Origin: Hydrogenophaga sp.
Lineage (GTDB): Bacteria; Pseudomonadota; Gammaproteobacteria; Burkholderiales; Burkholderiaceae_C
DNA: 64,000 nt
Direction of reading: 5' to 3'
NCBI RefSeq assembly: GCF_018780385.1
Contig: NZ_JADMJO010000014.1
Coordinates: 1 to 64,000, forward strand
Under the pieces are notes generated by a model that was given only the letters and a program-made list of their open reading frames with translations, searched no databases and had not been told where the DNA came from. This document shows positions 1-64,000 of the stretch, in pieces. The position numbers and the translations under genes are program-made. Position 1 is the stretch's first letter, and each line of letters opens with the position of its first letter.

Positions 1-81
1 TGTGACGCCCCCTTCGGACCCGCTCAAGACGCGGCTACCATGGCGGGCATCGGCCAGAAGCGGACGTTGGACAAATCATGA
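1..81 (+). CDS. C-terminal end of an upstream gene (partial)
   Basis: The frame is open from the first base and ends at TGA 79-81, giving about 26 codons ending in QKRTLDKS. Its stop overlaps the ATG of the next gene (ATGA at 78-81), the usual sign of two translationally coupled genes. Too little is present to name the product, and the reading frame is supported only by this overlap. Confidence 0.45.
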   Translation, partial: CDAPFGPAQDAATMAGIGQKRTLDKS

Positions 82-410
82 AGGTATTGAGCAGCGACTT
101 ATCCAACTACAAGCGGCCGGAGCTTCTTGACTACCTCTGGATTGTCAGTGGCATTTGCCTGCTCGTGCTTGTGGTGTCGATGTGGCTGGGCTATCGGAAC
201 CAGTACGGCATTGCGAGCACGACGCTAGCTTTTGGCGCGATGACGACCGCCATGCTGGTTCGCCATTGGAGCCGCAGGGCACCGCTTCGTCGATGGGGGG
301 CCGTCATCGCCCATTCGGAACGGCCGGTGGCGTATCACATGTGCTGCGCCGCACTGGTGTGCTTTGCATTAATAGCGTGTGCTGGTGCAGTGATAACCCT
401 GCTGAAATAG
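78..410 (+). CDS. Small hypothetical inner-membrane protein
   Basis: A 110-residue protein of unknown function. About three hydrophobic segments are visible, near residues 20-38, 44-61 and 88-108, with a basic stretch (HWSRRAPLRR) between the second and third, which should face the cytoplasm. The start overlaps the stop of the preceding partial frame, so it is probably the last gene of an operon that begins outside the window. No family recognised. Confidence 0.6.
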   Translation: MKVLSSDLSNYKRPELLDYLWIVSGICLLVLVVSMWLGYRNQYGIASTTLAFGAMTTAMLVRHWSRRAPLRRWGAVIAHSERPVAYHMCCAALVCFALIACAGAVITLLK

Positions 411-539
411 CTTGAGCAGGCCTTCAGCTTCTTGCATCTCACAGTCCGCATCGAGCCCACAGCCGTCAGCCAGGTCAACGAGTCAATCGACTCGGCCGAA
501 CTGCGCGCGTTGCTGCAGGAGCGTGGCTTCCTGTCATGA
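411..539 (+). pseudogene. Possible gene remnant (42 codons, no start)
   Basis: Directly after the membrane protein's stop an in-frame stretch reads like the C-terminus of a normal protein (LTVRIEPTAVSQVNESIDSA, then LRALLQERGFLS and a TGA). It has no plausible start codon or ribosome site. It could be the tail of a degraded gene or chance; no family is recognised. Confidence 0.25.
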
Positions 540-642
540 CAGGGGTGGCAACTCGCGATTGCACCGACCTCTGGGCCTGCACTTTCTCGCGCGTTGGAGC
601 GTGTCGACATGCCTGTATGGCCCCGCGAGGCTTCGCGAGTCC

Positions 643-1419
643 CTACGGCAGCAGTGGCACCAAGGCGCTCAAGTTCGGTCCCTCTGCGACCTTGTGCGCC
701 ACGAACACGAGTTCGCGCCGGAAGCGTCGGGGCACGAGGTGATAGGCCAGGGACAGCAGCTTCTTCTTTCGGCCGACCAGCGGGGCGTGGAATCGGTAAT
801 CGATGGACTCGACCGCCAAACCGGAAGCTTCAAGAAAGCGCCGAACCTCATCCGCAGAGTACTCACGCACATGACCCATGTGACCCAATCGGCGCAACTT
901 GCCAAACTCCGTCACGGGATCGGCGATGCTGCGTCCCAGCAGAAACCGAGCCAGGCTGGGTAACGAATAGACGTTGGGCGTGGTGAGCACCAGTGTGGCC
1001 CCGGGAGCCAAGACTCGATTGATCTCGCTCAGAACGAATGCGGGGTCGATGCGCAGGTGTTCAAACGTCTCACACAACATCACACAGCCGAAGGAACCGT
1101 CTTCAAATGGAAGCTGTTCGCGCTCGATGTCGCAACGCCGCACGTCGAGACCAAGCTGCTGGATCAGCTCGGCGATGCGGCCCGGATCGACGTCCACACC
1201 CACCACAGAAAAGCCAGCAAGACTCAGCAGCGCGGTCATGTGGCACGGTGCCGAGCCGACTTCGAGGACCGTGCCGGCCGGGGTGAGCGACTCGATCAGG
1301 CGCAGGTCTGCGAGGTAGCGCGGCTGATGGTTGAGGAGATCATCGCCATGCCACTCGCGAACCCGGCCGGTCTGCGACTTCACGACCGCCCACAGGGCTT
1401 CTATCGGGTTGGTGTTCAT
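643..1419 (-). CDS. Class I SAM-dependent methyltransferase
   Basis: A 258-residue methyltransferase of the Methyltransf_11 type. Motif I is VLEVGSAPCHMTALL (residues 51-65), the acidic end of strand 2 is VVGVDVDP (about 72-79), and the motif IV region is CVMLCETFEHL (about 112-122), followed by the LAPGATLVLTTPN strand. The C-terminal ~60 residues are rich in basic and aromatic residues. ATG 1419 is chosen because it opens the conserved part; an in-frame ATG at 1458 would add 13 proline-rich residues. The acceptor cannot be told. It stands alone, with no operon partner. Confidence 0.8.
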   Translation of the reverse strand: MNTNPIEALWAVVKSQTGRVREWHGDDLLNHQPRYLADLRLIESLTPAGTVLEVGSAPCHMTALLSLAGFSVVGVDVDPGRIAELIQQLGLDVRRCDIEREQLPFEDGSFGCVMLCETFEHLRIDPAFVLSEINRVLAPGATLVLTTPNVYSLPSLARFLLGRSIADPVTEFGKLRRLGHMGHVREYSADEVRRFLEASGLAVESIDYRFHAPLVGRKKKLLSLAYHLVPRRFRRELVFVAHKVAEGPNLSALVPLLP

Positions 1420-1807
1420 CGAGACTGGCCTGCGTGCTGGCTGGGCTGGGCTGGGCACCGCGATCTGCCCGTCGTTCGAGACGTGTCATGCCACAGCAAC
1501 ATGCTACCGCGGGGCGAAGTCGATGCCAAGTGCCGGTCTGTCGTGCTGTCCTGTCATACCAGACACGTGCCGCCGGTTCGTGTCCCGATCTGCGGCCAGC
1601 TGGCCAGCTGAGTAGCATCGAAGCGAAGTCATGGCCGAGACCGCAAGTTGGCCGCCTAGCCACGAAGCTGACGTTGATCATCCGCGGCTACGAGCAGCGC
1701 ATCCGTTGCGCGTCTGGCGGTAGTCGCACCATGAACGTGGCTGCCGCCGCAGCGCTGCTCGATGTCGCGTTCCCTGTCTAATCACAGCCAACGACGGAGA
1801 CTCTGAC
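1420..1807. other. Gap without a recognisable gene
   Basis: About 390 bases between the methyltransferase and pssA. The open frames here are short, arginine/alanine-rich and unlike known proteins. It should hold the promoters of both flanking genes, which diverge from it, but I see no convincing sigma-70 boxes or palindrome. The last bases (GGAG at about 1795) are the ribosome site of pssA. Confidence 0.4.
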
Positions 1808-2440
1808 ATGACGCCCTCTACCCCCCCGCCACGCCGCTTCACGATGATCCGCGGCTTTCATCTGGCCGACTTCATCACACTGGGCAATGCCGCCTGCGGC
1901 GTGTTGTCGGTGTTCCTGGCGATGATGTACATGGCCAGCGGCTCGCTCACGCACTTTCTGTTGTCGGCCGCAATGACACCGCTGGCCTTCGTCTTCGACG
2001 TCTTCGACGGCAAGGTGGCGCGCTGGCGGCACCAGCATTCGCCGCTGGGCCGCGAACTCGATTCACTGGCCGACGTCATCTCCTTCGGCGTCGGCCCGGC
2101 AGCGCTGGGCTTTGCCGCGGGGCTGCAGAGCGGTTGCGACATCGTCATCCTGTGCTACTTCGTCTGCTGCGGCGTCAGCCGGTTGGCGCGCTTCAACGTC
2201 ACGGCCGAACAACTGACCACCGACTCAGGCAAGGTGGCCTACTTTGAAGGCACGCCGATCCCCACCAGTGTGATCCTCACCGCGGTGCTGTCATGGGCCG
2301 CCTGGCAGGGTGCGCTGGGTGCGCAACTGTGGGGCGGAGTGTGGCAACTCGGGCCCTGGCCGTTGCATCCCATGAGCCTGCTGTTCGCGCTGTCGGGCAC
2401 GGCCATGATCAGCAAGACGCTGCGCATCCCCAAGTTCTGA
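1808..2440 (+). CDS. pssA: CDP-diacylglycerol--serine O-phosphatidyltransferase
   Basis: A 210-residue integral membrane enzyme that would make phosphatidylserine from CDP-diacylglycerol and serine, the first step to phosphatidylethanolamine. The CDP-alcohol phosphatidyltransferase signature is complete: D64-xx-D67-G68-xx-A71-R72-x8-G81-xxx-D85-xxx-D89. Several membrane segments follow, and the invariant-looking SRLARFNV comes after the fourth. GGAG about 8 bases before the ATG supports the start. Other CDP-alcohol transferases share the signature, but length and the N-terminal LADFITLGNAACG fit PssA. Confidence 0.85.
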   Translation: MTPSTPPPRRFTMIRGFHLADFITLGNAACGVLSVFLAMMYMASGSLTHFLLSAAMTPLAFVFDVFDGKVARWRHQHSPLGRELDSLADVISFGVGPAALGFAAGLQSGCDIVILCYFVCCGVSRLARFNVTAEQLTTDSGKVAYFEGTPIPTSVILTAVLSWAAWQGALGAQLWGGVWQLGPWPLHPMSLLFALSGTAMISKTLRIPKF

Positions 2441-2539
2441 AGGACGCAGTGCAGGCTGGTAGCAGCCTCTTCAGCCTGGCTGGGAACAAGCGTTGGGGGT
2501 GTCACCTCGGACAAGCAAGGCGGCAGTTGCCTCCGGTTT

Positions 2540-2929
2540 TCAGCCCTTCGACAACGTCTGGATCAACGCCATGATGTTGCCCTCACTGTCCTTGAACCAT
2601 GCCGCCTTCGCCCCGCCAGCGGTGATCGCGCCTTGAGGGCTGCGTTCGCCTGGCATGTCGTCATAGTTCTCGAACTGGACGCCGCGCGACTTGAGCATCT
2701 GCATCTCCGCGTCGACGTCGTGCACCGACCAGAAAGCCTGGCTGGCCAGCGAGGTGCCGGCGTTCGGCGTCGGGTAGAGGAAGGCGGCCGTGCTGCCGCC
2801 GAATTCGTAAACGACCCCGCCATTCGTCTCCTCTTTCGGGCGCAGCCCGAGCTTGTCTTCATAGAACCGGCGCGCGCGGGCGATGTCTTTCGCCGGAATG
2901 TACGAGTACATCGGGGAGTCCTGCAGCAT
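2540..2929 (-). CDS. VOC/glyoxalase-family protein
   Basis: A single-domain vicinal-oxygen-chelate protein of 129 residues: PMYSYIPAKDIARARRFYED at the N-terminus, FWSVHDVDAEMQMLKSRGV in the middle, and WFKDSEGNIMALIQ at the end, where E in EGN is the usual metal-ligand position. Members include glyoxalases, dioxygenases and antibiotic-binding proteins; the substrate is unknown. ATG 2929 overlaps the stop of a tiny upstream frame (TGATG), with GGAGAAG before it; GTG 2932 is the alternative. Confidence 0.8.
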   Translation of the reverse strand: MLQDSPMYSYIPAKDIARARRFYEDKLGLRPKEETNGGVVYEFGGSTAAFLYPTPNAGTSLASQAFWSVHDVDAEMQMLKSRGVQFENYDDMPGERSPQGAITAGGAKAAWFKDSEGNIMALIQTLSKG

Positions 2930-3003
2930 CACATCTTCTCCAGGATGACGTGAAATCCGCCGGAAATCATGCTTTGGCCATCGAATCGGTCAACGTAGCT
3001 CAT
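2929..3003 (-). pseudogene. DUF1428-family gene reduced to its two ends by internal deletion
   Basis: A 24-codon frame starts at ATG 3003 behind a strong ribosome site (AGGAG, 7-8 bases away). It begins MSYVD and continues FDGQSMISGGF. The intact DUF1428 protein at 3624-3992 begins MSYID and ends FDGKRMIFGGF plus eight residues. The small frame therefore looks like the start and the end of a DUF1428 gene joined in frame, with roughly 95 codons lost. Its stop overlaps the VOC start, so it may now act only as a translated leader for the VOC gene. Confidence 0.7.
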
Positions 3004-3097
3004 GTGTGTTCTCCTGTTTACGGCGCGTGGTCCATCGACCATGCCAGAGAATCCGAGAAAAAGGCGCCAGATGCGCCCCCGATGACCGCGCAATGCG

Positions 3098-3574
3098 TCA
3101 ACAGCTGGGCATCGGTTGCTCGACGCAATGCTCACAACCGGCGTTGTTTCGTGTGCCGAATCTTCCATTGGTGCTGCCGCAAGCGTCGAAGCAAGCCCTG
3201 CTGGCTCGAAACGCTGCCACCTTGGCTTGGCAGCTGTCTTTGCTTTGCTCGGCGATGCCGCGCTTGGGTGCAGATTTGGGTCTGGAACCTTCAGCTGCGC
3301 CCACTGGAGCCGCTGGGACGGTGGTCTCTTCGCCCGCAACGGCTTTGGGCTTGCCGCCGGCAGTTGTGGAAGGCATGCCTTTGAGGCCCGTGGCCAGATT
3401 GGGGCTGGGAACAATGACTTCCTTCACCACCTGCGGATCGGTGGAATCCGGCCGATCGCCAAAGTGAACTTTGCCATTGCTGTCTTTCCAGCGGTACACC
3501 TCGGAGAGAGCGCCGCTGCTACCGAACGCCAGTGCGATCGCAAGCGAGAAACAGACCCAACGAGCAGCACCCAT
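3098..3574 (-). CDS. Secreted DUF4124-domain protein
   Basis: A 158-residue exported protein: a signal peptide of about 24 residues ending in SGALS, then the short DUF4124 motif EVYRWKDSNGKVHFGDRP. A Pro/Ala/Lys-rich linker follows, then a tail with six cysteines (one in DSCQ, two in ACFDAC, two in GCEHC, one at the last residue), which suggests disulphides in the periplasm. DUF4124 proteins are common in beta/gammaproteobacteria and have no proven function. GTG 3583 is a possible earlier start. Confidence 0.75.
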   Translation of the reverse strand: MGAARWVCFSLAIALAFGSSGALSEVYRWKDSNGKVHFGDRPDSTDPQVVKEVIVPSPNLATGLKGMPSTTAGGKPKAVAGEETTVPAAPVGAAEGSRPKSAPKRGIAEQSKDSCQAKVAAFRASRACFDACGSTNGRFGTRNNAGCEHCVEQPMPSC

Positions 3575-3623
3575 ATTGACCACCGGTAGTTACAAGCCAA
3601 GAGCATGGTACGACCCCCGCTGC

Positions 3624-3992
3624 TCAAGCCTTCACTTCAACCACCGGTTCGAAGCCGCCGAAGATCATGCGTTTGCCGTCGAAGGGCATGGGTGGGTTGC
3701 CGGGTGTGGCCGGATCCATGCGCGGGTCTTCCATCATTTTCTTCATGCCGGCGTCGCGCGTGGCTTTGTCCGGCCATTCGACCCACGAAAAGGCCACCGT
3801 CTCGTCGGCCGTGGCCTGGACTGCGCGGCGGAAATCGGTGACTTTGCCGTCGGGGACGTCGTCGCCCCAACCCTCGATCACACGGATGGCGCCCAGCTCG
3901 AGGAATATCGGGTCGAGCTTGCGCGCGTGCTCGATGAACTTCTGCTTGTTGGCGGTGGGGACTGCGATCACGAAACCGTCGATGTAAGACAT
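3624..3992 (-). CDS. DUF1428-family protein
   Basis: A 122-residue protein of the DUF1428 family, which has an alpha/beta-barrel dimer fold and no assigned function. Typical features are MSYIDGFVIAVPT at the start, then the WGDDVPDG and FSWVEWPDKATRD segments, and PFDGKRMIFGGFEP near the end. AGGAG lies 7 bases before ATG 3992 and decides the start. A second, internally deleted copy lies 600 bases away at 2929-3003. Confidence 0.85.
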   Translation of the reverse strand: MSYIDGFVIAVPTANKQKFIEHARKLDPIFLELGAIRVIEGWGDDVPDGKVTDFRRAVQATADETVAFSWVEWPDKATRDAGMKKMMEDPRMDPATPGNPPMPFDGKRMIFGGFEPVVEVKA

Positions 3993-4173
3993 GTCTTCAC
4001 TCCTGTTGGGTTGACCGGTCGACGCGCCCCCTGTGGGCGCCTCGTATCCCATCGACGAACGACAGGTAGCCAAATCGACATGGCCTGCCGGGTCGGCCGC
4101 CGCTGCGCCCTCAGCATAGACCCCTGGGCCCCGCCAGCTCAAGCCCGTCGCTGGACGGCACCCTCCGCCACCA

Positions 4174-5100
4174 CTACTTCGGCAACCGGCGCCGTGGGCT
4201 GGCCGTGGCGCGGCTGGCCTGCGTCAGCAGGTGCGCGAACGCCGTGGCGGCGGGCGACAGGCTGCGCCCGGTGCGGCGGATCAGGCCGATGGTGCGGGTG
4301 ATGGCGGGGTTCTCCAGTCGAACACCCACGATGGAAGCAGGCTGGCGGGGCAAGGTCAGCTGCGGCACGATGGCCACGCCCAGCCCGTTGTCCACGAAGC
4401 CGATCAAGGTGGAGATGTGGCGGAACTCGCAGACCGGTCGTGGCAGCGGCGCCAGCTCGGCCAGCGCCTGGTCGATCAGCACCCGGTTGCGGCTGGCGTG
4501 CGAGACCAGCGCATACGGGTAGTCGGCCAGCTCTTCCCAGCGCACCGATCTCCGCTTCGCGAGCGGGTGCCCGACCTGGCAGGCGAGCACGAAGGGCTCC
4601 TTGAGCAGCGGCGTGAACTCGACCTCGGGGTCCTGCATGCCGGTGTAGTTGAGCGCGAAGTCCGCTTCGCCGCTCTTCACGCTGGCGAGCACCTCGTCCG
4701 CGCCCTCTTCGATGATGCGCACCAGCACATGCGGGTGCTGCTCGCGGTAGCTGCGGATCACCCCGGGCAGGAAGTGGTGCACGGCCGAGAACACGCAGCC
4801 AATGGTCACGTCACCCGCTTCCAGGTGCGCCACATCGTGCAGGTCGATCACCGAGCGGTCGAGGCCGTCGATCACGCTGCGCACCTGGCCGAGGAAGCGC
4901 TGCCCCAGCTGGGTGAGCGCCACGCTGCGTGTCGTGCGGTCGAACAGGCGCACGGCCAGCTGGTTCTCCAGATGCGAGATGCGGCGCGAGAGCGCGGGCT
5001 GCGACAGGTGCAGGGCCTTGGCCGCCGCGGCAAAGCTCTGCAGCTCGCCCACGGTGACGAAAGCGCGCAGGTCGGCCAAGGTCGGTTTCATCGGATTCAT
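4174..5100 (-). CDS. LysR-type transcriptional regulator
   Basis: A 308-residue LysR regulator. The N-terminal winged helix reads LRAFVTVGELQSFAAAAKAL then LHLSQPALSRRISHLENQL, and the effector domain starts near residue 90 (GDVTIGCVFSAVHHFLPGVI). The start ATG 5100 has GGGGAGA at 5-6 bases and gives the usual family length; longer in-frame starts would run through a palindrome that is probably its own binding site. It is divergent from the CoA-transferase/TTT-receptor genes and is the obvious local regulator, presumably responding to an organic acid or its CoA ester. Confidence 0.9.
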   Translation of the reverse strand: MNPMKPTLADLRAFVTVGELQSFAAAAKALHLSQPALSRRISHLENQLAVRLFDRTTRSVALTQLGQRFLGQVRSVIDGLDRSVIDLHDVAHLEAGDVTIGCVFSAVHHFLPGVIRSYREQHPHVLVRIIEEGADEVLASVKSGEADFALNYTGMQDPEVEFTPLLKEPFVLACQVGHPLAKRRSVRWEELADYPYALVSHASRNRVLIDQALAELAPLPRPVCEFRHISTLIGFVDNGLGVAIVPQLTLPRQPASIVGVRLENPAITRTIGLIRRTGRSLSPAATAFAHLLTQASRATASPRRRLPK

Positions 5101-5115
5101 CTCGTCTCCCCATTC

Positions 5116-5130
5116 ATGCATTGCTTGCAT
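5116..5130. promoter_or_regulatory. LysR box (T-N11-A palindrome)
   Basis: ATGCATTGCTTGCAT is an ATGCA/TGCAT inverted repeat with a 5-base spacer and contains T-N11-A, the core of LysR operators. It lies 16 bases upstream of the lysR-type gene's ATG and about 80 bases before the TTT-receptor remnant, where such a regulator would control both directions. Binding is inferred. Confidence 0.55.
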
Positions 5131-5207
5131 CAAGACCTCAGAAAGATGCAATTTACAGCACACCCCCTCGCTGTCAACATGCGCCCACAACGAAGGAGAC
5201 AAGAACC

Positions 5208-5429
5208 GTGAAACGCCGCTACCTCTTGCAGGAAGCATCGGCTGCCATTGCCATGCCCGGTCTCTCTTTTGAGCGACGCTATCCGGTCAGCCTCATGCGC
5301 TGCGTCGTGCCTTTGTCCGCTCGTGGTGGCAGCGGCACGATCGACCGCGTGGTCACCGAGCGCCGGAGCAAGTCCCTGGGCCAGACCATCGTTGTGGACA
5401 ACCAGAGTGGCGCGCTCTGCCGCCCATAA
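5208..5429 (+). pseudogene. Truncated TTT/Bug-type solute receptor
   Basis: GTG 5208 follows an AAGGAGA ribosome site and opens 73 codons. The middle and end match the start of mature Bug receptors: RCVVPLSARGGSGTIDRVV then SKSLGQTIVVDN, compared with TIRIVVGFAPGGAADYVA and SKAMGQTVIIDN in the intact receptor at 8494. The signal peptide is degenerate and the frame stops after about a quarter of a normal ~320-residue receptor. The intact copy downstream may have replaced it. Confidence 0.75.
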
Positions 5430-5445
5430 CCCCCGCTCGAACGCC

Positions 5446-6636
5446 ATGCCCCATTTGCCCGCCTCCGCCGCCCTGCAACGTTTCCGCGTGATCGACCTCA
5501 CCCAGGTGCGCGCCGGCCCCACCGCCTGCCGCCAGCTGGCCGACTGGGGCGCCGACGTGGTCCAGGTGCAGATGCCCGAGAGCATGCGCGGCGACGACAC
5601 GCTCGGCGGCCAGGACGGCTCCGACTACCAGTACACGCACCGCAACAAGCGCTCCATCACGCTCAACCTGAAGGAAGACGAGGGCATCGCCACGCTCAAG
5701 CGCCTGATCGCCGGCGCGGACGTGGTGGTGGAGAACTTTCGGCCCGATGTGAAATTCCGCCTGAGCATCGACTACGCCTCGCTGGCCGCCACCAACCCGG
5801 GCCTGGTCTACGCCAGCATCTCGGGCTTCGGCCAGACCGGCCCGCTGGCCACGCGCCCCGGGTTCGACCAGATCGCACAAGGCATGGGCGGGCTGATGTC
5901 CGTCACCGGCCAACCGGGCGAGGCGCCGATGCGCGTGGGCATTCCGATCGCCGACCTGTGCGCGGGCATCTTCGCGGCGCAGGGCATTCTGGTGGCGCTC
6001 CTGGAGCGCGAGGCCTCCGGCAAGGGCCAGTACCTGCACACCTCGCTGCTGGAGTCCATGGTCTACATGCTGGACTTCCAGACCTCGCGCTACCTGATCG
6101 ACGGTGAAGTGGCCACACAGGCCGGCAACTTCCACCCCACCAGCATCCCGACCGGTGTCTACAAGGCGCGCGACGGCTACATGAACATCGCCGTGTTCGG
6201 CTCCAAGATCTGGGAACGCTTCTGCCAGATCCTCGGCGCGCCCGAGTGGATCACCGACGAGCGCTACCACGACAAGCCCTCGCGCTCCGTCAACCGCGAC
6301 ACGCTCAACGCCGAGATCAACCGCCGGCTGGCCACGCACGACCGGGCCCATTGGGTGCAGCAGTTCAACGACGGCGGCGTGGCCTGCGGCCTGATCAGCA
6401 ACATGAAAGAGGCGCTCGAAGAACCGCAGGTGCAACACCTCGGGATGATCAAGGACGTGGTCTCGAAGTGGCAAGGCCCGCAGCGCCTGGTGGGCCAGCC
6501 GATGCAGCTCGAACGCACGCCCAGCACCATCGCGCGCGCGGCACCGCGCCGGGGTGAGCACACCGAAGAAATCCTGGGTGAACTCGGCCTTGGCGCCGAA
6601 GACCTCGCCCGCATGAAAGCTGCCGGAGTCTATTGA
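5446..6636 (+). CDS. CaiB/BaiF family III CoA-transferase
   Basis: A 396-residue CoA-transferase that would move CoA between acyl-CoA and a free acid. It has the family opening RVIDLTQVRAGPTACRQLAD with WGADVVQVQMP, the segment NKRSITLNLK, GFGQTGPLATRPGFDQIAQG, and the probable catalytic aspartate D170 in GIPIADLCAG. ATG 5446 is chosen because it directly precedes the conserved N-terminus. It begins a same-strand run with hydratase, reductase and solute-receptor genes, suggesting activation and breakdown of an imported organic acid; the substrate is not visible. Confidence 0.88.
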   Translation: MPHLPASAALQRFRVIDLTQVRAGPTACRQLADWGADVVQVQMPESMRGDDTLGGQDGSDYQYTHRNKRSITLNLKEDEGIATLKRLIAGADVVVENFRPDVKFRLSIDYASLAATNPGLVYASISGFGQTGPLATRPGFDQIAQGMGGLMSVTGQPGEAPMRVGIPIADLCAGIFAAQGILVALLEREASGKGQYLHTSLLESMVYMLDFQTSRYLIDGEVATQAGNFHPTSIPTGVYKARDGYMNIAVFGSKIWERFCQILGAPEWITDERYHDKPSRSVNRDTLNAEINRRLATHDRAHWVQQFNDGGVACGLISNMKEALEEPQVQHLGMIKDVVSKWQGPQRLVGQPMQLERTPSTIARAAPRRGEHTEEILGELGLGAEDLARMKAAGVY

Positions 6637-7457
6637 TGAGCACACCCACCCACGCCAGCACCTACACCAGCACCACCGAACGCGTGCAGACCTGGCTCGA
6701 CGAGCGCACGCTGCACATCCGCTTCAACAACCCGGCGCGGCACAACGCGCTCTCGGTCGACATGTGGGAAGCCGTGCCGCCGCTGCTCAACACCGCGAAG
6801 GACGACGACCGCGTGCGCCTGGTGGTGTTTTCCGGCGCGGGCGAGAAAGCCTTCGTCTCGGGGGCGGACATCACGCAGTTCGAGGACATGCGCGCCGCGC
6901 GCGAGGCGGTGGCCTATTACGAGAAGATGGCCGAGGCCACGCTGATGGGCATCCACGACTTCCCCAAGCCCACGCTGTCCTGCATCCGCGGCTACTGCAT
7001 CGGCGGTGGTGTGAACGTGGCGATCAGCTGCGACATCCGCATCGCCTCCAGCGATTCGGTGTTCTCGATTCCCGCCGCGCGGCTGGGCCTGGGCTACCGC
7101 TACTCGGCCATGAAGAACCTGGTGGACCTGATCGGCCCGGGCGCGGCGAAAGACCTGTTCTTCACCGCGCGCCGCATCGACGCTGCCGAGGCCAAAGCGC
7201 TCGGCCTGGTCTCGCGGATCTGCGAGCCGGACGCCCTGCCCGCGCTGCTGGCCGAGTACGCCGGCACGATCGCCGAGAACGCACCGCTCACGGTGATGGC
7301 CGGCAAGGCGATCACGCGCGAGATCCTGAAACCCTCGCCCGATCTCGACAGCGCGCTCTGCGCTTCGCTGATCCGCGGCTGCTTCGAGAGCGCCGACTAC
7401 ACCGAAGGCCGCAGCGCCTTCATGCAGAAGCGCAAACCGGTCTTCACCGGCCGCTGA
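6636..7457 (+). CDS. Enoyl-CoA hydratase/isomerase family protein
   Basis: A 273-residue crotonase-fold protein. The two oxyanion-hole segments are visible: GAGEKAFVSGADITQFEDM and GYCIGGGVNVAISCDIRIA, then the IPAARLGLGYRYS strand. ATG 6636 overlaps the TGA of the CoA-transferase by one base, so the two are co-translated. It probably acts on the CoA ester that the transferase forms. Whether it hydrates, isomerises or lyses cannot be decided from the motifs. Confidence 0.87.
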   Translation: MSTPTHASTYTSTTERVQTWLDERTLHIRFNNPARHNALSVDMWEAVPPLLNTAKDDDRVRLVVFSGAGEKAFVSGADITQFEDMRAAREAVAYYEKMAEATLMGIHDFPKPTLSCIRGYCIGGGVNVAISCDIRIASSDSVFSIPAARLGLGYRYSAMKNLVDLIGPGAAKDLFFTARRIDAAEAKALGLVSRICEPDALPALLAEYAGTIAENAPLTVMAGKAITREILKPSPDLDSALCASLIRGCFESADYTEGRSAFMQKRKPVFTGR

Positions 7458-7476
7458 ACACACCAAGGAAGAACCC

Positions 7477-8466
7477 ATGCAGTCCTACTGGATGCAGATG
7501 ACCGACACCGATACGGTGCTCGAGTTGCGCGACAGCCCCGTGCCCACGCCGGAGCCACGGCAATTGCTGGTGCGCATGCGCGCGGCCGCGCTCAACCGCG
7601 GCGAATTCCTGCTCGGCCACGGTCTGCATGGGCAGCCCGGCAGCTGGAAGGCCATCGGCGGCGAGGGCGCGGGCGAGGTGGTGGCCGTGGGCGCCGAGGT
7701 CACCGGCTTCAAGCCCGGCGACCGCGTCATGGGCCGCTGCCCCGGGGCCTTCTCGGAATTCGCGGTGATGGAGTCGGCCGAGGCCATGGGGGTGCCGTCG
7801 GATCTTTCATGGGAAGCCGCCGCCAGCGTGCCGCTCACCTTCCTGGTCGCGTTCGACATGCTGGTGCTGCAGGGCCACCTGAAGGCTGGCGAGTGGTTGC
7901 TCATCAATGGCGTGTCGTCCGGCGTGGGCGTGGCCTCGCTGCAGCTGGGCAAGGCACTGGGCGCGCACGTCATCGGCACCTCCGGCTCGGCCGACAAGCT
8001 GGCTGCGCTCCAGCCGCTGGGCCTGGACCTCGCCCTGCACACCCGCGCGGCGGACTTCGCGCCGGCCGTCATGCAGGCCACGGACCAGCGTGGCGCCAAC
8101 CTGATCGTCAACACCGTCGGCGGCACCGTGTTCTCGGAGAACGTGCGCGCCCTGGCCTTCGAGGGCCGTCTGGCCACGGTGGGTTATGTCGACGGCGTGG
8201 TGCACGCCGACATCGACCTCGAAGCCCTGCACGCCAGGCGCCTCACCTTGTTCGGTGTGTCCAACAAGCTGCGCAGCAAGGCGCAGCGGGCTGCTGCCGT
8301 GCCGCGTTTCGTGGCCGAAGTCATGCCCCACATCGCATCCGGTCGCATCCAGCCGCGCATCGACCAGGTGATGGATTTCGCGCAACTCACCGAGGCCAAG
8401 GCGCGCATGGAAGCTGGCGCGCACATCGGAAAGATCGTCCTGCGCATGCCGGCAGGCGCCGCCTGA
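7477..8466 (+). CDS. Zinc-free medium-chain dehydrogenase/reductase (quinone oxidoreductase type)
   Basis: A 329-residue MDR protein. The N-terminal GroES-like domain has ALNRGEFLLGHG and GGEGAGEVVAVGAEVTGFKPGDRVMG, and the Rossmann domain has NGVSSGVGVASLQLGKALGA, the AxxGVG type of NADPH site. No structural-zinc cysteines are seen, so it belongs with quinone reductases or enoyl reductases. AAGGAAG precedes the ATG, 19 bases after the hydratase stop. Likely the reductive step of the same pathway. Confidence 0.85.
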   Translation: MQSYWMQMTDTDTVLELRDSPVPTPEPRQLLVRMRAAALNRGEFLLGHGLHGQPGSWKAIGGEGAGEVVAVGAEVTGFKPGDRVMGRCPGAFSEFAVMESAEAMGVPSDLSWEAAASVPLTFLVAFDMLVLQGHLKAGEWLLINGVSSGVGVASLQLGKALGAHVIGTSGSADKLAALQPLGLDLALHTRAADFAPAVMQATDQRGANLIVNTVGGTVFSENVRALAFEGRLATVGYVDGVVHADIDLEALHARRLTLFGVSNKLRSKAQRAAAVPRFVAEVMPHIASGRIQPRIDQVMDFAQLTEAKARMEAGAHIGKIVLRMPAGAA

Positions 8467-8493
8467 ATTTCAACCCCCTGAGGAGACAACACC

Positions 8494-9465
8494 ATGAACA
8501 ACAAGAACCTGATCCTGGCCTTCGCCCTGAGCACCCTGGCCGGCGCGGTCTGGGCACAGCCCGCGGCCTACCCGAACAAGACGATCCGCATCGTGGTCGG
8601 TTTTGCGCCGGGCGGCGCGGCCGACTACGTGGCCCGTTCGATGAGCGAGTCCTTCAGCAAGGCCATGGGCCAGACCGTGATCATCGACAACAAGCCCGGT
8701 GCCGGCTCCAGCATTGCTGCCGACATCGTGGCCAAGGCCGCGCCCGACGGTTACACCCTGCTGATCGCCAGCCCGAGCAGCATCTCGGTGAACCCGGCGC
8801 TCAACCCCAAGCTCACCTACAAGCCCAGCGACCTGGTACCCGTGAGCAAGATGACGACCTCGCCGCTGGTGCTGGCTGTCACCCCCAGCAGCCCCATCAA
8901 GTCGGTGCCCGATCTGATCGCCGCCGCCAAGAAAGACCCCGGCAAGCTCAACTACTCCACATCGGGCAACGGCTCGGCGCCGCACCTGGGCATGGCGCTC
9001 TTCAATCTCCTGACCGGCACTGAAATGACGCATGTGCCCTACCGCGGCGGCGCCATCGCCGTCACCTCGGTGATGGCGGGCGAAACGCAGGTGACCTTCG
9101 GCACGTCACCGTCGGTGCTGCCGCAGGCCCAGGGCGGCAAGCTGCGCGCGCTGGCCGTGAGCACGCGGGAGCGCTCGCCGCTGGTGCCCGATCTGCCCGG
9201 CATGCGCGAAGCCGGCCTGCCCGAATACAACATCGAGTTCTGGTACGGCATGTTCGTGCCGGTGGGCACGCCACCGGCCGTCATGAAGACCCTTCACGAA
9301 GCCTTGCGCACGGCCATGCAGCAGCCCTCGGTGAAAGCCGCGCTGGAGCGCGAGGGCACCGAGGTGTCGTTGTCAAGCACGCCGGAGCAGTTCGGCAGCT
9401 TCCTGGTGGAAGACAGCAAGTTCTGGGTCAACCTGGTCAAGACCGCCAACGTGAAGGTCGACTGA
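8494..9465 (+). CDS. TTT-family (Bug) periplasmic solute receptor
   Basis: A 323-residue periplasmic binding protein. The signal peptide ends in AGAVWA/QPAAYP. The mature part opens PNKTIRIVVGFAPGGAADYV, followed by GQTVIIDNKPGAGSSIAADIVA, and later THVPYRGGAIAVTSVMAG and GTPPAVMKTLHEALR, all classic Bug features. GAGGAGA lies 8 bases before the ATG. Such proteins bind carboxylates; no TctA/TctB-like membrane genes are present in the window, so it is an orphan receptor that may use permeases elsewhere. Confidence 0.93.
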   Translation: MNNKNLILAFALSTLAGAVWAQPAAYPNKTIRIVVGFAPGGAADYVARSMSESFSKAMGQTVIIDNKPGAGSSIAADIVAKAAPDGYTLLIASPSSISVNPALNPKLTYKPSDLVPVSKMTTSPLVLAVTPSSPIKSVPDLIAAAKKDPGKLNYSTSGNGSAPHLGMALFNLLTGTEMTHVPYRGGAIAVTSVMAGETQVTFGTSPSVLPQAQGGKLRALAVSTRERSPLVPDLPGMREAGLPEYNIEFWYGMFVPVGTPPAVMKTLHEALRTAMQQPSVKAALEREGTEVSLSSTPEQFGSFLVEDSKFWVNLVKTANVKVD

Positions 9466-9466
9466 C

Positions 9467-10294
9467 ATGAACCCCGCCGACCTCACACGCCGCGCCCTGT
9501 TCGCCGTCTTCGCCACCGGTGCCCTGCTGCTCGGAGGCTGTGCGGCCACCGCACCGGCATCGCCCCCATCACCAGCGGCCATCGCCCAGCTCTCACCCAC
9601 CGGCAAACTGCGCGCCGCGATCAACTTCGGCAACCCCATCCTCGCCACGCGCAACGCCGCGGGCGAGCCGCAGGGCGTGTCGGTGGATCTGGCACGCGAG
9701 GCCGCGCGCCGGCTCGGCCTGCCCATCGAGCTGGTGCTGTTCAACTCGGCCGGCAACGTGGTGGAAGGCATCAAGGCCGGCAAGGTCGACCTCGCCTTCG
9801 TGGCGATCGACCCGGTGCGCGCGGCCGACATGGAATACACCGCGCCCTACGTGGTGATCGAAGGCTCGTATCTGGTGCGCAACGACTCGCCGCTGCGCCG
9901 CAACGAAGACGTGGACCGCGCCGGCACCAAAGTGGTGGTGGGCAAAGGCAGCGCCTACGACCTGTTCCTCACGCGCGAGATCAAGGCGGCCACCCTGGTG
10001 CGCGCGCCCACCTCACCCGCCGTGACCGACATGTTCCTGGCCGAGAAGCTCGACGTGGCGGCCGGCGTGAAGCAGCAGCTGGAGATGGACGCTCAGCGCG
10101 TGGGCGGCGTGCGCCTGCTGCCCGGGCGCTTCATGGTGATCGAACAATCCATGGGCGTGCCCAAGGGCCGCACCGCCGCGCAGGCCTGGCTCAGCAGCTT
10201 CATCGAAGAAATGAAGGCCACCGGCTTCGTGGCCGCCGGGCTGCAGCGCCATGGCATCCAGGGCGCCGCAGTCGCACCCGCGCGCAAGCCCTGA
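9467..10294 (+). CDS. Family-3 substrate-binding lipoprotein
   Basis: A 275-residue periplasmic binding protein of the SBP_bac_3 type (amino-acid/polar-compound class). The N-terminus has twin arginines and a lipobox, LLLGGC, so it is probably a lipoprotein. The fold is recognised by TGKLRAAINFGN, PQGVSVDLAREAARRLGLP, GKVDLAFVAIDPVRAADMEY and KGSAYDLFLTREIK. It starts one base after the TTT-receptor stop. No ABC permease or ATPase lies nearby, so it could be a sensor or an orphan component. Confidence 0.85.
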   Translation: MNPADLTRRALFAVFATGALLLGGCAATAPASPPSPAAIAQLSPTGKLRAAINFGNPILATRNAAGEPQGVSVDLAREAARRLGLPIELVLFNSAGNVVEGIKAGKVDLAFVAIDPVRAADMEYTAPYVVIEGSYLVRNDSPLRRNEDVDRAGTKVVVGKGSAYDLFLTREIKAATLVRAPTSPAVTDMFLAEKLDVAAGVKQQLEMDAQRVGGVRLLPGRFMVIEQSMGVPKGRTAAQAWLSSFIEEMKATGFVAAGLQRHGIQGAAVAPARKP

Positions 10295-10298
10295 GCGC

Positions 10299-11117
10299 TC
10301 ACTGGGCCGAGGCCCGCTCGCCCACGCCAATCACGAACTCGCCCGGCAGCGCAAAACCGTCCGCGCGGGCCCAGCGCCGCAGCGAGCCGAGGTACTCGGC
10401 ACGCACGGCCGCGCGGGTCGGTGCGTCGAAGCGGCTGTAGGCCAACGCCACCGGCCCACCCACAAAAGCCGCATCGCACGCGGTGGTGGCGTCGGGGTAG
10501 TCGATGGTGGTGGCGATGCGCTCGGTGTGCACCTGCTGCAGACCGGCCCCGGCCAGCGCGGTGCGCAGCGTGTCGCCCCCGCCCAGCCGGAAAAACATCG
10601 GGCAGACCTCGGACTGCACGCGCGCATCGACGATGGGGAAGACACCGGACCAGCCACAGGCCGAGCGCTCGCCCCAGACCGACACCACCAGCCGCCCGCC
10701 GGGTCGCAGGCAGCCCGCCATGGCGGCCAGGCAGGCCTCGGGGTCGGGCATGTACATCAGGCCCAGGCCGCACAGCACCACGTCGAAATGCGCCGGCGGC
10801 AACACCTCGCCCACCGCTTGTGCATCGGTGCGCAGGAAGTGGCAGCCGATTGATGCGGCCTGTGCCACCGCCACCATGCCCGCCGACACATCGCAACCCA
10901 CGGCCTCACCCTGCGGCCCGACCGCGGCCAGCGCGGCGCGCGTGAGCACGCCCGAGCCACAGGCCACGTCGAGCACGCGCTCGCCCGGTTGCAGCCGGGC
11001 GAGATGCAACACCCCTTGCGTGGCGGGCGCGAGCGCTTCGCGCCACAGGTCTTCGTACCAGGCCGAGGCGCGGTCCCACCCGTAGCGCTGCACGCGCAGC
11101 TGAAGCCGCCCGTCCAT
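10299..11117 (-). CDS. Class I SAM-dependent methyltransferase
   Basis: A 272-residue methyltransferase. Motif I is VLDVACGSGVLTRAALAAVG (residues ~48-67), followed by GCDVSAGMVAVAQA, FDVVLCGLGLMYMPDPEACL and the RPGGRLVVSVWG strand. The start ATG 11117 lies 2 bases after the OsmC stop, so translation is coupled. Third gene of a three-gene - strand operon. UbiE-like in pattern, but the substrate is unknown. It converges with the binding lipoprotein, with only 4 bases between the stops. Confidence 0.83.
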   Translation of the reverse strand: MDGRLQLRVQRYGWDRASAWYEDLWREALAPATQGVLHLARLQPGERVLDVACGSGVLTRAALAAVGPQGEAVGCDVSAGMVAVAQAASIGCHFLRTDAQAVGEVLPPAHFDVVLCGLGLMYMPDPEACLAAMAGCLRPGGRLVVSVWGERSACGWSGVFPIVDARVQSEVCPMFFRLGGGDTLRTALAGAGLQQVHTERIATTIDYPDATTACDAAFVGGPVALAYSRFDAPTRAAVRAEYLGSLRRWARADGFALPGEFVIGVGERASAQ

Positions 11118-11119
11118 GC

Positions 11120-11635
11120 TCAGCCCCGGGGGCCGTACACCACGCTGCCCTGCAGCGGCTGGGGGTCGGCAAACACATGCAGGTAGGGGCTGCACCGGCG
11201 CGCCTCGGCGATCACCGGCTCCAGTTGCTCGGGCGTGGCGTCCGCGTCCAGGTACAGCGTGTGGCGCACCCCGAGGTAGGCGGGGTAGACGCCGTCGATG
11301 CCGAGCAAGCCCCGGTTGTCGTAGTCGGCCGCGATCTCGACCTCCAGACTGCGCACGCCGATGCCCGCACGCGCCAGGAAGATGCTGTAGCCGATGGCCA
11401 GGCAGCTCGCCAGCGCGGCGCGACCGTGCACGCCGGGCGTGGGGCCGGCGCCGGTGCCGCCACCTTCCACCGGCATGTCGATGCTGAAGCGCCAGTCGCC
11501 CTCCCGGGCCTCGCAGTGCAGCCCCTCCACCACCCGCGCCCGCATCACGCTGGTGTCCTGGGCGGCTTCCGGCTTCTTGGCAAAGACGTGCGCCATGCGG
11601 CTGAAGGCATTGCGAATGTGCTCCTGTGCGTCCAT
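11120..11635 (-). CDS. OsmC-family protein
   Basis: A 171-residue OsmC/Ohr-fold protein. Both redox cysteines expected of peroxide-reducing members are present: one in ALASCLAIGYSIFLARAGI and one in ARRCSPYLHVF. The GGTGAGPTPGVHGRAALASC segment is typical. It probably reduces organic hydroperoxides, though some relatives act in other thiol chemistry. CGGAG before ATG 11635. It lies between two methyltransferase genes of the same operon, an uncommon partnership. Confidence 0.82.
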   Translation of the reverse strand: MDAQEHIRNAFSRMAHVFAKKPEAAQDTSVMRARVVEGLHCEAREGDWRFSIDMPVEGGGTGAGPTPGVHGRAALASCLAIGYSIFLARAGIGVRSLEVEIAADYDNRGLLGIDGVYPAYLGVRHTLYLDADATPEQLEPVIAEARRCSPYLHVFADPQPLQGSVVYGPRG

Positions 11636-11654
11636 GGCGTGTCTCCGGGTCGGT

Positions 11655-12467
11655 TCAACGGCGCGTGATGACCACCTCGAGGTACTCACTGGGCACGACC
11701 AGCGAGCGCGCGCCACCCTGGTTCAGGCGGTTGAGCAACTCGATGAGATCGCGCTCCAGCAGGGCCGCGGTCTCCGGGGGCAGGGCCGCGAAGGCCTTGT
11801 GCACCGGCCCGTACCAGGTGCGGAACACCTCGACGAAGTGCTCAGCCGAACGGTAGCGGAAGTTGAAGACTTTGGGGGTGGTCGCGATGACCGAGGCCTG
11901 GTCGCCGAACAAGGCTTCCAGGTGCGACTTCACGCCCCAGAGCGATGGCGGCTTGACGCCCGCAGGCGGCGGCAGGTGGCGCCCCAGGGTCTTGAACAAC
12001 TGGCCGATGAAGCCCTCGGGCGTCCAGTTGGCCAGGCCGATGCGCCCGCCCGGGCGGCACACGCGCGCCATCTCGTCGGCCGCGCGCTGCTGGTCGGGCG
12101 CGAACATCACGCCGAAGGTGGACAGCACCACGTCAAAACGGGCGTCATCGAAGGGCAGCGCCTCCACATCGGCCACCTGGGTGGTCATGGCCAGGTGCTC
12201 GGCGCGCGCACGCTCGGCGCCGCGCTCCAGCAAGGTGTCCACGTAGTCGGTGGAGGTCACGTCGCAGCCGCGCCGCGCCGCGGCCAGGCTCGCGTTGCCG
12301 TTGCCGGCGGCCACGTCGAGCACGGATTCGTCCCAGCGCAGGTCGCAGGCTTCGGCCAGCGATTCGCCCACGATCTGCAGCGTGGTGCCGATCACGGCAT
12401 AGTCACCACTGGCCCAGGCCAGTTGTTGCCGGTTCTTGAGGGCGGTGAAATCGGTCAGGGTGTCCAT
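11655..12467 (-). CDS. Class I SAM-dependent methyltransferase
   Basis: A 270-residue methyltransferase that starts the three-gene operon. Motif I is VLDVAAGNGNASLAAARRG (~49-67), then VTSTDYVDTLLERG, the motif VEALPFDDARFDVVLSTFGV and RPGGRIGLANWTPEGFIG. The C-terminal part has a long helical segment. GAAGGAAG precedes ATG 12467. It is divergent, across 136 bases, from the winged-helix/TPR regulator at 12604, which is the likely controller. Substrate unknown. Confidence 0.85.
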   Translation of the reverse strand: MDTLTDFTALKNRQQLAWASGDYAVIGTTLQIVGESLAEACDLRWDESVLDVAAGNGNASLAAARRGCDVTSTDYVDTLLERGAERARAEHLAMTTQVADVEALPFDDARFDVVLSTFGVMFAPDQQRAADEMARVCRPGGRIGLANWTPEGFIGQLFKTLGRHLPPPAGVKPPSLWGVKSHLEALFGDQASVIATTPKVFNFRYRSAEHFVEVFRTWYGPVHKAFAALPPETAALLERDLIELLNRLNQGGARSLVVPSEYLEVVITRR

Positions 12468-12603
12468 GTGTCTTCCTTCGGGTTGGGGTTGAACAATCTG
12501 GGTGTCTGGAGACCCGACTGTCCGCCCGGGAGGCGCAAGGCGTCTTTGGCTTTTTCTGAAGACTTCCTGTATTTTCTGAAGCCACCGTTCAACGGGAGCC
12601 CGC

Positions 12604-14139
12604 GTGCAAGAGTCCTACCGCTTCGATCGCTTCGAACTCCGGCCGTCAGAACGCGTGCTGCTGGTCGACGGCGCACCCGCCGCGCTGGGCTCGCGTGCGT
12701 TTGACTTGCTGCTGTGCCTGGTGACGCACCACGACCGTGTGCTCACCAAGGGCGAGGTGCTGGAGCAGGTGTGGCCGGGCCAGGTGGTGGAGGAAAACAA
12801 CCTCTCGGTGCACGTGTCCGCGCTGCGCAAGATCCTCGGGACCGGCGCCATCACCACCATCTCCGGGCGCGGCTACCGATTCACGCTCGACCTGCACCCG
12901 GCCCCCGGCACAGGCCCGATCACCGCGCAGCCTGCCTTGGAGCAGCTGGAGCGCCCCACCATCGCGGTGCTGCCGCTGAGCGTGCTGTCCGACGATCCCC
13001 GCATCGGTTTCTTTGCGCAGGGCCTGGTCGAAGATGTCACCGCGCTGCTCGCCCGTGTGCCCGGCTTCATCCTCATCGCGCACGCCTCGTCCCTGGTCTT
13101 TCGTGGCCAGCAAGCGCCGCTGCAGGACGTGGCGCGGCAGCTCGGCGTGCGTTTTCTGGTGCAGGGCAGCGTGCGCCCCAAGGCCGACGCGCTGCGCGTC
13201 TCGCTGCAGCTGATCGAGGCGGCCTCTGCCCGCATCCTGTGGAGCGCGCAGTTCGACAGCCAGGCCGACAGCCTGGCCGACGGCGCCGTGGATGCGCAGG
13301 AGAACATCGCGCGCGGCATCATCAGCGAACTCGAACCCGAACTCACCCGGGCCGAGATCGCCCACATCCGCCGCCAGCGCCCCGAAAACCTCGATGCCTG
13401 GGCGCACTACCACGAGGCCGTGGGCGCGCTCGCCGCCCAGGGCTGGAGCGCCGACGGCATGGCCACGGCGCGGGCCGAACTGCGGCGCAGCACCGCGCTC
13501 GACCCGAACTTCGGCCTGAGCCACGGCCACTACGCGCTGCTCACCATCGTGGCGACCAACATCGGCATGGTCGCGGACACGGCAGACCTGCGCGCCGACG
13601 TGCTGGCCTCGGCCAACTCGGCCATCACGCTGGACGACGGCAGCTCCGAGGTGCTGGGCTATGCAGGTTGCGCCCTGTGCGACCTCGGCCACTACAAGCG
13701 CGGCATGGACACGCTGCAACAGGCGCTGGAGCTCAACCCGAGCAACGCCCAGGCGCACGTGGCGATGGGCGCCGCACTGGCCATGAACCGCAAGCTGGAC
13801 GAAGGCATCGAACGCATGCGCTACGGCATGAAGATCAGCCCGCGTGACCGCCGCCTGGGCTTCTGGGGCTGGCTGCTCGGCCGCTTTTTGCTGCGCGCCG
13901 ACCGCGTCGACGAGGCGCTGGTGGAAGCCCGGCGGTCGTGCCGGGTCGACCCGCGCTTCCACCTCCCGCACCTGCTGCAGGCCGCCGCCCTCGACCGCCT
14001 GGGCGCCACCACCGATGCGATCACCGCCCTGAGCGCCGCGCGCCAGCGCCGCAGCCAGCTCTCGCTGAACGAGGTGACGCTGACGCACGGGCGGCGGATT
14101 GGCGAACGAATCGCGCTGTTGTGGGATCGGACTGGGTGA
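12604..14139 (+). CDS. CadC/ToxR-like winged-helix regulator with TPR repeats
   Basis: A 511-residue regulator. Residues ~1-95 form an OmpR-type winged helix (FDRFELRPSERVLLVDGAPA, GSRAFDLLLCLVTH, NNLSVHVSALRKIL, GRGYRF). Residues ~115-230 resemble the TolB-like/adenylate-cyclase-associated domain (PTIAVLPLSVLSDDP, LGVRFLVQGSVRP), and ~260-490 hold TPR-type helical repeats. No clear membrane segment separates the parts, unlike CadC, so it is probably cytoplasmic. GTG start with GGGAG before it. Divergent from the methyltransferase-OsmC operon. Confidence 0.83.
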   Translation: MQESYRFDRFELRPSERVLLVDGAPAALGSRAFDLLLCLVTHHDRVLTKGEVLEQVWPGQVVEENNLSVHVSALRKILGTGAITTISGRGYRFTLDLHPAPGTGPITAQPALEQLERPTIAVLPLSVLSDDPRIGFFAQGLVEDVTALLARVPGFILIAHASSLVFRGQQAPLQDVARQLGVRFLVQGSVRPKADALRVSLQLIEAASARILWSAQFDSQADSLADGAVDAQENIARGIISELEPELTRAEIAHIRRQRPENLDAWAHYHEAVGALAAQGWSADGMATARAELRRSTALDPNFGLSHGHYALLTIVATNIGMVADTADLRADVLASANSAITLDDGSSEVLGYAGCALCDLGHYKRGMDTLQQALELNPSNAQAHVAMGAALAMNRKLDEGIERMRYGMKISPRDRRLGFWGWLLGRFLLRADRVDEALVEARRSCRVDPRFHLPHLLQAAALDRLGATTDAITALSAARQRRSQLSLNEVTLTHGRRIGERIALLWDRTG

Positions 14140-14248
14140 TCCGCCCAGAGGCGCATCGCTAGCACCTTCGGATTACCCCGCTACAATTTTCAACCGCCCA
14201 CTCCACACCCCCGAAACCTGCACGAGCAGGTGCTGGCGGTGCACCCAC

Positions 14249-15586
14249 ATGAACAACGACGAACAAGGATCCGAACGCCATGAGTGCGACGTTCTCGTGA
14301 TCGGCGGCGGGCCAGCCGGTTCCACTGTCTCACCCATGCTGGCCGAGAAGGGTCACCGCGTGGTGCTGCTGGAGAAGGCACACCACCCGCGATTCCACAT
14401 CGGCGAATCCTTGCTCCCGGCCAGCCTGCCCTTGCTGGAACGCCTGGGCGTGGCCGATGAAGTGCGCGCCATCGGGCAATACAAGCCGGGTGCCGAATTC
14501 GTTTCGCCCTACCACGAGCACACACAGACCTTCGAATTCGCCGATGCCTGGGACAAGTCCATGCCCTTCGCCTACCAGGTCAGGCGCGCGGAGTTCGACG
14601 AGATCCTGATCCGCAACGCCGAACGCAAGGGAGTCCAGGTGTTTGAGGGCTGCACGGCGCGTTCGGTGGAGTTCCTGCCCGACCACACCGTGCGCGTGCA
14701 CGCCGAACACGACGACGGCCGCACCACCGTGTGGCATGCGAAGTTCCTGGTGGACGCCTCGGGGCGCGACACGTTTCTCGCATCCCGCTTCAAGATCAAG
14801 GAGCGCAACCCGCTCCACAACAGCGCCGCGGTGTACGGCCACTTTGCCAACGCGCGCCGCAACGAAGGCGAGGCCGAAGGCAACATCACGATCTTCTGGT
14901 TCGACCACGGCTGGTTCTGGTTCATTCCGCTGAGCGACGGCGCCACCAGCGTGGGCATGGTGACTTGGCCCTACAACATGAAGACGCGCAACGGGCGCAG
15001 CGTGGAGCAGTTCCTGCTGGACAACGTGGCCACCTGCAAGGGACTCGCCGAACGCATGAAGAACGCCCACCTCATCTCTCCCGTCGAGGCCACCGGCAAT
15101 TTTTCCTACGCCGCCCAGCGCAACCACGGCAACAACTACCTGATGCTGGGCGACGCCTTCACCTTCATCGACCCGATGTTCTCGTCGGGCGTGTGGCTGG
15201 CCATGAGCGGCGGTGAGCTCGGCGCGCAGACCATCGACACCTGCCTGCGCGAACCCGCGCGCGCGGCTGCCGCGCTCAAGCGCTTCGACCGCCACATGCG
15301 CCGCGGACCGCAGGCCTTCTCGTGGTTCATCTACCGCGTGACCAACCCCATCATGCGCGACCTCTTCATGGGCCCGCGCAACATCTTCCGCGTCAAGGAG
15401 GCCCTGCTCTCCACCCTGGCCGGCGACGTGTACGGCGGCGCGCCGATCGGACGTTCGCTGCTGGCCTTCAGGGCGCTGTACTACGCGGCCAACATCGTGC
15501 AGCCCCGGCGCGCCTTCGCCGCCTGGCGCAACCGCCGCGCCAACATCCGGCCGGTGGACGACGCGGCCCTGGCCCGCTCGCCGTGA
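14249..15586 (+). CDS. FAD-dependent halogenase-like oxidoreductase (aryl polyene locus)
   Basis: A 445-residue flavoprotein of the flavin-dependent halogenase superfamily. It has the FAD-binding VIGGGPAGSTVSPMLAEKG (17-35), then FHIGESLLPASLPLLERLG (49-67), K79 in QYKPGAEF at the place of the halogenase catalytic lysine, and W222-F-W224-F-I226-P227, matching the W-x-W-x-I-P halogenase signature. LMLGDAFTFIDPMFSSG closes the flavin site. Xanthomonadins are brominated aryl polyenes, so a halogenation role fits, but many relatives are plain oxidoreductases. It heads four overlapping + strand genes; a weak TACAAT lies at 14182-14187. The ribosome site is poor. Confidence 0.82.
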   Translation: MNNDEQGSERHECDVLVIGGGPAGSTVSPMLAEKGHRVVLLEKAHHPRFHIGESLLPASLPLLERLGVADEVRAIGQYKPGAEFVSPYHEHTQTFEFADAWDKSMPFAYQVRRAEFDEILIRNAERKGVQVFEGCTARSVEFLPDHTVRVHAEHDDGRTTVWHAKFLVDASGRDTFLASRFKIKERNPLHNSAAVYGHFANARRNEGEAEGNITIFWFDHGWFWFIPLSDGATSVGMVTWPYNMKTRNGRSVEQFLLDNVATCKGLAERMKNAHLISPVEATGNFSYAAQRNHGNNYLMLGDAFTFIDPMFSSGVWLAMSGGELGAQTIDTCLREPARAAAALKRFDRHMRRGPQAFSWFIYRVTNPIMRDLFMGPRNIFRVKEALLSTLAGDVYGGAPIGRSLLAFRALYYAANIVQPRRAFAAWRNRRANIRPVDDAALARSP

Positions 15587-16587
15587 CGCTGCACCACACG
15601 ACCTCGCTGGCAGCCGGCACACCGGACGCCGGTGCAGAACTGGGGGGCGCGGTGATCGGCGATGTCAAGGATGCGCCCGCCGTGGCCTGGCCGCTGCAGC
15701 ACCTGCGCGCGCCGCTGCTGAACGCCAGCACGCCATGGCGGCAGGAAGTCTGGCGCACCCAAGGCCCGGTGCAGCAGGGGCACAGCGAAGGCATCCACTG
15801 GCGGCGCAGCGCCGACGTGCTGTACGGCGTGATCGAGTTGCACGAAAACGACTGCGATGCCAGCGAAACCACGCCTCTGCAATCCGCCAGCCGGCTGGTC
15901 TACGAACGTCTGTTCGGCCTGCTGCGCGCGCAGTCCACACCCCACCTGTGGCGGGTGTGGAACTACCTGGGCCGCATCAACGGTGAATCGCATGGGCTGG
16001 AGCGCTACCGCCAGTTCAACCAGGGTCGGTACGAGGCGTTCGTGCAGGCGCAGCGCGACACCGGTGGCCAGGTGCCGGCGGCCTGCGCCCTGGGCGTGGC
16101 GGGCGGCCCGCTGTCGGTCGCCTTCCTGGCCGGCACTTCGCCGGTGGTGCCGCTGGAGAACCCGCGTCAGGTGAGCGCCTGGCGCTACCCGGCGCAATAC
16201 GGGCCGCGCGCACCCACCTTCTCGCGCGCTGCGCTGGCCTACCCCCGCGGGCAAGAGGCGCTGTTCATCTCGGGCACGGCCAGCATCGTGGGGCACGAGA
16301 CGGTGCACCCGGGCGACGTGGCCGCGCAATGCGTGGAGACCGTGCGCAACCTCGAATGCATCGTCCGGGAGGCCAATCGCCTGGCCCGCTCGACCCAGCC
16401 GTTTTCGCTCGAAGGCCTCAGTCATCGTGTTTACGTGCGACACGCGGGTGACGCCGACACCGTGCAGCGCGCGCTGCAGCCTCTGCTGCGTGGTGCGCCG
16501 GTGGTGTGCGTGCAGGCCGACATCTGCCGGGCCGATCTTCTGATGGAAATCGAATCCCAGGCGATCCACCCGACGCCACCGACATGA
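15583..16587 (+). CDS. XanB2/FkbO-type chorismatase (hydroxybenzoate supply)
   Basis: A 334-residue protein of the chorismatase family, often annotated as pteridine-dependent deoxygenase-like. Recognised by LWRVWNYLGRIN (122-133), ERYRQFNQGRYEAF (140-153), PLENPRQVSAWRYPAQYGPR (190-209) and FISGTASIVGHETVHPGDV (228-246). XanB2 in Xanthomonas splits chorismate to 3- and 4-hydroxybenzoate, and 3-hydroxybenzoate primes xanthomonadin. GTG 15583 overlaps the halogenase stop. This makes the nearby polyene system xanthomonadin-like rather than the tyrosine-ammonia-lyase-like kind. Confidence 0.85.
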   Translation: MTLHHTTSLAAGTPDAGAELGGAVIGDVKDAPAVAWPLQHLRAPLLNASTPWRQEVWRTQGPVQQGHSEGIHWRRSADVLYGVIELHENDCDASETTPLQSASRLVYERLFGLLRAQSTPHLWRVWNYLGRINGESHGLERYRQFNQGRYEAFVQAQRDTGGQVPAACALGVAGGPLSVAFLAGTSPVVPLENPRQVSAWRYPAQYGPRAPTFSRAALAYPRGQEALFISGTASIVGHETVHPGDVAAQCVETVRNLECIVREANRLARSTQPFSLEGLSHRVYVRHAGDADTVQRALQPLLRGAPVVCVQADICRADLLMEIESQAIHPTPPT

Positions 16588-17357
16588 ACGCGATGACCCG
16601 CCCGACCTCGTTGCTGTGGAGCGTGTACGAGCACTTCGCCATGGTGGTGGGCCTGGGTGCGCTCGCGGTGGTGTGCCTGAGCTGGTCGCCGCTGGCGCTC
16701 GCGCTGTACCCGGTGCTGCCCGGCCCGCTGGGGCGCAGGTTGGGCCGCCAGGCCATCATGCGCTGCTTCCGGTTGTACGTCGGGGTGCTGCGCCTGCTGT
16801 GTGCCTGCCGCTTCGACCTCACCGCCATCGACGCGCTGCGCGACCAGGGGCCCATGGTCATCGTGGCCAACCACCCCTCCCTGCTCGACGCGGTGCTGCT
16901 CACGTCACGCCTGCCCAACGCGGTCTGCATCATGAAGGCCAGCCTGATGGACAACCCGCTGTTCGGTGCGGGAGCGCGCTTGGCGCGCTATGTGCGCAAC
17001 GACAACCTGGTGGGTGCCGTGCTGAGATGCCGGGGCGAGCTGCGACAAGGCGCGCAGATCGTGATCTTCCCCGAAGGCACGCGCACGCAGGGCTACCCGG
17101 CGAACCCGCTCAACCCGCTGTCGAGATCGGCCGCACTCATGGCCACCGGCGCCGCCGTGCCGGTGCAGACCTTGATCATCGAGTTCTCCAGCCCCTACCT
17201 GGGCAAGGACTGGCCTCTGTGGCGCAAGCCCAGCCTGCCATTGACCTGCCGCATCCGCCTGGGCAACCGCTTCGAGGCGCCGCGCGATGCGCGCGCCTTC
17301 ACCACCGAGCTTGAAGCCTACTTCCGCGCCGAGCTCGCACAACCCTTCAAGGCATGA
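16584..17357 (+). CDS. 1-acyl-glycerol-3-phosphate-type acyltransferase
   Basis: A 257-residue membrane-associated PlsC-family acyltransferase. It has a hydrophobic segment at ~20-45, the catalytic H97-x4-D102 in NHPSLLDAV, and FPEGTR (162-167). ATG overlaps the chorismatase stop (ATGA). Acyltransferases of this kind are regular parts of aryl polyene loci, where they are thought to attach the polyene acid to a lipid or glycerol anchor; here that is inferred from position. Confidence 0.86.
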   Translation: MNAMTRPTSLLWSVYEHFAMVVGLGALAVVCLSWSPLALALYPVLPGPLGRRLGRQAIMRCFRLYVGVLRLLCACRFDLTAIDALRDQGPMVIVANHPSLLDAVLLTSRLPNAVCIMKASLMDNPLFGAGARLARYVRNDNLVGAVLRCRGELRQGAQIVIFPEGTRTQGYPANPLNPLSRSAALMATGAAVPVQTLIIEFSSPYLGKDWPLWRKPSLPLTCRIRLGNRFEAPRDARAFTTELEAYFRAELAQPFKA

Positions 17358-18112
17358 ACCCTCGCAGCACCACACACCTGGTCCTTATCCCCAGCTTCAA
17401 CCCGGGCCGCAAGGTGCTCGCCACGGTGCGCGCAGCGCGCGCGCAATGGACACCGGTGTGGGTGGTGGTGGACGGCAGCACCGATGGCTCGGCCGAGTGG
17501 CTGAGCGCCGAGGCCGCCACCGATCCCGGCCTGCATGTGCTGGTGCTGCCACAGAACCAGGGCAAGGGCTGGGCCGTGCTCCATGGCATCACCCAGGCGG
17601 CGCAGGCCGGCTTCACACACGCGCTCACCATGGACTCCGACGGCCAGCACCCCGAGACGCTGATCCCCGATTTCATGGCGGCATCCCTGGCCGCGCCCGA
17701 TGCCATGGTGCTGGGCAAGCCGGTGTTCGGCCCCGAGGCGCCCTGGGTGCGCGTGATGGGCCGCAAGCTGTCCAACGGCTGGGCCCATCTGGAAACGCTG
17801 AGCTTCGGCATCGGCGATTCGCTCTACGGATTTCGCGTCTACCCGATCGCGCCACTCATCAAGGTGATGCACGGCACACGTTTCATGCGCCGTTTCGACT
17901 TCGACCCCGAGGCCGTGGTGCGCCTGTGCTGGGCCGGCGCGCGGCCGATCAACATCGCTGCGCCGGTGCGCTATTTCTCGCCCCAGGAAGGCGGTGTCTC
18001 GCACTTCAAATACCTGCGCGACAACCTGCTGCTGAGCTGGATGCACACCCGGCTGTTCGCAGGCTTCGTGCTGCGGCTGCCGCTGCTGCTGTGGCGGCGC
18101 CTCTTGAAGTGA
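17354..18112 (+). CDS. Family 2 glycosyltransferase
   Basis: A 252-residue GT-A fold transferase. The nucleotide-binding start is LVLIPSFNPGRKVLATV and VVDGSTDGSAEWL, the metal-binding DSDGQHP follows TMDSDG at ~95-100, and GDSLYGFRVYP lies in the acceptor part. The last ~25 residues are hydrophobic and basic, probably membrane-associated. ATG overlaps the acyltransferase stop, so four genes (14249-18112) form one translational unit. Likely transfers a sugar to the pigment or its lipid carrier. Confidence 0.85.
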   Translation: MNPRSTTHLVLIPSFNPGRKVLATVRAARAQWTPVWVVVDGSTDGSAEWLSAEAATDPGLHVLVLPQNQGKGWAVLHGITQAAQAGFTHALTMDSDGQHPETLIPDFMAASLAAPDAMVLGKPVFGPEAPWVRVMGRKLSNGWAHLETLSFGIGDSLYGFRVYPIAPLIKVMHGTRFMRRFDFDPEAVVRLCWAGARPINIAAPVRYFSPQEGGVSHFKYLRDNLLLSWMHTRLFAGFVLRLPLLLWRRLLK

Positions 18113-18194
18113 ACCCGGCAGCGGTGCCGATGATGACGTTCAAGCTGCGCGTCGTGCGCGGCAACAACCCGACACCCGCGCCTTGAGGGACGGG

Positions 18195-18737
18195 TCAGGC
18201 CGCGTTCGGCGCGGCTTCAGAGTGGATGACCGTTGCGTACTCGCCATGAAGATTGCCCAGCGCCATGGCGTGGACGTCTTCCGCTGAGCGTTGGACACCA
18301 CTGAAGTCTGTCTTCGCGAATGCAAACGTTCCGTCTGACACGACGTACGTCCTGAAGCCCAGGTTGCCAGCCGTGCGTGCTGTGGACTCCACGGAGTTGT
18401 TGGTGCTGACCCCGACAACGACCAGCGCGGTCTCGCCACGTGCATGAAGCCAGCGTTCAAGCCCCGTGTTGACAAAGGCATCCGGGACATTCTTCTCGAC
18501 GACATGCTCGTGCGGCAATGGGGCCAGCGCGGGCTGAAACTCGGCGCCCGGCTGGCCTGGCCAGAACGGAGAACCGGGTGTCCTGGACATGTGGCGGACA
18601 TGGACAACCGGTGCGTTGCGCAATCGCCAGGCTTTGAGAAGCCCGGCAATCACCGTCTCGGCCTGGTGATTGTTCCGGACCGCGGGTTCCGGCCACGTCA
18701 TCCCGATTTGCATGTCGATGATCAGCAGGGCAGGCAT
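18195..18737 (-). CDS. Isochorismatase-fold hydrolase with Ser in place of the catalytic Cys
   Basis: A 180-residue isochorismatase-like protein. D8 is in LLIIDMQIG and K82 in HVVEKNVPDAF, both at the expected catalytic positions. The third position, normally Cys in nicotinamidase-type members (motif TxxCVxxTA), is S115 in VSTNNSVESTA. It may therefore be a non-cysteine member like true isochorismatases, or inactive. ATG 18737 opens the conserved domain; ATG 18785 would add 16 residues. It lies between the two arms of the pigment locus, with no obvious tie to it. Confidence 0.78.
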   Translation of the reverse strand: MPALLIIDMQIGMTWPEPAVRNNHQAETVIAGLLKAWRLRNAPVVHVRHMSRTPGSPFWPGQPGAEFQPALAPLPHEHVVEKNVPDAFVNTGLERWLHARGETALVVVGVSTNNSVESTARTAGNLGFRTYVVSDGTFAFAKTDFSGVQRSAEDVHAMALGNLHGEYATVIHSEAAPNAA

Positions 18738-18832
18738 AGGGTGCGTGTTGGGGTGTGACGAATGGGAGAGTTCCACAACCCGCACTCCAAGAGGCGGCGG
18801 GCAGACTGAAGGGCTCTCGCGGTGTGCGCTGC

Positions 18833-19402
18833 TCAGGGCGCCAGGCTGTATTCGAGCACAACCAGACCGCCCGCGAACGATTGCGCGGTGGCCAGCGACA
18901 GCCGGCGCAAACCCAGGTCCGACGGGGCAAAGGACCGACCACGACCCAGCAGCATCGGAAGCACACGCAGACGCAGCACGTCGACTTCGCCCGCGCGCAG
19001 CAGCGCATCGCTCAGGCTCAGGCTGCCCCAGACGATCAGGTTGCCGGTGAATCGGTGGCGCAGGCCGCGGACCGCGGCCACGCCGTCGCCCCTGAGAACT
19101 TCAGCCGAATCGCTCGTTCCCCAGGGCGCCGATTCGAGCGAGGAGGAAACGACGAACTTCGGCAGTTCCCTGATCGGCGTCGCCACAGGATCGACTGCGG
19201 GATCGGCGGTTGGCCAGTAGTCGGCGAACATCCGGTGGGTCCTGGCGCCGAGGACGATGGCCGCGACGCCGGACAACATCCGCAATTGCTCGCCATCCAC
19301 GCCATTGATCCACTCCGCATTGGCGAAAAATCCGATGCCGCCATCCGCGTCCTCGGCATAACCGTCCGCGCTGACGATCTGCTCCACGATGACTTTGCCC
19401 AT
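18833..19402 (-). CDS. Dihydrofolate reductase / RibD C-terminal family protein
   Basis: A 189-residue RibD_C-fold protein: KVIVEQIVSADGYAEDADGG at the start, VAAIVLGARTHRMFADYWP, then LIVWGSLSLSDALLRAGEVD and LRLRVLPMLLGRGRSF. These proteins bind NADPH; most DHFR-family stand-alone members have unknown substrates. GGGAG precedes ATG 19402. It sits alone between the isochorismatase-like gene and the pigment - arm. Confidence 0.8.
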   Translation of the reverse strand: MGKVIVEQIVSADGYAEDADGGIGFFANAEWINGVDGEQLRMLSGVAAIVLGARTHRMFADYWPTADPAVDPVATPIRELPKFVVSSSLESAPWGTSDSAEVLRGDGVAAVRGLRHRFTGNLIVWGSLSLSDALLRAGEVDVLRLRVLPMLLGRGRSFAPSDLGLRRLSLATAQSFAGGLVVLEYSLAP

Positions 19403-19512
19403 GTGTCGCTCCCGTTGGTGCCGGGAAACCGGCCCGGCTTCCTTGTTCGACGAACAAGGGGACGCGAAATCGACATGACACCTGCTGGCAACTGATGCAG
19501 GACAGCCTGGAC

Positions 19513-20232
19513 TCAGGCCATCGCCCCATTGATCGAGATCACCTGCCCACTCACATAGGCAGCCTTGTCGGAAGCCAGAAACGCCACCAGCTCGGCCACC
19601 TCATCGGCACGGCCGGCGCGTTGCATCGGCACCAGGCGCTTGATCGCCTCGGCGTCGAAGGCGCCGCCGATCATGTCGGTTTCGATGATGCCGGGCGCCA
19701 CCGCATTGACGGTGATCCCGCGGCTGGCCAGTTCCAGCGCGAGCGACTTGCTGGCCGCGTGCAGCGCCCCCTTGGCCGCCGCGTAGTTCACCTGGCCCCG
19801 GTTGCCCATGACGCCGGCAATCGACGAGATGGAGATGATGCGGCCCCAGCGCGTGCGGATCATGGGCATGGTGAGCGGCTGCGTCACGTTGTAGAAGCCG
19901 TTGAGCGAGACGTCGAGCACGCGGTCCCACTGTTCGCCGCTCATGCCGGGAAACACCGCGTCGTCGTGGATGCCGGCGTTGTTCACCAGGATCTGCACCG
20001 GCCCGGTGTCGGTGAGGACAGCGAGCGCGGCGGCGGTGGCCGCGCGGTCGGTCACGTCGAAGGCCACGGCCCCGGCGCTGCCGCCGCTCTCGCGAATGGC
20101 CTGCGCGATGGCCTCGGCCTTGGCCAGCGCGCGGTGCGCATGCACGATGACGTGGTGTCCCTCGGCAGCCAGGCGCTGGCAGATCGCCGCGCCGATGCCG
20201 CCGCTGCCACCGGTGACCAGGGCTCGTTTCAT
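19513..20232 (-). CDS. 3-ketoacyl-ACP reductase (FabG-like, ApeQ-type)
   Basis: A 239-residue short-chain dehydrogenase. It has GGSGGIG (8-14), NNAGIHDD (84-91), the catalytic S137, Y150 and K154 in SISSIAGVMGNRGQVNYAAA then K, and PGIIETDM. It should reduce the 3-keto group after each extension of the polyene chain. AAGGA precedes ATG 20232. Last gene of the long - strand arm, 22 bases after the ApeP-like dehydratase. Confidence 0.88.
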   Translation of the reverse strand: MKRALVTGGSGGIGAAICQRLAAEGHHVIVHAHRALAKAEAIAQAIRESGGSAGAVAFDVTDRAATAAALAVLTDTGPVQILVNNAGIHDDAVFPGMSGEQWDRVLDVSLNGFYNVTQPLTMPMIRTRWGRIISISSIAGVMGNRGQVNYAAAKGALHAASKSLALELASRGITVNAVAPGIIETDMIGGAFDAEAIKRLVPMQRAGRADEVAELVAFLASDKAAYVSGQVISINGAMA

Positions 20233-20254
20233 GGCTGCTTGTCCTTGTGGGTGT

Positions 20255-20698
20255 TCAGAGTTGCGCGGCGTCGAGCACCACGGCCGCGCGCCCTTCGAGC
20301 AGGCAGCGTTCACCGTGGTGGACCGTGAAGCGGTAGAGCACGTTGTTGGCATCGCCCGAAACGCGCTCGGCGCGCACGCTCAACGGGCCTGGCAGGTCGT
20401 CGAGCCGCTCGGCGTGCAGCGTGACGCCACGCACGCTGGTGAGGTAGCCCTGGCGCGGCGCGTCGTTCGCACCGGCCACGAGCGCGCCGTGCACCGCCAT
20501 GGCCTGTGCCGCGTACTCAATGCCGTTGGCCGCGCCCAGGCGACTGGCCTCGCGCAGCGGGTGCGTCGGGGCGGTGTGGCCCACGGCACGGCAGACGATG
20601 TGATCGGCCGACCAGTCGGTGACGGTGTCGAGCAGACACATGCTGCCCTGGTGCGGAATGCGAGCCGCGATCCAGGCGTGGTCCAGGGTCGGGTTCAT
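20255..20698 (-). CDS. ApeP-like 3-hydroxyacyl-ACP dehydratase
   Basis: A 147-residue hotdog-fold protein beginning with the ApeP/FabZ-like IPHQGSMCLLDTVTDW, followed by SADHIVCRAVGH and a central ANGIEYAAQAMAVHGAL helix. In aryl polyene loci two such dehydratases (ApeI and ApeP types) remove water to make each double bond; the other is at 28192. ATG 20698 overlaps the stop of the upstream CLF-like gene by 4 bases. Confidence 0.84.
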   Translation of the reverse strand: MNPTLDHAWIAARIPHQGSMCLLDTVTDWSADHIVCRAVGHTAPTHPLREASRLGAANGIEYAAQAMAVHGALVAGANDAPRQGYLTSVRGVTLHAERLDDLPGPLSVRAERVSGDANNVLYRFTVHHGERCLLEGRAAVVLDAAQL

Positions 20699-21579
20699 AC
20701 CGGTTCGATCCGCACCGCGAGCTGCAGGCCGGGCAGGTAGTCCAGGCACACGTCGCCAGCCTCACCCTTCGCGAGGCGCTCCAGCAGGGGCAGCGCGCGC
20801 AGCGCGGGAATGGACGCGCGCAGGGGTTCCAACGCGGCGTGGCCCCAGGGCGGCGCGGGCGCCTCGGTGGTCTGCACCGTGAGGCGCGCCAGCGCCTGAG
20901 CGCCGGGTTCAGGTTCGAGCCACAGTGCAACACCGGCGCAGTCGGACACCGGGCGTTTGGCGAGCAGTGGCTCGGGGTACTCGCTGTCGTAGGCCAGCAG
21001 CAGCGTGGCTTGCCGGTCCAGCACGACCTGGCCCAGCGCATCGAGCAGGCCGGCGCCGAAACTGCCGTCGAAGGCGCACAGCACCTGGCAGGGTGCCATC
21101 GATTTCGTGGCGATGCCCCAATAGCCAGCAGGCGCGTTGTGCACCGAGTTGTGGAAGCGCGTGGGCGAGACGTGGCGGTCGGCGGAGGCGAGCTGCTCGC
21201 ACAGCGCGTGGCAGTTGTGGCCATCAGACCCCGACGAGCTGAACACCGTGGCCAGCGTGGACACGTCGGCACCCGTCGCAGCTTCCAGGCCGATGCCCAA
21301 GGTGAGTTTGATCACTCGGCTGGCGCGGCGGCGCTCTGCTGGTGGCAGCAGCGCTGCCGCGGGCAACACCGATGGCGCCGACACCCAGGGCTGCTCGCCC
21401 CGCAGCACGGCGCGCGCGCTCGGCCAGTCGGGCAGGCCGGGTGCGATCAGGCCCACGCCGGTGATCCAGGCGGTCAATGGCGAAGGAGCGTTGAAGCGAT
21501 CCGGCGCCGGGCCGCCCCAAGCCGGATCAGCCCCCTCGGGGGGCAGCGACCCGCGCAGCGGCGGAGCGTGGGGGCTCAT
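20695..21579 (-). CDS. Beta-ketoacyl synthase chain-length-factor-like protein
   Basis: A 294-residue protein resembling the N-terminal half of ketosynthases (beta-ketoacyl_synt_2 type): TAWITGVGLIAPG, TVFSSSGSDGHNCHALCEQL, and QVLCAFDGSFGAGLLDALG where an active ketosynthase would have its TACSSS cysteine motif. Lacking that cysteine, it should partner the ketosynthase at 21576 as a chain-length factor, as ApeC-type proteins do. Its first ~28 residues are encoded by a repeat found at gene junctions, and the conserved part begins near residue 36. ATG overlaps the ketosynthase stop. Confidence 0.83.
   Translation of the reverse strand: MSPHAPPLRGSLPPEGADPAWGGPAPDRFNAPSPLTAWITGVGLIAPGLPDWPSARAVLRGEQPWVSAPSVLPAAALLPPAERRRASRVIKLTLGIGLEAATGADVSTLATVFSSSGSDGHNCHALCEQLASADRHVSPTRFHNSVHNAPAGYWGIATKSMAPCQVLCAFDGSFGAGLLDALGQVVLDRQATLLLAYDSEYPEPLLAKRPVSDCAGVALWLEPEPGAQALARLTVQTTEAPAPPWGHAALEPLRASIPALRALPLLERLAKGEAGDVCLDYLPGLQLAVRIEPV
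21501..21579 (-). repeat. GC-rich junction repeat supplying a start codon
   Basis: This stretch overlaps the ketosynthase stop, provides the ATG of the next gene and encodes its non-conserved N-terminus. It contains GCTTGGGGCGGCCCGGCG; the same 18 bases occur in inverted orientation in the junction at 30523-30590. It also carries a GCCCCCCGAGGGGGC hairpin. Confidence 0.55.
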
Positions 21580-22766
21580 GAACGCCTCCCGAACACCAGG
21601 CTGCAGTTGCTGCCGCCAAACCCGAACGAGTTGGTGAGCGCGTGGCGCAGCGGCGCGGCGACGCTGTGCAGCTGGTAGTTCATCGGGATCGCGGGATCGA
21701 GCGAGCGCGTGCCGGGGCTGCCGGGCACGATTCCGTCGACCAGCGCGATCGCGCACAGCACGGCTCCCACCGCACCGGTTGCGCCCAGCGTGTGGCCGGT
21801 GGCGCCCTTGGTGGACGAACAGGCCACACGCTCACCGAACACGGCGGACACGGCCCGGCCCTCGGCGCTGTCGTTGGCCGGCGTGGCCGTGCCGTGCAGG
21901 TTGACGTAATCGATGGCGTCTGCGCTCAGCGATGCGGAGCGCAATGCGGCCTCCATGGCCATGCGCGCGCCCAGGCCCTCGGGGTGCGGCGCGGACATGT
22001 GGTGCGCGTCACTCGACTCGCCCGAACCCAGCAACCACACGGCGTCGGCGGGCGCGGCGTCGGCGCGTTCGAGCAGTGCGTAGGCCGCGCCCTCGCCGAT
22101 CGAGATGCCGTTGCGGCCAGCGTCGTAGGGGCGGCACGGTTCGCGGGACGTGAGCTCGAGCGACGCGAAACCGTACAAGGTGGTGAGGCACAGCGAGTCG
22201 ACACCGCCGACCAGCGCCGCGTCGATCGTGCCCAGTTCAAGCTGGCGCGCCGCCGCGGCAAACACCTTGGCGCTGGACGAACACGCGGTGGAAATCGTGG
22301 TGGCCATGCCGGTGATGCCCAGATGCAGGCGCAGAAGCTCGCTGAGCGCGTAGGGGTTGTGCGTGGTGCCGTAATTGAACGACGCGGGCAATGCGCCGGT
22401 GGCGGGATCGCGCTCGCGGTAGGCCAGCTCGGTCTGCAGGATGCCGGAGGTGCTGGTGCCCATGAACACACCCACGCGCCCCGCGCCGTGCTTCGCCACC
22501 GCGGCGCGCACGCGATCCTCGAAACCGTCGGCCCTGAGCGCGAGCAGGGCCAGGCGGTGGTTACGGCACTCGTACGCGGCCAGGGCCGTGGGCAACGGGT
22601 GTGCGTCCACCCCCGCGACCTCGCCCACCCAGGTGGGCAGGTCCACGGTCTCGAAAGCACAGGGCTTCAGGCCGCTGCGGTTCTCGCGCAGGGCCGCACG
22701 GTGGGCCTCCAGCCCGACGCCCAGGCAGGTGGTGATGGTGGTGGCTGACAGCAGCAGGGGCTTCAC
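21576..22766 (-). CDS. Beta-ketoacyl-ACP synthase of the aryl polyene system
   Basis: A 396-residue FabF-type ketosynthase with a complete catalytic triad: C162 in STACSSSAK, H291 in NLHGTATPAND, H325 in KGATGHTLGATG. It ends NSFGFGGSNCSLVFG. It should carry out the decarboxylative malonyl extensions together with the CLF-like protein encoded by the overlapping downstream gene. A 115-base gap separates it from the deacetylase gene upstream, and no good ribosome site is visible before ATG 22766. Confidence 0.9.
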   Translation of the reverse strand: MKPLLLSATTITTCLGVGLEAHRAALRENRSGLKPCAFETVDLPTWVGEVAGVDAHPLPTALAAYECRNHRLALLALRADGFEDRVRAAVAKHGAGRVGVFMGTSTSGILQTELAYRERDPATGALPASFNYGTTHNPYALSELLRLHLGITGMATTISTACSSSAKVFAAAARQLELGTIDAALVGGVDSLCLTTLYGFASLELTSREPCRPYDAGRNGISIGEGAAYALLERADAAPADAVWLLGSGESSDAHHMSAPHPEGLGARMAMEAALRSASLSADAIDYVNLHGTATPANDSAEGRAVSAVFGERVACSSTKGATGHTLGATGAVGAVLCAIALVDGIVPGSPGTRSLDPAIPMNYQLHSVAAPLRHALTNSFGFGGSNCSLVFGRRS

Positions 22767-22881
22767 GTGGACAGGGCAAAAACGGGGTCGGGCATTGTCT
22801 CAGATGGTGGCACGTTCACCGTTGCCGCTCCGTGCGCCACCTTACACACCTGAACTCCACGAACTGTTGAACGGATTCTGC

Positions 22882-23682
22882 TCATGGGGACAGCGCCTGG
22901 GTCAACGTGACAGGCCTGAGCTGGCGTTCAGCGATGGTCTGCAGCAGGCGCGGCAGCACCGCGAGGATCACGGGCTCACCGGTGGGTGTGCGGGCGGCGT
23001 GGCCGTCGTGCATCAGCACGATGTCGCCCGCACCGAGTTGGTTGCCCAGCCGGTGCAGGACACGTTCGGCGTCGCCGGTGCGGGTGTCGTAGGCGCGGCG
23101 CGTCCAGGTGGCGAGCTGCAGGTCCAGGCCGTGCAGCACGGGATCGAGAAAGGGGTTGCGCAGCCCGGCGGTGGCGCGGAAAAAGCGTGGCGCCTCACCG
23201 GTGATGTCACTCAGCGTGGCCTGCGCGCGCGCGATGTCACGGCGCATGGCGCCAGGCCCGAACAGCGAGAACGCATTGCTGTGCGCAAAGCCGTGGTTCT
23301 CCACGCGGTGGCCGCGCTGCACGATGGTGCGGCACAGCGCCGGGTGCTGCTGCGCGATGCGGCCGATGCAGAAGAAGCTGGCCTTGGCGTTGGCTGCGTC
23401 GAGCAGATCGAGCACACGCGGCGTGACGTCGGGATCGGGCCCGTCGTCGATGGTGAGCGCGATCTCGCGCCGCTGCGCGGCGGCCTCGGGCAGGCGGATC
23501 AGGTTGGGGCCGAGCAGCGTGGCGCGCGGCAACAGCCCGGCGCCGGCCAGCAGCACGTGGTTGGCCACCAGCGCGCCCAGCGCCCACGGCCAGACCGCGG
23601 GCACGGCCAGCGTGCCGAGCGCGGCCGCGCCGTGCACGGCGGCGCTGGCGCTCAGGAAGGGAGAAGGGGTCCAGCGCGACAT
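22882..23682 (-). CDS. Membrane-anchored polysaccharide deacetylase family protein
   Basis: A 266-residue protein with two N-terminal hydrophobic segments (~10-50) and a NodB domain: IALTIDDGPDPDVTPRVLDL (metal-binding DD), ASFFCIGRIAQQHP, then ENHGFAHSNAFS carrying the His motif, and IVLMHDGHAARTP. It would remove an acyl group from an N-acetyl sugar or similar substrate. The start lies 1 base after the hydrolase stop. Deacetylases are unusual but known in extended aryl polyene loci; here it may modify a glycosylated product. Confidence 0.8.
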   Translation of the reverse strand: MSRWTPSPFLSASAAVHGAAALGTLAVPAVWPWALGALVANHVLLAGAGLLPRATLLGPNLIRLPEAAAQRREIALTIDDGPDPDVTPRVLDLLDAANAKASFFCIGRIAQQHPALCRTIVQRGHRVENHGFAHSNAFSLFGPGAMRRDIARAQATLSDITGEAPRFFRATAGLRNPFLDPVLHGLDLQLATWTRRAYDTRTGDAERVLHRLGNQLGAGDIVLMHDGHAARTPTGEPVILAVLPRLLQTIAERQLRPVTLTQALSP

Positions 23683-23683
23683 G

Positions 23684-24325
23684 TCAGCGGGAGAAGTGGC
23701 CGGCATCCAGAAAACGTTCCCACAGCGGCAGCCAGGCGGACCAGTCGTGCCCTCCCGCAACGGTGTGGCGCGATGCTGGCGGAAAACGTTCGGCCACGCG
23801 CTGGATGCGCGCGGCGAAACGGTCTTCGGTGCCGTGGCCGATGAACACCGGCAGGTCGGCGGGCGGGCGCTTGAGCCATTGCCACACGCGCAGCTCGGGG
23901 TCGCGCAGGTCTTCTTCGCTGGGTTTCCACTGGTCCGCCCCACCGGCGCGCTCGACGATGTTGACGCTGGGCAGGCTGCCCGGGTAAGGCGCGAGCAGGC
24001 ACAGGCCGTCGGCCACGCCGGGCCGCGCGGCCAGGTGCGCCATGGCCACCATGCCGCCGAGCGAGATGCCGCCCAGCCACACGCGCGCGCCGCGCTCGCG
24101 CGCCGGGGTGAGGATGTCCCTCTGCAAGGCGTCCCAGGTGTGCACGGCATCGAGCCCGACCCCGCTGATGTCCACGGCCAGCAGGTCCAGCGGCAGGCCG
24201 CGGCGTTCGATGGCCGTGGCACAACCGGCGTCGAAGATTTCTTCGGGGCGCATGGCCACGCCGGGCAGCATCACGAGCAGCTGCTGGGCAGCGCCCGGCG
24301 TGCCGACGGTGCGCAGCGTGGTCAC
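23684..24325 (-). CDS. Small alpha/beta-hydrolase-like protein
   Basis: A 213-residue alpha/beta hydrolase. The nucleophile elbow is GGISLGG with S88; a possible acid is the D of GHGTEDRF and the base the H of GGHDWSAW. LLVMLPGVAMRPEEIFDAG supplies the oxyanion strand. ATG 24325 overlaps the stop of the MMPL gene, and the deacetylase follows 1 base later, so it is part of the same operon. A thioesterase or deacylase releasing the polyene chain is plausible but not shown by the sequence. Confidence 0.75.
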   Translation of the reverse strand: MTTLRTVGTPGAAQQLLVMLPGVAMRPEEIFDAGCATAIERRGLPLDLLAVDISGVGLDAVHTWDALQRDILTPARERGARVWLGGISLGGMVAMAHLAARPGVADGLCLLAPYPGSLPSVNIVERAGGADQWKPSEEDLRDPELRVWQWLKRPPADLPVFIGHGTEDRFAARIQRVAERFPPASRHTVAGGHDWSAWLPLWERFLDAGHFSR

Positions 24326-26661
24326 GGCGCGGGCTTTCTCACGGCGAACGCCGCGGACAGCACCAGCGCCAGCACGGCGCCCGGTCCCACCGTCACGCCG
24401 ATGGCCTGCAGCACGGGCACCGAAGAAAAGGCCAGCACGCCGAAGCCGATGGCGGTGGTGGTGCTGGCCACGCCGATGGACAGCAGGGTTTCGTCGTCCA
24501 GGGTTTCGCCGAGTGCGAGGCGGTCGAAGAACAGCGCGTAGTTGGAGCCCACGGCCACCGTGAGCAGCACGCCCACCAGGTGCAGCAGGTGCAGGCGCAC
24601 TCCGCAGGCATGCAGCCCTGCCACCACCACCATCACCGCCATCACCAGCGGCAGCATCACGCCCGCCAGCCGCGCCGGGCTGCGCAGCACGAAGGCCAGC
24701 ACCACGATGATGGCCAGGAAGCCCGCCAGCGAGAGCAGGATGGCCTCGTCGATGTACTCGCCGTAGAGCGTGTCGAACTCGCCCTTGAGGTCGATGAAGA
24801 TCGCGCCGCTGCCGGCCAGCGCGGTCCGCACGGCCTCGACCGGGATGTCGGCCCCCGCTGCACCCGGCGCCGGGCGCAACGGCAACAGCACGCTCCAGCC
24901 CGTGGGGCGTTGCAGCAGCAGTGCATCCACCGCCAGGCCCAGGCCCGTGCCATCGAGGTCTTTCCGGGTGAGGTTGGGCGCGCCGCGCGCGGCCTGCACG
25001 TCGTCCAGGAACGGCTGCAACCGATCGGCCGGCAGCGGTGCTTCGGCCAGCGCGATCCGCAGGCGCGCACCGAGTTCGTCGGGCGGCGGCAGGCTGGCGC
25101 GCCGCGCGTTCTGCATGGCCTCGCTCGGCAGGAAACGCGCCGGGGAATCAAAGCCGCCGATGAGCCCTTCGTCGACCAACCGGCGCAGCGGCTCGCCGGC
25201 GCGCTCGGCCGCCTGCAGCGCGCTTTCGCGGTCGGGCGCGGTGATCACCGCCATGTAGCGCGCGTCGGGCGCGCCGAGATCGGCACGCAGTCGTCCGTCC
25301 AGCTCGCCTTCGGCCTCGGTGACCGTGGACAGGGCCGACAGGTTGGGGTACCAGAGGTCGTTGCGGTGCTGGGCCAGGTACACGCCGGCCACCAGCACCA
25401 CCGCCAGCAAAGGCCAACGCAACACGCCCGCGTGCGCCACCAGCGGGCGCAGCAAGCGGCCCTGGCGCGCGCCATCGGTCAGGTGCACACCCGGGCCCGC
25501 CAGGTGCGGCAGCAGGTAACGCGTGACGAGCGCGGCCGTGGCCACGCCGCTGATGGCGTACAGGCCGAGCTGGGCGAGGCCCGGGAAGCCCGAGAACAGC
25601 AGTGCGCCAAAGCCCAACAACGAGGTGAGCACACCCAGGCGGATGGTGGGCCAGTACTGCTCGCGCCAGGACACCGTGCCCATGCGCCCGGACTGCACGA
25701 AGTAGTAGATGGCGTAGTCCACCGCCTCGCCAATGAGCGCGGCACCAAAGCCCACCGTGATGCCGAACACGGTGCCATGCACCAGCCCGACCGTGACGAT
25801 GGCGGCCAACGTGCCGCTGAGCACCGGCACCAGCGTGAGCAACATGAGGCGAGCGCGGCGGTACACGAAGCCCAGCAAGACGGCGATGATCACCGTGCTC
25901 ATGATCGACAGCCGCGCGATCTCTGTTTGAATGGTGGCGCGCGCGCGCACTGCAAAGAGCCCGGGGCCCGACATCTCCATCGTCAAGCCGGCCATCCCCG
26001 GCTGCTGAGTGGCCTGGGCAAAACGCACGCGGATCAGATCGACCGCCGCGGCCTGTCCATCGGTGTCGGAGCCGAGCGCGTTCGTCTGCACCAGCAGCAT
26101 GGCGCGCTCGCCATCGCGCGAGGCCCACACGCCCTCCATCTCGTTGGGCTGCACCCCACCGCTCAGGCCCGAGACCAGCTCGACCAGCTCACCGGTGGGG
26201 TCGCGCGCGAGGTAGGGCTTGAACAGCAGGCCAGCCGACGAGCTGAGCAGATCGATGCTGTTGTTCACCGCGTTCCTGAGCCCTTCCACGCTGAAGCGCT
26301 CGGGCGTGATGGCGGTGCTCAGCAGGTAGCGGTGCGCCAGCAGGAAGTCGCGCGTGGCGTCCATCGCCTCCGCTTCGCCGTTCTGCACCGTGGCAAAGGC
26401 CTCGTTGCCCACCAGCGAGGCGCGCAGCGCGCGCGACGCGTCGGCACGCTGCCCCGCGTCGCCACCGGCAATCGCCACCATCAGCAGGCGCGACACCGCG
26501 CCTTCGCGCAGTTGGTCGACCATCACCGACTGCTCGGCCGTGGGATTGGAGGGCAGGAAGAAGGAGACGTCGGCGGAAAAACGGGTGTTCCAGAGCAGGC
26601 CCAGGCCCAGCGCCATCGCCGCGAGCCAGATCAGCAGTGCACGCCACACGCTCCTGGTCAT
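24322..26661 (-). CDS. MMPL/RND-family exporter of the pigment locus
   Basis: A 779-residue inner-membrane protein with the RND half-repeat layout: one N-terminal membrane segment (~5-22), a large periplasmic loop, a bundle of membrane helices around 230-400, a second periplasmic loop, and a final bundle around 600-775. Such MMPL exporters are constant members of aryl polyene loci and should move the lipid-linked pigment outward with the LolA-like protein. ATG 26661 has GAAGG about 7 bases before it; ATG 26727 would add 22 residues that are simply the junction repeat. Confidence 0.86.
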   Translation of the reverse strand: MTRSVWRALLIWLAAMALGLGLLWNTRFSADVSFFLPSNPTAEQSVMVDQLREGAVSRLLMVAIAGGDAGQRADASRALRASLVGNEAFATVQNGEAEAMDATRDFLLAHRYLLSTAITPERFSVEGLRNAVNNSIDLLSSSAGLLFKPYLARDPTGELVELVSGLSGGVQPNEMEGVWASRDGERAMLLVQTNALGSDTDGQAAAVDLIRVRFAQATQQPGMAGLTMEMSGPGLFAVRARATIQTEIARLSIMSTVIIAVLLGFVYRRARLMLLTLVPVLSGTLAAIVTVGLVHGTVFGITVGFGAALIGEAVDYAIYYFVQSGRMGTVSWREQYWPTIRLGVLTSLLGFGALLFSGFPGLAQLGLYAISGVATAALVTRYLLPHLAGPGVHLTDGARQGRLLRPLVAHAGVLRWPLLAVVLVAGVYLAQHRNDLWYPNLSALSTVTEAEGELDGRLRADLGAPDARYMAVITAPDRESALQAAERAGEPLRRLVDEGLIGGFDSPARFLPSEAMQNARRASLPPPDELGARLRIALAEAPLPADRLQPFLDDVQAARGAPNLTRKDLDGTGLGLAVDALLLQRPTGWSVLLPLRPAPGAAGADIPVEAVRTALAGSGAIFIDLKGEFDTLYGEYIDEAILLSLAGFLAIIVVLAFVLRSPARLAGVMLPLVMAVMVVVAGLHACGVRLHLLHLVGVLLTVAVGSNYALFFDRLALGETLDDETLLSIGVASTTTAIGFGVLAFSSVPVLQAIGVTVGPGAVLALVLSAAFAVRKPAP

Positions 26662-26727
26662 GGGAAAACCTTCGTGCTTCGCACTGCGGTGCGAGCCCCC
26701 CTTCGGAGCGGCCGGGCGGGGGCTCAT
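26662..26727 (-). repeat. GC-rich junction repeat between LolA-like and MMPL genes
   Basis: These 66 bases lie exactly between the LolA-like stop (overlapped by ATGAGC) and the MMPL start. The element contains the hairpin half-sites CTCGCACCGCAGTGCG and ends AAGCACGAAGGT, whose GAAGG serves as ribosome site. It is nearly the same as 30523-30590 over its last 30 bases and about the same length. Confidence 0.6.
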
Positions 26728-27293
26728 TGACTCTTCACCGGCTCGATGGTCATCTCGGTGCGGTCACCGTCGGTCTGCAGGTATTCGATGCCCAGCACCT
26801 GCTGGCGAACACCGCTCAAGGTGATGCGTTTGAGCAGCGTGGCGATGCGTTGCTCGATCGGCACCAGGGTCAACACCCAGGCGTCGACGTTGCCGGTGAG
26901 CTGGAGCGTGTAGTTGCGCTCCAGCGAGGCGCGGTTGCCCTGCAGCGTGCTGCGGATGCTCTCCACGAAAGCGGCAACCTCGGGCCGCTGGCTGAGCTGG
27001 ATCTGCATCTTGCGGCGGTCGCGCTCCAGGCTCAGCGTGTCCTTGTAGAGCACCATGGTCTCGGCCTTGGGCGTGTAGGTGCGCTTCTCCAGCCGGTCGG
27101 GCGCGTTGTAGAACATTTCGCCGGTGGCCACCACCGGCTTGTCGAGCAGCGCGAGGTGGCGTTTTTCAACGAACTTCGCATGGCCGCCGGGGTTGCGCGC
27201 GAGCTCGGCCATGAGCTGCTCGATGTCGAACGCGGCGTGGGCCAGGGCGGTGAAGCTGAAGAGCACGAAGCCCATGAGAAGTCGTTGGATCAT
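26724..27293 (-). CDS. LolA-like outer-membrane carrier protein
   Basis: A 189-residue periplasmic protein of the LolA/LolB fold: signal peptide ending ALAHA/AFD, then the LolA-like IEQLMAELARNPGGHAKFVE and LDKPVVATGEMFYNAPDRLE, and TLVPIEQRIATLLKRITLSG. In aryl polyene loci this protein accompanies the MMPL exporter and probably ferries the lipid-linked pigment across the periplasm. ATG 27293 overlaps the acyltransferase stop. Confidence 0.82.
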   Translation of the reverse strand: MIQRLLMGFVLFSFTALAHAAFDIEQLMAELARNPGGHAKFVEKRHLALLDKPVVATGEMFYNAPDRLEKRTYTPKAETMVLYKDTLSLERDRRKMQIQLSQRPEVAAFVESIRSTLQGNRASLERNYTLQLTGNVDAWVLTLVPIEQRIATLLKRITLSGVRQQVLGIEYLQTDGDRTEMTIEPVKSQ

Positions 27294-28195
27294 GTGCGTT
27301 GCCAGAAGTCGAAAAAATTGAACCAGTTGTACGGTGCCCGGCGACACATGTCCCCGAGCCGGTCGGCGTAGGCCTGCATGGCCTGCGCCATCGCCGATTC
27401 ACGGTTGATCCGTTCGACGGCGGAAAAATCCGCCAGCAGCTCGAAATGCAGTTCGTAGCGGTTGCCGCCCAGGTACAAGCCCGACATGAAAAACACCGGC
27501 CGGCGCAGCATGGCCGCCATGCGCCAAGGCCCCAGCGGAAAACGCGCTGGCGCGCCCAGGAACATGCATTCTGCCGTGGAGTCGTTCGCCAGCGAGCGGT
27601 CGGCCAGCATGCCCACGAGGCAACCCGCATCCAGTTTGTCGCGAGCCCGCAGCATCGAGTCCGGGTGGCCGAGGGCCACCACGTCCTGCTGCGCGCGCGG
27701 ATTGATGGCGCGCAGGATGGCGTTGATCTTGCGCGCGTTTTCCTCGTACATCAGCATGGCCACCGGTGTGCACGCGTGTTGGTGGGCCATGGCGCGCAAC
27801 ACCTCGAAGCTGCCCAGGTGAGCCCCCACCAAAAACGCGCCGGGTTGACGGTCCAGGGCCTGTTGCACCGTCTCGTCACCGGTGATGCGGATGTCGAACA
27901 GGTCGAAGCGGTCGTTGAGCAGGTAGATGCGGTCGTGCACGGTGCTCGCAAAGGTGAACACGTGGCGGTAGCCATCGCGCCAGGTGGGCGGGCGACCCAG
28001 TGCGCGCTCCAGGTAAGCACGCCCGTGGCGCCGCGCCGTGGGCGAGAACAGCACGAAGTACAGCGCGATGCCGCGCAGCACCAGACGCCCGACCGGGCGC
28101 CCCAGCCGCAGCGAGATCCAGACCATCAGCCGCAAGCCGCCCAGGTGGCTGCGCTCCTGCTGACGCATCCACTCGGGTGTGGGTCCGCCGGTCAT
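27290..28195 (-). CDS. LpxL/HtrB-type lipid acyltransferase
   Basis: A 301-residue membrane-bound acyltransferase of the lipid-A late-acyltransferase superfamily. The catalytic H-x4-E lies in GAHLGSFEVLR, with a hydrophobic N-terminal segment around LVLRGIALYFVLFSP and the later VGMLADRSLANDSTAECMFL. In aryl polyene loci this type is distinct from the PlsC-type enzyme at 16584 and likely acylates the pigment anchor. ATG overlaps the dehydratase stop. Confidence 0.83.
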   Translation of the reverse strand: MTGGPTPEWMRQQERSHLGGLRLMVWISLRLGRPVGRLVLRGIALYFVLFSPTARRHGRAYLERALGRPPTWRDGYRHVFTFASTVHDRIYLLNDRFDLFDIRITGDETVQQALDRQPGAFLVGAHLGSFEVLRAMAHQHACTPVAMLMYEENARKINAILRAINPRAQQDVVALGHPDSMLRARDKLDAGCLVGMLADRSLANDSTAECMFLGAPARFPLGPWRMAAMLRRPVFFMSGLYLGGNRYELHFELLADFSAVERINRESAMAQAMQAYADRLGDMCRRAPYNWFNFFDFWQRT

Positions 28196-28500
28196 GGGGC
28201 CGGGGGCACGAGGCTGCCGGCTGCCACCTCGCGTCCTTCGCAGCTCACGCTGAAGGCGATGGTGCCGCGGGGTGTGGTCTGCAAGGCGAAGCGCAACACC
28301 TGCGACGGGCCGACCGGCACGAAGAACTTGGCCTGTGCAATTTGCCAACCGCCACCGGGCGCTGCACCGCGCATCTGTGCGGCCAACAGGAGGGCGTGGT
28401 CGAGCAGCACCACGCCCGGCACGATGGGGCGCGCCGGAAAGTGGCCGGCAAAGGCCGGGTGGTCGGCCGGCACGGCCCAGGTGGATTCAGCCGTGTCCAT
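28192..28500 (-). CDS. ApeI-like 3-hydroxyacyl-ACP dehydratase
   Basis: A 102-residue single hotdog domain. The active-site region HPAFAGHFPARPIVPGVVLL carries the H of GHFP expected of FabA/FabZ-type dehydratases. It is the second dehydratase of the locus. The gene overlaps the C-terminus of the ligase gene by 14 bases and the acyltransferase by 4, so it is tightly coupled. Confidence 0.82.
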   Translation of the reverse strand: MDTAESTWAVPADHPAFAGHFPARPIVPGVVLLDHALLLAAQMRGAAPGGGWQIAQAKFFVPVGPSQVLRFALQTTPRGTIAFSVSCEGREVAAGSLVPPAP

Positions 28501-29866
28501 GCCCCACCTTCTCGGCGTACAGCGCCTGCAGCGCCTGGCGCGTGAGCTTGCCGGTGGCGTTGCGCGGCAAGGCATCCACCAGCACCAGCGGGCGCGGCAG
28601 AAAGATCGCGTCCAGCCGCAGGCGCAGGCCGGCGAGCAGCGTGCGTGCGTCCAGCGTGGGCGCGACCACAAAGGCGGCCAGGCGCGTCACGCCATCACCT
28701 TCGCCAGCGTCATCGGGCAGGAAGAAGGCCGCGTCGACCACGCCCGGCAACGCACCGATCTGGTGGTTGAGGTAGGCCAGCGAGGTGCGTTTGCCCGCGA
28801 TGTTGACGAGGTCGGCGTGGCGACCGTGCAGCAGAAAAGTGCCGTCGGTGTGGGACTCGATCACGTCGGCCAGCGGCACGCGGCCTTCGACGTGGCCGCC
28901 GCTGACCCAGGTGGTGTCGCCCTCATGCTCGAGCCGCACCGCGCGCAACGGATGCCAGGCCGCGCCGTCGAGCGTGCGGCGGCTGGCGATCGCGGACGAC
29001 TCGGTGGAGCCGTAGATCTCGTGCACCGGCGCGCCGCAGCGCGCTTCGGCGCGGCGCGCGAGATCGGGGCTGAGCGGCGCGGTGGCCGAGAGCACGAGGT
29101 CCAGCGGCGGTACCGGTAGTTCCGACGCCAGCAGAGCCGACAGGTGGAACGGCGTGGTCACCAGCATGCGCGGGCGTGGCAGGGCCTGCAGCGCGTCGAC
29201 GATGTCTTGCGGGTAGAACGGCTTGGCGGCCGCGAACTGGCAACCGCCGTGCAAGGCCACGAGGAAGGTGGATTCAAAACCGTAGCTGTGCTGCGTGGGC
29301 ACGGTGCCGACGATGGCTTGCGGCCGCTGCAGCAGGCCCAGGGCCAGGGCCTCCGCCTGACCGTTCTGCACCAGCTTGCCCCAGGTCTTGCGGTGCGGCT
29401 GCGGCAGGCCGGTGGAGCCGGAGGTGAACAGGATCGCCACGGGCTGGTCGTCGTCGATCTGCGGTATCTCGTGCACCGCGGGGCGGTCCAGGGCGGCGAG
29501 ATCGGGGAACACCGTGCCGGGCACGCCGGGCAGGTCGGTGGGCTTGTCGGCCAGCCAGCTGGTGCCGGGGTGGTCGGCGGCGAGACGCTGCAGCGTTTCG
29601 GGTGACTGCGACGAGGGTTGCAGGCTGACCTTGCCCGCGAGCAGCCCGGCCACGAAACCGACCGCGAAGTGGTAACGGTCGTCGCACAGGTTGAGCAGCC
29701 AGCCGCCGCCCGGCAGCTGCGCGGCGAGCGCGAGCGCGTCGGCGATGAATTCGCGCACTTTGACAGGGCCGTGCACGCGCCAGGCGAGCACGTCGTCCAA
29801 CCCCCGATCGCTGAGCAACGGAGAGCGGCTCACTCGGAGGACCTCCGTGCTGCGCACTGCGCTCAT
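28487..29866 (-). CDS. AMP-dependent acyl/aryl-acid ligase of the aryl polyene locus
   Basis: A 459-residue adenylating enzyme, shorter than usual stand-alone ligases. The P-loop-like motif is AILFTSGSTGLPQPHRKTW, the A5 motif EIYGSTESSAIASR, the hinge HGRHADLVNIAGKRTS, and the catalytic lysine lies in PRNATGKLTRQ. It should activate the hydroxybenzoate starter (from the chorismatase) and load it onto the ACP. The first ~13 residues come from a junction-repeat-like sequence. ATG overlaps the stop of the COG4648-like gene. Confidence 0.84.
   Translation of the reverse strand: MSAVRSTEVLRVSRSPLLSDRGLDDVLAWRVHGPVKVREFIADALALAAQLPGGGWLLNLCDDRYHFAVGFVAGLLAGKVSLQPSSQSPETLQRLAADHPGTSWLADKPTDLPGVPGTVFPDLAALDRPAVHEIPQIDDDQPVAILFTSGSTGLPQPHRKTWGKLVQNGQAEALALGLLQRPQAIVGTVPTQHSYGFESTFLVALHGGCQFAAAKPFYPQDIVDALQALPRPRMLVTTPFHLSALLASELPVPPLDLVLSATAPLSPDLARRAEARCGAPVHEIYGSTESSAIASRRTLDGAAWHPLRAVRLEHEGDTTWVSGGHVEGRVPLADVIESHTDGTFLLHGRHADLVNIAGKRTSLAYLNHQIGALPGVVDAAFFLPDDAGEGDGVTRLAAFVVAPTLDARTLLAGLRLRLDAIFLPRPLVLVDALPRNATGKLTRQALQALYAEKVGHGHG
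29828..29866 (-). repeat. Short junction-repeat variant at the ligase start
   Basis: This stretch supplies the ATG overlapping the upstream stop, then encodes the first 13 residues of the ligase. Its core GCAGTGCGCAGCACGGAGGT resembles GCAGTGCGAAGCACGAAGGT of the 26662-26727 element (18 of 20 bases). Confidence 0.45.
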
Positions 29867-30525
29867 GGCTGCGAGGGTCCCGCGCCGCGCTGCGCCGACT
29901 CGCGACGGTAAGCGCGCACGATGTCGGCGATGCCGGGACGCTCGTGCGGTGGCAGCACACACATGCGCCAGAGGTGCTCGATCACGAACATCGCGCCGAC
30001 CAGGGGCCCGGTGAGCAAGTTGGCATGCACCGACCAGATGGCCGCTGGCGCCCAGATGAACAACAACGTGGACACCAGCGCGTTGATGAAGAAGAACAGT
30101 GTCCAGGCCAACGTGACGTTGCGCGTGTAGCGCACCTTGCGGTCCGACAGTTCGTGGTCAAAGATGCGCCGGGCCAGGCGGGTGATGAGTGCATCCCCCG
30201 GGCCGAGCAGCGACTTGCCGAACAGCACCCCGAGCGCCACATGGATGCCCAGGTGCTGCAGGTAGTACAGCAAGGGGACGTTGTGACGAAGCTGCGGCCA
30301 GAGCCAGGCCACCAGCGCGAGCAGGCCCAGCACGCCCGCCGCGCGAACCGGCCACTGCGGCCAGCGCCACAGCGCCATGAGCAGGGCGACTGCGATCGGC
30401 AGCACCGCGACCAGGGCGTTGAAGTCGGCGTTGCCCCAGCCTGCGCTGCCCACGTGGGCTGCGACCACCCATGCCGCCATCAGAAGCAGCACGCCGAGGT
30501 TCCCCAGTGCCGAGGTGACGGTCAA
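29863..30525 (-). CDS. COG4648-like integral membrane protein
   Basis: A 220-residue protein with five or six membrane helices (e.g. residues ~8-24, 37-52, 63-78, 90-104, 138-158, 163-185) and a cytoplasmic segment rich in charge (ARRIFDHELSDRKVRYTRN). Proteins of this kind are frequent in aryl polyene loci but have no proven role. The start appears to be TTG 30525, with GAAGG from the junction repeat 7 bases before it; a 22-codon repeat-encoded leader frame ends at the overlapping TTGA. Confidence 0.72.
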   Translation of the reverse strand: MTVTSALGNLGVLLLMAAWVVAAHVGSAGWGNADFNALVAVLPIAVALLMALWRWPQWPVRAAGVLGLLALVAWLWPQLRHNVPLLYYLQHLGIHVALGVLFGKSLLGPGDALITRLARRIFDHELSDRKVRYTRNVTLAWTLFFFINALVSTLLFIWAPAAIWSVHANLLTGPLVGAMFVIEHLWRMCVLPPHERPGIADIVRAYRRESAQRGAGPSQP

Positions 30526-30590
30526 GGGAATACCTTCGTGCTTTGCACTGCGGTGCGAGCTTGCTTGGGGCGGCCCGGCGCTGCGCTCAT
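30523..30590 (-). repeat. GC-rich junction repeat between ACP and membrane-protein genes
   Basis: It begins with an ATG five bases after the ACP stop, encodes a 22-codon leader, and ends with TGA overlapping the TTG start of the next gene. Its last ~30 bases match the 26662-26727 element with about three differences, and it supplies the ribosome site. It also holds, inverted, GCTTGGGGCGGCCCGGCG of the 21501-21579 junction. Confidence 0.6.
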
Positions 30591-30595
30591 GCTTT

Positions 30596-30889
30596 TCACT
30601 GCGTGCGCTGGCTCGCGATGTGGGCCGTCAGGGCGCGCGGCGAAGCGAAGATTTTTTCGTTGTCCTCGTTGTCCGAGCGCATCTGGAAGCCGTAGCGTTT
30701 GGAGATCACGAGCGAGATCTCCAGCATGTCGATGGAATCAAGCCCCATGCCGTCGCCGTAGAGTGGGCCGTCGGGATCGACTTCGCCGGGCACCAGCTCC
30801 ATGTTGAGGGCTTCGATGATCAGTGCGACCACCTCGGGCCAGAGGGCGTCGACGGTGGCGGGAGAAACGGGTTCGTTCATGTCGGTCAT
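30596..30889 (-). CDS. Acyl carrier protein of the aryl polyene locus
   Basis: A 97-residue ACP. The phosphopantetheine site is S52 in GMGLDSIDMLEISL. It is acidic, as expected, and longer at the N-terminus than fatty-acid ACP. It would carry the growing aryl polyene chain. It is the first gene of the - strand arm; ATG 30889 or ATG 30880 could be the start, and neither has a clear ribosome site. Only one ACP is visible in the locus. Confidence 0.85.
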   Translation of the reverse strand: MTDMNEPVSPATVDALWPEVVALIIEALNMELVPGEVDPDGPLYGDGMGLDSIDMLEISLVISKRYGFQMRSDNEDNEKIFASPRALTAHIASQRTQ

Positions 30890-31082
30890 TCAGGGGGACA
30901 AAAAAAGAGGGGCGTCAGCGAGGCGCCTGCGCACGCAACGTCGAATGGGGTGGCGCTCGCCGACCGGAGCCGACGATTTCACCATGAATGGGTGCGCCGC
31001 GCGCCAAGGCGCGATCCCAGGCGGCACAGGCCTGTCGTACAGTAGCGCGGCCCGTCGCCGGTCGCCCACCCCTCCCCATCTC

Positions 31083-31751
31083 ATGACCCCCTCCCCCGAT
31101 CGCGCCTGGCCCCGGCAACTCCTGTCCCGGTTCACCCACCTCTGGTACCTCAAGGCCTTCGGCACCATGGCCTTCATGGTGGTGTTCTTTCAGGCCTATT
31201 TCTGGGTGCAGCGCCATCCGCTGGGCGCCCCATTCATGATGCCCACGCTCGCCATCGACGACTGGGTGCCGTTCACACCGGCGGGTTTCGCGGCCTATGT
31301 ATCGCTGTGGGTGTATGTGTCGCTGCCCTCGGCATGGATGCCCAACCTGCGCGCTCTCCTCCACCAGGGCCTCTGGACGGCGGCGCTGTGCATCTTCTGC
31401 CTGCTGCTGTTCTGGATCTTTCCCACCCAGACGCCCGTGCTCGACATCGATTGGTCGCAGCATCCCCAGCTGGCGTTCATGAAGGGCCTGGACGCCACCG
31501 GCAACGCGTGTCCGTCGCTGCACGTGGCCTCAGCCGTGTACGCCGCGGTGTGGCTGCACCGCATCTTTGCGCAGGTGGGTGCACCGGCGGCGTTGCGCTG
31601 GCTGAGCCTGCTGCAATGCGCCGTCATCCTGTGGTCCACGATGGCGATCCGCCAGCATGTGTTTCTCGATGTGCTGGCCGGTGCCGTGGTGGGCGGCGTG
31701 TTTGCCTGGCTCTCGTTGCGCGCGGCACCGTCCGAGGCACTCGCGCGCTGA
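31083..31751 (+). CDS. PAP2-superfamily phosphatase (inositolphosphotransferase-like subgroup)
   Basis: A 222-residue membrane protein with about six helices. The PAP2 motifs are ACPSLHVASAVYA (motif 2, PSLH in place of PSGH) and IRQHVFLDVLAGAVVG (motif 3, H-x3-D). This subgroup resembles AUR1/Ipt1-type lipid phosphotransferases. It is divergent from the ACP gene across 193 bases and might act on the pigment lipid anchor, but that is only position. ATG 31083 precedes the first conserved segment; the ribosome site is weak. Confidence 0.8.
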   Translation: MTPSPDRAWPRQLLSRFTHLWYLKAFGTMAFMVVFFQAYFWVQRHPLGAPFMMPTLAIDDWVPFTPAGFAAYVSLWVYVSLPSAWMPNLRALLHQGLWTAALCIFCLLLFWIFPTQTPVLDIDWSQHPQLAFMKGLDATGNACPSLHVASAVYAAVWLHRIFAQVGAPAALRWLSLLQCAVILWSTMAIRQHVFLDVLAGAVVGGVFAWLSLRAAPSEALAR

Positions 31752-31768
31752 TCGCTTCAACGTGGGCT

Positions 31769-32449
31769 TCACACGCGAGCGTGGGTAAAGCCCAGCGCCC
31801 CGGCGGCCCCCACCATCGCGGCCAGCATCACCCAGGCCTGCGCCGCTCCCATCGTGCCCAGAATGGCGGCACTCACGGCGCACCACGCCAAGGCGCCCAC
31901 ACACAACGCGCCCAGCAGAACGCGCGGGGCGCGTGTGGACGCATCGGCGCACAACAGCACGCCCAGGGTGGCGATGGCGGTGGGGTCGGGTGCGAGTCCG
32001 ACCACCTCGGCCTGCGCCCATGGCCGACCCAGCGCCGGGGCCAACACCGGGTGCGCGAGCAACGACCAGAGCACCAGACCCAGGCCCGCGAGGCGGCGGC
32101 GCGGCTCGGACGACATCAACAGCGACGGGCGTGTCGACAGAACCAGCAGCCCGATCGCCTGCACCCCGAAGCCCCAGGCAAAGCCGATCGCGGCCCAGTT
32201 GATGGCCGCGTAGCGTTGCCAGAGAAACGCCCAGGCCACGAAGGCCCAGCCCAGCGCCAGCACCAAGGCAGCGCCACGCAGGGCACCCCCTTGGCCACGC
32301 CACAGGCCCACCGCGATGGCGAGGCCCACCAGCACGGCCAGCACCTGTGCCGGCCACAGCGCCTGGTTGTGCAGCTCGAACAGGCGCCAGTAGGTACCCG
32401 GCGCGAACATCAGGAAGTCCGCCGGGCGGTAGGTCCACCACTCGCTCAC
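31769..32449 (-). CDS. DUF6064-like membrane protein
   Basis: A 226-residue protein with six or seven hydrophobic helices. The N-terminus SEWWTYRPADFLMFAPGTYW resembles the DUF6064 family, which has no known function. GTG 32449 overlaps the aldo/keto reductase stop (GTGA), so the two are co-translated. The family call is from memory of the N-terminal pattern. Confidence 0.68.
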   Translation of the reverse strand: MSEWWTYRPADFLMFAPGTYWRLFELHNQALWPAQVLAVLVGLAIAVGLWRGQGGALRGAALVLALGWAFVAWAFLWQRYAAINWAAIGFAWGFGVQAIGLLVLSTRPSLLMSSEPRRRLAGLGLVLWSLLAHPVLAPALGRPWAQAEVVGLAPDPTAIATLGVLLCADASTRAPRVLLGALCVGALAWCAVSAAILGTMGAAQAWVMLAAMVGAAGALGFTHARV

Positions 32450-33405
32450 AGCGCGGCGACCTCGCGCGCCATGCGGGTGCGCAGGGCCGCGTCGGGCAGG
32501 AGCCCCGAAGCCGCGCCCATGTTCTTCCGCAGGTGCGCCACCTGGCTCGTGGCGGGGATCGCGCACGTCACGCCCGGGTGTGACACCACGAACTTCAGCG
32601 CCACCTGCGCCCAGCTGTCGCAGCCGATATCGGCCGCCCAACCCGGCAACGGGTGGCGCGCGAGCTGGTCGAGCAAGGCGCCCTGGCGGAACGGCCGGTT
32701 GACCAGCACCGCGATGCCGCGCTCCTGCGCCAGCGGCAGCAGTCGCTGCTCGGCCTCGCGGTCGAGCAGGTTGTGGGTGAGTTGCACGAAGTCGATTCGC
32801 TGCGTGCGCATGATGCGTTCCAGCTCGACGTGACGCCGGCCTTCGGAGGTGCTGATGCCCACGTAGCGCAGACGCCCGCTCGCCTTCATCTCGAACAGGC
32901 GCGGCAGGTGGTCCTCCCAGGAGAGCAGGTTGTGCACCTGCATCAGATCGAACCGAGGCACGCCCCAGAAAGCGCGCGAAGCCTCCATCTGGGTGGCGCC
33001 GCGCGATGCATCGCCGATCCACACCTTCTCGGCAGAAAACAGGGAGGCGGGGTGCTTGAGCTTCGCGAGTGCATGGCCGATGGCGGGCTGCGAGGAGCCG
33101 TACATGGGCGAGCTGTCGATCACGCGTCCACCGGCGGCAAAGAACGCGCGCACCACTTCGGCACAGGCGTCGCGCGCCTGGGGGTCGTTGCCCACGTTGA
33201 AGGTGATCCAGCTGCCCAGGCCCACCACCGGCAGCACTTCGCCACTGGAGGGGATGCGACGCGTGATCACGCTGCCAGCGGCGGCTTGCGCGTTCGACAC
33301 CATCGGCCAGGCCGAGGCCAGTGCGGCGGCGCCGAGTGCGCCACCCAGCCAGCGTCGCCGGCCGGGTGCGGGAAGGGAGGACGCGTTGGCGCTGCGTGTT
33401 TTCAT
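32446..33405 (-). CDS. Exported aldo/keto reductase with Tat signal
   Basis: A 319-residue aldo/keto reductase preceded by a twin-arginine-type signal (PGRRRWLGGALGAAALASAW), so it probably acts in the periplasm. The catalytic tetrad is seen as D97 and Y102 in VIDSSPMYG, K127 in SAEKVWIG, and H158 in DLMQVHNL. NADPH-dependent AKRs in the periplasm must be exported folded with cofactor, which fits Tat. Substrate unknown. The next gene is a membrane protein that may be its partner. Confidence 0.85.
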   Translation of the reverse strand: MKTRSANASSLPAPGRRRWLGGALGAAALASAWPMVSNAQAAAGSVITRRIPSSGEVLPVVGLGSWITFNVGNDPQARDACAEVVRAFFAAGGRVIDSSPMYGSSQPAIGHALAKLKHPASLFSAEKVWIGDASRGATQMEASRAFWGVPRFDLMQVHNLLSWEDHLPRLFEMKASGRLRYVGISTSEGRRHVELERIMRTQRIDFVQLTHNLLDREAEQRLLPLAQERGIAVLVNRPFRQGALLDQLARHPLPGWAADIGCDSWAQVALKFVVSHPGVTCAIPATSQVAHLRKNMGAASGLLPDAALRTRMAREVAAL

Positions 33406-33582
33406 GCCGGTGGGACGCGGCGTGGGGCCACGAAGTTCCGGCCCGATGGACCTCTTGCTGAGGGTCCATCCGGATCAGCGCCCGCGCCGCGAGCACGCCC
33501 ATATAAGATCGATGGCCACCCGTTGCGGGCCTCGCGAAGCGCGCCGCGCTCAAGCACCTGTCCCCCACTGCCCACCGCCGCG

Positions 33583-34113
33583 ATGACCCAACCCTCCATT
33601 TCCGCACGCCGTCAGCTCATGGCCGTGGCCATGCTGGTGCTCGCCCTCATCGGCGGCCTGGTGCGCTGGTTTGCGCCGCAGCCTTCGGTGGCGCGCGATG
33701 TGGGTTCCATGCTGATGGTGCTGTGGCTGCCCATCGTCGGCAACATCATCGCGTGGCTGATCCAGCGCGCGAAGACGCCAAAGCACCTGCCACAGGGCTT
33801 CGCGGCCGGCACCGTGTTCACGCCCAGCGCGCGAATCGAACTCATCTTGCTGGCGGCCGACACGCCCCGGCTCAGCCGGCCGATCCGCGCGGGCTACTTC
33901 GATGGCGCGTTGGTGGTGGGCTCCGAAGGTTTCACCACCCGCCTGGCGGTGCCGTCGCATGGGGAGCCGGTGCCTGAGGTGCCCTGCACGCTGGAGGTGC
34001 AGTTCCTGCGCCCCGAACTGGCGCTGGCCCAGCTCACGCCGGGGGTCAGGTTCGCACTGCTCTCTGGCCGCACGGTGCTCGGCACGGGCCATGTGCTGCC
34101 GATGGCGGGGTGA
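33583..34113 (+). CDS. Hypothetical membrane protein with a C-terminal beta domain
   Basis: A 176-residue protein: two membrane helices (~11-28 and 38-60), then a ~110-residue soluble part. The end (CTLEVQFLRPELALAQLTP, GVRFALLSGRTVLGTGHV) resembles the pattern of the third beta-barrel domain of EF-Tu (RFAIREGGRTVGAG-like). That similarity is only a motif impression. ATG 33583 opens the frame; function unknown. Confidence 0.6.
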   Translation: MTQPSISARRQLMAVAMLVLALIGGLVRWFAPQPSVARDVGSMLMVLWLPIVGNIIAWLIQRAKTPKHLPQGFAAGTVFTPSARIELILLAADTPRLSRPIRAGYFDGALVVGSEGFTTRLAVPSHGEPVPEVPCTLEVQFLRPELALAQLTPGVRFALLSGRTVLGTGHVLPMAG

Positions 34114-34153
34114 GTCACTTCAGCAGCGGAGACCTCCCGGAAGGATGCCCACG

Positions 34154-34813
34154 ATGCACGACCTGTTGCCCCCCTGGCCCCTGCTCTGGGCCTTCATCCT
34201 CGCCAGCACCGTGCTGGCCGTCACACCGGGCCCCGGCGTGTTCTACATCGTCGCGCGCAGCCTGTTGCAGGGGCGGCGTCACGGCATGGCGTCGGTGGCC
34301 GGTGTGGCGCTGGGCAACTTCGGCAACGCCGTGGGCGCCGCGCTCGGGCTCGCGGCCCTGTTCGCGGTTTCGTCGGTGGCATTCACCGTTGTCAAATACC
34401 TGGGCGCCGCTTACCTGATCCATATGGGCATCCAGGCCCTGCGCGCGCCCGCCGACGGCGCGGGCGCCGAGGGTCCCCAGCCGCAAGGCATCGGCCGAAT
34501 CTTTCGCGACGGCTTTCTGGTGGCCCTGCTCAACCCCAAGACCGCGATCTTCTTCGCGGCCTTCCTGCCGCAGTTCATGACACCGCAGGCACCGTCCCAC
34601 GCGGCGCAGAGCGTGGCCCTGGGCGCGCTCTTCGTGTTGATCGCGGCGATCAGCGACACGGCCTATGCGCTGGCGGCGGGCAGCGTGGCGCCCGTCTTGA
34701 AGCGCGTGGGCGGCCTGCGCCGTGCAGGACGCTGGCTCACGGGCGCGGCCTTCATCGGCCTGGGGGTGCTGACGGCCCTGTCCAGCGCCCGGGGCTCGAC
34801 AAAGCAGCCCTAG
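34154..34813 (+). CDS. LysE/RhtB-family exporter
   Basis: A 219-residue membrane protein with six helices. The family signature is near the start, ASTVLAVTPGPGVFYIVARS, followed by GLAALFAVSSVAFTVVKYLG and FRDGFLVALLNPKTAIFFAA. These transporters export amino acids or related small molecules. GGAAGG 9 bases before ATG 34154 favours this start; ATG 34145 adds three residues. Confidence 0.88.
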   Translation: MHDLLPPWPLLWAFILASTVLAVTPGPGVFYIVARSLLQGRRHGMASVAGVALGNFGNAVGAALGLAALFAVSSVAFTVVKYLGAAYLIHMGIQALRAPADGAGAEGPQPQGIGRIFRDGFLVALLNPKTAIFFAAFLPQFMTPQAPSHAAQSVALGALFVLIAAISDTAYALAAGSVAPVLKRVGGLRRAGRWLTGAAFIGLGVLTALSSARGSTKQP

Positions 34814-34835
34814 CACGTCGGTGTAGCCTGCGTCC

Positions 34836-36059
34836 ATGGATTCCCTGATCACCGCTGCCGCGCGAGCGCTCGCCGGGGGCGACGCGCTCGGTGCGCTCAA
34901 ACGCGTCGCCCTGCGCGAAGACCCGCCGGCGCTGGCCTTGCGCGGCATCGCCATGGCCCAACTCGGTGAACATGCGCGTGCGCGCGAACTGCTGCGGCGC
35001 GCCAGCCGGGGCTTCGGCGCACACGAGGCGCTCGCACGCGCGCGCTGCGTCGTGGCCGAGGCCGAGGTGGCGCTGGCCATGCGCGATCTCGGTGGTTCGC
35101 CCCGCCCGCTGGCGGCCGCCGCGGACACGCTCGAGGCGCACGCCGACCACGCAAACGCGCTGCAAGCGCGGCTCATCGCGGCGCGCCGGCTGGTGCTGCT
35201 CGGCCGCCTGGACGAGTCCACGCAGGCGCTCACCCATCTCGATGCGCGCGGCCTGTCGCCCGCGCTGGCGGCGGTGGCCGAGCTGGTCGCGGCCGAACTC
35301 GCGCTGCGCTCATTGCGCGTCGACGCGGCGCGCGCGGCACTCGCGCGCGCGCAGGCGGCGGCCGAGCGCTCGGGCGTGCCGGCACTGCGGGCCGAGGTGG
35401 CGCGCGCGCTGACCACGCTGGACCAGCCCGCCGCCCGGCGCCTGGTGGCGGGTGGCGGCGAACAGGCACTGCGGCTGGCCGAGGTGGCGGCGCTGCTGGC
35501 CTCGGACGCACTGGTGATCGACGCCTGCCGCCGCGGCCTGGGCACAGGCGCCGCGTGGCAGCCGCTGGCGCGCCGACCGGTGCTGTTCGCCCTGGCACGC
35601 GCGCTGGCGCAGGCCTGGCCCGGTGACGTGGACCGCGAAGCCCTGATCGCGGACGCGTTCCGCACCCGGCGCCCCGACGAGACGCACCGCGCGCGCCTGC
35701 GGGTCGAGATCGGCCGCCTGCGCGCGCTTGTGAAGTCGATGGCGCGCATCGAAGCGACCGGGCGCGGCTTCATGCTCCAGCCCCTGGACGGGCGCGAGGT
35801 CGTGATGCTGGCCCCGCCCATAGCCGGCGAGCAGGCCTCGCTGCTCGCGCTGCTCTCCGACGGCGCGGCGTGGTCGACCTCGGCCCTGGCGCTGGCGCTG
35901 GGGGCGAGCCAGCGCACGGTGCAGCGCGCGCTGGCCGAGCTGGAAGCCGACGGCCGGGTGCGCGCCATCGGGCAGGCGCGCTCGCGGCGCTGGCTGGCGC
36001 CGACCCTGGCGGGTTTCACGACGATCTTGTTACTCCCCGCTGCGCTGCCGATTGAATAG
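34836..36059 (+). CDS. Helix-turn-helix protein of unknown role
   Basis: A 407-residue, very alanine- and arginine-rich protein. Residues ~1-200 look like helical hairpins of TPR type. A segment near 250-320 (TRRPDETHRARLRVEIGRLR, RGFMLQP) resembles a winged-helix of the OmpR/SARP kind, and ~330-385 (STSALALALGASQRTVQRAL, AELEADGRVRAIG) is a clear helix-turn-helix. Probably a transcription regulator. It lies 48 bases upstream of the beta-propeller gene on the same strand. Confidence 0.7.
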   Translation: MDSLITAAARALAGGDALGALKRVALREDPPALALRGIAMAQLGEHARARELLRRASRGFGAHEALARARCVVAEAEVALAMRDLGGSPRPLAAAADTLEAHADHANALQARLIAARRLVLLGRLDESTQALTHLDARGLSPALAAVAELVAAELALRSLRVDAARAALARAQAAAERSGVPALRAEVARALTTLDQPAARRLVAGGGEQALRLAEVAALLASDALVIDACRRGLGTGAAWQPLARRPVLFALARALAQAWPGDVDREALIADAFRTRRPDETHRARLRVEIGRLRALVKSMARIEATGRGFMLQPLDGREVVMLAPPIAGEQASLLALLSDGAAWSTSALALALGASQRTVQRALAELEADGRVRAIGQARSRRWLAPTLAGFTTILLLPAALPIE

Positions 36060-36107
36060 AGTGGACTCCAGGCGCCGAGACACGGCGCTGCCCAACAGGA
36101 GTCCACC

Positions 36108-36779
36108 ATGAACAGCAAGACCGCCCCAGCCCCCCGGCGCACCACCGCGCGCCCTGCCGAGATCGTGCGCGAGTACGGCCCCTTCAACGGCTCGGACCAC
36201 GTCGCCGGTGTCACCCACGACGGCCAGCGCGTCTGGGCCGCCATCGGCGCGCAGATCGTCGCCTTCGATCCCGCCAGCGGCAAGACCACCCGCACGCTGG
36301 AGCGCGCCGGCGACGCCGGCACCGCCTTCGACGGCACCCACCTCTACCAGATCGCCGAAGCGCGCATCGACAAGATCGACCCCGTCAGCGGCGACGTGGT
36401 GGCGTCCATCCCCGCGCCCGGCGGCGGCAGCGACTCCGGGCTCACCTGGGCCGAAGGCAGCCTCTGGGTGGGCCAGTACCGCGACCGCAAGATCCACCAG
36501 ATCGACCCGGCCACCGGCGCCATCCGGCGCACCATCGAGTCCGACAGCTTCGTCACCGGCGTGACCTGGGTCGACGGCGAGCTCTGGCACGGCACCTGGG
36601 AAGGTGAAGCGAGCGACATCCGGCGCATCGACCCGAAGAGCGGCGCCGTGCTGGAGCGGCTTGACATGCCGCCGGGCACCGGCGTGAGCGGCCTCGAGTC
36701 CGACGGCGCCGATCTCTTCTATTGCGGCGGCGGCATGAGCGGCAAGGTCCGCGCCGTGCGGCGCCCCAAGGCCGCGTGA
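36108..36779 (+). CDS. Beta-propeller protein of the glutamine-cyclotransferase/Vgb-like type
   Basis: A 223-residue protein of repeated blades: VAGVTHDGQRVWAAIG, IVAFDPASGKTTRTLE, TAFDGTHLYQIAEARIDKID, GLTWAEGSLWVGQYRDRKIH, and GVTWVDGELWHGTWEGEAS. Similar proteins are annotated as PQQ-binding-like or glutaminyl-cyclase-like; no catalytic residues are certain. AGGAG before the ATG. No signal peptide, so cytoplasmic. The preceding HTH gene may regulate it. Confidence 0.75.
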   Translation: MNSKTAPAPRRTTARPAEIVREYGPFNGSDHVAGVTHDGQRVWAAIGAQIVAFDPASGKTTRTLERAGDAGTAFDGTHLYQIAEARIDKIDPVSGDVVASIPAPGGGSDSGLTWAEGSLWVGQYRDRKIHQIDPATGAIRRTIESDSFVTGVTWVDGELWHGTWEGEASDIRRIDPKSGAVLERLDMPPGTGVSGLESDGADLFYCGGGMSGKVRAVRRPKAA

Positions 36780-36783
36780 GCCG

Positions 36784-37572
36784 CTAGGGCTCGATGGCCC
36801 GGGCCAGCGCCGCCTGAAGCTCGGCGGCCAACACCTTCAGGGAACCGGAGAGCTCGCGCACAACGCGGGGCAGTGGCTCTTCCGTCGAGACGCTGATGTT
36901 CAACACGTAGACGCCCTCCGCGGTGATCAGGGGCGTGGCCAGTGCCACCACCTCGGGTTGCCAGGACGCCGCACAGAAGCCCTGCTCCTGCACCTGCTGG
37001 ATGGCGGCGTGGATCTCGGCCTGCACCTCGCGCCAATGGCCGCCACCGCGTCGCTGGAACACCTCGAACAGCGCCTTTCTCCGGGCAACTGAAACGGTCG
37101 ACAGGTAGGCCCGTCCGAGCGAGGTGAGCTCCATCGGCACCCGCTGGCCCGAGACCACGTTCCTCAGCGCCACACGGCGGTTGTAGCGGATGGATTCCAG
37201 GTACACCATCTCGTCGTTGTCGGGCGCCGCCAGGCCGACGTTGATGTGCCGGCTTTCGGCCAACGCCCTCATCAGGGGTGCTGCCACCGCCAGCACCGTC
37301 GAGCCCGCGCGCATGGCGTGCGCGAAGCTCAGCACCGGCGGGGCCAGCCGGTAGGCCCTGCGTTGCGCATCGTGCTGCAGCATGCCGGCCGTCACCAGGG
37401 TCTGTGTCAGGCGGCTGATGGTGGAGGGCGACAGGCCCGTGCGCTCCGCCAGGTCGCCATTGCCCAGCCAGTTGGAGCCGGGCCGGAACGCCCGCAGGAT
37501 CTCGATGCCGCGGACCAGCGACCGGTTGGTGGGGGAGGCGCCGAACTTGTCGCCAGGTGGCAGGATTTTCAT
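36784..37572 (-). CDS. IclR-family transcriptional regulator
   Basis: A 262-residue IclR regulator. The winged helix spans ~15-80 (RSLVRGIEILRAFRPGSNWL, ERTGLSPSTISRLTQTLVTA); the effector domain follows (HINVGLAAPDNDEMVYLESI, RVPMELTSLGRAYLST). ATG 37572 matches the family length. It is divergent from the TTT-receptor operon at 37686, and a perfect palindrome (37593-37611) lies between. The same palindrome recurs at 44504, so this gene probably controls two operons. Confidence 0.9.
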   Translation of the reverse strand: MKILPPGDKFGASPTNRSLVRGIEILRAFRPGSNWLGNGDLAERTGLSPSTISRLTQTLVTAGMLQHDAQRRAYRLAPPVLSFAHAMRAGSTVLAVAAPLMRALAESRHINVGLAAPDNDEMVYLESIRYNRRVALRNVVSGQRVPMELTSLGRAYLSTVSVARRKALFEVFQRRGGGHWREVQAEIHAAIQQVQEQGFCAASWQPEVVALATPLITAEGVYVLNISVSTEEPLPRVVRELSGSLKVLAAELQAALARAIEP

Positions 37573-37592
37573 GGCGGTGAGCAAAGAGGTTT

Positions 37593-37611
37593 CATTCCAC
37601 TCAGTGGAATG
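37593..37611. promoter_or_regulatory. Palindromic operator, probably for the IclR regulator
   Basis: CATTCCACTCAGTGGAATG: nine-base arms around one central base, perfect. It lies 21 bases from the IclR start and about 75 bases before the TTT-receptor ATG. ATTCCACTCA-R-TGGAAT also occurs at 44504-44522 upstream of the other TTT receptor. Binding is inferred. Confidence 0.65.
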
Positions 37612-37685
37612 ATCGGGATGCAAATGCAGGGGATCAACCGTAGCATTCTCCTGCGGCACACACCGCGCACACAAGGAGACATTCC

Positions 37686-38663
37686 ATGCAGATTTCCCGC
37701 CGAACCACCGCCATGCGACTGGGCTTCCTCATCGCGTCGGTGCTGCTGGTCGCCCCCAACGCCATGGCCCAGGTCTCCGACAAACCCATTCGCCTGGTGG
37801 TGCCGTTTGCGCCCGGCGGTGGCACGGACCTGATTGCGCGAACCCTCGGCCTGGGCATGTCCAGGGAGCTCGGCCAGACGGTGGTGATCGAGAACAAGCC
37901 CGGCGCGGGCACCATCATCGGCACCGACATCGTGGCCAAGAGCCCGGCCGACGGCAACACGCTGGTGATCGCGACGTTTGCACACGCCGTGAACCCCAGC
38001 CTGATGCAGAAGCTGCCCTACGACAACGACAAGGCCTTCACGCCCGTGATCCTGATCGGCAAGGGCCCCAACGTGCTGGTGGTGCGGGCCGAGAGCCCGT
38101 TCAAGTCCGTCAAGGACGTCCTGGATGCGGCACGGGCCAACCCGGGCAAGCTCAACTACGCGTCGCAGGGCAATGGCACCTCGGCACACCTGGCGGGCGA
38201 GATGTTCGACAACCTGGCGAAGGTCAAGACCACCCACGTGCCCTACCGGGGCGCCGGTCCCGCGCTCACCGATCTGCTCGGCGGCCAGGTCGACATGATC
38301 TTCGGCACGGCCACCGCCGTGTCCTCGGGCCTGGAGAGCGGCAAGCTGCGCGCCTTGGCTGTGACCGGCGCCGAGCGCTCGCAGGTGCTCAAGAACATCC
38401 CGACCATCGCAGAAACCATTCCGGGCTACGTGATGGAAAGCTGGTATGGCCTGTACGCCCCCGCAGGCACGCCGCCGGAGGTGATCGCCCGACTGAACGC
38501 CGCCGCGAAGAAGGCCGTGGCCACGGACGATTTCCGCAAGAAGGTGGAACAGGAAGGCCTGGTGATCAGCGCCGGCGCACCGTCCGAACTCGACACCTAT
38601 GTGCGATCGGAAGAAGCGCGCTGGCGCAAGATCGTCAAGGAAAACAACATCACTGCCAACTGA
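37686..38663 (+). CDS. TTT-family (Bug) periplasmic solute receptor
   Basis: A 325-residue receptor with a signal peptide ending APNAMA/QVSD. Family features are IRLVVPFAPGGGTDLIARTL, GQTVVIENKPGAGTIIGTDI, GKLNYASQGNGTSAHLAGEM and GTPPEVIARLNAAAKK. AAGGAG precedes ATG 37686. It heads an operon with a hydratase, an acyl-CoA synthetase and a hydrolase, so it likely captures a carboxylate that is then CoA-activated. No membrane components of the transporter are nearby. Confidence 0.93.
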   Translation: MQISRRTTAMRLGFLIASVLLVAPNAMAQVSDKPIRLVVPFAPGGGTDLIARTLGLGMSRELGQTVVIENKPGAGTIIGTDIVAKSPADGNTLVIATFAHAVNPSLMQKLPYDNDKAFTPVILIGKGPNVLVVRAESPFKSVKDVLDAARANPGKLNYASQGNGTSAHLAGEMFDNLAKVKTTHVPYRGAGPALTDLLGGQVDMIFGTATAVSSGLESGKLRALAVTGAERSQVLKNIPTIAETIPGYVMESWYGLYAPAGTPPEVIARLNAAAKKAVATDDFRKKVEQEGLVISAGAPSELDTYVRSEEARWRKIVKENNITAN

Positions 38664-38682
38664 ATCCACGCCTGGAACACAC

Positions 38683-39474
38683 ATGACCGCCTCATTGATC
38701 GATCTGCAGGTTGACACCGGCATCGCCACCCTCACGCTGAACCGGCCCGACAAACGCAACGCCATGAGTGATGCCATGCGCGCCGAGTTCATCGACGCCC
38801 TCGAACATGTCGCCGCGGACAAGGCCATTCGCGCGCTGGTGCTGACCGGCGCGGGCAAGGGTTTCTGTGCGGGAGGTGACATCTCCGGCATGGAGAAGCG
38901 CATGAACGCGCCCACCGGCGAGATCGCCTTCAACGGCTGGCATCGGCAGCAGCGCGTGCACCACACCCAGACGCTGTTGCACACCATGCCCAAGCCGGTG
39001 ATCGCGGCCGTCAACGGCGCCGCTTCGGGCCTGGGCGCCGACACCGCGCTGGCCTGCGACTTCATCATCGCCAGCGAGTGGGCCAGCTTCACCTGGTCCT
39101 ACATCCACCGCGGCATCATTCCCGATGGCGGCGGCATGTACTTCCTGCCGCGCCGGGTGGGCCTCTCAAAGGCGAAGCAGCTCATCTTCACCGGCCGCAA
39201 GGTGGATGCCGACGAGGCACTTGCGCTGGGCATCGCCGACCGCAAGACCACGGCCGACACGCTGGTGGCCGACGCGCAGGCCTGGGCCCGCGAACTGAGC
39301 CAGGGTTCGGCGACCGCGCTCGCGCTGAGCAAGACCATCCTGAACCAGACCTTCGAACTGCCGGCGCAACAGGTCTTCGCCCAGGGCAGCCAGGCCCAGG
39401 GCATCTGCTACACGAGCACCGAGCACCGCGATGCGGTGATGGCCTTCCTGAACAAAGCGGCTGCCAAGGAATGA
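38683..39474 (+). CDS. Enoyl-CoA hydratase/isomerase family protein
   Basis: A 263-residue crotonase-fold protein: TLNRPDKRNAMSDAMRAEF, GAGKGFCAGGDISGMEKRM and GAASGLGADTALACDFIIAS form the two oxyanion-hole regions, followed by FTWSYIHRGIIPDGGGMYFL with an acidic residue near the usual catalytic site. It lies 19 bases after the receptor and overlaps the next gene (ATGA). Exact reaction unknown; it should act on the CoA ester made by its neighbour. Confidence 0.88.
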   Translation: MTASLIDLQVDTGIATLTLNRPDKRNAMSDAMRAEFIDALEHVAADKAIRALVLTGAGKGFCAGGDISGMEKRMNAPTGEIAFNGWHRQQRVHHTQTLLHTMPKPVIAAVNGAASGLGADTALACDFIIASEWASFTWSYIHRGIIPDGGGMYFLPRRVGLSKAKQLIFTGRKVDADEALALGIADRKTTADTLVADAQAWARELSQGSATALALSKTILNQTFELPAQQVFAQGSQAQGICYTSTEHRDAVMAFLNKAAAKE

Positions 39475-41570
39475 ACCCAGTGAACCCGATTTCCCGGTTG
39501 ATGCGCCCGCGCAGCGTGGCCGTCATCGGTGCATCGGCCGATGCGGGCAAGACCGCCGGCCGCCCGATCGCCTACCTGCGCAAGCACGGCTTCGAGGGCG
39601 ACATCTACCCGATCAACCCGCGCGTGGACCACATCGACGGCCTGCGCTGTTACCCCGACGTGGCCTCGCTGCCTGCTGTGCCAGACGTGGGCATCGTGCT
39701 GCTCGGCGCCGAGCGCGCCCACAAGGCCGTGCAGGACCTGTCCGTGCGTGGCACGGCGGCGGCCATCGTGCTGGCCAGCGGCTACAGCGAAACCGGCGAA
39801 GAAGGCGTGCGCCGGCAGGTCCAGCTGATCGAAGCCGCGGGCGCCATGCGCATCCTCGGTCCCAACACGATCGGCCTGGTCAACCTCACTGACAGCATCG
39901 TGCTCTCGGCCAGCGGTGCGCTCGAGATGGACCACTTCCCGGTCGGTTCCGTGGGCGTGGTCTCGCAAAGCGGCGGCATCCTGGGTGCGCTGCTCTCGCG
40001 CGCCGCGCCGCGAGGTATCGGCCTGTCCAAACTCATTTCCACCAGCAACGAAGTCGATCTGGACCTGGCCGACTTTGTCGACTACCTGGCCGACGACGAG
40101 GCCACCAAGGTGATCGCGCTGTACGTGGAAAGCGTGCGCCACCCCGAGAGGTTCCGCCAGGCGGCCCTGAAGGCAGCCCGTGCCGGCAAGCCGGTGGTGG
40201 CGTTCAAGATCGGCCGCTCCGAGGCGGGCGCCAAGGCCGCCGTCTCGCACACCGGCGCGCTCGCGGGCGCGGACCGCATGTACGACGCGCTGTTCCGGGA
40301 AGTGGGCGTGATCCGGGCGCAGACCTTCGGCGACTTGCTCGACATCCCGGTGGCGCTGTCCACCGGCCGGGTGCTGCGCGGCAAGCGCGTGGCCATCCTC
40401 ACCTCCACCGGGGGCGCCGGCACGCTGGTGTCGGACAGCTACGGCGTCTCGGGGTTCGACACGCCGGCGCCGGACGAAACCACCGCCGCGCGCCTGCGCG
40501 CCCTGCAGACCGGCGACCACGCCGCGCTGGACCGCAACCCGATCGACGTGACCCTGGCCGGCCTGCAGCCAGACCTGTTGCGCGGGGCCATCCGGGCCTT
40601 GCTCGAGAGCCCCAGCTACGACGCGCTCACCATCATCGTGGGCTCCTCCAGCCTGGCCATGCCGGAACTCATGGCCGGAGCCATCCAGGACTGCCTGCCG
40701 CTGAGCGACAAGCCGGTGATCGCCTTCGTGAGCCCGCACGCGCCGGAGGTGGCCGCGCTGTTGACGCAGCGTGGCGTGCCGGCCTTTGCTTCCGCCGAAA
40801 GCTGCACCGTGGCGCTCACCAGCATGCTGCAGACCCACCGCTGGAGCGAACCGGCCGCCGCGTCGACAGGCCAGCCGGTGTCGGTGCACGACATTCCCGG
40901 CGGTTCGCTGAACGAGGCCGAATGCAAGCAGCTGTTCACGCGCTTCGGCATCCCCTGCACGGCCGAGACGGTGGTGAGCACGCCCGCTGAAGCCGAGCAG
41001 GCCGCGCGCACCCTGGGCGAGCGGGTGGTGCTGAAGATCCTGACGGGCGAGATCACGCACAAGAGCGATGTGGGTGGCGTGGCCGTCAACGTGCCCGCCA
41101 CCGCCGTGGGCGAGCGCCTCACCGCCATGGCCGCCGACGTGCAGGCCAAGGCCGGGGTGACACCCACGCGTTTTCTCGTTCAGGAAATGGTGTCCAGCGG
41201 CACCGAGCTCATCCTCGGCATGCACCGCGATGTGCTGGGCACGGCCATCCTGCTGGGCATGGGCGGTGTGACCGCCGAACTCTTCAAGGACACGACACTG
41301 CGCATGCTGCCGCCGGAGGGTGGTCTGAGCCGGGAAGTGGCGGCCGGGATGGTGCGGGAGCTGAAAACCTGGCCGCTGCTCGATGGCTACCGGGGCCGGC
41401 CCAAGGCCGATGTCCAAGCCCTCGTCTCGGCCATCGTCGCGTTCTCGCAAATGACCGCGCAGCTCGGCGAGCGCCTGATCGAGGCCGAGATCAACCCGGT
41501 GTTCGTGCTGGCCGAAGGCCAGGGCGTGAAGGCCGCCGACGGCGTGGTGGTGCTCGCCCCCGCCGGCTGA
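39471..41570 (+). CDS. Acyl-CoA synthetase, NDP-forming type
   Basis: A 699-residue fused two-part ligase. The N-terminal CoA-binding Rossmann domain (~1-140: RSVAVIGASADAGKTAGRPI, YPINPR) and succinyl-CoA-ligase-like domains (VSQSGGILGALL, SHTGALAGADRMYD) are followed by an ATP-grasp domain from ~480 (VVLKILTGEITHKSDVGGV, LGMGGVTAELFKDT). It would convert a carboxylic acid to its CoA ester with ATP giving ADP and phosphate. ATG overlaps the hydratase stop. Confidence 0.9.
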   Translation: MNPVNPISRLMRPRSVAVIGASADAGKTAGRPIAYLRKHGFEGDIYPINPRVDHIDGLRCYPDVASLPAVPDVGIVLLGAERAHKAVQDLSVRGTAAAIVLASGYSETGEEGVRRQVQLIEAAGAMRILGPNTIGLVNLTDSIVLSASGALEMDHFPVGSVGVVSQSGGILGALLSRAAPRGIGLSKLISTSNEVDLDLADFVDYLADDEATKVIALYVESVRHPERFRQAALKAARAGKPVVAFKIGRSEAGAKAAVSHTGALAGADRMYDALFREVGVIRAQTFGDLLDIPVALSTGRVLRGKRVAILTSTGGAGTLVSDSYGVSGFDTPAPDETTAARLRALQTGDHAALDRNPIDVTLAGLQPDLLRGAIRALLESPSYDALTIIVGSSSLAMPELMAGAIQDCLPLSDKPVIAFVSPHAPEVAALLTQRGVPAFASAESCTVALTSMLQTHRWSEPAAASTGQPVSVHDIPGGSLNEAECKQLFTRFGIPCTAETVVSTPAEAEQAARTLGERVVLKILTGEITHKSDVGGVAVNVPATAVGERLTAMAADVQAKAGVTPTRFLVQEMVSSGTELILGMHRDVLGTAILLGMGGVTAELFKDTTLRMLPPEGGLSREVAAGMVRELKTWPLLDGYRGRPKADVQALVSAIVAFSQMTAQLGERLIEAEINPVFVLAEGQGVKAADGVVVLAPAG

Positions 41571-41577
41571 GGCACGC

Positions 41578-42483
41578 ATGCGGATCGACCCGGTCGACAA
41601 CGACGCACAGGCTCGCGCGCTGATCGACAACCTGTCTGCCCGGGCCCGCACCGAACGGGTGGCCTGGTCGGGCGGTCAGGTCTGCTGGCGCGGCTTCGGC
41701 CGCGGCACCCCGGTGGTGCTGGTGCACGGCGGCCATGGCAACTGGTTGCACTGGGTGCGCAACATCGAGGCGCTCGCCGCGCACCACACCGTGTGGGCGG
41801 TCGATCTGCCGGGCTTCGGCGACTCGGATGTGCCCGACGGCGAGGGCATGGCCTCGCTGCTGGCCCCGACGCTGTCCACGCTGGACGCCCTCATCGGCCC
41901 CGACACGCCGGTGAACCTGGTGGGTTTCTCGTTCGGCGGCCTCGTCGCGGCGCACCTGGCCGCGCAACGGCCCCACGTGCAGCGCCTGGTCCTGCTGGGC
42001 ACCGGCGGTCACCAGGGTCGCCGACGCCCCAAAGGCGAGTTGACCAACTGGAAGCCGGCGTGGCGCGAGGGCGATGCGGTAGCGCTGGAGCAGGCGATGC
42101 GCCACAACCTGGCGATGCACATGCTCAGTGGAGCGGCGGCCGACCTGGACGCGCTGGCGGTCCGGGTGCACACCGATGCTTGCGTGCGCACCCGGTTTCG
42201 CAGCAAGGACATCTCGCGCGCCGGTGGTCTGGTGGAGGTGTTGGCGCACTGCCCGGGGCCGACCTGGCTGGTCTGGGGCGAGCATGATGTGACGGCCGAC
42301 CCGGACAACATCGCCCCGGTGCTGGCTTCGGCCCTGGTTGACGGACGCAGCGACGTGGTGGACGCTGCCGGTCACTGGGTGCAGTACGAGCGGGCCGACG
42401 CGGTCAACCCGATGCTGCTGGCCTGGCTCGGGAGCGCAGCCGAAGCGCCGATCACCTCGCCACGGACAGCGCCGCGGGGTTGA
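41578..42483 (+). CDS. Alpha/beta hydrolase
   Basis: A 301-residue hydrolase: oxyanion segment VVLVHGGHGNWLHWVRN, nucleophile in NLVGFSFGGLVAAHLA, acid in LVWGEHDVTADPD, base in DAAGHWVQYE. It could be a C-C bond (ring-cleavage product) hydrolase or esterase. GAGG before the ATG. Last gene of the + operon; its 3' end overlaps the convergent dehydrogenase gene by 32 bases. Confidence 0.85.
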   Translation: MRIDPVDNDAQARALIDNLSARARTERVAWSGGQVCWRGFGRGTPVVLVHGGHGNWLHWVRNIEALAAHHTVWAVDLPGFGDSDVPDGEGMASLLAPTLSTLDALIGPDTPVNLVGFSFGGLVAAHLAAQRPHVQRLVLLGTGGHQGRRRPKGELTNWKPAWREGDAVALEQAMRHNLAMHMLSGAAADLDALAVRVHTDACVRTRFRSKDISRAGGLVEVLAHCPGPTWLVWGEHDVTADPDNIAPVLASALVDGRSDVVDAAGHWVQYERADAVNPMLLAWLGSAAEAPITSPRTAPRG

Positions 42484-43426
42484 CCACCCCGGTCAAGCGG
42501 CCTTGCGCGAACGCGACGATGTTGTCGAACGCGATGCCGAAGTAGCGCTCGTAGTTGTCCTTCTCCACATAGCCGATGTGCGGCGTGCACAGCACGTTCG
42601 GCAGCGCCAGCAAGGGATGGCGGGCACCGAGCACCGGCTCTTGTTCGTACACGTCCACGGCGGCAAAGCCGGGCCGGCCACGCGCCAGCGCGTGTTCGAG
42701 AGCGCCGGGCGCGATCAGCTCGGCGCGGCTGGTGTTCACCAACAGCGCGGCGGGCTTCATGCGCGCGAGGTCGTCCGCCGTGACGATGCCGGTGGTCTCG
42801 GCGCCGAGCCGCACGTGCAGGCTGATCACGTCGCTCTGCGCAAAGAAGGCGTCGCGCGAGGGCGCCACTTCGAAGCCATCGGCGCGCGCGGCGGCGGTGG
42901 ACGCCTCGCGGCCCCACACCCACACCTGCATGCCGAATGCCCTGCCGTAGCCCGCCACCTGGCGGCCGATGCGGCCATAGCTCCACACGCCCAGGCGCTG
43001 GCCGCTGAGCTGCTGGCCCAGGTGGCCCTGCCACTTGCCCTCGCGCAAGCGGTTCGCTTCACTCACCAGGTGGCGCCGGCTGGCGAGCGCCAGCGCCCAG
43101 GCGATCTCGGCCGTGGCCGAACCCGCGCCGCTGCCTTCGGTCACCAGCACGCCGCGCGCGGTACAGGCGTCCAGATCCACATGGCCGGCCAGCTTGCCGG
43201 TCTGGCTGATGAGGCGCAGCCGGGGCAACCGATCGAGCAGCGCGGCGTCGATGCGCGTGCGCTCGCGCGTCAGCACAATCGCCTCGGCATCGGCGAAGCG
43301 CTCGGCCAGGGCGTCGGTGCCTTTCACCGTGTCGTTGAACACGCGAACGTCGTGCCCAGCGAGCTTGCCGAAGCAATCGAGGAGGCGAACGCAGTCCTGG
43401 TGGTCGTCGGGAATGACGATGCGCAT
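42452..43426 (-). CDS. D-2-hydroxyacid dehydrogenase (NAD-dependent)
   Basis: A 324-residue dehydrogenase of the phosphoglycerate-dehydrogenase superfamily. The NAD site is VWSYGRIGRQVAGYG (147-161); the catalytic residues are R234 in VNTSRAELI, E263 in YEQEPVLG and H283 in TPHIGYVE. It would interconvert a D-2-hydroxyacid and a 2-oxoacid. It follows the - strand TTT receptor by 5 bases, so the receptor's ligand may be a hydroxy- or oxo-acid. Confidence 0.88.
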   Translation of the reverse strand: MRIVIPDDHQDCVRLLDCFGKLAGHDVRVFNDTVKGTDALAERFADAEAIVLTRERTRIDAALLDRLPRLRLISQTGKLAGHVDLDACTARGVLVTEGSGAGSATAEIAWALALASRRHLVSEANRLREGKWQGHLGQQLSGQRLGVWSYGRIGRQVAGYGRAFGMQVWVWGREASTAAARADGFEVAPSRDAFFAQSDVISLHVRLGAETTGIVTADDLARMKPAALLVNTSRAELIAPGALEHALARGRPGFAAVDVYEQEPVLGARHPLLALPNVLCTPHIGYVEKDNYERYFGIAFDNIVAFAQGRLTGVVNPAALSVAR

Positions 43427-43431
43427 GGCGC

Positions 43432-44415
43432 TCACTGCAGGGTGATGCCCAGCTGGTCGACCGTGCGCTTCCACAGCCCCAGGTCCTTGCGCACCAGCTC
43501 GGTGTACTGCTCGGGCGTCATGCCGCCGGCTTCGATGCCGTAGTTCTCGAACAGGTCGCGGATCTCGGCCGACTCCAGCGCCTTCTTCACCTCGGCGTAC
43601 AGCGTCTGCATGACCGGCGCGGGCGTGCCGCTGCGCGCGAACAGGCCGTACCAGCCATGCACGTCGAAGCCGGGGTAGCCTTGTTCGGCCACGGTCGGCA
43701 CATCGGGCAGGCCGGCGAAGCGGCGGGCCGGTGCCACCGCGAGCGCCCGCAGCTTGCCGGTCTTGATCTGGGCCAGCGCGGAACTCATGTCCAGGAACAT
43801 GAACTGGATCTGGCCGCCCAGCAGGTCCTGCACCGCTGGCGCCGCGCCGCGGTAGGGCACGTGCGTGACCTTGATGTCCGCGCGTTGCGCGAACAGCGCG
43901 GCCCCGAGGTGGGCCGAGGTGCCGTTGCCCGACGACCCGTAGTTGATGCTCCCGGGGTTGGCCTTGGCCATCGCCACCAGGGCCGGCAGGTCCTTCGCGG
44001 CGAAGTCGGGGCGCACGACCAGGGCGTGCGGGATGTAGCCCACCACCGTCAGCGGCGAAAAGTCGCGCAGCGTGTCGAACGGGTAGTTCGCCATGAGCGC
44101 CGGGTTGGTGACCGCCAGGATCGACGGGAACACCAGCGTGTGGCCATCCGCGGGCAAACGCGCCACCTCACTCATGGCGATCACACCACCACCGCCGGGT
44201 TTGTTCTCGACGATCACGGGTTGCCCCATGGAGGTCGACAGGCTCTTGCCCACGGCGCGCGCCATCAGGTCGGTCGGGCCACCGGCCGCGAACGGGACCA
44301 GGATGCGGATCGGCTTGGAGGGGAACGCCTGCGCGTGCGCCGCCAGCGGCCATGCCAGGCTGGCGCCGATCACGGCATTGAAACGTCGGCGCGACATGGG
44401 GTGCAGGATCGTCAT
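43432..44415 (-). CDS. TTT-family (Bug) periplasmic solute receptor
   Basis: A 327-residue receptor. The N-terminus has a twin-arginine-like signal (SRRRFNAVIGASLAWPLAAH, then AQA). Mature features are PIRILVPFAAGGPTDLMARA, GQPVIVENKPGGGGVIAMSE, THVPYRGAAPAVQDLLGG and GTPAPVMQTLYAEVKK. ATG 44415 is preceded by GAGAGA; ATG 44397 is an alternative. The operator-like palindrome at 44504-44522 lies about 90 bases upstream. Confidence 0.92.
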   Translation of the reverse strand: MTILHPMSRRRFNAVIGASLAWPLAAHAQAFPSKPIRILVPFAAGGPTDLMARAVGKSLSTSMGQPVIVENKPGGGGVIAMSEVARLPADGHTLVFPSILAVTNPALMANYPFDTLRDFSPLTVVGYIPHALVVRPDFAAKDLPALVAMAKANPGSINYGSSGNGTSAHLGAALFAQRADIKVTHVPYRGAAPAVQDLLGGQIQFMFLDMSSALAQIKTGKLRALAVAPARRFAGLPDVPTVAEQGYPGFDVHGWYGLFARSGTPAPVMQTLYAEVKKALESAEIRDLFENYGIEAGGMTPEQYTELVRKDLGLWKRTVDQLGITLQ

Positions 44416-44503
44416 GGTTGTCTCTCTTGTTTGGGGTTGTGCCGGGATGCGGCTTCCATGGAGACTTGAGCTTAGGCGGCCTGCCCGGCAAACGCACCAC
44501 CTC

Positions 44504-44522
44504 AATTCCACTCAATGGAATT
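44504..44522. promoter_or_regulatory. Palindromic operator matching the one at 37593
   Basis: AATTCCACTCAATGGAATT: seven-base arms (AATTCCA/TGGAATT) around CTCAA. It shares ATTCCACTCA-R-TGGAAT with 37593-37611. It lies between the - strand TTT-receptor operon and the LysR gene's 3' side, placing the receptor operon under the same regulator. Inferred site. Confidence 0.62.
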
Positions 44523-44595
44523 TCAGGGGTTCCCCGGAAGCACCTTCGAAGAGAAGCCCGTCGGTAGCCCTCTCCTCAGGCCCGCGCGTGCAGCC

Positions 44596-45516
44596 TCAGT
44601 TTTTCCAGAAGTCCGCTCGCGCGTACTCGTGCTTGAGGAAGTCGATCCACAGGCGCACGCGCAGCGCCAGGTGTTTGCGCTGCGGGAACAGCGCAAAGAT
44701 GCCGTTGGGCGGCGCGGCAAATTCGTCAAGCACGCTCACCAGCCGCCCGGCCGCAATGTCGGCCTCCACCTCCCAGGTGCTGCGCCAGGCGATGCCGTAG
44801 CCAGCCAGGCACCACTCGTGCAAGACCTGGCCGTCGGTGCAGTCCAGCGGGCCGCCGGGGCGCAGGTGGGTGATGGTGGTCTCGCCAGACTCTTCAGGCA
44901 TGGCGAAGGCCCAGCCGCGCGTTTGTGATGCGTCACTGGAGAGCGTGAGGCAATCAAAGCGCACCAGATCCGCCGGCGTTTGCGGCTTGCCGTGGTGCTG
45001 CAGGTAGCGCGGCGTGGCCACGCAGAGGCGGCGGTTTTCGGCGAGGCGCACGCTCACCAGCGACGAATCGGGCAGGTCGCCCACGCGCACCGCGCAGTCG
45101 TAGGCCTCACCGGCCACGTCCACCACACGATCGCTGAGGTTGAGCGAGATCGTCACCTCGGGGTGCAGTTCGCGAAAGTGCGGCACGAGTGGCGCCACAT
45201 GGCGGCGGCCAAAGCCGGCCGGCGCGGTGATGCGCAGGTGCCCGCTGGCTTTCACGCCCCCGGCACTCACGCTGGCCTCGGCGTTGGCCAGGTCGGTCAG
45301 CAGGCGGTGGCAGTCTTCGAGGAAGGCGCTGCCTTCGTGGGTGAGGGTGATGCGCCGCGTGGTGCGCACCATGAGCTTCACGCCGAGGCGGGCTTCGAGG
45401 GCGTCGAGTCGGCGCCCGATGATGGCCGGGGCCACGCCCTCGGCTTTGGCGGCGGCGGTCAGGCTGCCACGCGTGGCCACCGATGCGTAGGTTTCGAGTT
45501 GTTTGAGTTTGTCCAC
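44596..45516 (-). CDS. LysR-type transcriptional regulator
   Basis: A 306-residue LysR regulator of the DsdC/CrgA-like group: LETYASVATRGSLTAAAKAE then VAPAIIGRRLDALEARLGVK for the winged helix, GHLRITAPAGFGRRHVAPLV opening the effector domain, and CLAGYGIAWRSTWEVEADIA near the end. The start is GTG 45516. It lies downstream of the CoA-transferase/lyase genes on the same strand, 63 bases away; target unknown. Confidence 0.87.
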   Translation of the reverse strand: MDKLKQLETYASVATRGSLTAAAKAEGVAPAIIGRRLDALEARLGVKLMVRTTRRITLTHEGSAFLEDCHRLLTDLANAEASVSAGGVKASGHLRITAPAGFGRRHVAPLVPHFRELHPEVTISLNLSDRVVDVAGEAYDCAVRVGDLPDSSLVSVRLAENRRLCVATPRYLQHHGKPQTPADLVRFDCLTLSSDASQTRGWAFAMPEESGETTITHLRPGGPLDCTDGQVLHEWCLAGYGIAWRSTWEVEADIAAGRLVSVLDEFAAPPNGIFALFPQRKHLALRVRLWIDFLKHEYARADFWKN

Positions 45517-45579
45517 CGGGGCAGATTACCCCACAAGTCGTTATGAACCAATGATGTTTACGCCGGGATTGATGACTTC

Positions 45580-46770
45580 TCAGGCGGCTTTTGCCACCGT
45601 CTGGCTGAGGCGCGCGGCGTCTTCGGCCGCGTAGCCCAGCTCGGCCAGCAGCTCGGCGCTGTGTTCCCCCAGGCGCGGCGGGCTGCGCCGCACGCCCAGG
45701 CGTTCGCCGTCGAGCGCGAGCGGCAGCAGCACGGTCTGCGCGGTCTGGCCGGCACGCTCGCCGTCGGGCAGGGTGATGGGTGCCAGGCCGCCGGTGGCGC
45801 AGAGGTGCGGGTCGTCCAGCAGCTCGTGGGGTTTGGTGATGGGTGCAAACGGCAGACCGTGGCGCTCGAACAGTGCGGCCAGATCGGCAGCGCTTTGCAG
45901 CGCCAGGCGTTCGCGCAGCAGCGGAATGAGCCAGTCGCGGTTGCGCACGCGGTTGTTGTTGCCCAGCAGTCGCGGGTCGGCCTTGAGGTCTTCATAACCG
46001 AAGGCATCGCAGAAGATGGCCCACTGCGTGTCGCTCACCACGGCCAGGAAGATCTGCTCGTCGTCCTGAACCTTGAACACGTCGTAAATGCCCCAGGACG
46101 AAATGCGATCGGGCATGGGCGCGGCGGGCTGGCCGGTGACGGCGAACTGCATCATGTGCTGCGCCACCAGGAACACGTTGTTCTCGAACAGCGAGCTCTG
46201 CACCTCGCTGCCCACGCCGGTTTTCTCGCGCGCACTGAGCGCGGCCATGACGCCGATGGCGCCAAACAGGCCGCCCATGATGTCGTTCACCGACGAACCC
46301 GCGCGCAGCGGATCACCCGGGCGCCCGGTCATGTAGGCCAGGCCACCCATCATCTGCACCACCTCGTCGAGCGCGGTGCGGTGGTCGTACGGGCCGGGCA
46401 GAAAACCCTTGTGGCTCACATGAATGAGGCGCGGGTTGAGCGTCTTCAGGCTCTGGTAGTCCAGGCCCAGCTTCTTCATGGTGTCGGGCTTGAAGTTCTC
46501 GCTCACCACATCGGCGGTGGCGATCAGCTTGAGCACGGCCTCTTTGCCTTCGGGTGATTGCAAGTCGAGCACCAGACTCTTCTTGTTGCGGTTGAACAGC
46601 GGGTAGAAGCCCGCGCCCGAGCCGAGCAGGCGGCGCGTGTTGTCACCGGCCGGCGGCTCGACCTTGATGACCTCGGCCCCCAGATCGGCCAGCACCATGC
46701 CGCAGGTGGGGCCCATGACCATGTGGGTGAATTCAACGACGCGCAGGCCTTCGTATGGGAGTTTTGTCAT
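45580..46770 (-). CDS. CaiB/BaiF family III CoA-transferase
   Basis: A 396-residue CoA-transferase: LRVVEFTHMVMGPTCGMVLA, LGAEVIKVEPPAGDNTRRL, NKKSLVLDL, ENFKPDTMKKLGLDY, and D163 in GSSVNDIMGGLFGA at the place of the catalytic aspartate. ATG 46770 opens the conserved part. It follows the HMG-CoA-lyase-like gene with a repeat between them, so the pair probably makes and cleaves a 3-hydroxy-3-methyl-type acyl-CoA. Confidence 0.87.
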   Translation of the reverse strand: MTKLPYEGLRVVEFTHMVMGPTCGMVLADLGAEVIKVEPPAGDNTRRLLGSGAGFYPLFNRNKKSLVLDLQSPEGKEAVLKLIATADVVSENFKPDTMKKLGLDYQSLKTLNPRLIHVSHKGFLPGPYDHRTALDEVVQMMGGLAYMTGRPGDPLRAGSSVNDIMGGLFGAIGVMAALSAREKTGVGSEVQSSLFENNVFLVAQHMMQFAVTGQPAAPMPDRISSWGIYDVFKVQDDEQIFLAVVSDTQWAIFCDAFGYEDLKADPRLLGNNNRVRNRDWLIPLLRERLALQSAADLAALFERHGLPFAPITKPHELLDDPHLCATGGLAPITLPDGERAGQTAQTVLLPLALDGERLGVRRSPPRLGEHSAELLAELGYAAEDAARLSQTVAKAA

Positions 46771-46790
46771 GTTGCAGGAATGGTGAGGGG

Positions 46791-46862
46791 GCTTCGACAA
46801 GCTCAGCCCGAACGGAGGGGTATGGCGATCACAAAAATCCGTTCATCCTGAGCTTGTCGAAG
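46791..46862. repeat. Inverted pair of a dispersed 25-base repeat
   Basis: Two ~25-base arms (46791-46816 and 46838-46862) are inverted copies built on CTTCGACAAGCTCAG / CTGAGCTTGTCGAAG, matching at about 22 of 25 positions. A single arm, identical to the left one, lies at 60290-60314. The right arm overlaps the 3' end of the lyase gene and supplies its last codons and stop. The pair can form a hairpin and may end or attenuate transcription. Confidence 0.7.
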
Positions 46863-47799
46863 GACTCGACGGGTGGTGGTGAGCAATCCAACCCTTGGGC
46901 AGGCCGGCTTCGGGCGTCATGCCGTACACCGGTTCGCCGGGCAGGCCGGCCATGAGCGGTTCGCGCGCGGCGATGAGTTTTGTGATGTCGATGCCGGTGC
47001 GCACGCCCATGGCCTCGAACATGAAGACCAGGTCTTCGGTGACCACATTGCCCGAGGCACCGGGCGCATACGGGCAGCCGCCCAGCCCGCCGAGCGAGGC
47101 ATCAAACGTGCGCACGCCCACGTCAAAAGCGGCCAGGCAGTTGGCCAGGCCCAGGCCGCGCGTGTTGTGCATGTGGGCCGCGCCCGCGCGCTCGCCCAGC
47201 TCGGCGCGCAGCCGCGTGAACAGGCGGCGCACCTGCGCCGGGTTGGCCATGCCCGTGGTGTCCGACAGGCCCACTTCGTCTGCACCCGCATTCACACAGG
47301 CCACGGCCAGGCGGATCACGTCGTCTTCATCCACCGCGCCCTGCAGCGTGCAGCCGAAGGCGGTGGACAGCCCTACCTCCATGGCCACGCCGGGCGCCGT
47401 GTCGCGCCGCAGCGCGTGCACCTCGCGCAGCTCGTCGAGCATCTGTGCGGGGGTCTTGCGCACGTTGGCCATGGAATGCGCTTCGCTCACCGACACCGGC
47501 AGGGTGATCTTGAGCACGCCCGCGGCCAGCGCGGCCTCGGCGCCACGCCGGTTGGGCACGAGCGCCATCACCATCAAGCCGGGGTGTTGCAGGGCGTGTT
47601 GCACCAACGCGGGCGCGTCCGCCATTTGCGGCAGCAGCTTGGGCGGCACGAAGGAGCCCACCTCGATCTCGCGCAGGCCGGCCGCCACGAGCGCGTCGAT
47701 CCAGCGCAGCTTGTCGGCCGTGGGCATGGTCGCCTTGACGGACTGCAGACCGTCGCGCGGGCCGACTTCGCTGATGAGGACTTCGGGGGTGTTGTGCAT
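46843..47799 (-). CDS. Hydroxymethylglutaryl-CoA lyase family protein
   Basis: A 318-residue aldolase-type lyase of the HMGL/DRE-TIM family: EVGPRDGLQSVK (11-22, with catalytic R15-D16), EVGSFVPPKLLPQM, AFGCTLQGAV, HMHNTRGLGLANC (metal-binding His pair) and the signature GLGGCPYAPGASGN with C242. It could cleave HMG-CoA or a related 3-hydroxyacyl-CoA. The last residues (SPSTSSG and stop) come from the dispersed repeat. Divergent from an IclR gene. Confidence 0.88.
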   Translation of the reverse strand: MHNTPEVLISEVGPRDGLQSVKATMPTADKLRWIDALVAAGLREIEVGSFVPPKLLPQMADAPALVQHALQHPGLMVMALVPNRRGAEAALAAGVLKITLPVSVSEAHSMANVRKTPAQMLDELREVHALRRDTAPGVAMEVGLSTAFGCTLQGAVDEDDVIRLAVACVNAGADEVGLSDTTGMANPAQVRRLFTRLRAELGERAGAAHMHNTRGLGLANCLAAFDVGVRTFDASLGGLGGCPYAPGASGNVVTEDLVFMFEAMGVRTGIDITKLIAAREPLMAGLPGEPVYGMTPEAGLPKGWIAHHHPSSPSTSSG

Positions 47800-47841
47800 G
47801 TGAAACCGGAGGAAATCGGCTGAAATCTGGCTTTGGCTTGC

Positions 47842-47858
47842 GTTCTGTCAGACAGAAC
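47842..47858. promoter_or_regulatory. Palindromic operator between lyase and IclR genes
   Basis: GTTCTGTCAGACAGAAC: perfect eight-base arms around one base. It sits in the divergent gap (47800-47914), 43 bases from the lyase start and 57 from the IclR start, where IclR proteins bind. It differs in sequence from the 37593/44504 sites, so it should belong to the regulator at 47915. Confidence 0.65.
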
Positions 47859-47914
47859 AGTATTCTCTCTGCTGGAAGAATCGCAGATCGCCCCAACGCT
47901 GTCAACCCAAGCCC

Positions 47915-48661
47915 ATGCCGCGCAAAGCACAAACCCCGTCACTGGCCGACGCCAACGCCGCCACCGGCGGTACCGCCGCGGTGGACCGCGCGCTCTCGCT
48001 GCTGGGCGCGTTCCGCGCGGGCGATGCGGCCTTGTCCCTGGCCGAGCTGGCCGAGCGCACGCAGCTCTACAAAAGCACCGCCCTGCGCCTGCTCGCCTCG
48101 CTCGAACACGCGCACCTGCTGCAGCGGCTGGACGACGGGCGCTACGCCCTGGGTGGTGAGGTGGCGCGGCTGCACGGCATCTACGCCGCGTCGTTTTCGC
48201 TGGACCGCATCGTCATGCCCGTGCTGCGCCAACTGGTGGCCGCCACCGGTGAGAGCGCGGCCTACCACGTGCGCCAGGGCCAGGCGCCAAACCAGACGCG
48301 CCTGTGCCTCTACCGCGTGGACTCACCGCACCCCGTGCGCGACCACATCCGCGCCGGCGAGGTGCTGCCGCTGCACCAGGGCACGGGCGGACGCGTGTTA
48401 TCTGCCTTTGGCGCGGGCGACGACAGCCGCAAACCCACCACCGCCGAGAAACGCATCCACGCCCGCATCCGCGCCGACGGCTTCATGACCGCCGTGGGCG
48501 ACCGCCTGGCCGAAGTGGCCGGCATCTCGGCGCCGGTGTTCCATGCGGACGGCTCGATTGCCGCCGCGCTCACGCTCACGATGCCGGCGCACCGGTTTGA
48601 TGAGCGGCATGTGGGCAAGGTGTTGGCGGCGGCGCGGCAACTGGGGGGTCGGGTGGGTTAG
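47915..48661 (+). CDS. IclR-family transcriptional regulator
   Basis: A 248-residue IclR regulator: AAVDRALSLLGAFRAGDAAL, ERTQLYKSTALRLLASLEHA for the winged helix, then the effector domain (GESAAYHVRQGQAPNQTRLC, PLHQGTGGRVLSAF, GDRLAEVAGISAPVFHADGS). Divergent from the lyase/CoA-transferase genes, which it likely controls. The ribosome site before ATG 47915 is weak. Confidence 0.88.
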   Translation: MPRKAQTPSLADANAATGGTAAVDRALSLLGAFRAGDAALSLAELAERTQLYKSTALRLLASLEHAHLLQRLDDGRYALGGEVARLHGIYAASFSLDRIVMPVLRQLVAATGESAAYHVRQGQAPNQTRLCLYRVDSPHPVRDHIRAGEVLPLHQGTGGRVLSAFGAGDDSRKPTTAEKRIHARIRADGFMTAVGDRLAEVAGISAPVFHADGSIAAALTLTMPAHRFDERHVGKVLAAARQLGGRVG

Positions 48662-48815
48662 CCACGCGCCGGTCAGTCAATTTTCACTCCTTTCTTCTTC
48701 TATTTTTGATTTCTTCGATCTGAATACAACACTTAGGTATTCATTTCGAAGAACGCTCGCCAGAATGCGCGGTGTTTCGAAATGATCACCAAAAAGTATT
48801 CAGGCGAGGAAATCA
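48662..48815. promoter_or_regulatory. AT-rich leader upstream of the two-partner secretion operon
   Basis: These ~150 bases are clearly richer in A+T than their surroundings (tracts such as TTTCTTCTTC and CCAAAAAGTATTC). They should contain the promoter of the secretion operon, but I cannot fix -35/-10 boxes. Two similar TTTCGAA-type words (48746 and 48775 area) might be regulator half-sites. GAGGAAA lies just before ATG 48816. Confidence 0.4.
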
Positions 48816-50546
48816 ATGAAACGCAGAAGGGCCTCCGGGCCGGTTCGGCGCATGGCCGAGGCGACGCTCCTCATGGGCGCGCTGTGGGCATGGCCAGCCA
48901 TCGGTCAAACCCCCACCGACACAACGCAGAGCGCATCGGAGCAGCGCCGGGCCGAGGAGCGCGATGCACGTCAGCGCGACCAAGCGCTGCAGGAGCGTGA
49001 GCACCGACCCGAAGCCGCCGAAGCCGCGCCGACGCGGCGCCTGCCCGACGGTGAGTCACCTTGTTTCCCGATCCACCAGATCGAATTGCGTGGCGAAGAC
49101 GCGGCCCGCTTCAGCTGGGTGCTCGACGCACTCACCGCACCCAACGGCCTGGACGGTCCGCTGCGCCGCTGCCTGGGTGCAGGCGGCATCGGGATACTGG
49201 CCCAACGCGCACAACACGCCGTCGTCGCGCGCGGCTTCGTCACGAGCCGGGTGCTGGTTGAACCACAAGACCTAACCCAAGGCCGCCTGACGCTCACGGT
49301 GGTCCCCGGGCGCATCCGGCAGGTGCGTTTCGCCGATCCCACGGCGCGACACGCCTCCGCGCACCATGCCTTGCCCGCCCAACCCGGCGACATCCTCAAC
49401 CTGCGCGATATCGAGCAGGCGCTGGAGAACTTCAAGCGGGTGCCCAGCGCCGAGGCCAACATCCAGATCGTGCCGGCCGACGAACCTGGTCAGAGCGACC
49501 TGCTGATTCACTGGAAGCAGGGCCGGCCAGTGCGCATGCAACTGAGCGTGGACGACAGCGGCTCGCGCAGTACTGGTCGCTACCAGGGCAGCGCAACGCT
49601 CAGCATCGACAACCCACTCTCGCTCAACGATCTCTTCTACGTCGGCCAGCAGGGCAGTCTGGGCGGCGGTGACCCCGGAGCACGGGATACCAGCGGCAGC
49701 TCGTTGCACTACTCGCTGCCTTGGGGCCGGGCTCTGCTGGCCGTTGACCTCAGCAGGCACCGATACCTGCAGACCGTGGCGGGCGCCGCGCAGGACTACG
49801 CCTACCGCGGCACCACCGGTTCACAGGAGGCCACGCTGTCGTATCTGGTGCACCGCGACACCACGAGCAAAACCACCCTGCACGCCAAGGCGTTTGCGCG
49901 GCAGTCGCGCAACTTCATCGACGACACCGAGGTGGAGGTGCAGCGCCGGCGGGTGGGCGGCTGGCAGCTGGGCGTCGGGCGCCGCGCCTTTGTGGGCCCG
50001 GGCACGCTGGATCTGAACCTGAGCTACCGGCGTGGCACGGGGGCCTTCGGCTCGCTCCCCTCGCCGGAAGAGGCCTTTGGCGAGGGCACCTCGCGGTTTG
50101 CGCTGGTCCAGGCCAGCGCCCAATGGAAGTGGCCTTTCAAGCTCGGCACACAGCCCTGGCAATACAGCGGCCAATGGCGCGCGCAGGCCCACCGCACACC
50201 ACTGGCACCGCAAGAGCGATTCGCCATTGGCGGGCGCCACACGGTGCGCGGCTTCGACGGTGAAGCCAGTCTGAGCGCCGAGAGCGGCTGGACCTGGCGC
50301 AACGAGCTCTCCGCCCCACTCGGTGCCATCGGCACGTCGGCATTCGTGGGCCTGGACCACGGCCAGGTGCATGGCCCCAGTGCGCAGCGACTCGTCGGCA
50401 CCCGCTTGACCGGCGCGGTGGTCGGCTTGCGCGGCAACGCGGGCGACGTGCAGTTCGAGCTGTTCGCCGGTTGGCCGATCCACAAGCCCGACGGCTTTCG
50501 CACCGCCCACGCCGCACTGGGCTTCTGGCTGGCCACTGGTTTCTGA
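48816..50546 (+). CDS. TpsB/CdiB-type outer-membrane transporter
   Basis: A 576-residue protein of the ShlB/FhaC/HecB family, which exports a large partner protein across the outer membrane. A long basic signal peptide (to ~residue 30, ending AIGQ) is followed by a charged linker, a POTRA region starting FPIHQIELRGED and GFVTSRVLVEPQDLTQGRLT, and a beta-barrel from ~250. The conserved barrel motif V477-R-G-F lies in RHTVRGFDGE. The final residue is Phe, as expected for barrel assembly. The exoprotein gene follows 39 bases later. Confidence 0.92.
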   Translation: MKRRRASGPVRRMAEATLLMGALWAWPAIGQTPTDTTQSASEQRRAEERDARQRDQALQEREHRPEAAEAAPTRRLPDGESPCFPIHQIELRGEDAARFSWVLDALTAPNGLDGPLRRCLGAGGIGILAQRAQHAVVARGFVTSRVLVEPQDLTQGRLTLTVVPGRIRQVRFADPTARHASAHHALPAQPGDILNLRDIEQALENFKRVPSAEANIQIVPADEPGQSDLLIHWKQGRPVRMQLSVDDSGSRSTGRYQGSATLSIDNPLSLNDLFYVGQQGSLGGGDPGARDTSGSSLHYSLPWGRALLAVDLSRHRYLQTVAGAAQDYAYRGTTGSQEATLSYLVHRDTTSKTTLHAKAFARQSRNFIDDTEVEVQRRRVGGWQLGVGRRAFVGPGTLDLNLSYRRGTGAFGSLPSPEEAFGEGTSRFALVQASAQWKWPFKLGTQPWQYSGQWRAQAHRTPLAPQERFAIGGRHTVRGFDGEASLSAESGWTWRNELSAPLGAIGTSAFVGLDHGQVHGPSAQRLVGTRLTGAVVGLRGNAGDVQFELFAGWPIHKPDGFRTAHAALGFWLATGF

Positions 50547-50585
50547 CCCCCCGCCATCTAAAACAACAACGTCTCCTGAAGTCCC

Positions 50586-53500
50586 ATGAACCGCAACCAC
50601 CACCGCATTGTTTTCAACGCAGCGCGCGGCCAGCTGATGGCCGTGAGCGAAACGGCTTCGTCCGGCACCTGTTCATCCACCAGCGGCGAAGCCCCTGCCT
50701 GCGCCGCCAGGCCGAAGCGCTGGCGCAGGGCGCGCCATGCCCTGTTGCTGGCCTTCTGCGCCGTGGGTCTGCCCGCTCAATCGCAAATCACAGCCGACCC
50801 GAGCGCCGCAGGCAACCTGCGCCCCACGGTGCTCACAGCACCCAACGGCACACCCCTGGTCAACATCCAGACCCCAAGTGCGGCCGGCGTCTCGCGCAAC
50901 GTCTACCGCCAGTTCGATGTGGGCGCCCAGGGCGCCATCCTCAACAACAGCCGCACCGACGTGCAGACCCAACTCGGCGGCTGGGTGGGCGCCAACCCCT
51001 GGCTGGCGACCGGGCCGGCGCGGGTGATCCTCAACGAGGTGAATTCGAGCCAGCCCACCCAGTTGAGCGGCTGGGTGGAGGTGGGTGGGCAACGCGCAGA
51101 GGTGGTCATTGCCAACCCCGCCGGCATCAACGTCAACGGCGCGGTCTTCATCAACGCCAGCCGCGCCACGCTCACCACCGGTGTGCCGGTGCTGAACGCC
51201 GGGGCGCTGGAGGGCTTTCGGGTGCAGGGCGGGCAGGTGAAGGTCGAGGGCCTGGGCCTGGATGTCACGCAGACCGATCACGCCGCCATCCTGGCGCGCG
51301 CCGTTGAACTCAATGCCGGTGTCTGGGCCAATGCAATCACGGTCGTGACGGGCGCCAACGAGGTCTCGGCCGACATTTCTGCCGTCACCCCGAGTGCCTC
51401 CACAAGCAGCGCCCCGGCCTTCGCGCTGGACGTGGCCGCGCTGGGCGGCATGTACGCCGGCAAGATCCACCTGATCGGCACCGAGGCCGGCGTGGGCGTG
51501 CGCAATGCCGGAAAACTGAGTGCTCGGAGCGGTGATCTGGTGCTCGATGCCAACGGCTGGCTGCACAACAGCGGCTCGCTCGTCGCCTCCAGCACGCTGG
51601 ACCTCAAGACGTCCGGTCTCACCCAGCACGGCCTGATCGACGCGCTGACCACGCGCATCACCACCGGTGATCTGCTCAACGAGGGCTCGGGCTGGATCGA
51701 GGGCGACACCCTAGACATCACCACCCGCTCGCTCACCAACGACAGGGGCGCGGTGGTCGCCGCTCGCCACACGCTCACCACCACCACAGCCACGCTGATC
51801 AACCGCGAAGGAGCGCTGTTGCTGAGCGGTGGCGACATGGCGCTCTCGGCCACCGATCAGTTGGAGAACCGCTCGGCCAGCTTCGAGGCACTGGGGAATC
51901 TTTCCATCACCACGCCGGTGCTGGAGAACAGCGGCTCGCTCATCAGCTCACAGACGCTGCACATCCAGTCCCGGGACATCACCCAGCACGGCCTGATCGA
52001 CGCGCAGACCACGCGCATCGGCATCAGGACGCTGGTCAACGAGGGTTCGGGACGGATCTACGGCGACACCATCGACATTCAGGCCGATGCGATCACCAAC
52101 GACACCGGCGCGGTGATCGCCGCGCGCCGCACCCTCTCCGCCACCACGGGCACGCTGGTCAACCGCGAGGGCGCCCTGCTGCTCAGCGCTGGTGACATGT
52201 CCCTGGTGGCCACCGAACGGCTGGAGAACCGCTCGGCCGACGTCGAAGCGCTGGGGAAGCTCTCCATCACGACGCCGGTGCTGGTCAATGCCAACGACCA
52301 CATCAGCCACACGGTGGTGACCGACGCCGCCACGAACCACACCGTCTACCACCTGGCCTCAGGCACGCTGGACGCCAACGATGTGGCCTGGAGCGTGGTC
52401 AAGCCGCTGGGCGACTTCACGCAGGACGCGTACGACGCCCACCGGCGCGAGTGGCTGCTGCCCAAGACCAGCGCATACGCCGATCCGGCGTTCAAGACCT
52501 ACTACCTGGGCGCGCTGCCCTTCGTGGCCGGGCACAACGAATCGTTCAACGACGGCGAGAGTGGCTCCGTTTGGTGGGTGGGCGACACCTTCACCTACAG
52601 CCGCCTTTCGCCCATCTGGGCGCACTTCGGCATGACCGCCCCCACCTGGGACGCGCCCGGGCAGATGCCCGCTGGCACCTACGACGGCGAGGGCAACCTG
52701 ATGAGCCCGCCCGACCCGCAGGCCGTGGCCATCTGGCAGGCCCAGGCGGCGCCCTGGGTGGAACTCACCACCCGCGTGGCCAGCTTCAAGACCGCCGCTG
52801 AAGGGCAGTTTCTGCGCTTTGATGCCTACAGCAGCTACACCCAGACCAGCCAGCGCGCCGTCATGACGCGCAGCGAACCCGCGCGCATCGTCAGTGGTGG
52901 CGACATGCACCTGACCGCCAGCCAGAGCCTGCTCAACCAGGACAGCGAGATCGTCGCCGGAGGCGCTCTGACGCTCACCGGCGTGCATGTGAGCAACCTG
53001 GCCACCGAGGTCAGCGCCCCCACCAGCCGCAGCGGCACCTTCAGCAGCTGGGGCGTGACGGGGCGCGACTGTGATCTCTTCGGCTGCGACCCCGAGTACG
53101 GCTGGATCCACACCCCCTACGCCGAGACCATCGCCCAGACCGTGCCGTTGCCGGCCCTGCGCTATGCCTCACACAGCGCCGCTGTGCCCACCTCGGGCAC
53201 CCGGCCTCCGCTCTCGCCCAACCTGAACAACGCGCTCTTCACCCTGAGCCTCGACCCGGCCTCGCGCGCCCTCTTCCAGAGCGACCCGCGCTTTGCCGGT
53301 GAGCGCCCGTGGCTCAGCTCGGACCACCTTCTCGGCACGCTGGGCCTGGACCCGACCACCACCCAGAAGCGCCTGGGCGACGGCTTCATCGAGCAGCGCC
53401 TCATCCGCGAGCAGGTGGGCGCCCTCACCGGCCAGCGCTTCCTGGGCGATTTCACCGACGACGAACAGCAGTACCTGGCCCTCATGACCGCGGGCGCCAC

Positions 53501-56500
53501 CTTTGCGCAGGCCCACCAGTTGCGCCCGGGCATCTCGCTCTCGGCCGAACAGGTGGCCGCCCTCACCAGCGACATCGTCTGGCTGGAAACCCAGACCATC
53601 ACCTTGCCCGACGGCAGCACCACGCAAGCGCTGGTGCCGCGCGTGTACCTGCTGCCCCGCGCGGGCGATCTGTCTGCCGACGGCGCGCTCATGGCCGGGC
53701 GTGATGTGCAGATGAACCTCGATGGCGATGTGCTGAACACCGGGCGCATCGCCGGGCAAGAGCTGGTGCGGATCAACGCCCGGAACCTGCACAACACCGG
53801 GCTCATCACTGGCCAGACCACCGCGCTCAGTGCCCGCGACGACGTGACCAACATCGGCGGCACGATCAGCGCCACCGATGCATTGCTCGTGCAGGCCGGG
53901 CACGACCTGAACGTGCAGACCACCACCGCCAGCGGCCAGGGAGCTGTTGGCGTGGGCCGCTACAGCAGCGAGCAGGTCAACCGCGTGGCAGGCCTCTACG
54001 TCTCGGGCGAGGCCGGCGTGCTGCTGGCCAGCGCCGGGCGCGACGTGAACCTGACCGCGGCCGCGCTGCAGGCCGACAGCATTCAGGTGGATGCCGGGCG
54101 CGATCTGAATCTCTCCACCGTCAACACCGCCCGACACCTGGACGCCATGCACGACGCCCGCAACTTCGCGCGCGTGCAGCAAAGCGCAGAAGTCGGCACC
54201 CGGATCCAGGGAACAACCATCACGCTGCAGGCCGGGCAGGACATCACCACACGCGCGGCCAGCGTGCAGGCTCAAGGCGCACTGGCGGTGCAGGCCGGGC
54301 GCGACATCGCGTTGACCGCAGGTGAATCGAGTTACCAGATCGACCACGGCGTTTACGCCAAGAGCAGTGGGCTGCTCGGCTCTTCCAGCATTGAGACCCG
54401 AACCCACAACGGCCGCACCGATGCTGTGGGCACCGCGCTGGGCGGCTCTGAGGTCCTGGTGCAGGGCGGGCAGGACATCACGCTCACCGGCTCCAGCGCC
54501 ATTGCCGATGACGCCATCAACCTCACGGCCGGGCGCGACGTGAACATCACCGCTGCGCAGACACGATCGAGCCGCAGCCACTTCCGGGAAGAGAAGGCCA
54601 GCGGCCTCTTGAGCTCGGGCGCGGGCGTCACGCTGGGCAGCCAGCAGCACAGCACCGAGCAGCAGAACCGGGGGACTGGCGCAGCTGCGTCCACCGTGGG
54701 GGCGATCGGCGGCGATGTGAGCATCACCGCCGGGCGGGCGTATGCGCAAACCGGATCCGATGTGCTCGCGCCGGGGGGCGACATCATCGTGCAGGCTCAG
54801 TCCATCGCCATCACCGAGGCACGGACCACCGAGCGCAGCACCACGGAAGAGAAGTTCAAGCAGGGTGGCATCTCCTTCGGCATGGGCGGCGCTTTGGTCG
54901 AAGCCGCGCAGGGCGTGATGCAAATGGTCGAGTCGGTGAGCCAGACGCAGGACTTGCGCATGCAGGCGCTGGGCGCCGCCACCGCAACGCTGCAGGGCTA
55001 CAGCGCGCTGCAAGGACTGAGCAAACCGGCGTCTGGCAGCGGTGCAAAAGGCGCGGGTGTGTCCGTGAGCATCAGTATTGGTGGCAGTCAGAGCGAGAGT
55101 CGCACCGAGAGCCAGCGTAACAACGCTCATGGCTCCACGATCACTGCCGGGGGTGACGTCAATCTGAGCGCTGCTGGAGAGGGCGATCACTCGGACATCC
55201 ACATTCAGGGCGGCCAGGTCAAGGCAGGGCAAGTGGCGTCGCTTAGCGCCGAAGGCGACGTGCAACTGCTCGCCGCCACCCACACCACGCAGGAGAGCAG
55301 CCGCAGCAAGAACCGCAGCGCCAGCATCGGCATCAGTCTGGGCGCAGAGACCGGCATCACCGTGGCCGCCAGCGCTGGCAAGAGCCACGGATCGGGCGAG
55401 GAGACCGCGCACAGCAACACCCGTATCGAAGTGGGTGACCAGGTGCGCATCGACAGCGGGGGCAACACGGCCTTGCGCGGCGCCGTGGTGGCCGCACCCA
55501 AGGTGCAGGCGCGCATCGGCGGCGACCTGGTCATTGAGAGCCTGCAGGACACCAGCGTCTTCCACGAGCAGAGCAAGCAGACCGGTGGCTCGGTGACCTT
55601 CGGCCCGACACCCGGGGCCAGCATCAGCGCAAGCAAGACCAGGATCGACAGCCACCTGGCCTCCGTCGGTGAACAAGCCGCTATCCGCGCGGGCGATGGA
55701 GGCTTTGACGTGAGCGTGCGAGGCGCCACCGATCTGCAGGGTGGGGCCATCACCAGCACACAAGTCGCCATCAACAGGGGCCTCAACGCCTTCGAGAGCG
55801 CGGGTGGACTGACGACCAGTGACATCCACAACTCTGCCAACTTCAAAGCCAGCAGCAGCGGATTCACGGCGGGTGTGGGCAGCCAACTCGGCTCCAGCGG
55901 CGCAGGCATCGGATCGGACAAGGGTTCGGCCTCGTCCGTCACTGCTGCAGCGATCTCCGGCGTCGCGGGCAACACAGCGGCGCGCACCGGTGACGCTGAA
56001 AACGGCCTGACACCCATCTTCGACAAGGAGCGCGTGCGCGATGAGGTCGAGGCTCAGGTGGCCATCACCAAGGCATTCGGGCAGCAGACGAGCAAGGCAA
56101 TTGGCCAGTATTCCAATGGTCAACTGGAGAAGGCAAAAGACCTGAAAAGTCAGGCTGCGCAAGAACTTGATGCAGCTTCTCGCGAGGCCTTGCTCGGTGA
56201 AGCCCAGGCACTGGAAGAAACATGGAAGGAAGGGGGGGCGGGGCGTGTCGCCTTGCACATGGTGGCAGGCGCCTTGGGTGGCGGTGCGGGTGGCGCGGCA
56301 GGTGCAGGCCTTACACAAAGCGCCATTCCCACACTGGGTGAACACATTGCGGCCCTTGATGTGCCCGTCGAGCTCAAGCAAGCCATGGTCCAGACGATGG
56401 CGTTGGCCCTCGGCGGCAGTGTGGGTGGAAGCAGTGGTGCTGCCGCTGCATTGAATGCGACGTCACAGAACTACCTCACTGCGACGGATCTGCGAAACAA

Positions 56501-57500
56501 GCACCAGAAGCTCATCGATTGCCGCGCGGCGGGCGACGGTGCGTGCGAGCTCAGGGTGCTCAAAGAGTACGACCTCAAGAACGTGCGCAATAGCGCGAGC
56601 ATCGACTATCGAAGCGTCCTTACCGAAGGCGCTTTGCAGGCCGACAAGGCTTTGCTGGAGGAAGTTCTCAACGATCCCTCCGTCAGTGAGGCGGCCAAGG
56701 CAGAGGCTCGGCGCAGCATTCGAGAGCTCGACAACGCCGTCCACGTGATTCAGCGCTCGCCCGTGCTGCGCGATGCGGCGGAGTTGGGTCTGATCGCCCT
56801 CGATGTGATCACCATGGGCCAGCTTGCTGCGGCCAAGGTGTTGACTTCGACGCTAGTGCGCGAAATGGTGCTGGCGAGAACAGGCAAGGAGATCGGTGAG
56901 GCCGAGGCCTATCGCATCGCCAACAACGTGTATCGCGATGATTCCATCGCCGATCCGGCCCGGGCGATGTCACCCTTGGGTGATTGGAAGCCTGCGGCAG
57001 TGATCAGCGGGCGCGAGGCGGATGTGATGATCGCGCAGCGGTTGCCGGAAGGTGCACGAGTAACAGAGGTCATCGCGACAAACAAAGCCAACGCCGAGGT
57101 GCTGGCCGCCGACGCGCTGTTCAAACCTCCCTACATACCCAACGCCCAGATTGTGACGGTTCAAACCACCCAACCCGATGCCTTCGTGCGCGTGTTCGTG
57201 CAGGAAGCCAACAAGTCCGAGCTGGCTGGCACCTGGATGATGCGCGCCAAGGACATCAAGGGTCTGTCGCCCGAGCAGATCGCCAGCAAATACGCTTTAC
57301 CCCAGGTACCCACCCACGTGGCCGATGTGAGCGTGCCAGCGGGCAACTCTCTACGCGTGTCGGTGGCCAACGATGTGCATATCAAACAGGGCCTGGGCGG
57401 GAATGGTGGGGGTGGAGGGGTGCAGTTTGAGGTTCTGAGTCGACCCTCGGTAGATGCAGATTTTGAGCGTTGGTTTACAAATCCCCGGAGGTTGCCATGA
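50586..57500 (+). CDS. CdiA/filamentous-haemagglutinin-like exoprotein with C-terminal toxin candidate
   Basis: A 2304-residue TpsA exoprotein. Residues 1-67 form an extended signal peptide (NRNHHRIVFNAARGQLMAVS, hydrophobic core 51-62). The TPS secretion domain (~70-200) has N177-P-A-G-I. FHA-type repeats follow, including two tandem 119-residue units (335-453, 454-572). A non-repeat insert spans ~573-770, FHA repeats with many AGRDVNLTA-like turns run to ~1500, and the pretoxin region with glycine-rich helices covers ~1860-1960. From ~1955 the sequence changes. The last ~140 residues contain H2244 in PTHVADV and Q2280 in GGGGVQFEV, recalling TNT-type NAD-glycohydrolases. No VENN or ELYN boundary motif is seen. 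Confidence 0.9.
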   Translation: MNRNHHRIVFNAARGQLMAVSETASSGTCSSTSGEAPACAARPKRWRRARHALLLAFCAVGLPAQSQITADPSAAGNLRPTVLTAPNGTPLVNIQTPSAAGVSRNVYRQFDVGAQGAILNNSRTDVQTQLGGWVGANPWLATGPARVILNEVNSSQPTQLSGWVEVGGQRAEVVIANPAGINVNGAVFINASRATLTTGVPVLNAGALEGFRVQGGQVKVEGLGLDVTQTDHAAILARAVELNAGVWANAITVVTGANEVSADISAVTPSASTSSAPAFALDVAALGGMYAGKIHLIGTEAGVGVRNAGKLSARSGDLVLDANGWLHNSGSLVASSTLDLKTSGLTQHGLIDALTTRITTGDLLNEGSGWIEGDTLDITTRSLTNDRGAVVAARHTLTTTTATLINREGALLLSGGDMALSATDQLENRSASFEALGNLSITTPVLENSGSLISSQTLHIQSRDITQHGLIDAQTTRIGIRTLVNEGSGRIYGDTIDIQADAITNDTGAVIAARRTLSATTGTLVNREGALLLSAGDMSLVATERLENRSADVEALGKLSITTPVLVNANDHISHTVVTDAATNHTVYHLASGTLDANDVAWSVVKPLGDFTQDAYDAHRREWLLPKTSAYADPAFKTYYLGALPFVAGHNESFNDGESGSVWWVGDTFTYSRLSPIWAHFGMTAPTWDAPGQMPAGTYDGEGNLMSPPDPQAVAIWQAQAAPWVELTTRVASFKTAAEGQFLRFDAYSSYTQTSQRAVMTRSEPARIVSGGDMHLTASQSLLNQDSEIVAGGALTLTGVHVSNLATEVSAPTSRSGTFSSWGVTGRDCDLFGCDPEYGWIHTPYAETIAQTVPLPALRYASHSAAVPTSGTRPPLSPNLNNALFTLSLDPASRALFQSDPRFAGERPWLSSDHLLGTLGLDPTTTQKRLGDGFIEQRLIREQVGALTGQRFLGDFTDDEQQYLALMTAGATFAQAHQLRPGISLSAEQVAALTSDIVWLETQTITLPDGSTTQALVPRVYLLPRAGDLSADGALMAGRDVQMNLDGDVLNTGRIAGQELVRINARNLHNTGLITGQTTALSARDDVTNIGGTISATDALLVQAGHDLNVQTTTASGQGAVGVGRYSSEQVNRVAGLYVSGEAGVLLASAGRDVNLTAAALQADSIQVDAGRDLNLSTVNTARHLDAMHDARNFARVQQSAEVGTRIQGTTITLQAGQDITTRAASVQAQGALAVQAGRDIALTAGESSYQIDHGVYAKSSGLLGSSSIETRTHNGRTDAVGTALGGSEVLVQGGQDITLTGSSAIADDAINLTAGRDVNITAAQTRSSRSHFREEKASGLLSSGAGVTLGSQQHSTEQQNRGTGAAASTVGAIGGDVSITAGRAYAQTGSDVLAPGGDIIVQAQSIAITEARTTERSTTEEKFKQGGISFGMGGALVEAAQGVMQMVESVSQTQDLRMQALGAATATLQGYSALQGLSKPASGSGAKGAGVSVSISIGGSQSESRTESQRNNAHGSTITAGGDVNLSAAGEGDHSDIHIQGGQVKAGQVASLSAEGDVQLLAATHTTQESSRSKNRSASIGISLGAETGITVAASAGKSHGSGEETAHSNTRIEVGDQVRIDSGGNTALRGAVVAAPKVQARIGGDLVIESLQDTSVFHEQSKQTGGSVTFGPTPGASISASKTRIDSHLASVGEQAAIRAGDGGFDVSVRGATDLQGGAITSTQVAINRGLNAFESAGGLTTSDIHNSANFKASSSGFTAGVGSQLGSSGAGIGSDKGSASSVTAAAISGVAGNTAARTGDAENGLTPIFDKERVRDEVEAQVAITKAFGQQTSKAIGQYSNGQLEKAKDLKSQAAQELDAASREALLGEAQALEETWKEGGAGRVALHMVAGALGGGAGGAAGAGLTQSAIPTLGEHIAALDVPVELKQAMVQTMALALGGSVGGSSGAAAALNATSQNYLTATDLRNKHQKLIDCRAAGDGACELRVLKEYDLKNVRNSASIDYRSVLTEGALQADKALLEEVLNDPSVSEAAKAEARRSIRELDNAVHVIQRSPVLRDAAELGLIALDVITMGQLAAAKVLTSTLVREMVLARTGKEIGEAEAYRIANNVYRDDSIADPARAMSPLGDWKPAAVISGREADVMIAQRLPEGARVTEVIATNKANAEVLAADALFKPPYIPNAQIVTVQTTQPDAFVRVFVQEANKSELAGTWMMRAKDIKGLSPEQIASKYALPQVPTHVADVSVPAGNSLRVSVANDVHIKQGLGGNGGGGGVQFEVLSRPSVDADFERWFTNPRRLP
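51588..52301 (+). repeat. Two tandem 357-base repeats in the exoprotein gene
   Basis: Units 51588-51944 and 51945-52301 encode matching 119-residue segments: both carry TQHGLIDA-TTRI, NEGSG, INREGALLLS or VNREGALLLS, and SITTPVL. The protein identity is high and the spacing exactly 357 bases, pointing to a recent duplication of one FHA repeat block. Confidence 0.8.
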
Positions 57501-57946
57501 GAGGTGAAATCATTCCGCAGATCAACGTTCAGATTTCGAAGGAAGTCCTTTTGCCGGATGGCGAACGACTCGTTTCGGTGAATCCGATTGAGTCCCGCTG
57601 GGAAGACATCGAACTCGCCAACCACAACGTCTTCCGCCTGAGCGCAAAGAACGAAGTGGTCTGGCAGGTGAAGCGGGTGGAGAACCCCACCCACATGCCG
57701 TGGGACCAGTTGCACGAAAAGGCCAAGCAGTGGTGGCGCGAGGGCAGGATCGACGGCGCCTATACCGCCCAAGGCTACCTCGACCCCTTCACCAGCCTGG
57801 GCATGGACGAACGCAACGCCATCGATCCGGAGCACAAAGGCATATGGCGACCAGGCTGTGTCGTCTACCTGCTCACCCGCTGGTGGAGCTATGTGCTGGA
57901 CCCCGAGACCGGTGTGGCCACGTGCACGGGCGATCAGGTGAAGTGA
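57497..57946 (+). CDS. Candidate immunity protein for the CdiA-like toxin
   Basis: A 149-residue soluble protein of no known family, with many Trp and acidic residues (MPWDQLHEKAKQWWREGRID, GIWRPGCVVYLLTRWWSYVL). ATG 57497 overlaps the exoprotein stop (ATGA) and has GGAGG 6 bases before it. A small gene directly behind cdiA is by established pattern the immunity gene (cdiI). No signal peptide, so it should neutralise the toxin in the cytoplasm. Confidence 0.72.
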   Translation: MRGEIIPQINVQISKEVLLPDGERLVSVNPIESRWEDIELANHNVFRLSAKNEVVWQVKRVENPTHMPWDQLHEKAKQWWREGRIDGAYTAQGYLDPFTSLGMDERNAIDPEHKGIWRPGCVVYLLTRWWSYVLDPETGVATCTGDQVK

Positions 57947-57963
57947 GCTTCACCTGATCGCCC
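57928..57963. terminator. Perfect 16-bp hairpin around the immunity-gene stop
   Basis: GGGCGATCAGGTGAAG (57928-57943) and CTTCACCTGATCGCCC (57948-57963) pair perfectly over 16 bases with a TGAG loop that contains the TGA stop. No T-run follows, so it is not a textbook intrinsic terminator, but its place at the operon end suggests transcription termination or mRNA 3'-end protection. Confidence 0.65.
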
Positions 57964-58119
57964 GGCCGTTGCGCCGGGGCATTTCTCGAAAGGAAACCCG
58001 CACCACATCCAACGCATTCAAGTTTCAAACCTGGCGCCGCCCACGCGATCCGCAGTCAAGGATTGCGCCACTGCGGCAGATACCCACCGTGGCCATGCCA
58101 CCATTGTTCCGTTCTTCCC

Positions 58120-58836
58120 ATGAAAGCATCCCATTTCAAAAAATCCGTTCTCGCATTGACCGCCATTGCTGTTCTCGCAGGCTGCGCAACCCCGCCCGCA
58201 GACACGCCGCCGGGTGCGCTCAAGGTGGTGTATTCGCAGCACTACCCTGACGGCAGCTATCTCAAGGAACAGCCCACCGAAATCCGCTTGGTCACGCGCG
58301 AAGCAACGACCAAAAACGTCGCCCAGCAGGTGGGCCTCAACCTGCTCTTGCTGAGCGTGGGGGCACTTTCCTTCCAAGGTTTCAGCAAAGACGACCTGAA
58401 CGGCCGAACAGTGGACGGGCCGACCGATCGAGCCCACCTGCTCAACCCCATACCCACGGATTTCGTGGCCCGACTTCAAACACGTGTTGACACGGCGATT
58501 CAGGGCAACGACCGCCTAAAGACGCATACCTACGCGCATCCGCTGGTGGTGGGCGGCGGGAATGCGCGGCTGGTCTACGAGAACCTGGCGGGCACTGACG
58601 AAGCCACGTACCGCCTCAAGACCGACCTGGTGATTTATCGGAGGGTAACAGGCGCTTCGATCAAATCCCTGATGGGCCCGCGAACCGTCTCGTGCGCCGA
58701 CCAGTCTGCGCAAGCCTGGCCGCAATCCCGCTGGGCAGAAGGCAACTACCTTCCGGTGAAACAGGAGATGGACGCCCTACTTGCGACCTGCGCGACCAAA
58801 GTGGTCGCAGCGCTGGATGAGCTTCTTCGCGATTGA
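58120..58836 (+). CDS. Uncharacterised lipoprotein
   Basis: A 238-residue protein with a lipobox, AVLAGCATPP, and Cys near residue 22. A hydrophobic, membrane-like stretch LNLLLLSVGALSFQGFS lies near 72-88. The rest (HPLVVGGGNARLVYENLAGT, YRLKTDLVIYRRV) matches no family I recognise. ATG 58120 is the start that leads directly into the signal sequence. Possibly linked to the next gene, which starts 22 bases later. Confidence 0.7.
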   Translation: MKASHFKKSVLALTAIAVLAGCATPPADTPPGALKVVYSQHYPDGSYLKEQPTEIRLVTREATTKNVAQQVGLNLLLLSVGALSFQGFSKDDLNGRTVDGPTDRAHLLNPIPTDFVARLQTRVDTAIQGNDRLKTHTYAHPLVVGGGNARLVYENLAGTDEATYRLKTDLVIYRRVTGASIKSLMGPRTVSCADQSAQAWPQSRWAEGNYLPVKQEMDALLATCATKVVAALDELLRD

Positions 58837-58858
58837 TCATTTGAAACTGAAAGCACCC

Positions 58859-59521
58859 ATGCAAACCAATCCAAAGATCCAGCAAGCCGCAGAGTTTCTT
58901 GAAACCGCCGTGAGGCATCACATCATGGACGGGAAGGGAATCGCTGCCGAAACAAGTCTGGCCTGTGCGAGCTGGATGGCGGGCACCCAGTTGTACCGGC
59001 TTGAAATTGACGCCGCGCTGGACGTGAAGCCGGGCACGGTGGTGCTGAGCGAACCGGTGAACCAGCGGCTGCCCGGGTTGATGAACATGGTGGCTGCCAT
59101 GGCAACGCAGGGCGAGGCCGCACCACCGGACATGGACAACGCCGACACCACCGGCGCGCAGCCCATCTATCGCTTGACGCTTGCCCAAACCCAGGAAGGG
59201 CTGGACCCGGTCTACCTGAGCTACGCCAAGCGCGCTTCACTTGCGCCCGAGGAGCTGCTGCACGCGGCCACCGGCGCCTTGGGCATTCTGGCCGCCAAGT
59301 CGCGCCCTGTGCTCGGGCTGGCATTGGCAAGGTACATCTCGCACTACTGCATGCTCGAAGCCGCCAAGACTGCGGGGCGCACGCCGCAAAAGAGCGACTT
59401 CTCAGAGGTCCACCTGCGGCCTTTGGCGTCGCTCCTGCCTCCACAGTCCTTGCGGCAACGCCTTTCGACTTGGTTCGATGGGTCGACCACTCGGAATTAC
59501 CTGCATTCAGGTCACAAATAG
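58859..59521 (+). CDS. Hypothetical protein downstream of the lipoprotein
   Basis: A 220-residue protein with no recognised domain. It looks mostly helical (IQQAAEFLETAVRHHIMDGK, EELLHAATGALGILAAKSRP) and has no signal peptide or clear membrane segment. ATG 58859 is 22 bases after the lipoprotein stop, so the two are probably co-transcribed. Its base composition is slightly less GC-rich than the metabolic genes. Function unknown. Confidence 0.6.
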   Translation: MQTNPKIQQAAEFLETAVRHHIMDGKGIAAETSLACASWMAGTQLYRLEIDAALDVKPGTVVLSEPVNQRLPGLMNMVAAMATQGEAAPPDMDNADTTGAQPIYRLTLAQTQEGLDPVYLSYAKRASLAPEELLHAATGALGILAAKSRPVLGLALARYISHYCMLEAAKTAGRTPQKSDFSEVHLRPLASLLPPQSLRQRLSTWFDGSTTRNYLHSGHK

Positions 59522-59572
59522 CCGACAAGAAACCCGATAAATCAGCGCGCACGTGTGGAATACAGTGCGGGG

Positions 59573-60271
59573 ATGCAAAAACCCCGCGCAGTCCTCTTCG
59601 ACGCCTACGGCACGATCTTCGACGTGTACAGCGTAGGTCTGCTCGCAGAGCAGCTGTTTCCGGGCCAGGGCGCGCGCCTGGCCACGCTGTGGCGCGACAA
59701 GCAGATCGAGTACACGCGGCTGGTGACCACCAGCGACCATGGCGCGCACTACCGGCCGTTCTGGACACTCACGCAAAACGCGCTCGCATACGCCATCAAG
59801 ACCATCGCGCCCGAGGCGCGCAGCGACTGGCCCGCCTTTGAGGAGCGCGCCGCACGCCTCATGAACCAATACCGCCACCTCTCGGCCTTCCCCGAAAACC
59901 GCGCCGTGTTGCAGGCGCTGCGCGACCGCGGCGTGGCCACCGGCATCCTGAGCAATGGCGACCCCGACATGCTGGGCATCGCGGTGCGCAGCGCGGGGCT
60001 TGAAGGGCTGCTGGACCACGTGATCAGCGTGGACACCATCCGCAAGTACAAGACCCACCCCGAGGCCTATGCGCTGGGCGAACAATCCACCGGCTTGGCT
60101 TGTGGACAGATCGTGTTTGTGAGCAGCAACGCCTGGGATGCGCTGGCCGCCACCTGGTTCGGCTACCGCACGCTGTGGGTGAACCGGCAAAATCTCCCGT
60201 TTGAGGAGCTGGGCACCCAGCCCCACCGCACCGGCAGCCAGCTGAACGATGTGCTCGCTTTTTTTGACTGA
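59573..60271 (+). CDS. Haloacid dehalogenase, type II
   Basis: A 232-residue HAD hydrolase of the L-2-haloacid dehalogenase type: nucleophile Asp in [15 protein letters not shown], motif II in [10 protein letters not shown], lysine in [12 protein letters not shown], and motif III in [17 protein letters not shown]. It would replace halogen on a 2-haloacid by hydroxyl. ATG 59573 is chosen; GTG 59555 adds six residues. Confidence 0.88.
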
Positions 60272-60289
60272 TTTCCTTTCTCCACCATC

Positions 60290-60314
60290 CCGTTCGGGCT
60301 GAGCTTGTCGAAGC
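60290..60314 (+). repeat. Single arm of the dispersed 25-base repeat
   Basis: This arm contains GGGCTGAGCTTGTCGAAGC and is identical over 25 bases to the left arm of the inverted pair at 46791-46816 (reverse strand). It lies between the dehalogenase and malate synthase genes, where the glcB promoter or leader must be. Confidence 0.6.
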
Positions 60315-60333
60315 CCTCACCAGTGAACCCACC

Positions 60334-62544
60334 ATGACACAACGCACCCAGATCCACGGCCTTCAAGTCGCCACCGTCCTCGCCGACTTCATCAACCAGC
60401 AGGTGCTGCCCGGCACCGGCGTGAGCGAGTCCGCCTTCTGGGCGGGCTTTGACGCCATCGTGGCGGACCTCGCGCCCAAGAACACCGCACTGCTCGCCGA
60501 GCGCGACCGTCTGCAGACCGAGCTGGACACCTGGCACGCAGCCCACCCCGGCCCGATTGCCGACATGGCGGCTTACCGTTCTTTCCTTGAAGGCATTGGC
60601 TACCTCGTGCCGCAGCCCAAGAAGGTGAAGGCGACCACGAAGAACGTGGACGACGAGCTGGCTGTGCAGGCCGGCCCGCAGCTGGTGGTGCCGATCTTGA
60701 ACGCGCGCTATGCGCTGAACGCAGCCAACGCGCGCTGGGGTTCGCTGTACGACGCGCTCTACGGCACCGACGTGATCTCGGAAGACAAGGGTTGCGAGAA
60801 AGTGGGCAAGAAGGGCGGCTACAACCCCAAGCGCGGCGCCAAGGTCATTGAATACGCGCGCCACGTGCTGGACCGCACCGCGCCGCTGAAGAAGGGCTCG
60901 CATGTGGGCTCCACCGGCTACAAGATCAACAAGGACGGCGAACTGGTGGTGGGTCTGGCCGAAGGCGGCACGAGCAAGCTGGCCGACAAGTCGCAGCTGG
61001 TGGGCTACCAAGGTGAGGCCAAGGCACCCAGCTCGGTGCTGCTCAAGCACAACGGCCTGCACATCGACATTCAGATCGACCGCAACACGCCCATTGGCAA
61101 GACGGACGCCGCCGGCGTGAGCGACCTCGTGCTGGAAGCCGCGCTCTCCACCATCCTCGACCTTGAAGACTCCATTGCCGCGGTGGACGCCGAAGACAAG
61201 GTGCTGGCCTACAGCAACTGGCTCGGCATCCTGCAGGCGACGCTGACCGAGTCGGTGAGCAAGGGCGGCACCACCTTCACGCGCGGGCTCAACGCCGATC
61301 GCGAATACACCGCACCCAACGGCAAGAAGAACGCGGTGCGTCTGCATGGCCGCTCGCTCATGTTCCTGCGCAACGTGGGCCACCTCATGACCAACCCCGC
61401 CATCCTCTGGGGCGCTGCGGCCAAGGAAATCCCCGAAGGCATCATGGACGCGATGGTCACCACCACCATCGCCCTGCACGACCTCAAGCGCACAAAGAAG
61501 GACGCCATCCGCAACTCGCGCAAGGGCTCGGTCTACATCGTCAAGCCCAAGATGCACGGCCCGGCCGAGGTGGCGTTTGCCGCCGAACTCTTTGGCCGCG
61601 TGGAAAAGCTGCTTGGCCTCCCCGAGAGCACGGTCAAGCTCGGCATCATGGACGAGGAGCGCCGCACGTCGGTGAACCTCAAGGCCTGCATTGCCGCGGC
61701 CTCCAGCCGGGTGGCCTTCATCAACACCGGCTTCCTGGACCGCACCGGCGACGAGATGCACAGCGCCATGCTGGCCGGCCCCATGGTGCGCAAGGGCGAC
61801 ATGAAGACCAGCGCCTGGATCCAGAGTTACGAGCGCAACAACGTGTTGGTGGGCCTCTCCTGCGGCCTGCGCGGCAAGGCGCAGATCGGCAAGGGCATGT
61901 GGGCCATGCCCGACCTGATGGCCGAGATGCTCAAGCAGAAGATCGGCCACCCCAAAGCCGGCGCCAACACCGCCTGGGTGCCCAGCCCCACCGGCGCCAC
62001 GCTGCACAGCCTGCACTACCACCAGGTGCTGGTGTCCGACGTGCAGAAGGAGCTGGAAAAGATCGACGCCACCAAGGAACGCGACGTGTTGCTCACCGGC
62101 CTGCTCACCATCCCCGTGACGGCCACGCCGAACTGGAGCGAGGCCGAGAAGCAGCAGGAGCTGGACAACAACGTGCAGGGCATCCTGGGCTACGTGGTGC
62201 GCTGGGTCGACCAGGGCGTGGGCTGCTCCAAGGTGCCCGACATCCACAACGTGGGCCTGATGGAAGACCGCGCCACGCTGCGCATCAGCAGCCAGCACAT
62301 CGCCAACTGGCTGCACCACGGCGTGGTGACCGAAGCGCAAGTGACCAAAACCTTCGAGCGCATGGCCGCCGTGGTGGACGGCCAGAACGCCGGTGACCCG
62401 ATCTACAAAAAGATGACCGGCAACTTCAAGACCAGCATGGCCTACCAGGCCGCGCTGGACCTCGTGTTCAAAGGCAAGGCCCAGCCGAGCGGCTACACCG
62501 AGCCGCTGCTGCATGCGTGGCGCTTGAAGGTGAAAGCGGCCTGA
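60334..62544 (+). CDS. glcB: Malate synthase G
   Basis: A 736-residue cytoplasmic enzyme that joins acetyl-CoA and glyoxylate to malate in the glyoxylate/glycolate route. Length and sequence fit isoform [99 protein letters not shown], and the catalytic-aspartate region [21 protein letters not shown] clear terminator follows. No glycolate oxidase genes are beside it. Confidence 0.96.
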
Positions 62545-62564
62545 TTTCGGCTGCGGTCATTCAG

Positions 62565-62590
62565 AACGGCGCCTGAGGGCGCCGTTTTTT
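62565..62590 (+). terminator. Rho-independent terminator after glcB
   Basis: AACGGCGCC (62565-62573) pairs with GGCGCCGTT (62578-62586) around a TGAG loop, followed by further T residues: a 9-bp GC-rich stem plus T-tract, 20 bases after the glcB stop. Confidence 0.85.
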
Positions 62591-62617
62591 ATGGCGCTGT
62601 GCAAAGACAATCAGCCC

Positions 62618-62920
62618 ATGACATTGCACTACCTCCTCTTTGACGCCAGCGACGACGGCGAAGGCACCGGCACGTGGGACGCCATGGCCAGCGTGCAGGC
62701 CTTGCAGGTGCCCGAGGTGATGCAGGAGGTGCAGAGCGTGCTGGCCTGGGCCGAACGAAACAGCCCCGGTCCTCGGGGCCCGCTGGACGAAGGCGGCGCG
62801 TGGGACGCCGACCAGTTCGTGCAAACCGAAGGCGAATGGACCACCGTGACGTTGACGCTCACCGGGCCGTGGACCTGGGGTGAGGCGCTGGTGGCTGCGT
62901 TTCCGCCTGCGGAGATTTGA
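62618..62920 (+). CDS. Small hypothetical protein
   Basis: A 100-residue acidic protein of unknown function (LLFDASDDGEGTGTWDAMAS, VQALQVPEVMQEVQSVLAWA, TEGEWTTVTLTLTGPWTWGE). It has no signal peptide or membrane segment. ATG 62618 is favoured because it opens the protein-like part; an in-frame ATG at 62591 lies right behind the glcB terminator T-tract. Confidence 0.65.
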   Translation: MTLHYLLFDASDDGEGTGTWDAMASVQALQVPEVMQEVQSVLAWAERNSPGPRGPLDEGGAWDADQFVQTEGEWTTVTLTLTGPWTWGEALVAAFPPAEI

Positions 62921-62927
62921 CCTATTT

Positions 62928-62969
62928 ATCCTTGCAAATCATGGAATGAAAATCCATAATTGCAAGGAT
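62928..62969. promoter_or_regulatory. Large palindrome overlapping the ATPase start codon
   Basis: ATCCTTGCAA (62928-62937) and TTGCAAGGAT (62960-62969) are perfect inverted arms. Inside them ATCATGGA and TCCATAAT extend the pairing with one base missing. The region is AT-rich against its surroundings. The right arm contains the A and T of the ATPase ATG, so a bound protein or mRNA hairpin would block initiation; self-regulation is possible. Confidence 0.6.
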
Positions 62970-64000
62970 GTTTTTCCGCCAAGCCACCCACCGCCTGCTC
63001 GACGAACTGGCCCACATGCCCGCCGTGGCGCTGCTCGGACCCCGGCAGGTGGGCAAGACCACGCTCGCGCTGGAAGTGGCGCAGCAGCGCCCCAGCCTCT
63101 ACCTGGATCTGGAGTCCGAGCGCGACCGCGCGCGCCTGAGCGAGCCCGAGCTGTACCTGTCGCAACACCAGGACAAGCTGGTCATCTTTGACGAAGTGCA
63201 CCGCACGCCCGCGCTGTTTCCGGTGCTGCGCGGCCTGATCGACCAGGCCCGCCGCGACGGGCGACGCCAGGGGCTCTACTTGCTGCTGGGCTCGGCCTCG
63301 CTGGACCTGCTCCAGCAATCGGGCGAAACACTCGCGGGCCGCATCGCCTACCTGGAACTGGGTCCTCTGAATGCCAGAGAAACCGGCGAGGGCACCACCG
63401 ACGCGCTGTGGCTGCGCGGTGGTTTTCCCGACAGCTTCACGGCGCCCGACGACACACGCAGCCTGCGCTGGCGGCAGAACTTCATCCGCACCTACCTGGA
63501 ACGGGACATTCCGCAGCTCGGCCCCCGCATCGCCGCGGAGACCTTGCGGCGCTTCTGGACCATGCTGGCTCACAACCAAGGTGGCCTGCTGAACGTGGCC
63601 CAGCTCGCGCGCAACCTGGGCGTGGACGCCAAGACCGCCCACAGCTACATCGACCTGCTGTGCGACCTGCTGTTGGTGCGCCGCCTGCAGCCCTGGCACG
63701 CCAATGTGGGCAAACGACTGGTGAAATCGCCCAAGGTCTATGTGCGCGACAGCGGCCTGGTGCACGCGCTGCTGGACATCGGGACGATGGAAACCTTGCT
63801 GTCGCACCCGGTGGTGGGTGCCAGTTGGGAAGGCATGGTGGTGGAGAACCTGCTGGCCTGCGCGGCTCCGGGTGTGCAGGGCCACTTCTACCGCACCAGC
63901 GGCGGCGCCGAGATCGACTTGCTGCTAAGCCAGCCCGACGGCGCGCTGTGGGCCGTGGAAATCAAGCGCAGCCTGAGCCCGAAGGTCGAGCGCGGCTTTC
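62968..64000 (+). CDS. AAA ATPase with DUF4143 C-terminal domain (cut by window end)
   Basis: 344 codons are open to the last base. Walker A is GPRQVGKT (24-31), Walker B LVIFDEVH (71-78), then LLGSASLDLLQQSGETLAGR as sensor region, a winged-helix-like part (LNVAQLARNLGVDAKTAHSY), and a nuclease-like DUF4143 end with GGAEIDLLLSQ and WAVEIKRS (D...E-x-K). Such stand-alone ATPases are widespread and of unknown function; the PD-(D/E)xK residues hint at DNA or RNA cleavage. No ribosome site fits ATG 62968, so leaderless initiation is possible. Confidence 0.85.
   Translation, partial: MFFRQATHRLLDELAHMPAVALLGPRQVGKTTLALEVAQQRPSLYLDLESERDRARLSEPELYLSQHQDKLVIFDEVHRTPALFPVLRGLIDQARRDGRRQGLYLLLGSASLDLLQQSGETLAGRIAYLELGPLNARETGEGTTDALWLRGGFPDSFTAPDDTRSLRWRQNFIRTYLERDIPQLGPRIAAETLRRFWTMLAHNQGGLLNVAQLARNLGVDAKTAHSYIDLLCDLLLVRRLQPWHANVGKRLVKSPKVYVRDSGLVHALLDIGTMETLLSHPVVGASWEGMVVENLLACAAPGVQGHFYRTSGGAEIDLLLSQPDGALWAVEIKRSLSPKVERGF

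Follow-up and report, generated by a model that had tools for sequence, protein, structure and literature searches.

Two palindromes as very probable sites of one IclR-family regulator turning on two acid uptake and breakdown operons in Hydrogenophaga

The locus and its two palindromes

The window, that is the whole 64,000-nucleotide stretch of Hydrogenophaga sp. DNA that was analysed, contains a gene for an IclR-family regulator followed by two operons for acid uptake and breakdown. The genes and the two palindromes are as follows.

36784 to 37572, minus strand: IclR-family regulator, 262 amino acids from the assumed ATG (HTH_IclR and IclR_C above cut-off)
37593 to 37611, no strand: putative operator 1, CATTCCACTCAGTGGAATG (pattern search; conserved in relatives)
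37686 to 38663, plus strand: TTT/Bug periplasmic receptor 1 (PF03401, 3.9e-77)
38683 to 39474, plus strand: crotonase-fold enzyme with a PaaG-type Asp, GIIPD (profile and structure matches)
39471 to 41570, plus strand: NDP-forming acyl-CoA synthetase, 699 amino acids, SHTGA motif (domain profiles)
41578 to 42483, plus strand: alpha/beta hydrolase (NCBIfam matches all below cut-off)
42452 to 43426, minus strand: D-2-hydroxyacid dehydrogenase (domain profiles)
43432 to 44415, minus strand: TTT/Bug periplasmic receptor 2, from an assumed ATG (PF03401, 1.8e-70)
44504 to 44522, no strand: putative operator 2, AATTCCACTCAATGGAATT (counterpart before 8 of 8 separately transcribed cassettes)

The IclR gene is divergent from the receptor-crotonase-synthetase-hydrolase operon, and the receptor 2-dehydrogenase operon converges on the latter. 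At the point of convergence, the dehydrogenase and hydrolase genes overlap by 32 bases (42452-42483), as the preliminary description of this DNA had reported. The regulator reached 53.9 bits with the HTH_IclR profile (cut-off 22) and 49.7 bits with IclR_C (cut-off 24). With the nearest NCBIfam model, that of the PcaR/PcaU/PobR subfamily (TIGR02431), its score was below the cut-off (101.2 versus 284.75). The best solved-structure matches of receptor 1 were Bug27 and related receptors, including terephthalate-binding proteins. In the synthetase, CoA-binding, Succ_CoA_lig and ATP-grasp domains were all three above cut-off. Five TctA permease genes are present in the genome and none of them is on the contig of the window (C130); the two receptors are therefore orphans here, in agreement with what had been claimed. 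The starts of the IclR and receptor 2 genes are assumed ATGs. Longer open reading frames, from TTG 37674 (IclR) and GTG 44511 (receptor 2), also exist and would extend into the palindromes.

The occurrence of two matching palindromes at these places, put forward in the preliminary description, was confirmed. The corresponding 17-mers, ATTCCACTCAGTGGAAT at 37594-37610 and ATTCCACTCAATGGAAT at 44505-44521, differ by one base and share the pattern TTCCA-N5-TGGAA. When up to three mismatches were allowed, the window gave 4 matches (the two sites on both strands) versus 0.06 expected, and 4 matches were reached by none of 100 shuffles of the window. Across the genome (5.38 Mb), no further place was found for the 17-mer ATTCCACTCARTGGAAT at 0 or 1 mismatch. 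The shorter TTCCA-N5-TGGAA pattern occurs there at seven places, which are the two operators and five places within predicted open reading frames. Four of these five are deep in reading frames called by our script and one is about 20 bases into its frame; by eye, this last frame looks acyl-CoA dehydrogenase-like. Measured from its centre, operator 1 stands 30 bp away from the iclR start (assumed) and 84 bp away from that of receptor 1; for operator 2, the distance to the assumed receptor 2 start is 98 bp.

Conservation of the palindrome and promoter register

The preliminary description had named conservation of the motif at orthologous positions as a point on which its reading could fail. The motif is conserved there. 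We used a set of 81 loci made of the window and the best 80 of 91 IclR loci, nearly all from Burkholderiales by name or from bins without such a name. The exceptions by name were L077 (Pseudomonas), L011 (Pantoea) and L081 (an Akkermansia bin). The pattern, scored within about 300 bp of the IclR gene or of any gene resembling a receptor or a crotonase, was exact in 67 of these 81 loci and had one mismatch in 12, some of which may be due to chance; the palindrome was absent from the remaining two (L041 and L053). Within the 300 bp 5′ of the IclR gene alone, the pattern was found in 56 of the 81 loci, as compared to a mean of 0.005 for shuffled sequences (200 rounds) and to 0/80 inside the gene; loci were treated as independent, and these counts are uncorrected for phylogeny.

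None of ten further IclR-related genes (39-56% identity, from family genomes having an IclR match) had the motif, even when one mismatch was allowed. As evidence to the contrary, the IclR-related genes of L220 and L221 (55-56% identity, one being a partial match) have no motif. The family set comprised 299 genomes, including that of the window, and 34 of them matched the IclR regulator with an E of 1e-40 or less. Among these 34, G068, G095, G097 and G146 have 40-56% matches only and may lack a true orthologue. The sequence ATTCCAYTSARTGGAAT was found at six places in five of the 299 genomes, the window's included, and all five belong to the IclR-matched 34 (Fisher 1.4e-5, with loci and genomes treated as independent and uncorrected for phylogeny).

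The palindromes that stand before receptor or crotonase genes were then aligned on the palindrome alone, so that the -10 element played no part in the selection. A total of 97 sites, all with exact arms and no more than 260 bp away from a TTT or crotonase gene, were drawn from the window, from L007-L086 and from 17 of the 18 loci L158-L175 (L160, a copy of L007, was omitted). Manual addition of the L203 and L206 sites and removal of L199, which has the same sequence as L009, gave 99 sites. Exclusion of ten distal sites of tandem pairs, eight of them in the Paraburkholderia group, left 89 proximal sites. A -10-like TANNNT was observed exactly 31 bases past the 15-mer palindrome at 83 of these 89 sites; five others have it at 30. 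At other offsets the mean was 0.1, with a maximum of 5 at offset 10. When sites were grouped at 70% identity, offset 31 accounted for 48 of 51 clusters and offset 30 for 2, over a background of 0.02. The proximal site at 9944 in L008 has no TANNNT at either 30 or 31. The most frequent -10 hexamer was TAAGCT (52/89). The implied -35, 17 bases before the -10, is degenerate, reading about GTGC followed by mixed bases, and the palindrome would span about -58 to -44 with its centre at about -51. A generic sigma-70 scan of the region returned no promoter. The elements predicted in the window from this register are the following.

37618 to 37623, plus strand: predicted weak -35 of operon 1, ATGCAA (position in the register)
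37641 to 37646, plus strand: predicted -10 of operon 1, TAGCAT (31 bases after the 15-mer palindrome)
44469 to 44474, minus strand: predicted -10 of operon 2, TAAGCT (31-base offset, as in operon 1)
44492 to 44497, minus strand: predicted weak -35 of operon 2, GTGCGT (position in the register)

This fixed 31-base distance from palindrome to -10 is what is new here. An activator would need such a constant spacing, with its site outside a poor core promoter, whereas a repressor would be expected to allow the spacing to vary. As judged from sequence, the register therefore points to activation as the sign of control. The earlier claim that the regulator switches the operons on is thus favoured by one and the same register in both operons, and a specific prediction follows, namely activation by an IclR protein. 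For MhpR, an IclR-family activator, binding is near -58.

The same IclR protein might instead occupy both sites as a repressor released by ligand, a reading that we consider rather unlikely. It would agree with the closeness of operator 1 to the assumed iclR start and with the statement, in an excerpt of PMC13273656, that catabolic IclR regulators are typically repressors. However, the operator lies outside the core promoter, and one exact -10 spacing at nearly all proximal sites combined with a poor -35 consensus is what activation would call for. Moreover, no comparable register was found toward iclR, where the best offset was shared by 4 of 51 clusters; for this reason, iclR's own promoter could not be located.

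The receptor-dehydrogenase cassette and the proposed circuit

Dehydrogenases at least 84% identical to that of the window were found in five of 67 genomes of the genus. In the family set, a dehydrogenase at E up to 1e-140 was present in 8 of the 34 IclR-matched genomes and in 0 of the 265 others (Fisher 1.3e-8, including the window's genome, with genomes taken as independent and uncorrected for phylogeny). We considered as separately transcribed those cassettes in which receptor 2 directly precedes the dehydrogenase and has its own upstream region. These are the cassettes of the window, L158, L159, L007, L161, L164, L203 and L206. All eight have an exact palindrome directly upstream, with TANNNT at offset 31, and three of them are on contigs other than that of the regulator. 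The draft genome G340 (L159) has its cassette on contig C76 and its IclR operon on C73; read on one strand, the two 15-mers are identical. The drafts G255 (L203) and G177 (L206) also have cassette and IclR gene on separate contigs. The palindrome thus precedes the cassette even away from the regulator's contig, which supports the idea, already present in the preliminary description, of one regulon made of two operons. In the Variovorax locus L021, the order TTT1-ECH-ACD-TTT2-DHDH stands behind one palindrome, the cassette continuing the first operon after the ligase gene. Speaking against the proposal, the dehydrogenase is kept without receptor 2 and without the motif in L204, L205 and L207.

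Operator 2 could also belong to the LysR-type gene at 44596-45516 or to the second IclR gene at 47915-48661, in which case the two operons would form two separate regulons. The LysR gene is indeed directly upstream of operon 2 in the window, and near it in L158 and L159, but the cassettes of L007, L161, L164, L203 and L206 keep the palindrome without an adjacent LysR gene. Upstream of the second IclR gene, the best match has two mismatches, and in L009-L086, which are among the best 80 of 91 loci, no labelled LysR or second-IclR match exceeds 43% identity. Since neither gene follows the motif, both are disfavoured as owners of operator 2, and we regard two regulons as very improbable. That the second palindrome is a chance or duplicated copy without function, recent copying being imaginable for 17-mers one base apart, is hardly credible, as chance is very unlikely given the match count in the window, the flanks differ, the five-base centre varies among relatives with arms and -10 kept, and cassettes in different surroundings carry the site.

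Judging from the sequence comparisons, one and the same IclR-family regulator very probably acts at the two palindromes to turn on the two acid uptake and breakdown operons. The conserved motif, the shared sites, the promoter register, and the linkage and co-occurrence of the genes were observed; beyond these, we infer protein binding, the sign of regulation, autorepression, the effector and the pathway, as follows. The IclR protein (36784-37572) would bind the TTCCA-N5-TGGAA palindromes as a dimer, being centred near -51 at operators 1 and 2, just upstream of the degenerate -35. With an acid effector, it would activate the two weak promoters of the receptor-crotonase-ligase-hydrolase operon and of the receptor-hydroxyacid dehydrogenase operon. 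At operator 1, it would probably also repress its own gene, because the centre of this operator is so near the assumed iclR start. The receptors would capture the acid, and a TTT permease encoded elsewhere would import it. The NDP-forming synthetase would then make the CoA thioester of the acid, and the crotonase would rearrange this thioester towards beta-oxidation, perhaps to 3-oxoadipyl-CoA. We consider the full proposal, with a dimer on both palindromes, activation of both operons, self-repression, acid import and a CoA route, to be likely.

Related systems, enzymes and candidate substrates

Catabolic operons with TTT receptors under IclR control are an already known type of system, and the circuit is an ordinary, well supported kind of bacterial control. 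In Burkholderiales, many TTT receptors are orphans without an assigned ligand. Through the conserved operator and its fixed promoter register, two or three receptors can be grouped with one enzyme set, and a single growth or reporter experiment can then serve to look for their ligand. No description matching this gene set was found in the literature searched, which consisted of the main texts of open-licence papers.

The closest arrangement is the terephthalate system TphR-TphC of Comamonas. Like the window, it combines an IclR regulator with a TTT receptor and a catabolic operon, and it comes from a member of the same bacterial family. Its enzymes form a dioxygenase route with a single receptor, of which a CoA ligase and a crotonase are not known to be part. 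The TphR operator, TTTTTGCGCATAGCGCAAAAA (Table 1 of PMC8222616), differs from the palindrome of the window; TphC is named in PMC8556258. According to Suvorova and Gelfand (2021, PMC8222616), IclR group 1 operators follow WTT-11-AAW with the consensus WTTYCRYW3RYGRAAW, an IclR regulator generally acts on its own gene and on one or two operons next to it, and TctC (COG3181), tied to aromatic catabolism, is among the families associated with IclR regulons. Both sites of the window fit the group 1 spacing and arms (WTTYCRY and RYGRAAW three bases apart), their central TCA being one off the W3 consensus. When operators alone are compared, ATTCC-N7(5)-GGAAT of GenR from Corynebacterium glutamicum, as excerpted from PMC8222616, matches the outer arms of the window sites, but GenR controls gentisate and 3-hydroxybenzoate genes, unlike the gene set of the window.

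Of the 81 loci (the window and the best 80 of 91), 78 have a crotonase-like cluster and 74 have that of the synthetase. The conserved core is thus the crotonase and the synthetase, which a receptor usually accompanies. Paraburkholderia loci have, in place of the receptor, an MFS gene beside the crotonase-synthetase pair, and mostly two palindromes about 45 bp apart. In some relatives, the operon is extended by a FadJ-like protein, an MmgE/PrpD protein, whose closest solved structure is iminodisuccinate epimerase, and a thiolase. The thiolase of L162 reached 716.7 bits with the PcaF-type model for 3-oxoadipyl-CoA thiolase (cut-off 597). A profile scan of the genes found no PcaF-type thiolase in the two operons of the window. 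The pathway had earlier been called self-contained. This was too strong, as the two operons hold neither permease nor thiolase and several relatives have extra enzymes.

The best solved matches of the crotonase were 2ej5 and PaaG-type chains, whose Asp is kept at GIIPD. One matched chain, 6sla, has Asn at the PaaG-type Asp position. The Glu pair of classical hydratases was looked for in the alignments to 2ej5 and PaaG-type chains, which show this Asp at GIIPD. The label of hydratase given previously is doubtful, since the Asp of PaaG-type isomerases is kept; the enzyme is possibly an enoyl-CoA isomerase. PaaG-PaaH-PaaJ make up the lower phenylacetate route. The crotonase of the window is PaaG-like with its Asp, and the operon of a relative has a PcaF-model thiolase; activation in the window differs in relying on an NDP-forming synthetase, and a profile scan found no ring epoxidase in its operons.

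The 3-oxoadipyl-CoA thiolase of some relatives hints at a C6 dicarboxylate-type acid as substrate. Together with the crotonase Asp, it favours an acid ending as 3-oxoadipyl-CoA, in which we have low confidence. Three other candidates were set aside. A ferulate route with FerA/FerB-like enzymes was not supported, no hydroxycinnamoyl-CoA hydratase-lyase being named among the best 25 of 73 family matches or the best 60 of 224 PDB matches. Adipate is unlikely as it stands because the scanned genes include no acyl-CoA dehydrogenase. For thiodipropionate catabolism in Variovorax, a different cluster is described in an excerpt of PMC6370202, the text of which makes no mention of IclR.

More tentatively, and with some doubt, the locus may combine two features. 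One is an undescribed route that would lead from an unsaturated or substituted C6 dicarboxylate to 3-oxoadipyl-CoA by means of an NDP-forming ligase and a PaaG-like isomerase. The other is the repeated capture of TTT receptors by the regulator through the same promoter module. If so, this module would be made of the palindrome, the 31-base gap and a TAAGCT-like -10, it would depend on the activator, and it would have been placed before new TTT receptors; the promoter itself would then reveal which orphan receptors serve one pathway. In L162, L163 and L020, another palindrome was observed before a further TTT receptor.

Transporter genes and palindrome copies

Additional TTT receptor genes, each with its own copy of the palindrome TTCCA-N5-TGGAA, the predicted operator of the IclR regulator, were found at several loci of relatives (L162 16064, L163 17225, L020 1241, L029 10771 and L030 10774). 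Extra TTT receptors seem to have been recruited into the regulon in several lineages. At Paraburkholderia-group loci (among L064-L083), tandem palindromes about 45 bp apart were observed upstream of the crotonase-synthetase pair, for instance at L064 12206 and 12250. At these loci, the TTT receptor is replaced by an MFS transporter.

The hydrolase gene in genome G340

At the hydrolase gene of G340 (locus L159), the IclR, receptor 1, crotonase and synthetase genes are missing. A palindrome with one mismatch is still visible upstream of the hydrolase gene (L159 1198-1212). A different copy of IclR, receptor 1, crotonase and synthetase is carried by contig C73 of the same genome.

Genes beyond LysR and dehydrogenase paralogues

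Upstream of operon 2, on the far side of its LysR neighbour, the window contains:
45580-48661, a gene pair for a CoA-transferase (CaiB) and an HMG-CoA lyase-like protein, and a second IclR gene that diverges from this pair

The same arrangement is present in L158 and L159, relatives with a separate receptor 2-dehydrogenase cassette. The palindrome was searched for at positions 45580-48661 of the window and none was found.

Elsewhere in the window's own genome, a paralogue 59% identical to the dehydrogenase of operon 2 is encoded at G000:C77:27644-28648. Similar paralogues, mostly 53-59% identical, occur in nearly all genus genomes searched (64 of 67 give one or more matches with an E-value no higher than 1e-60).
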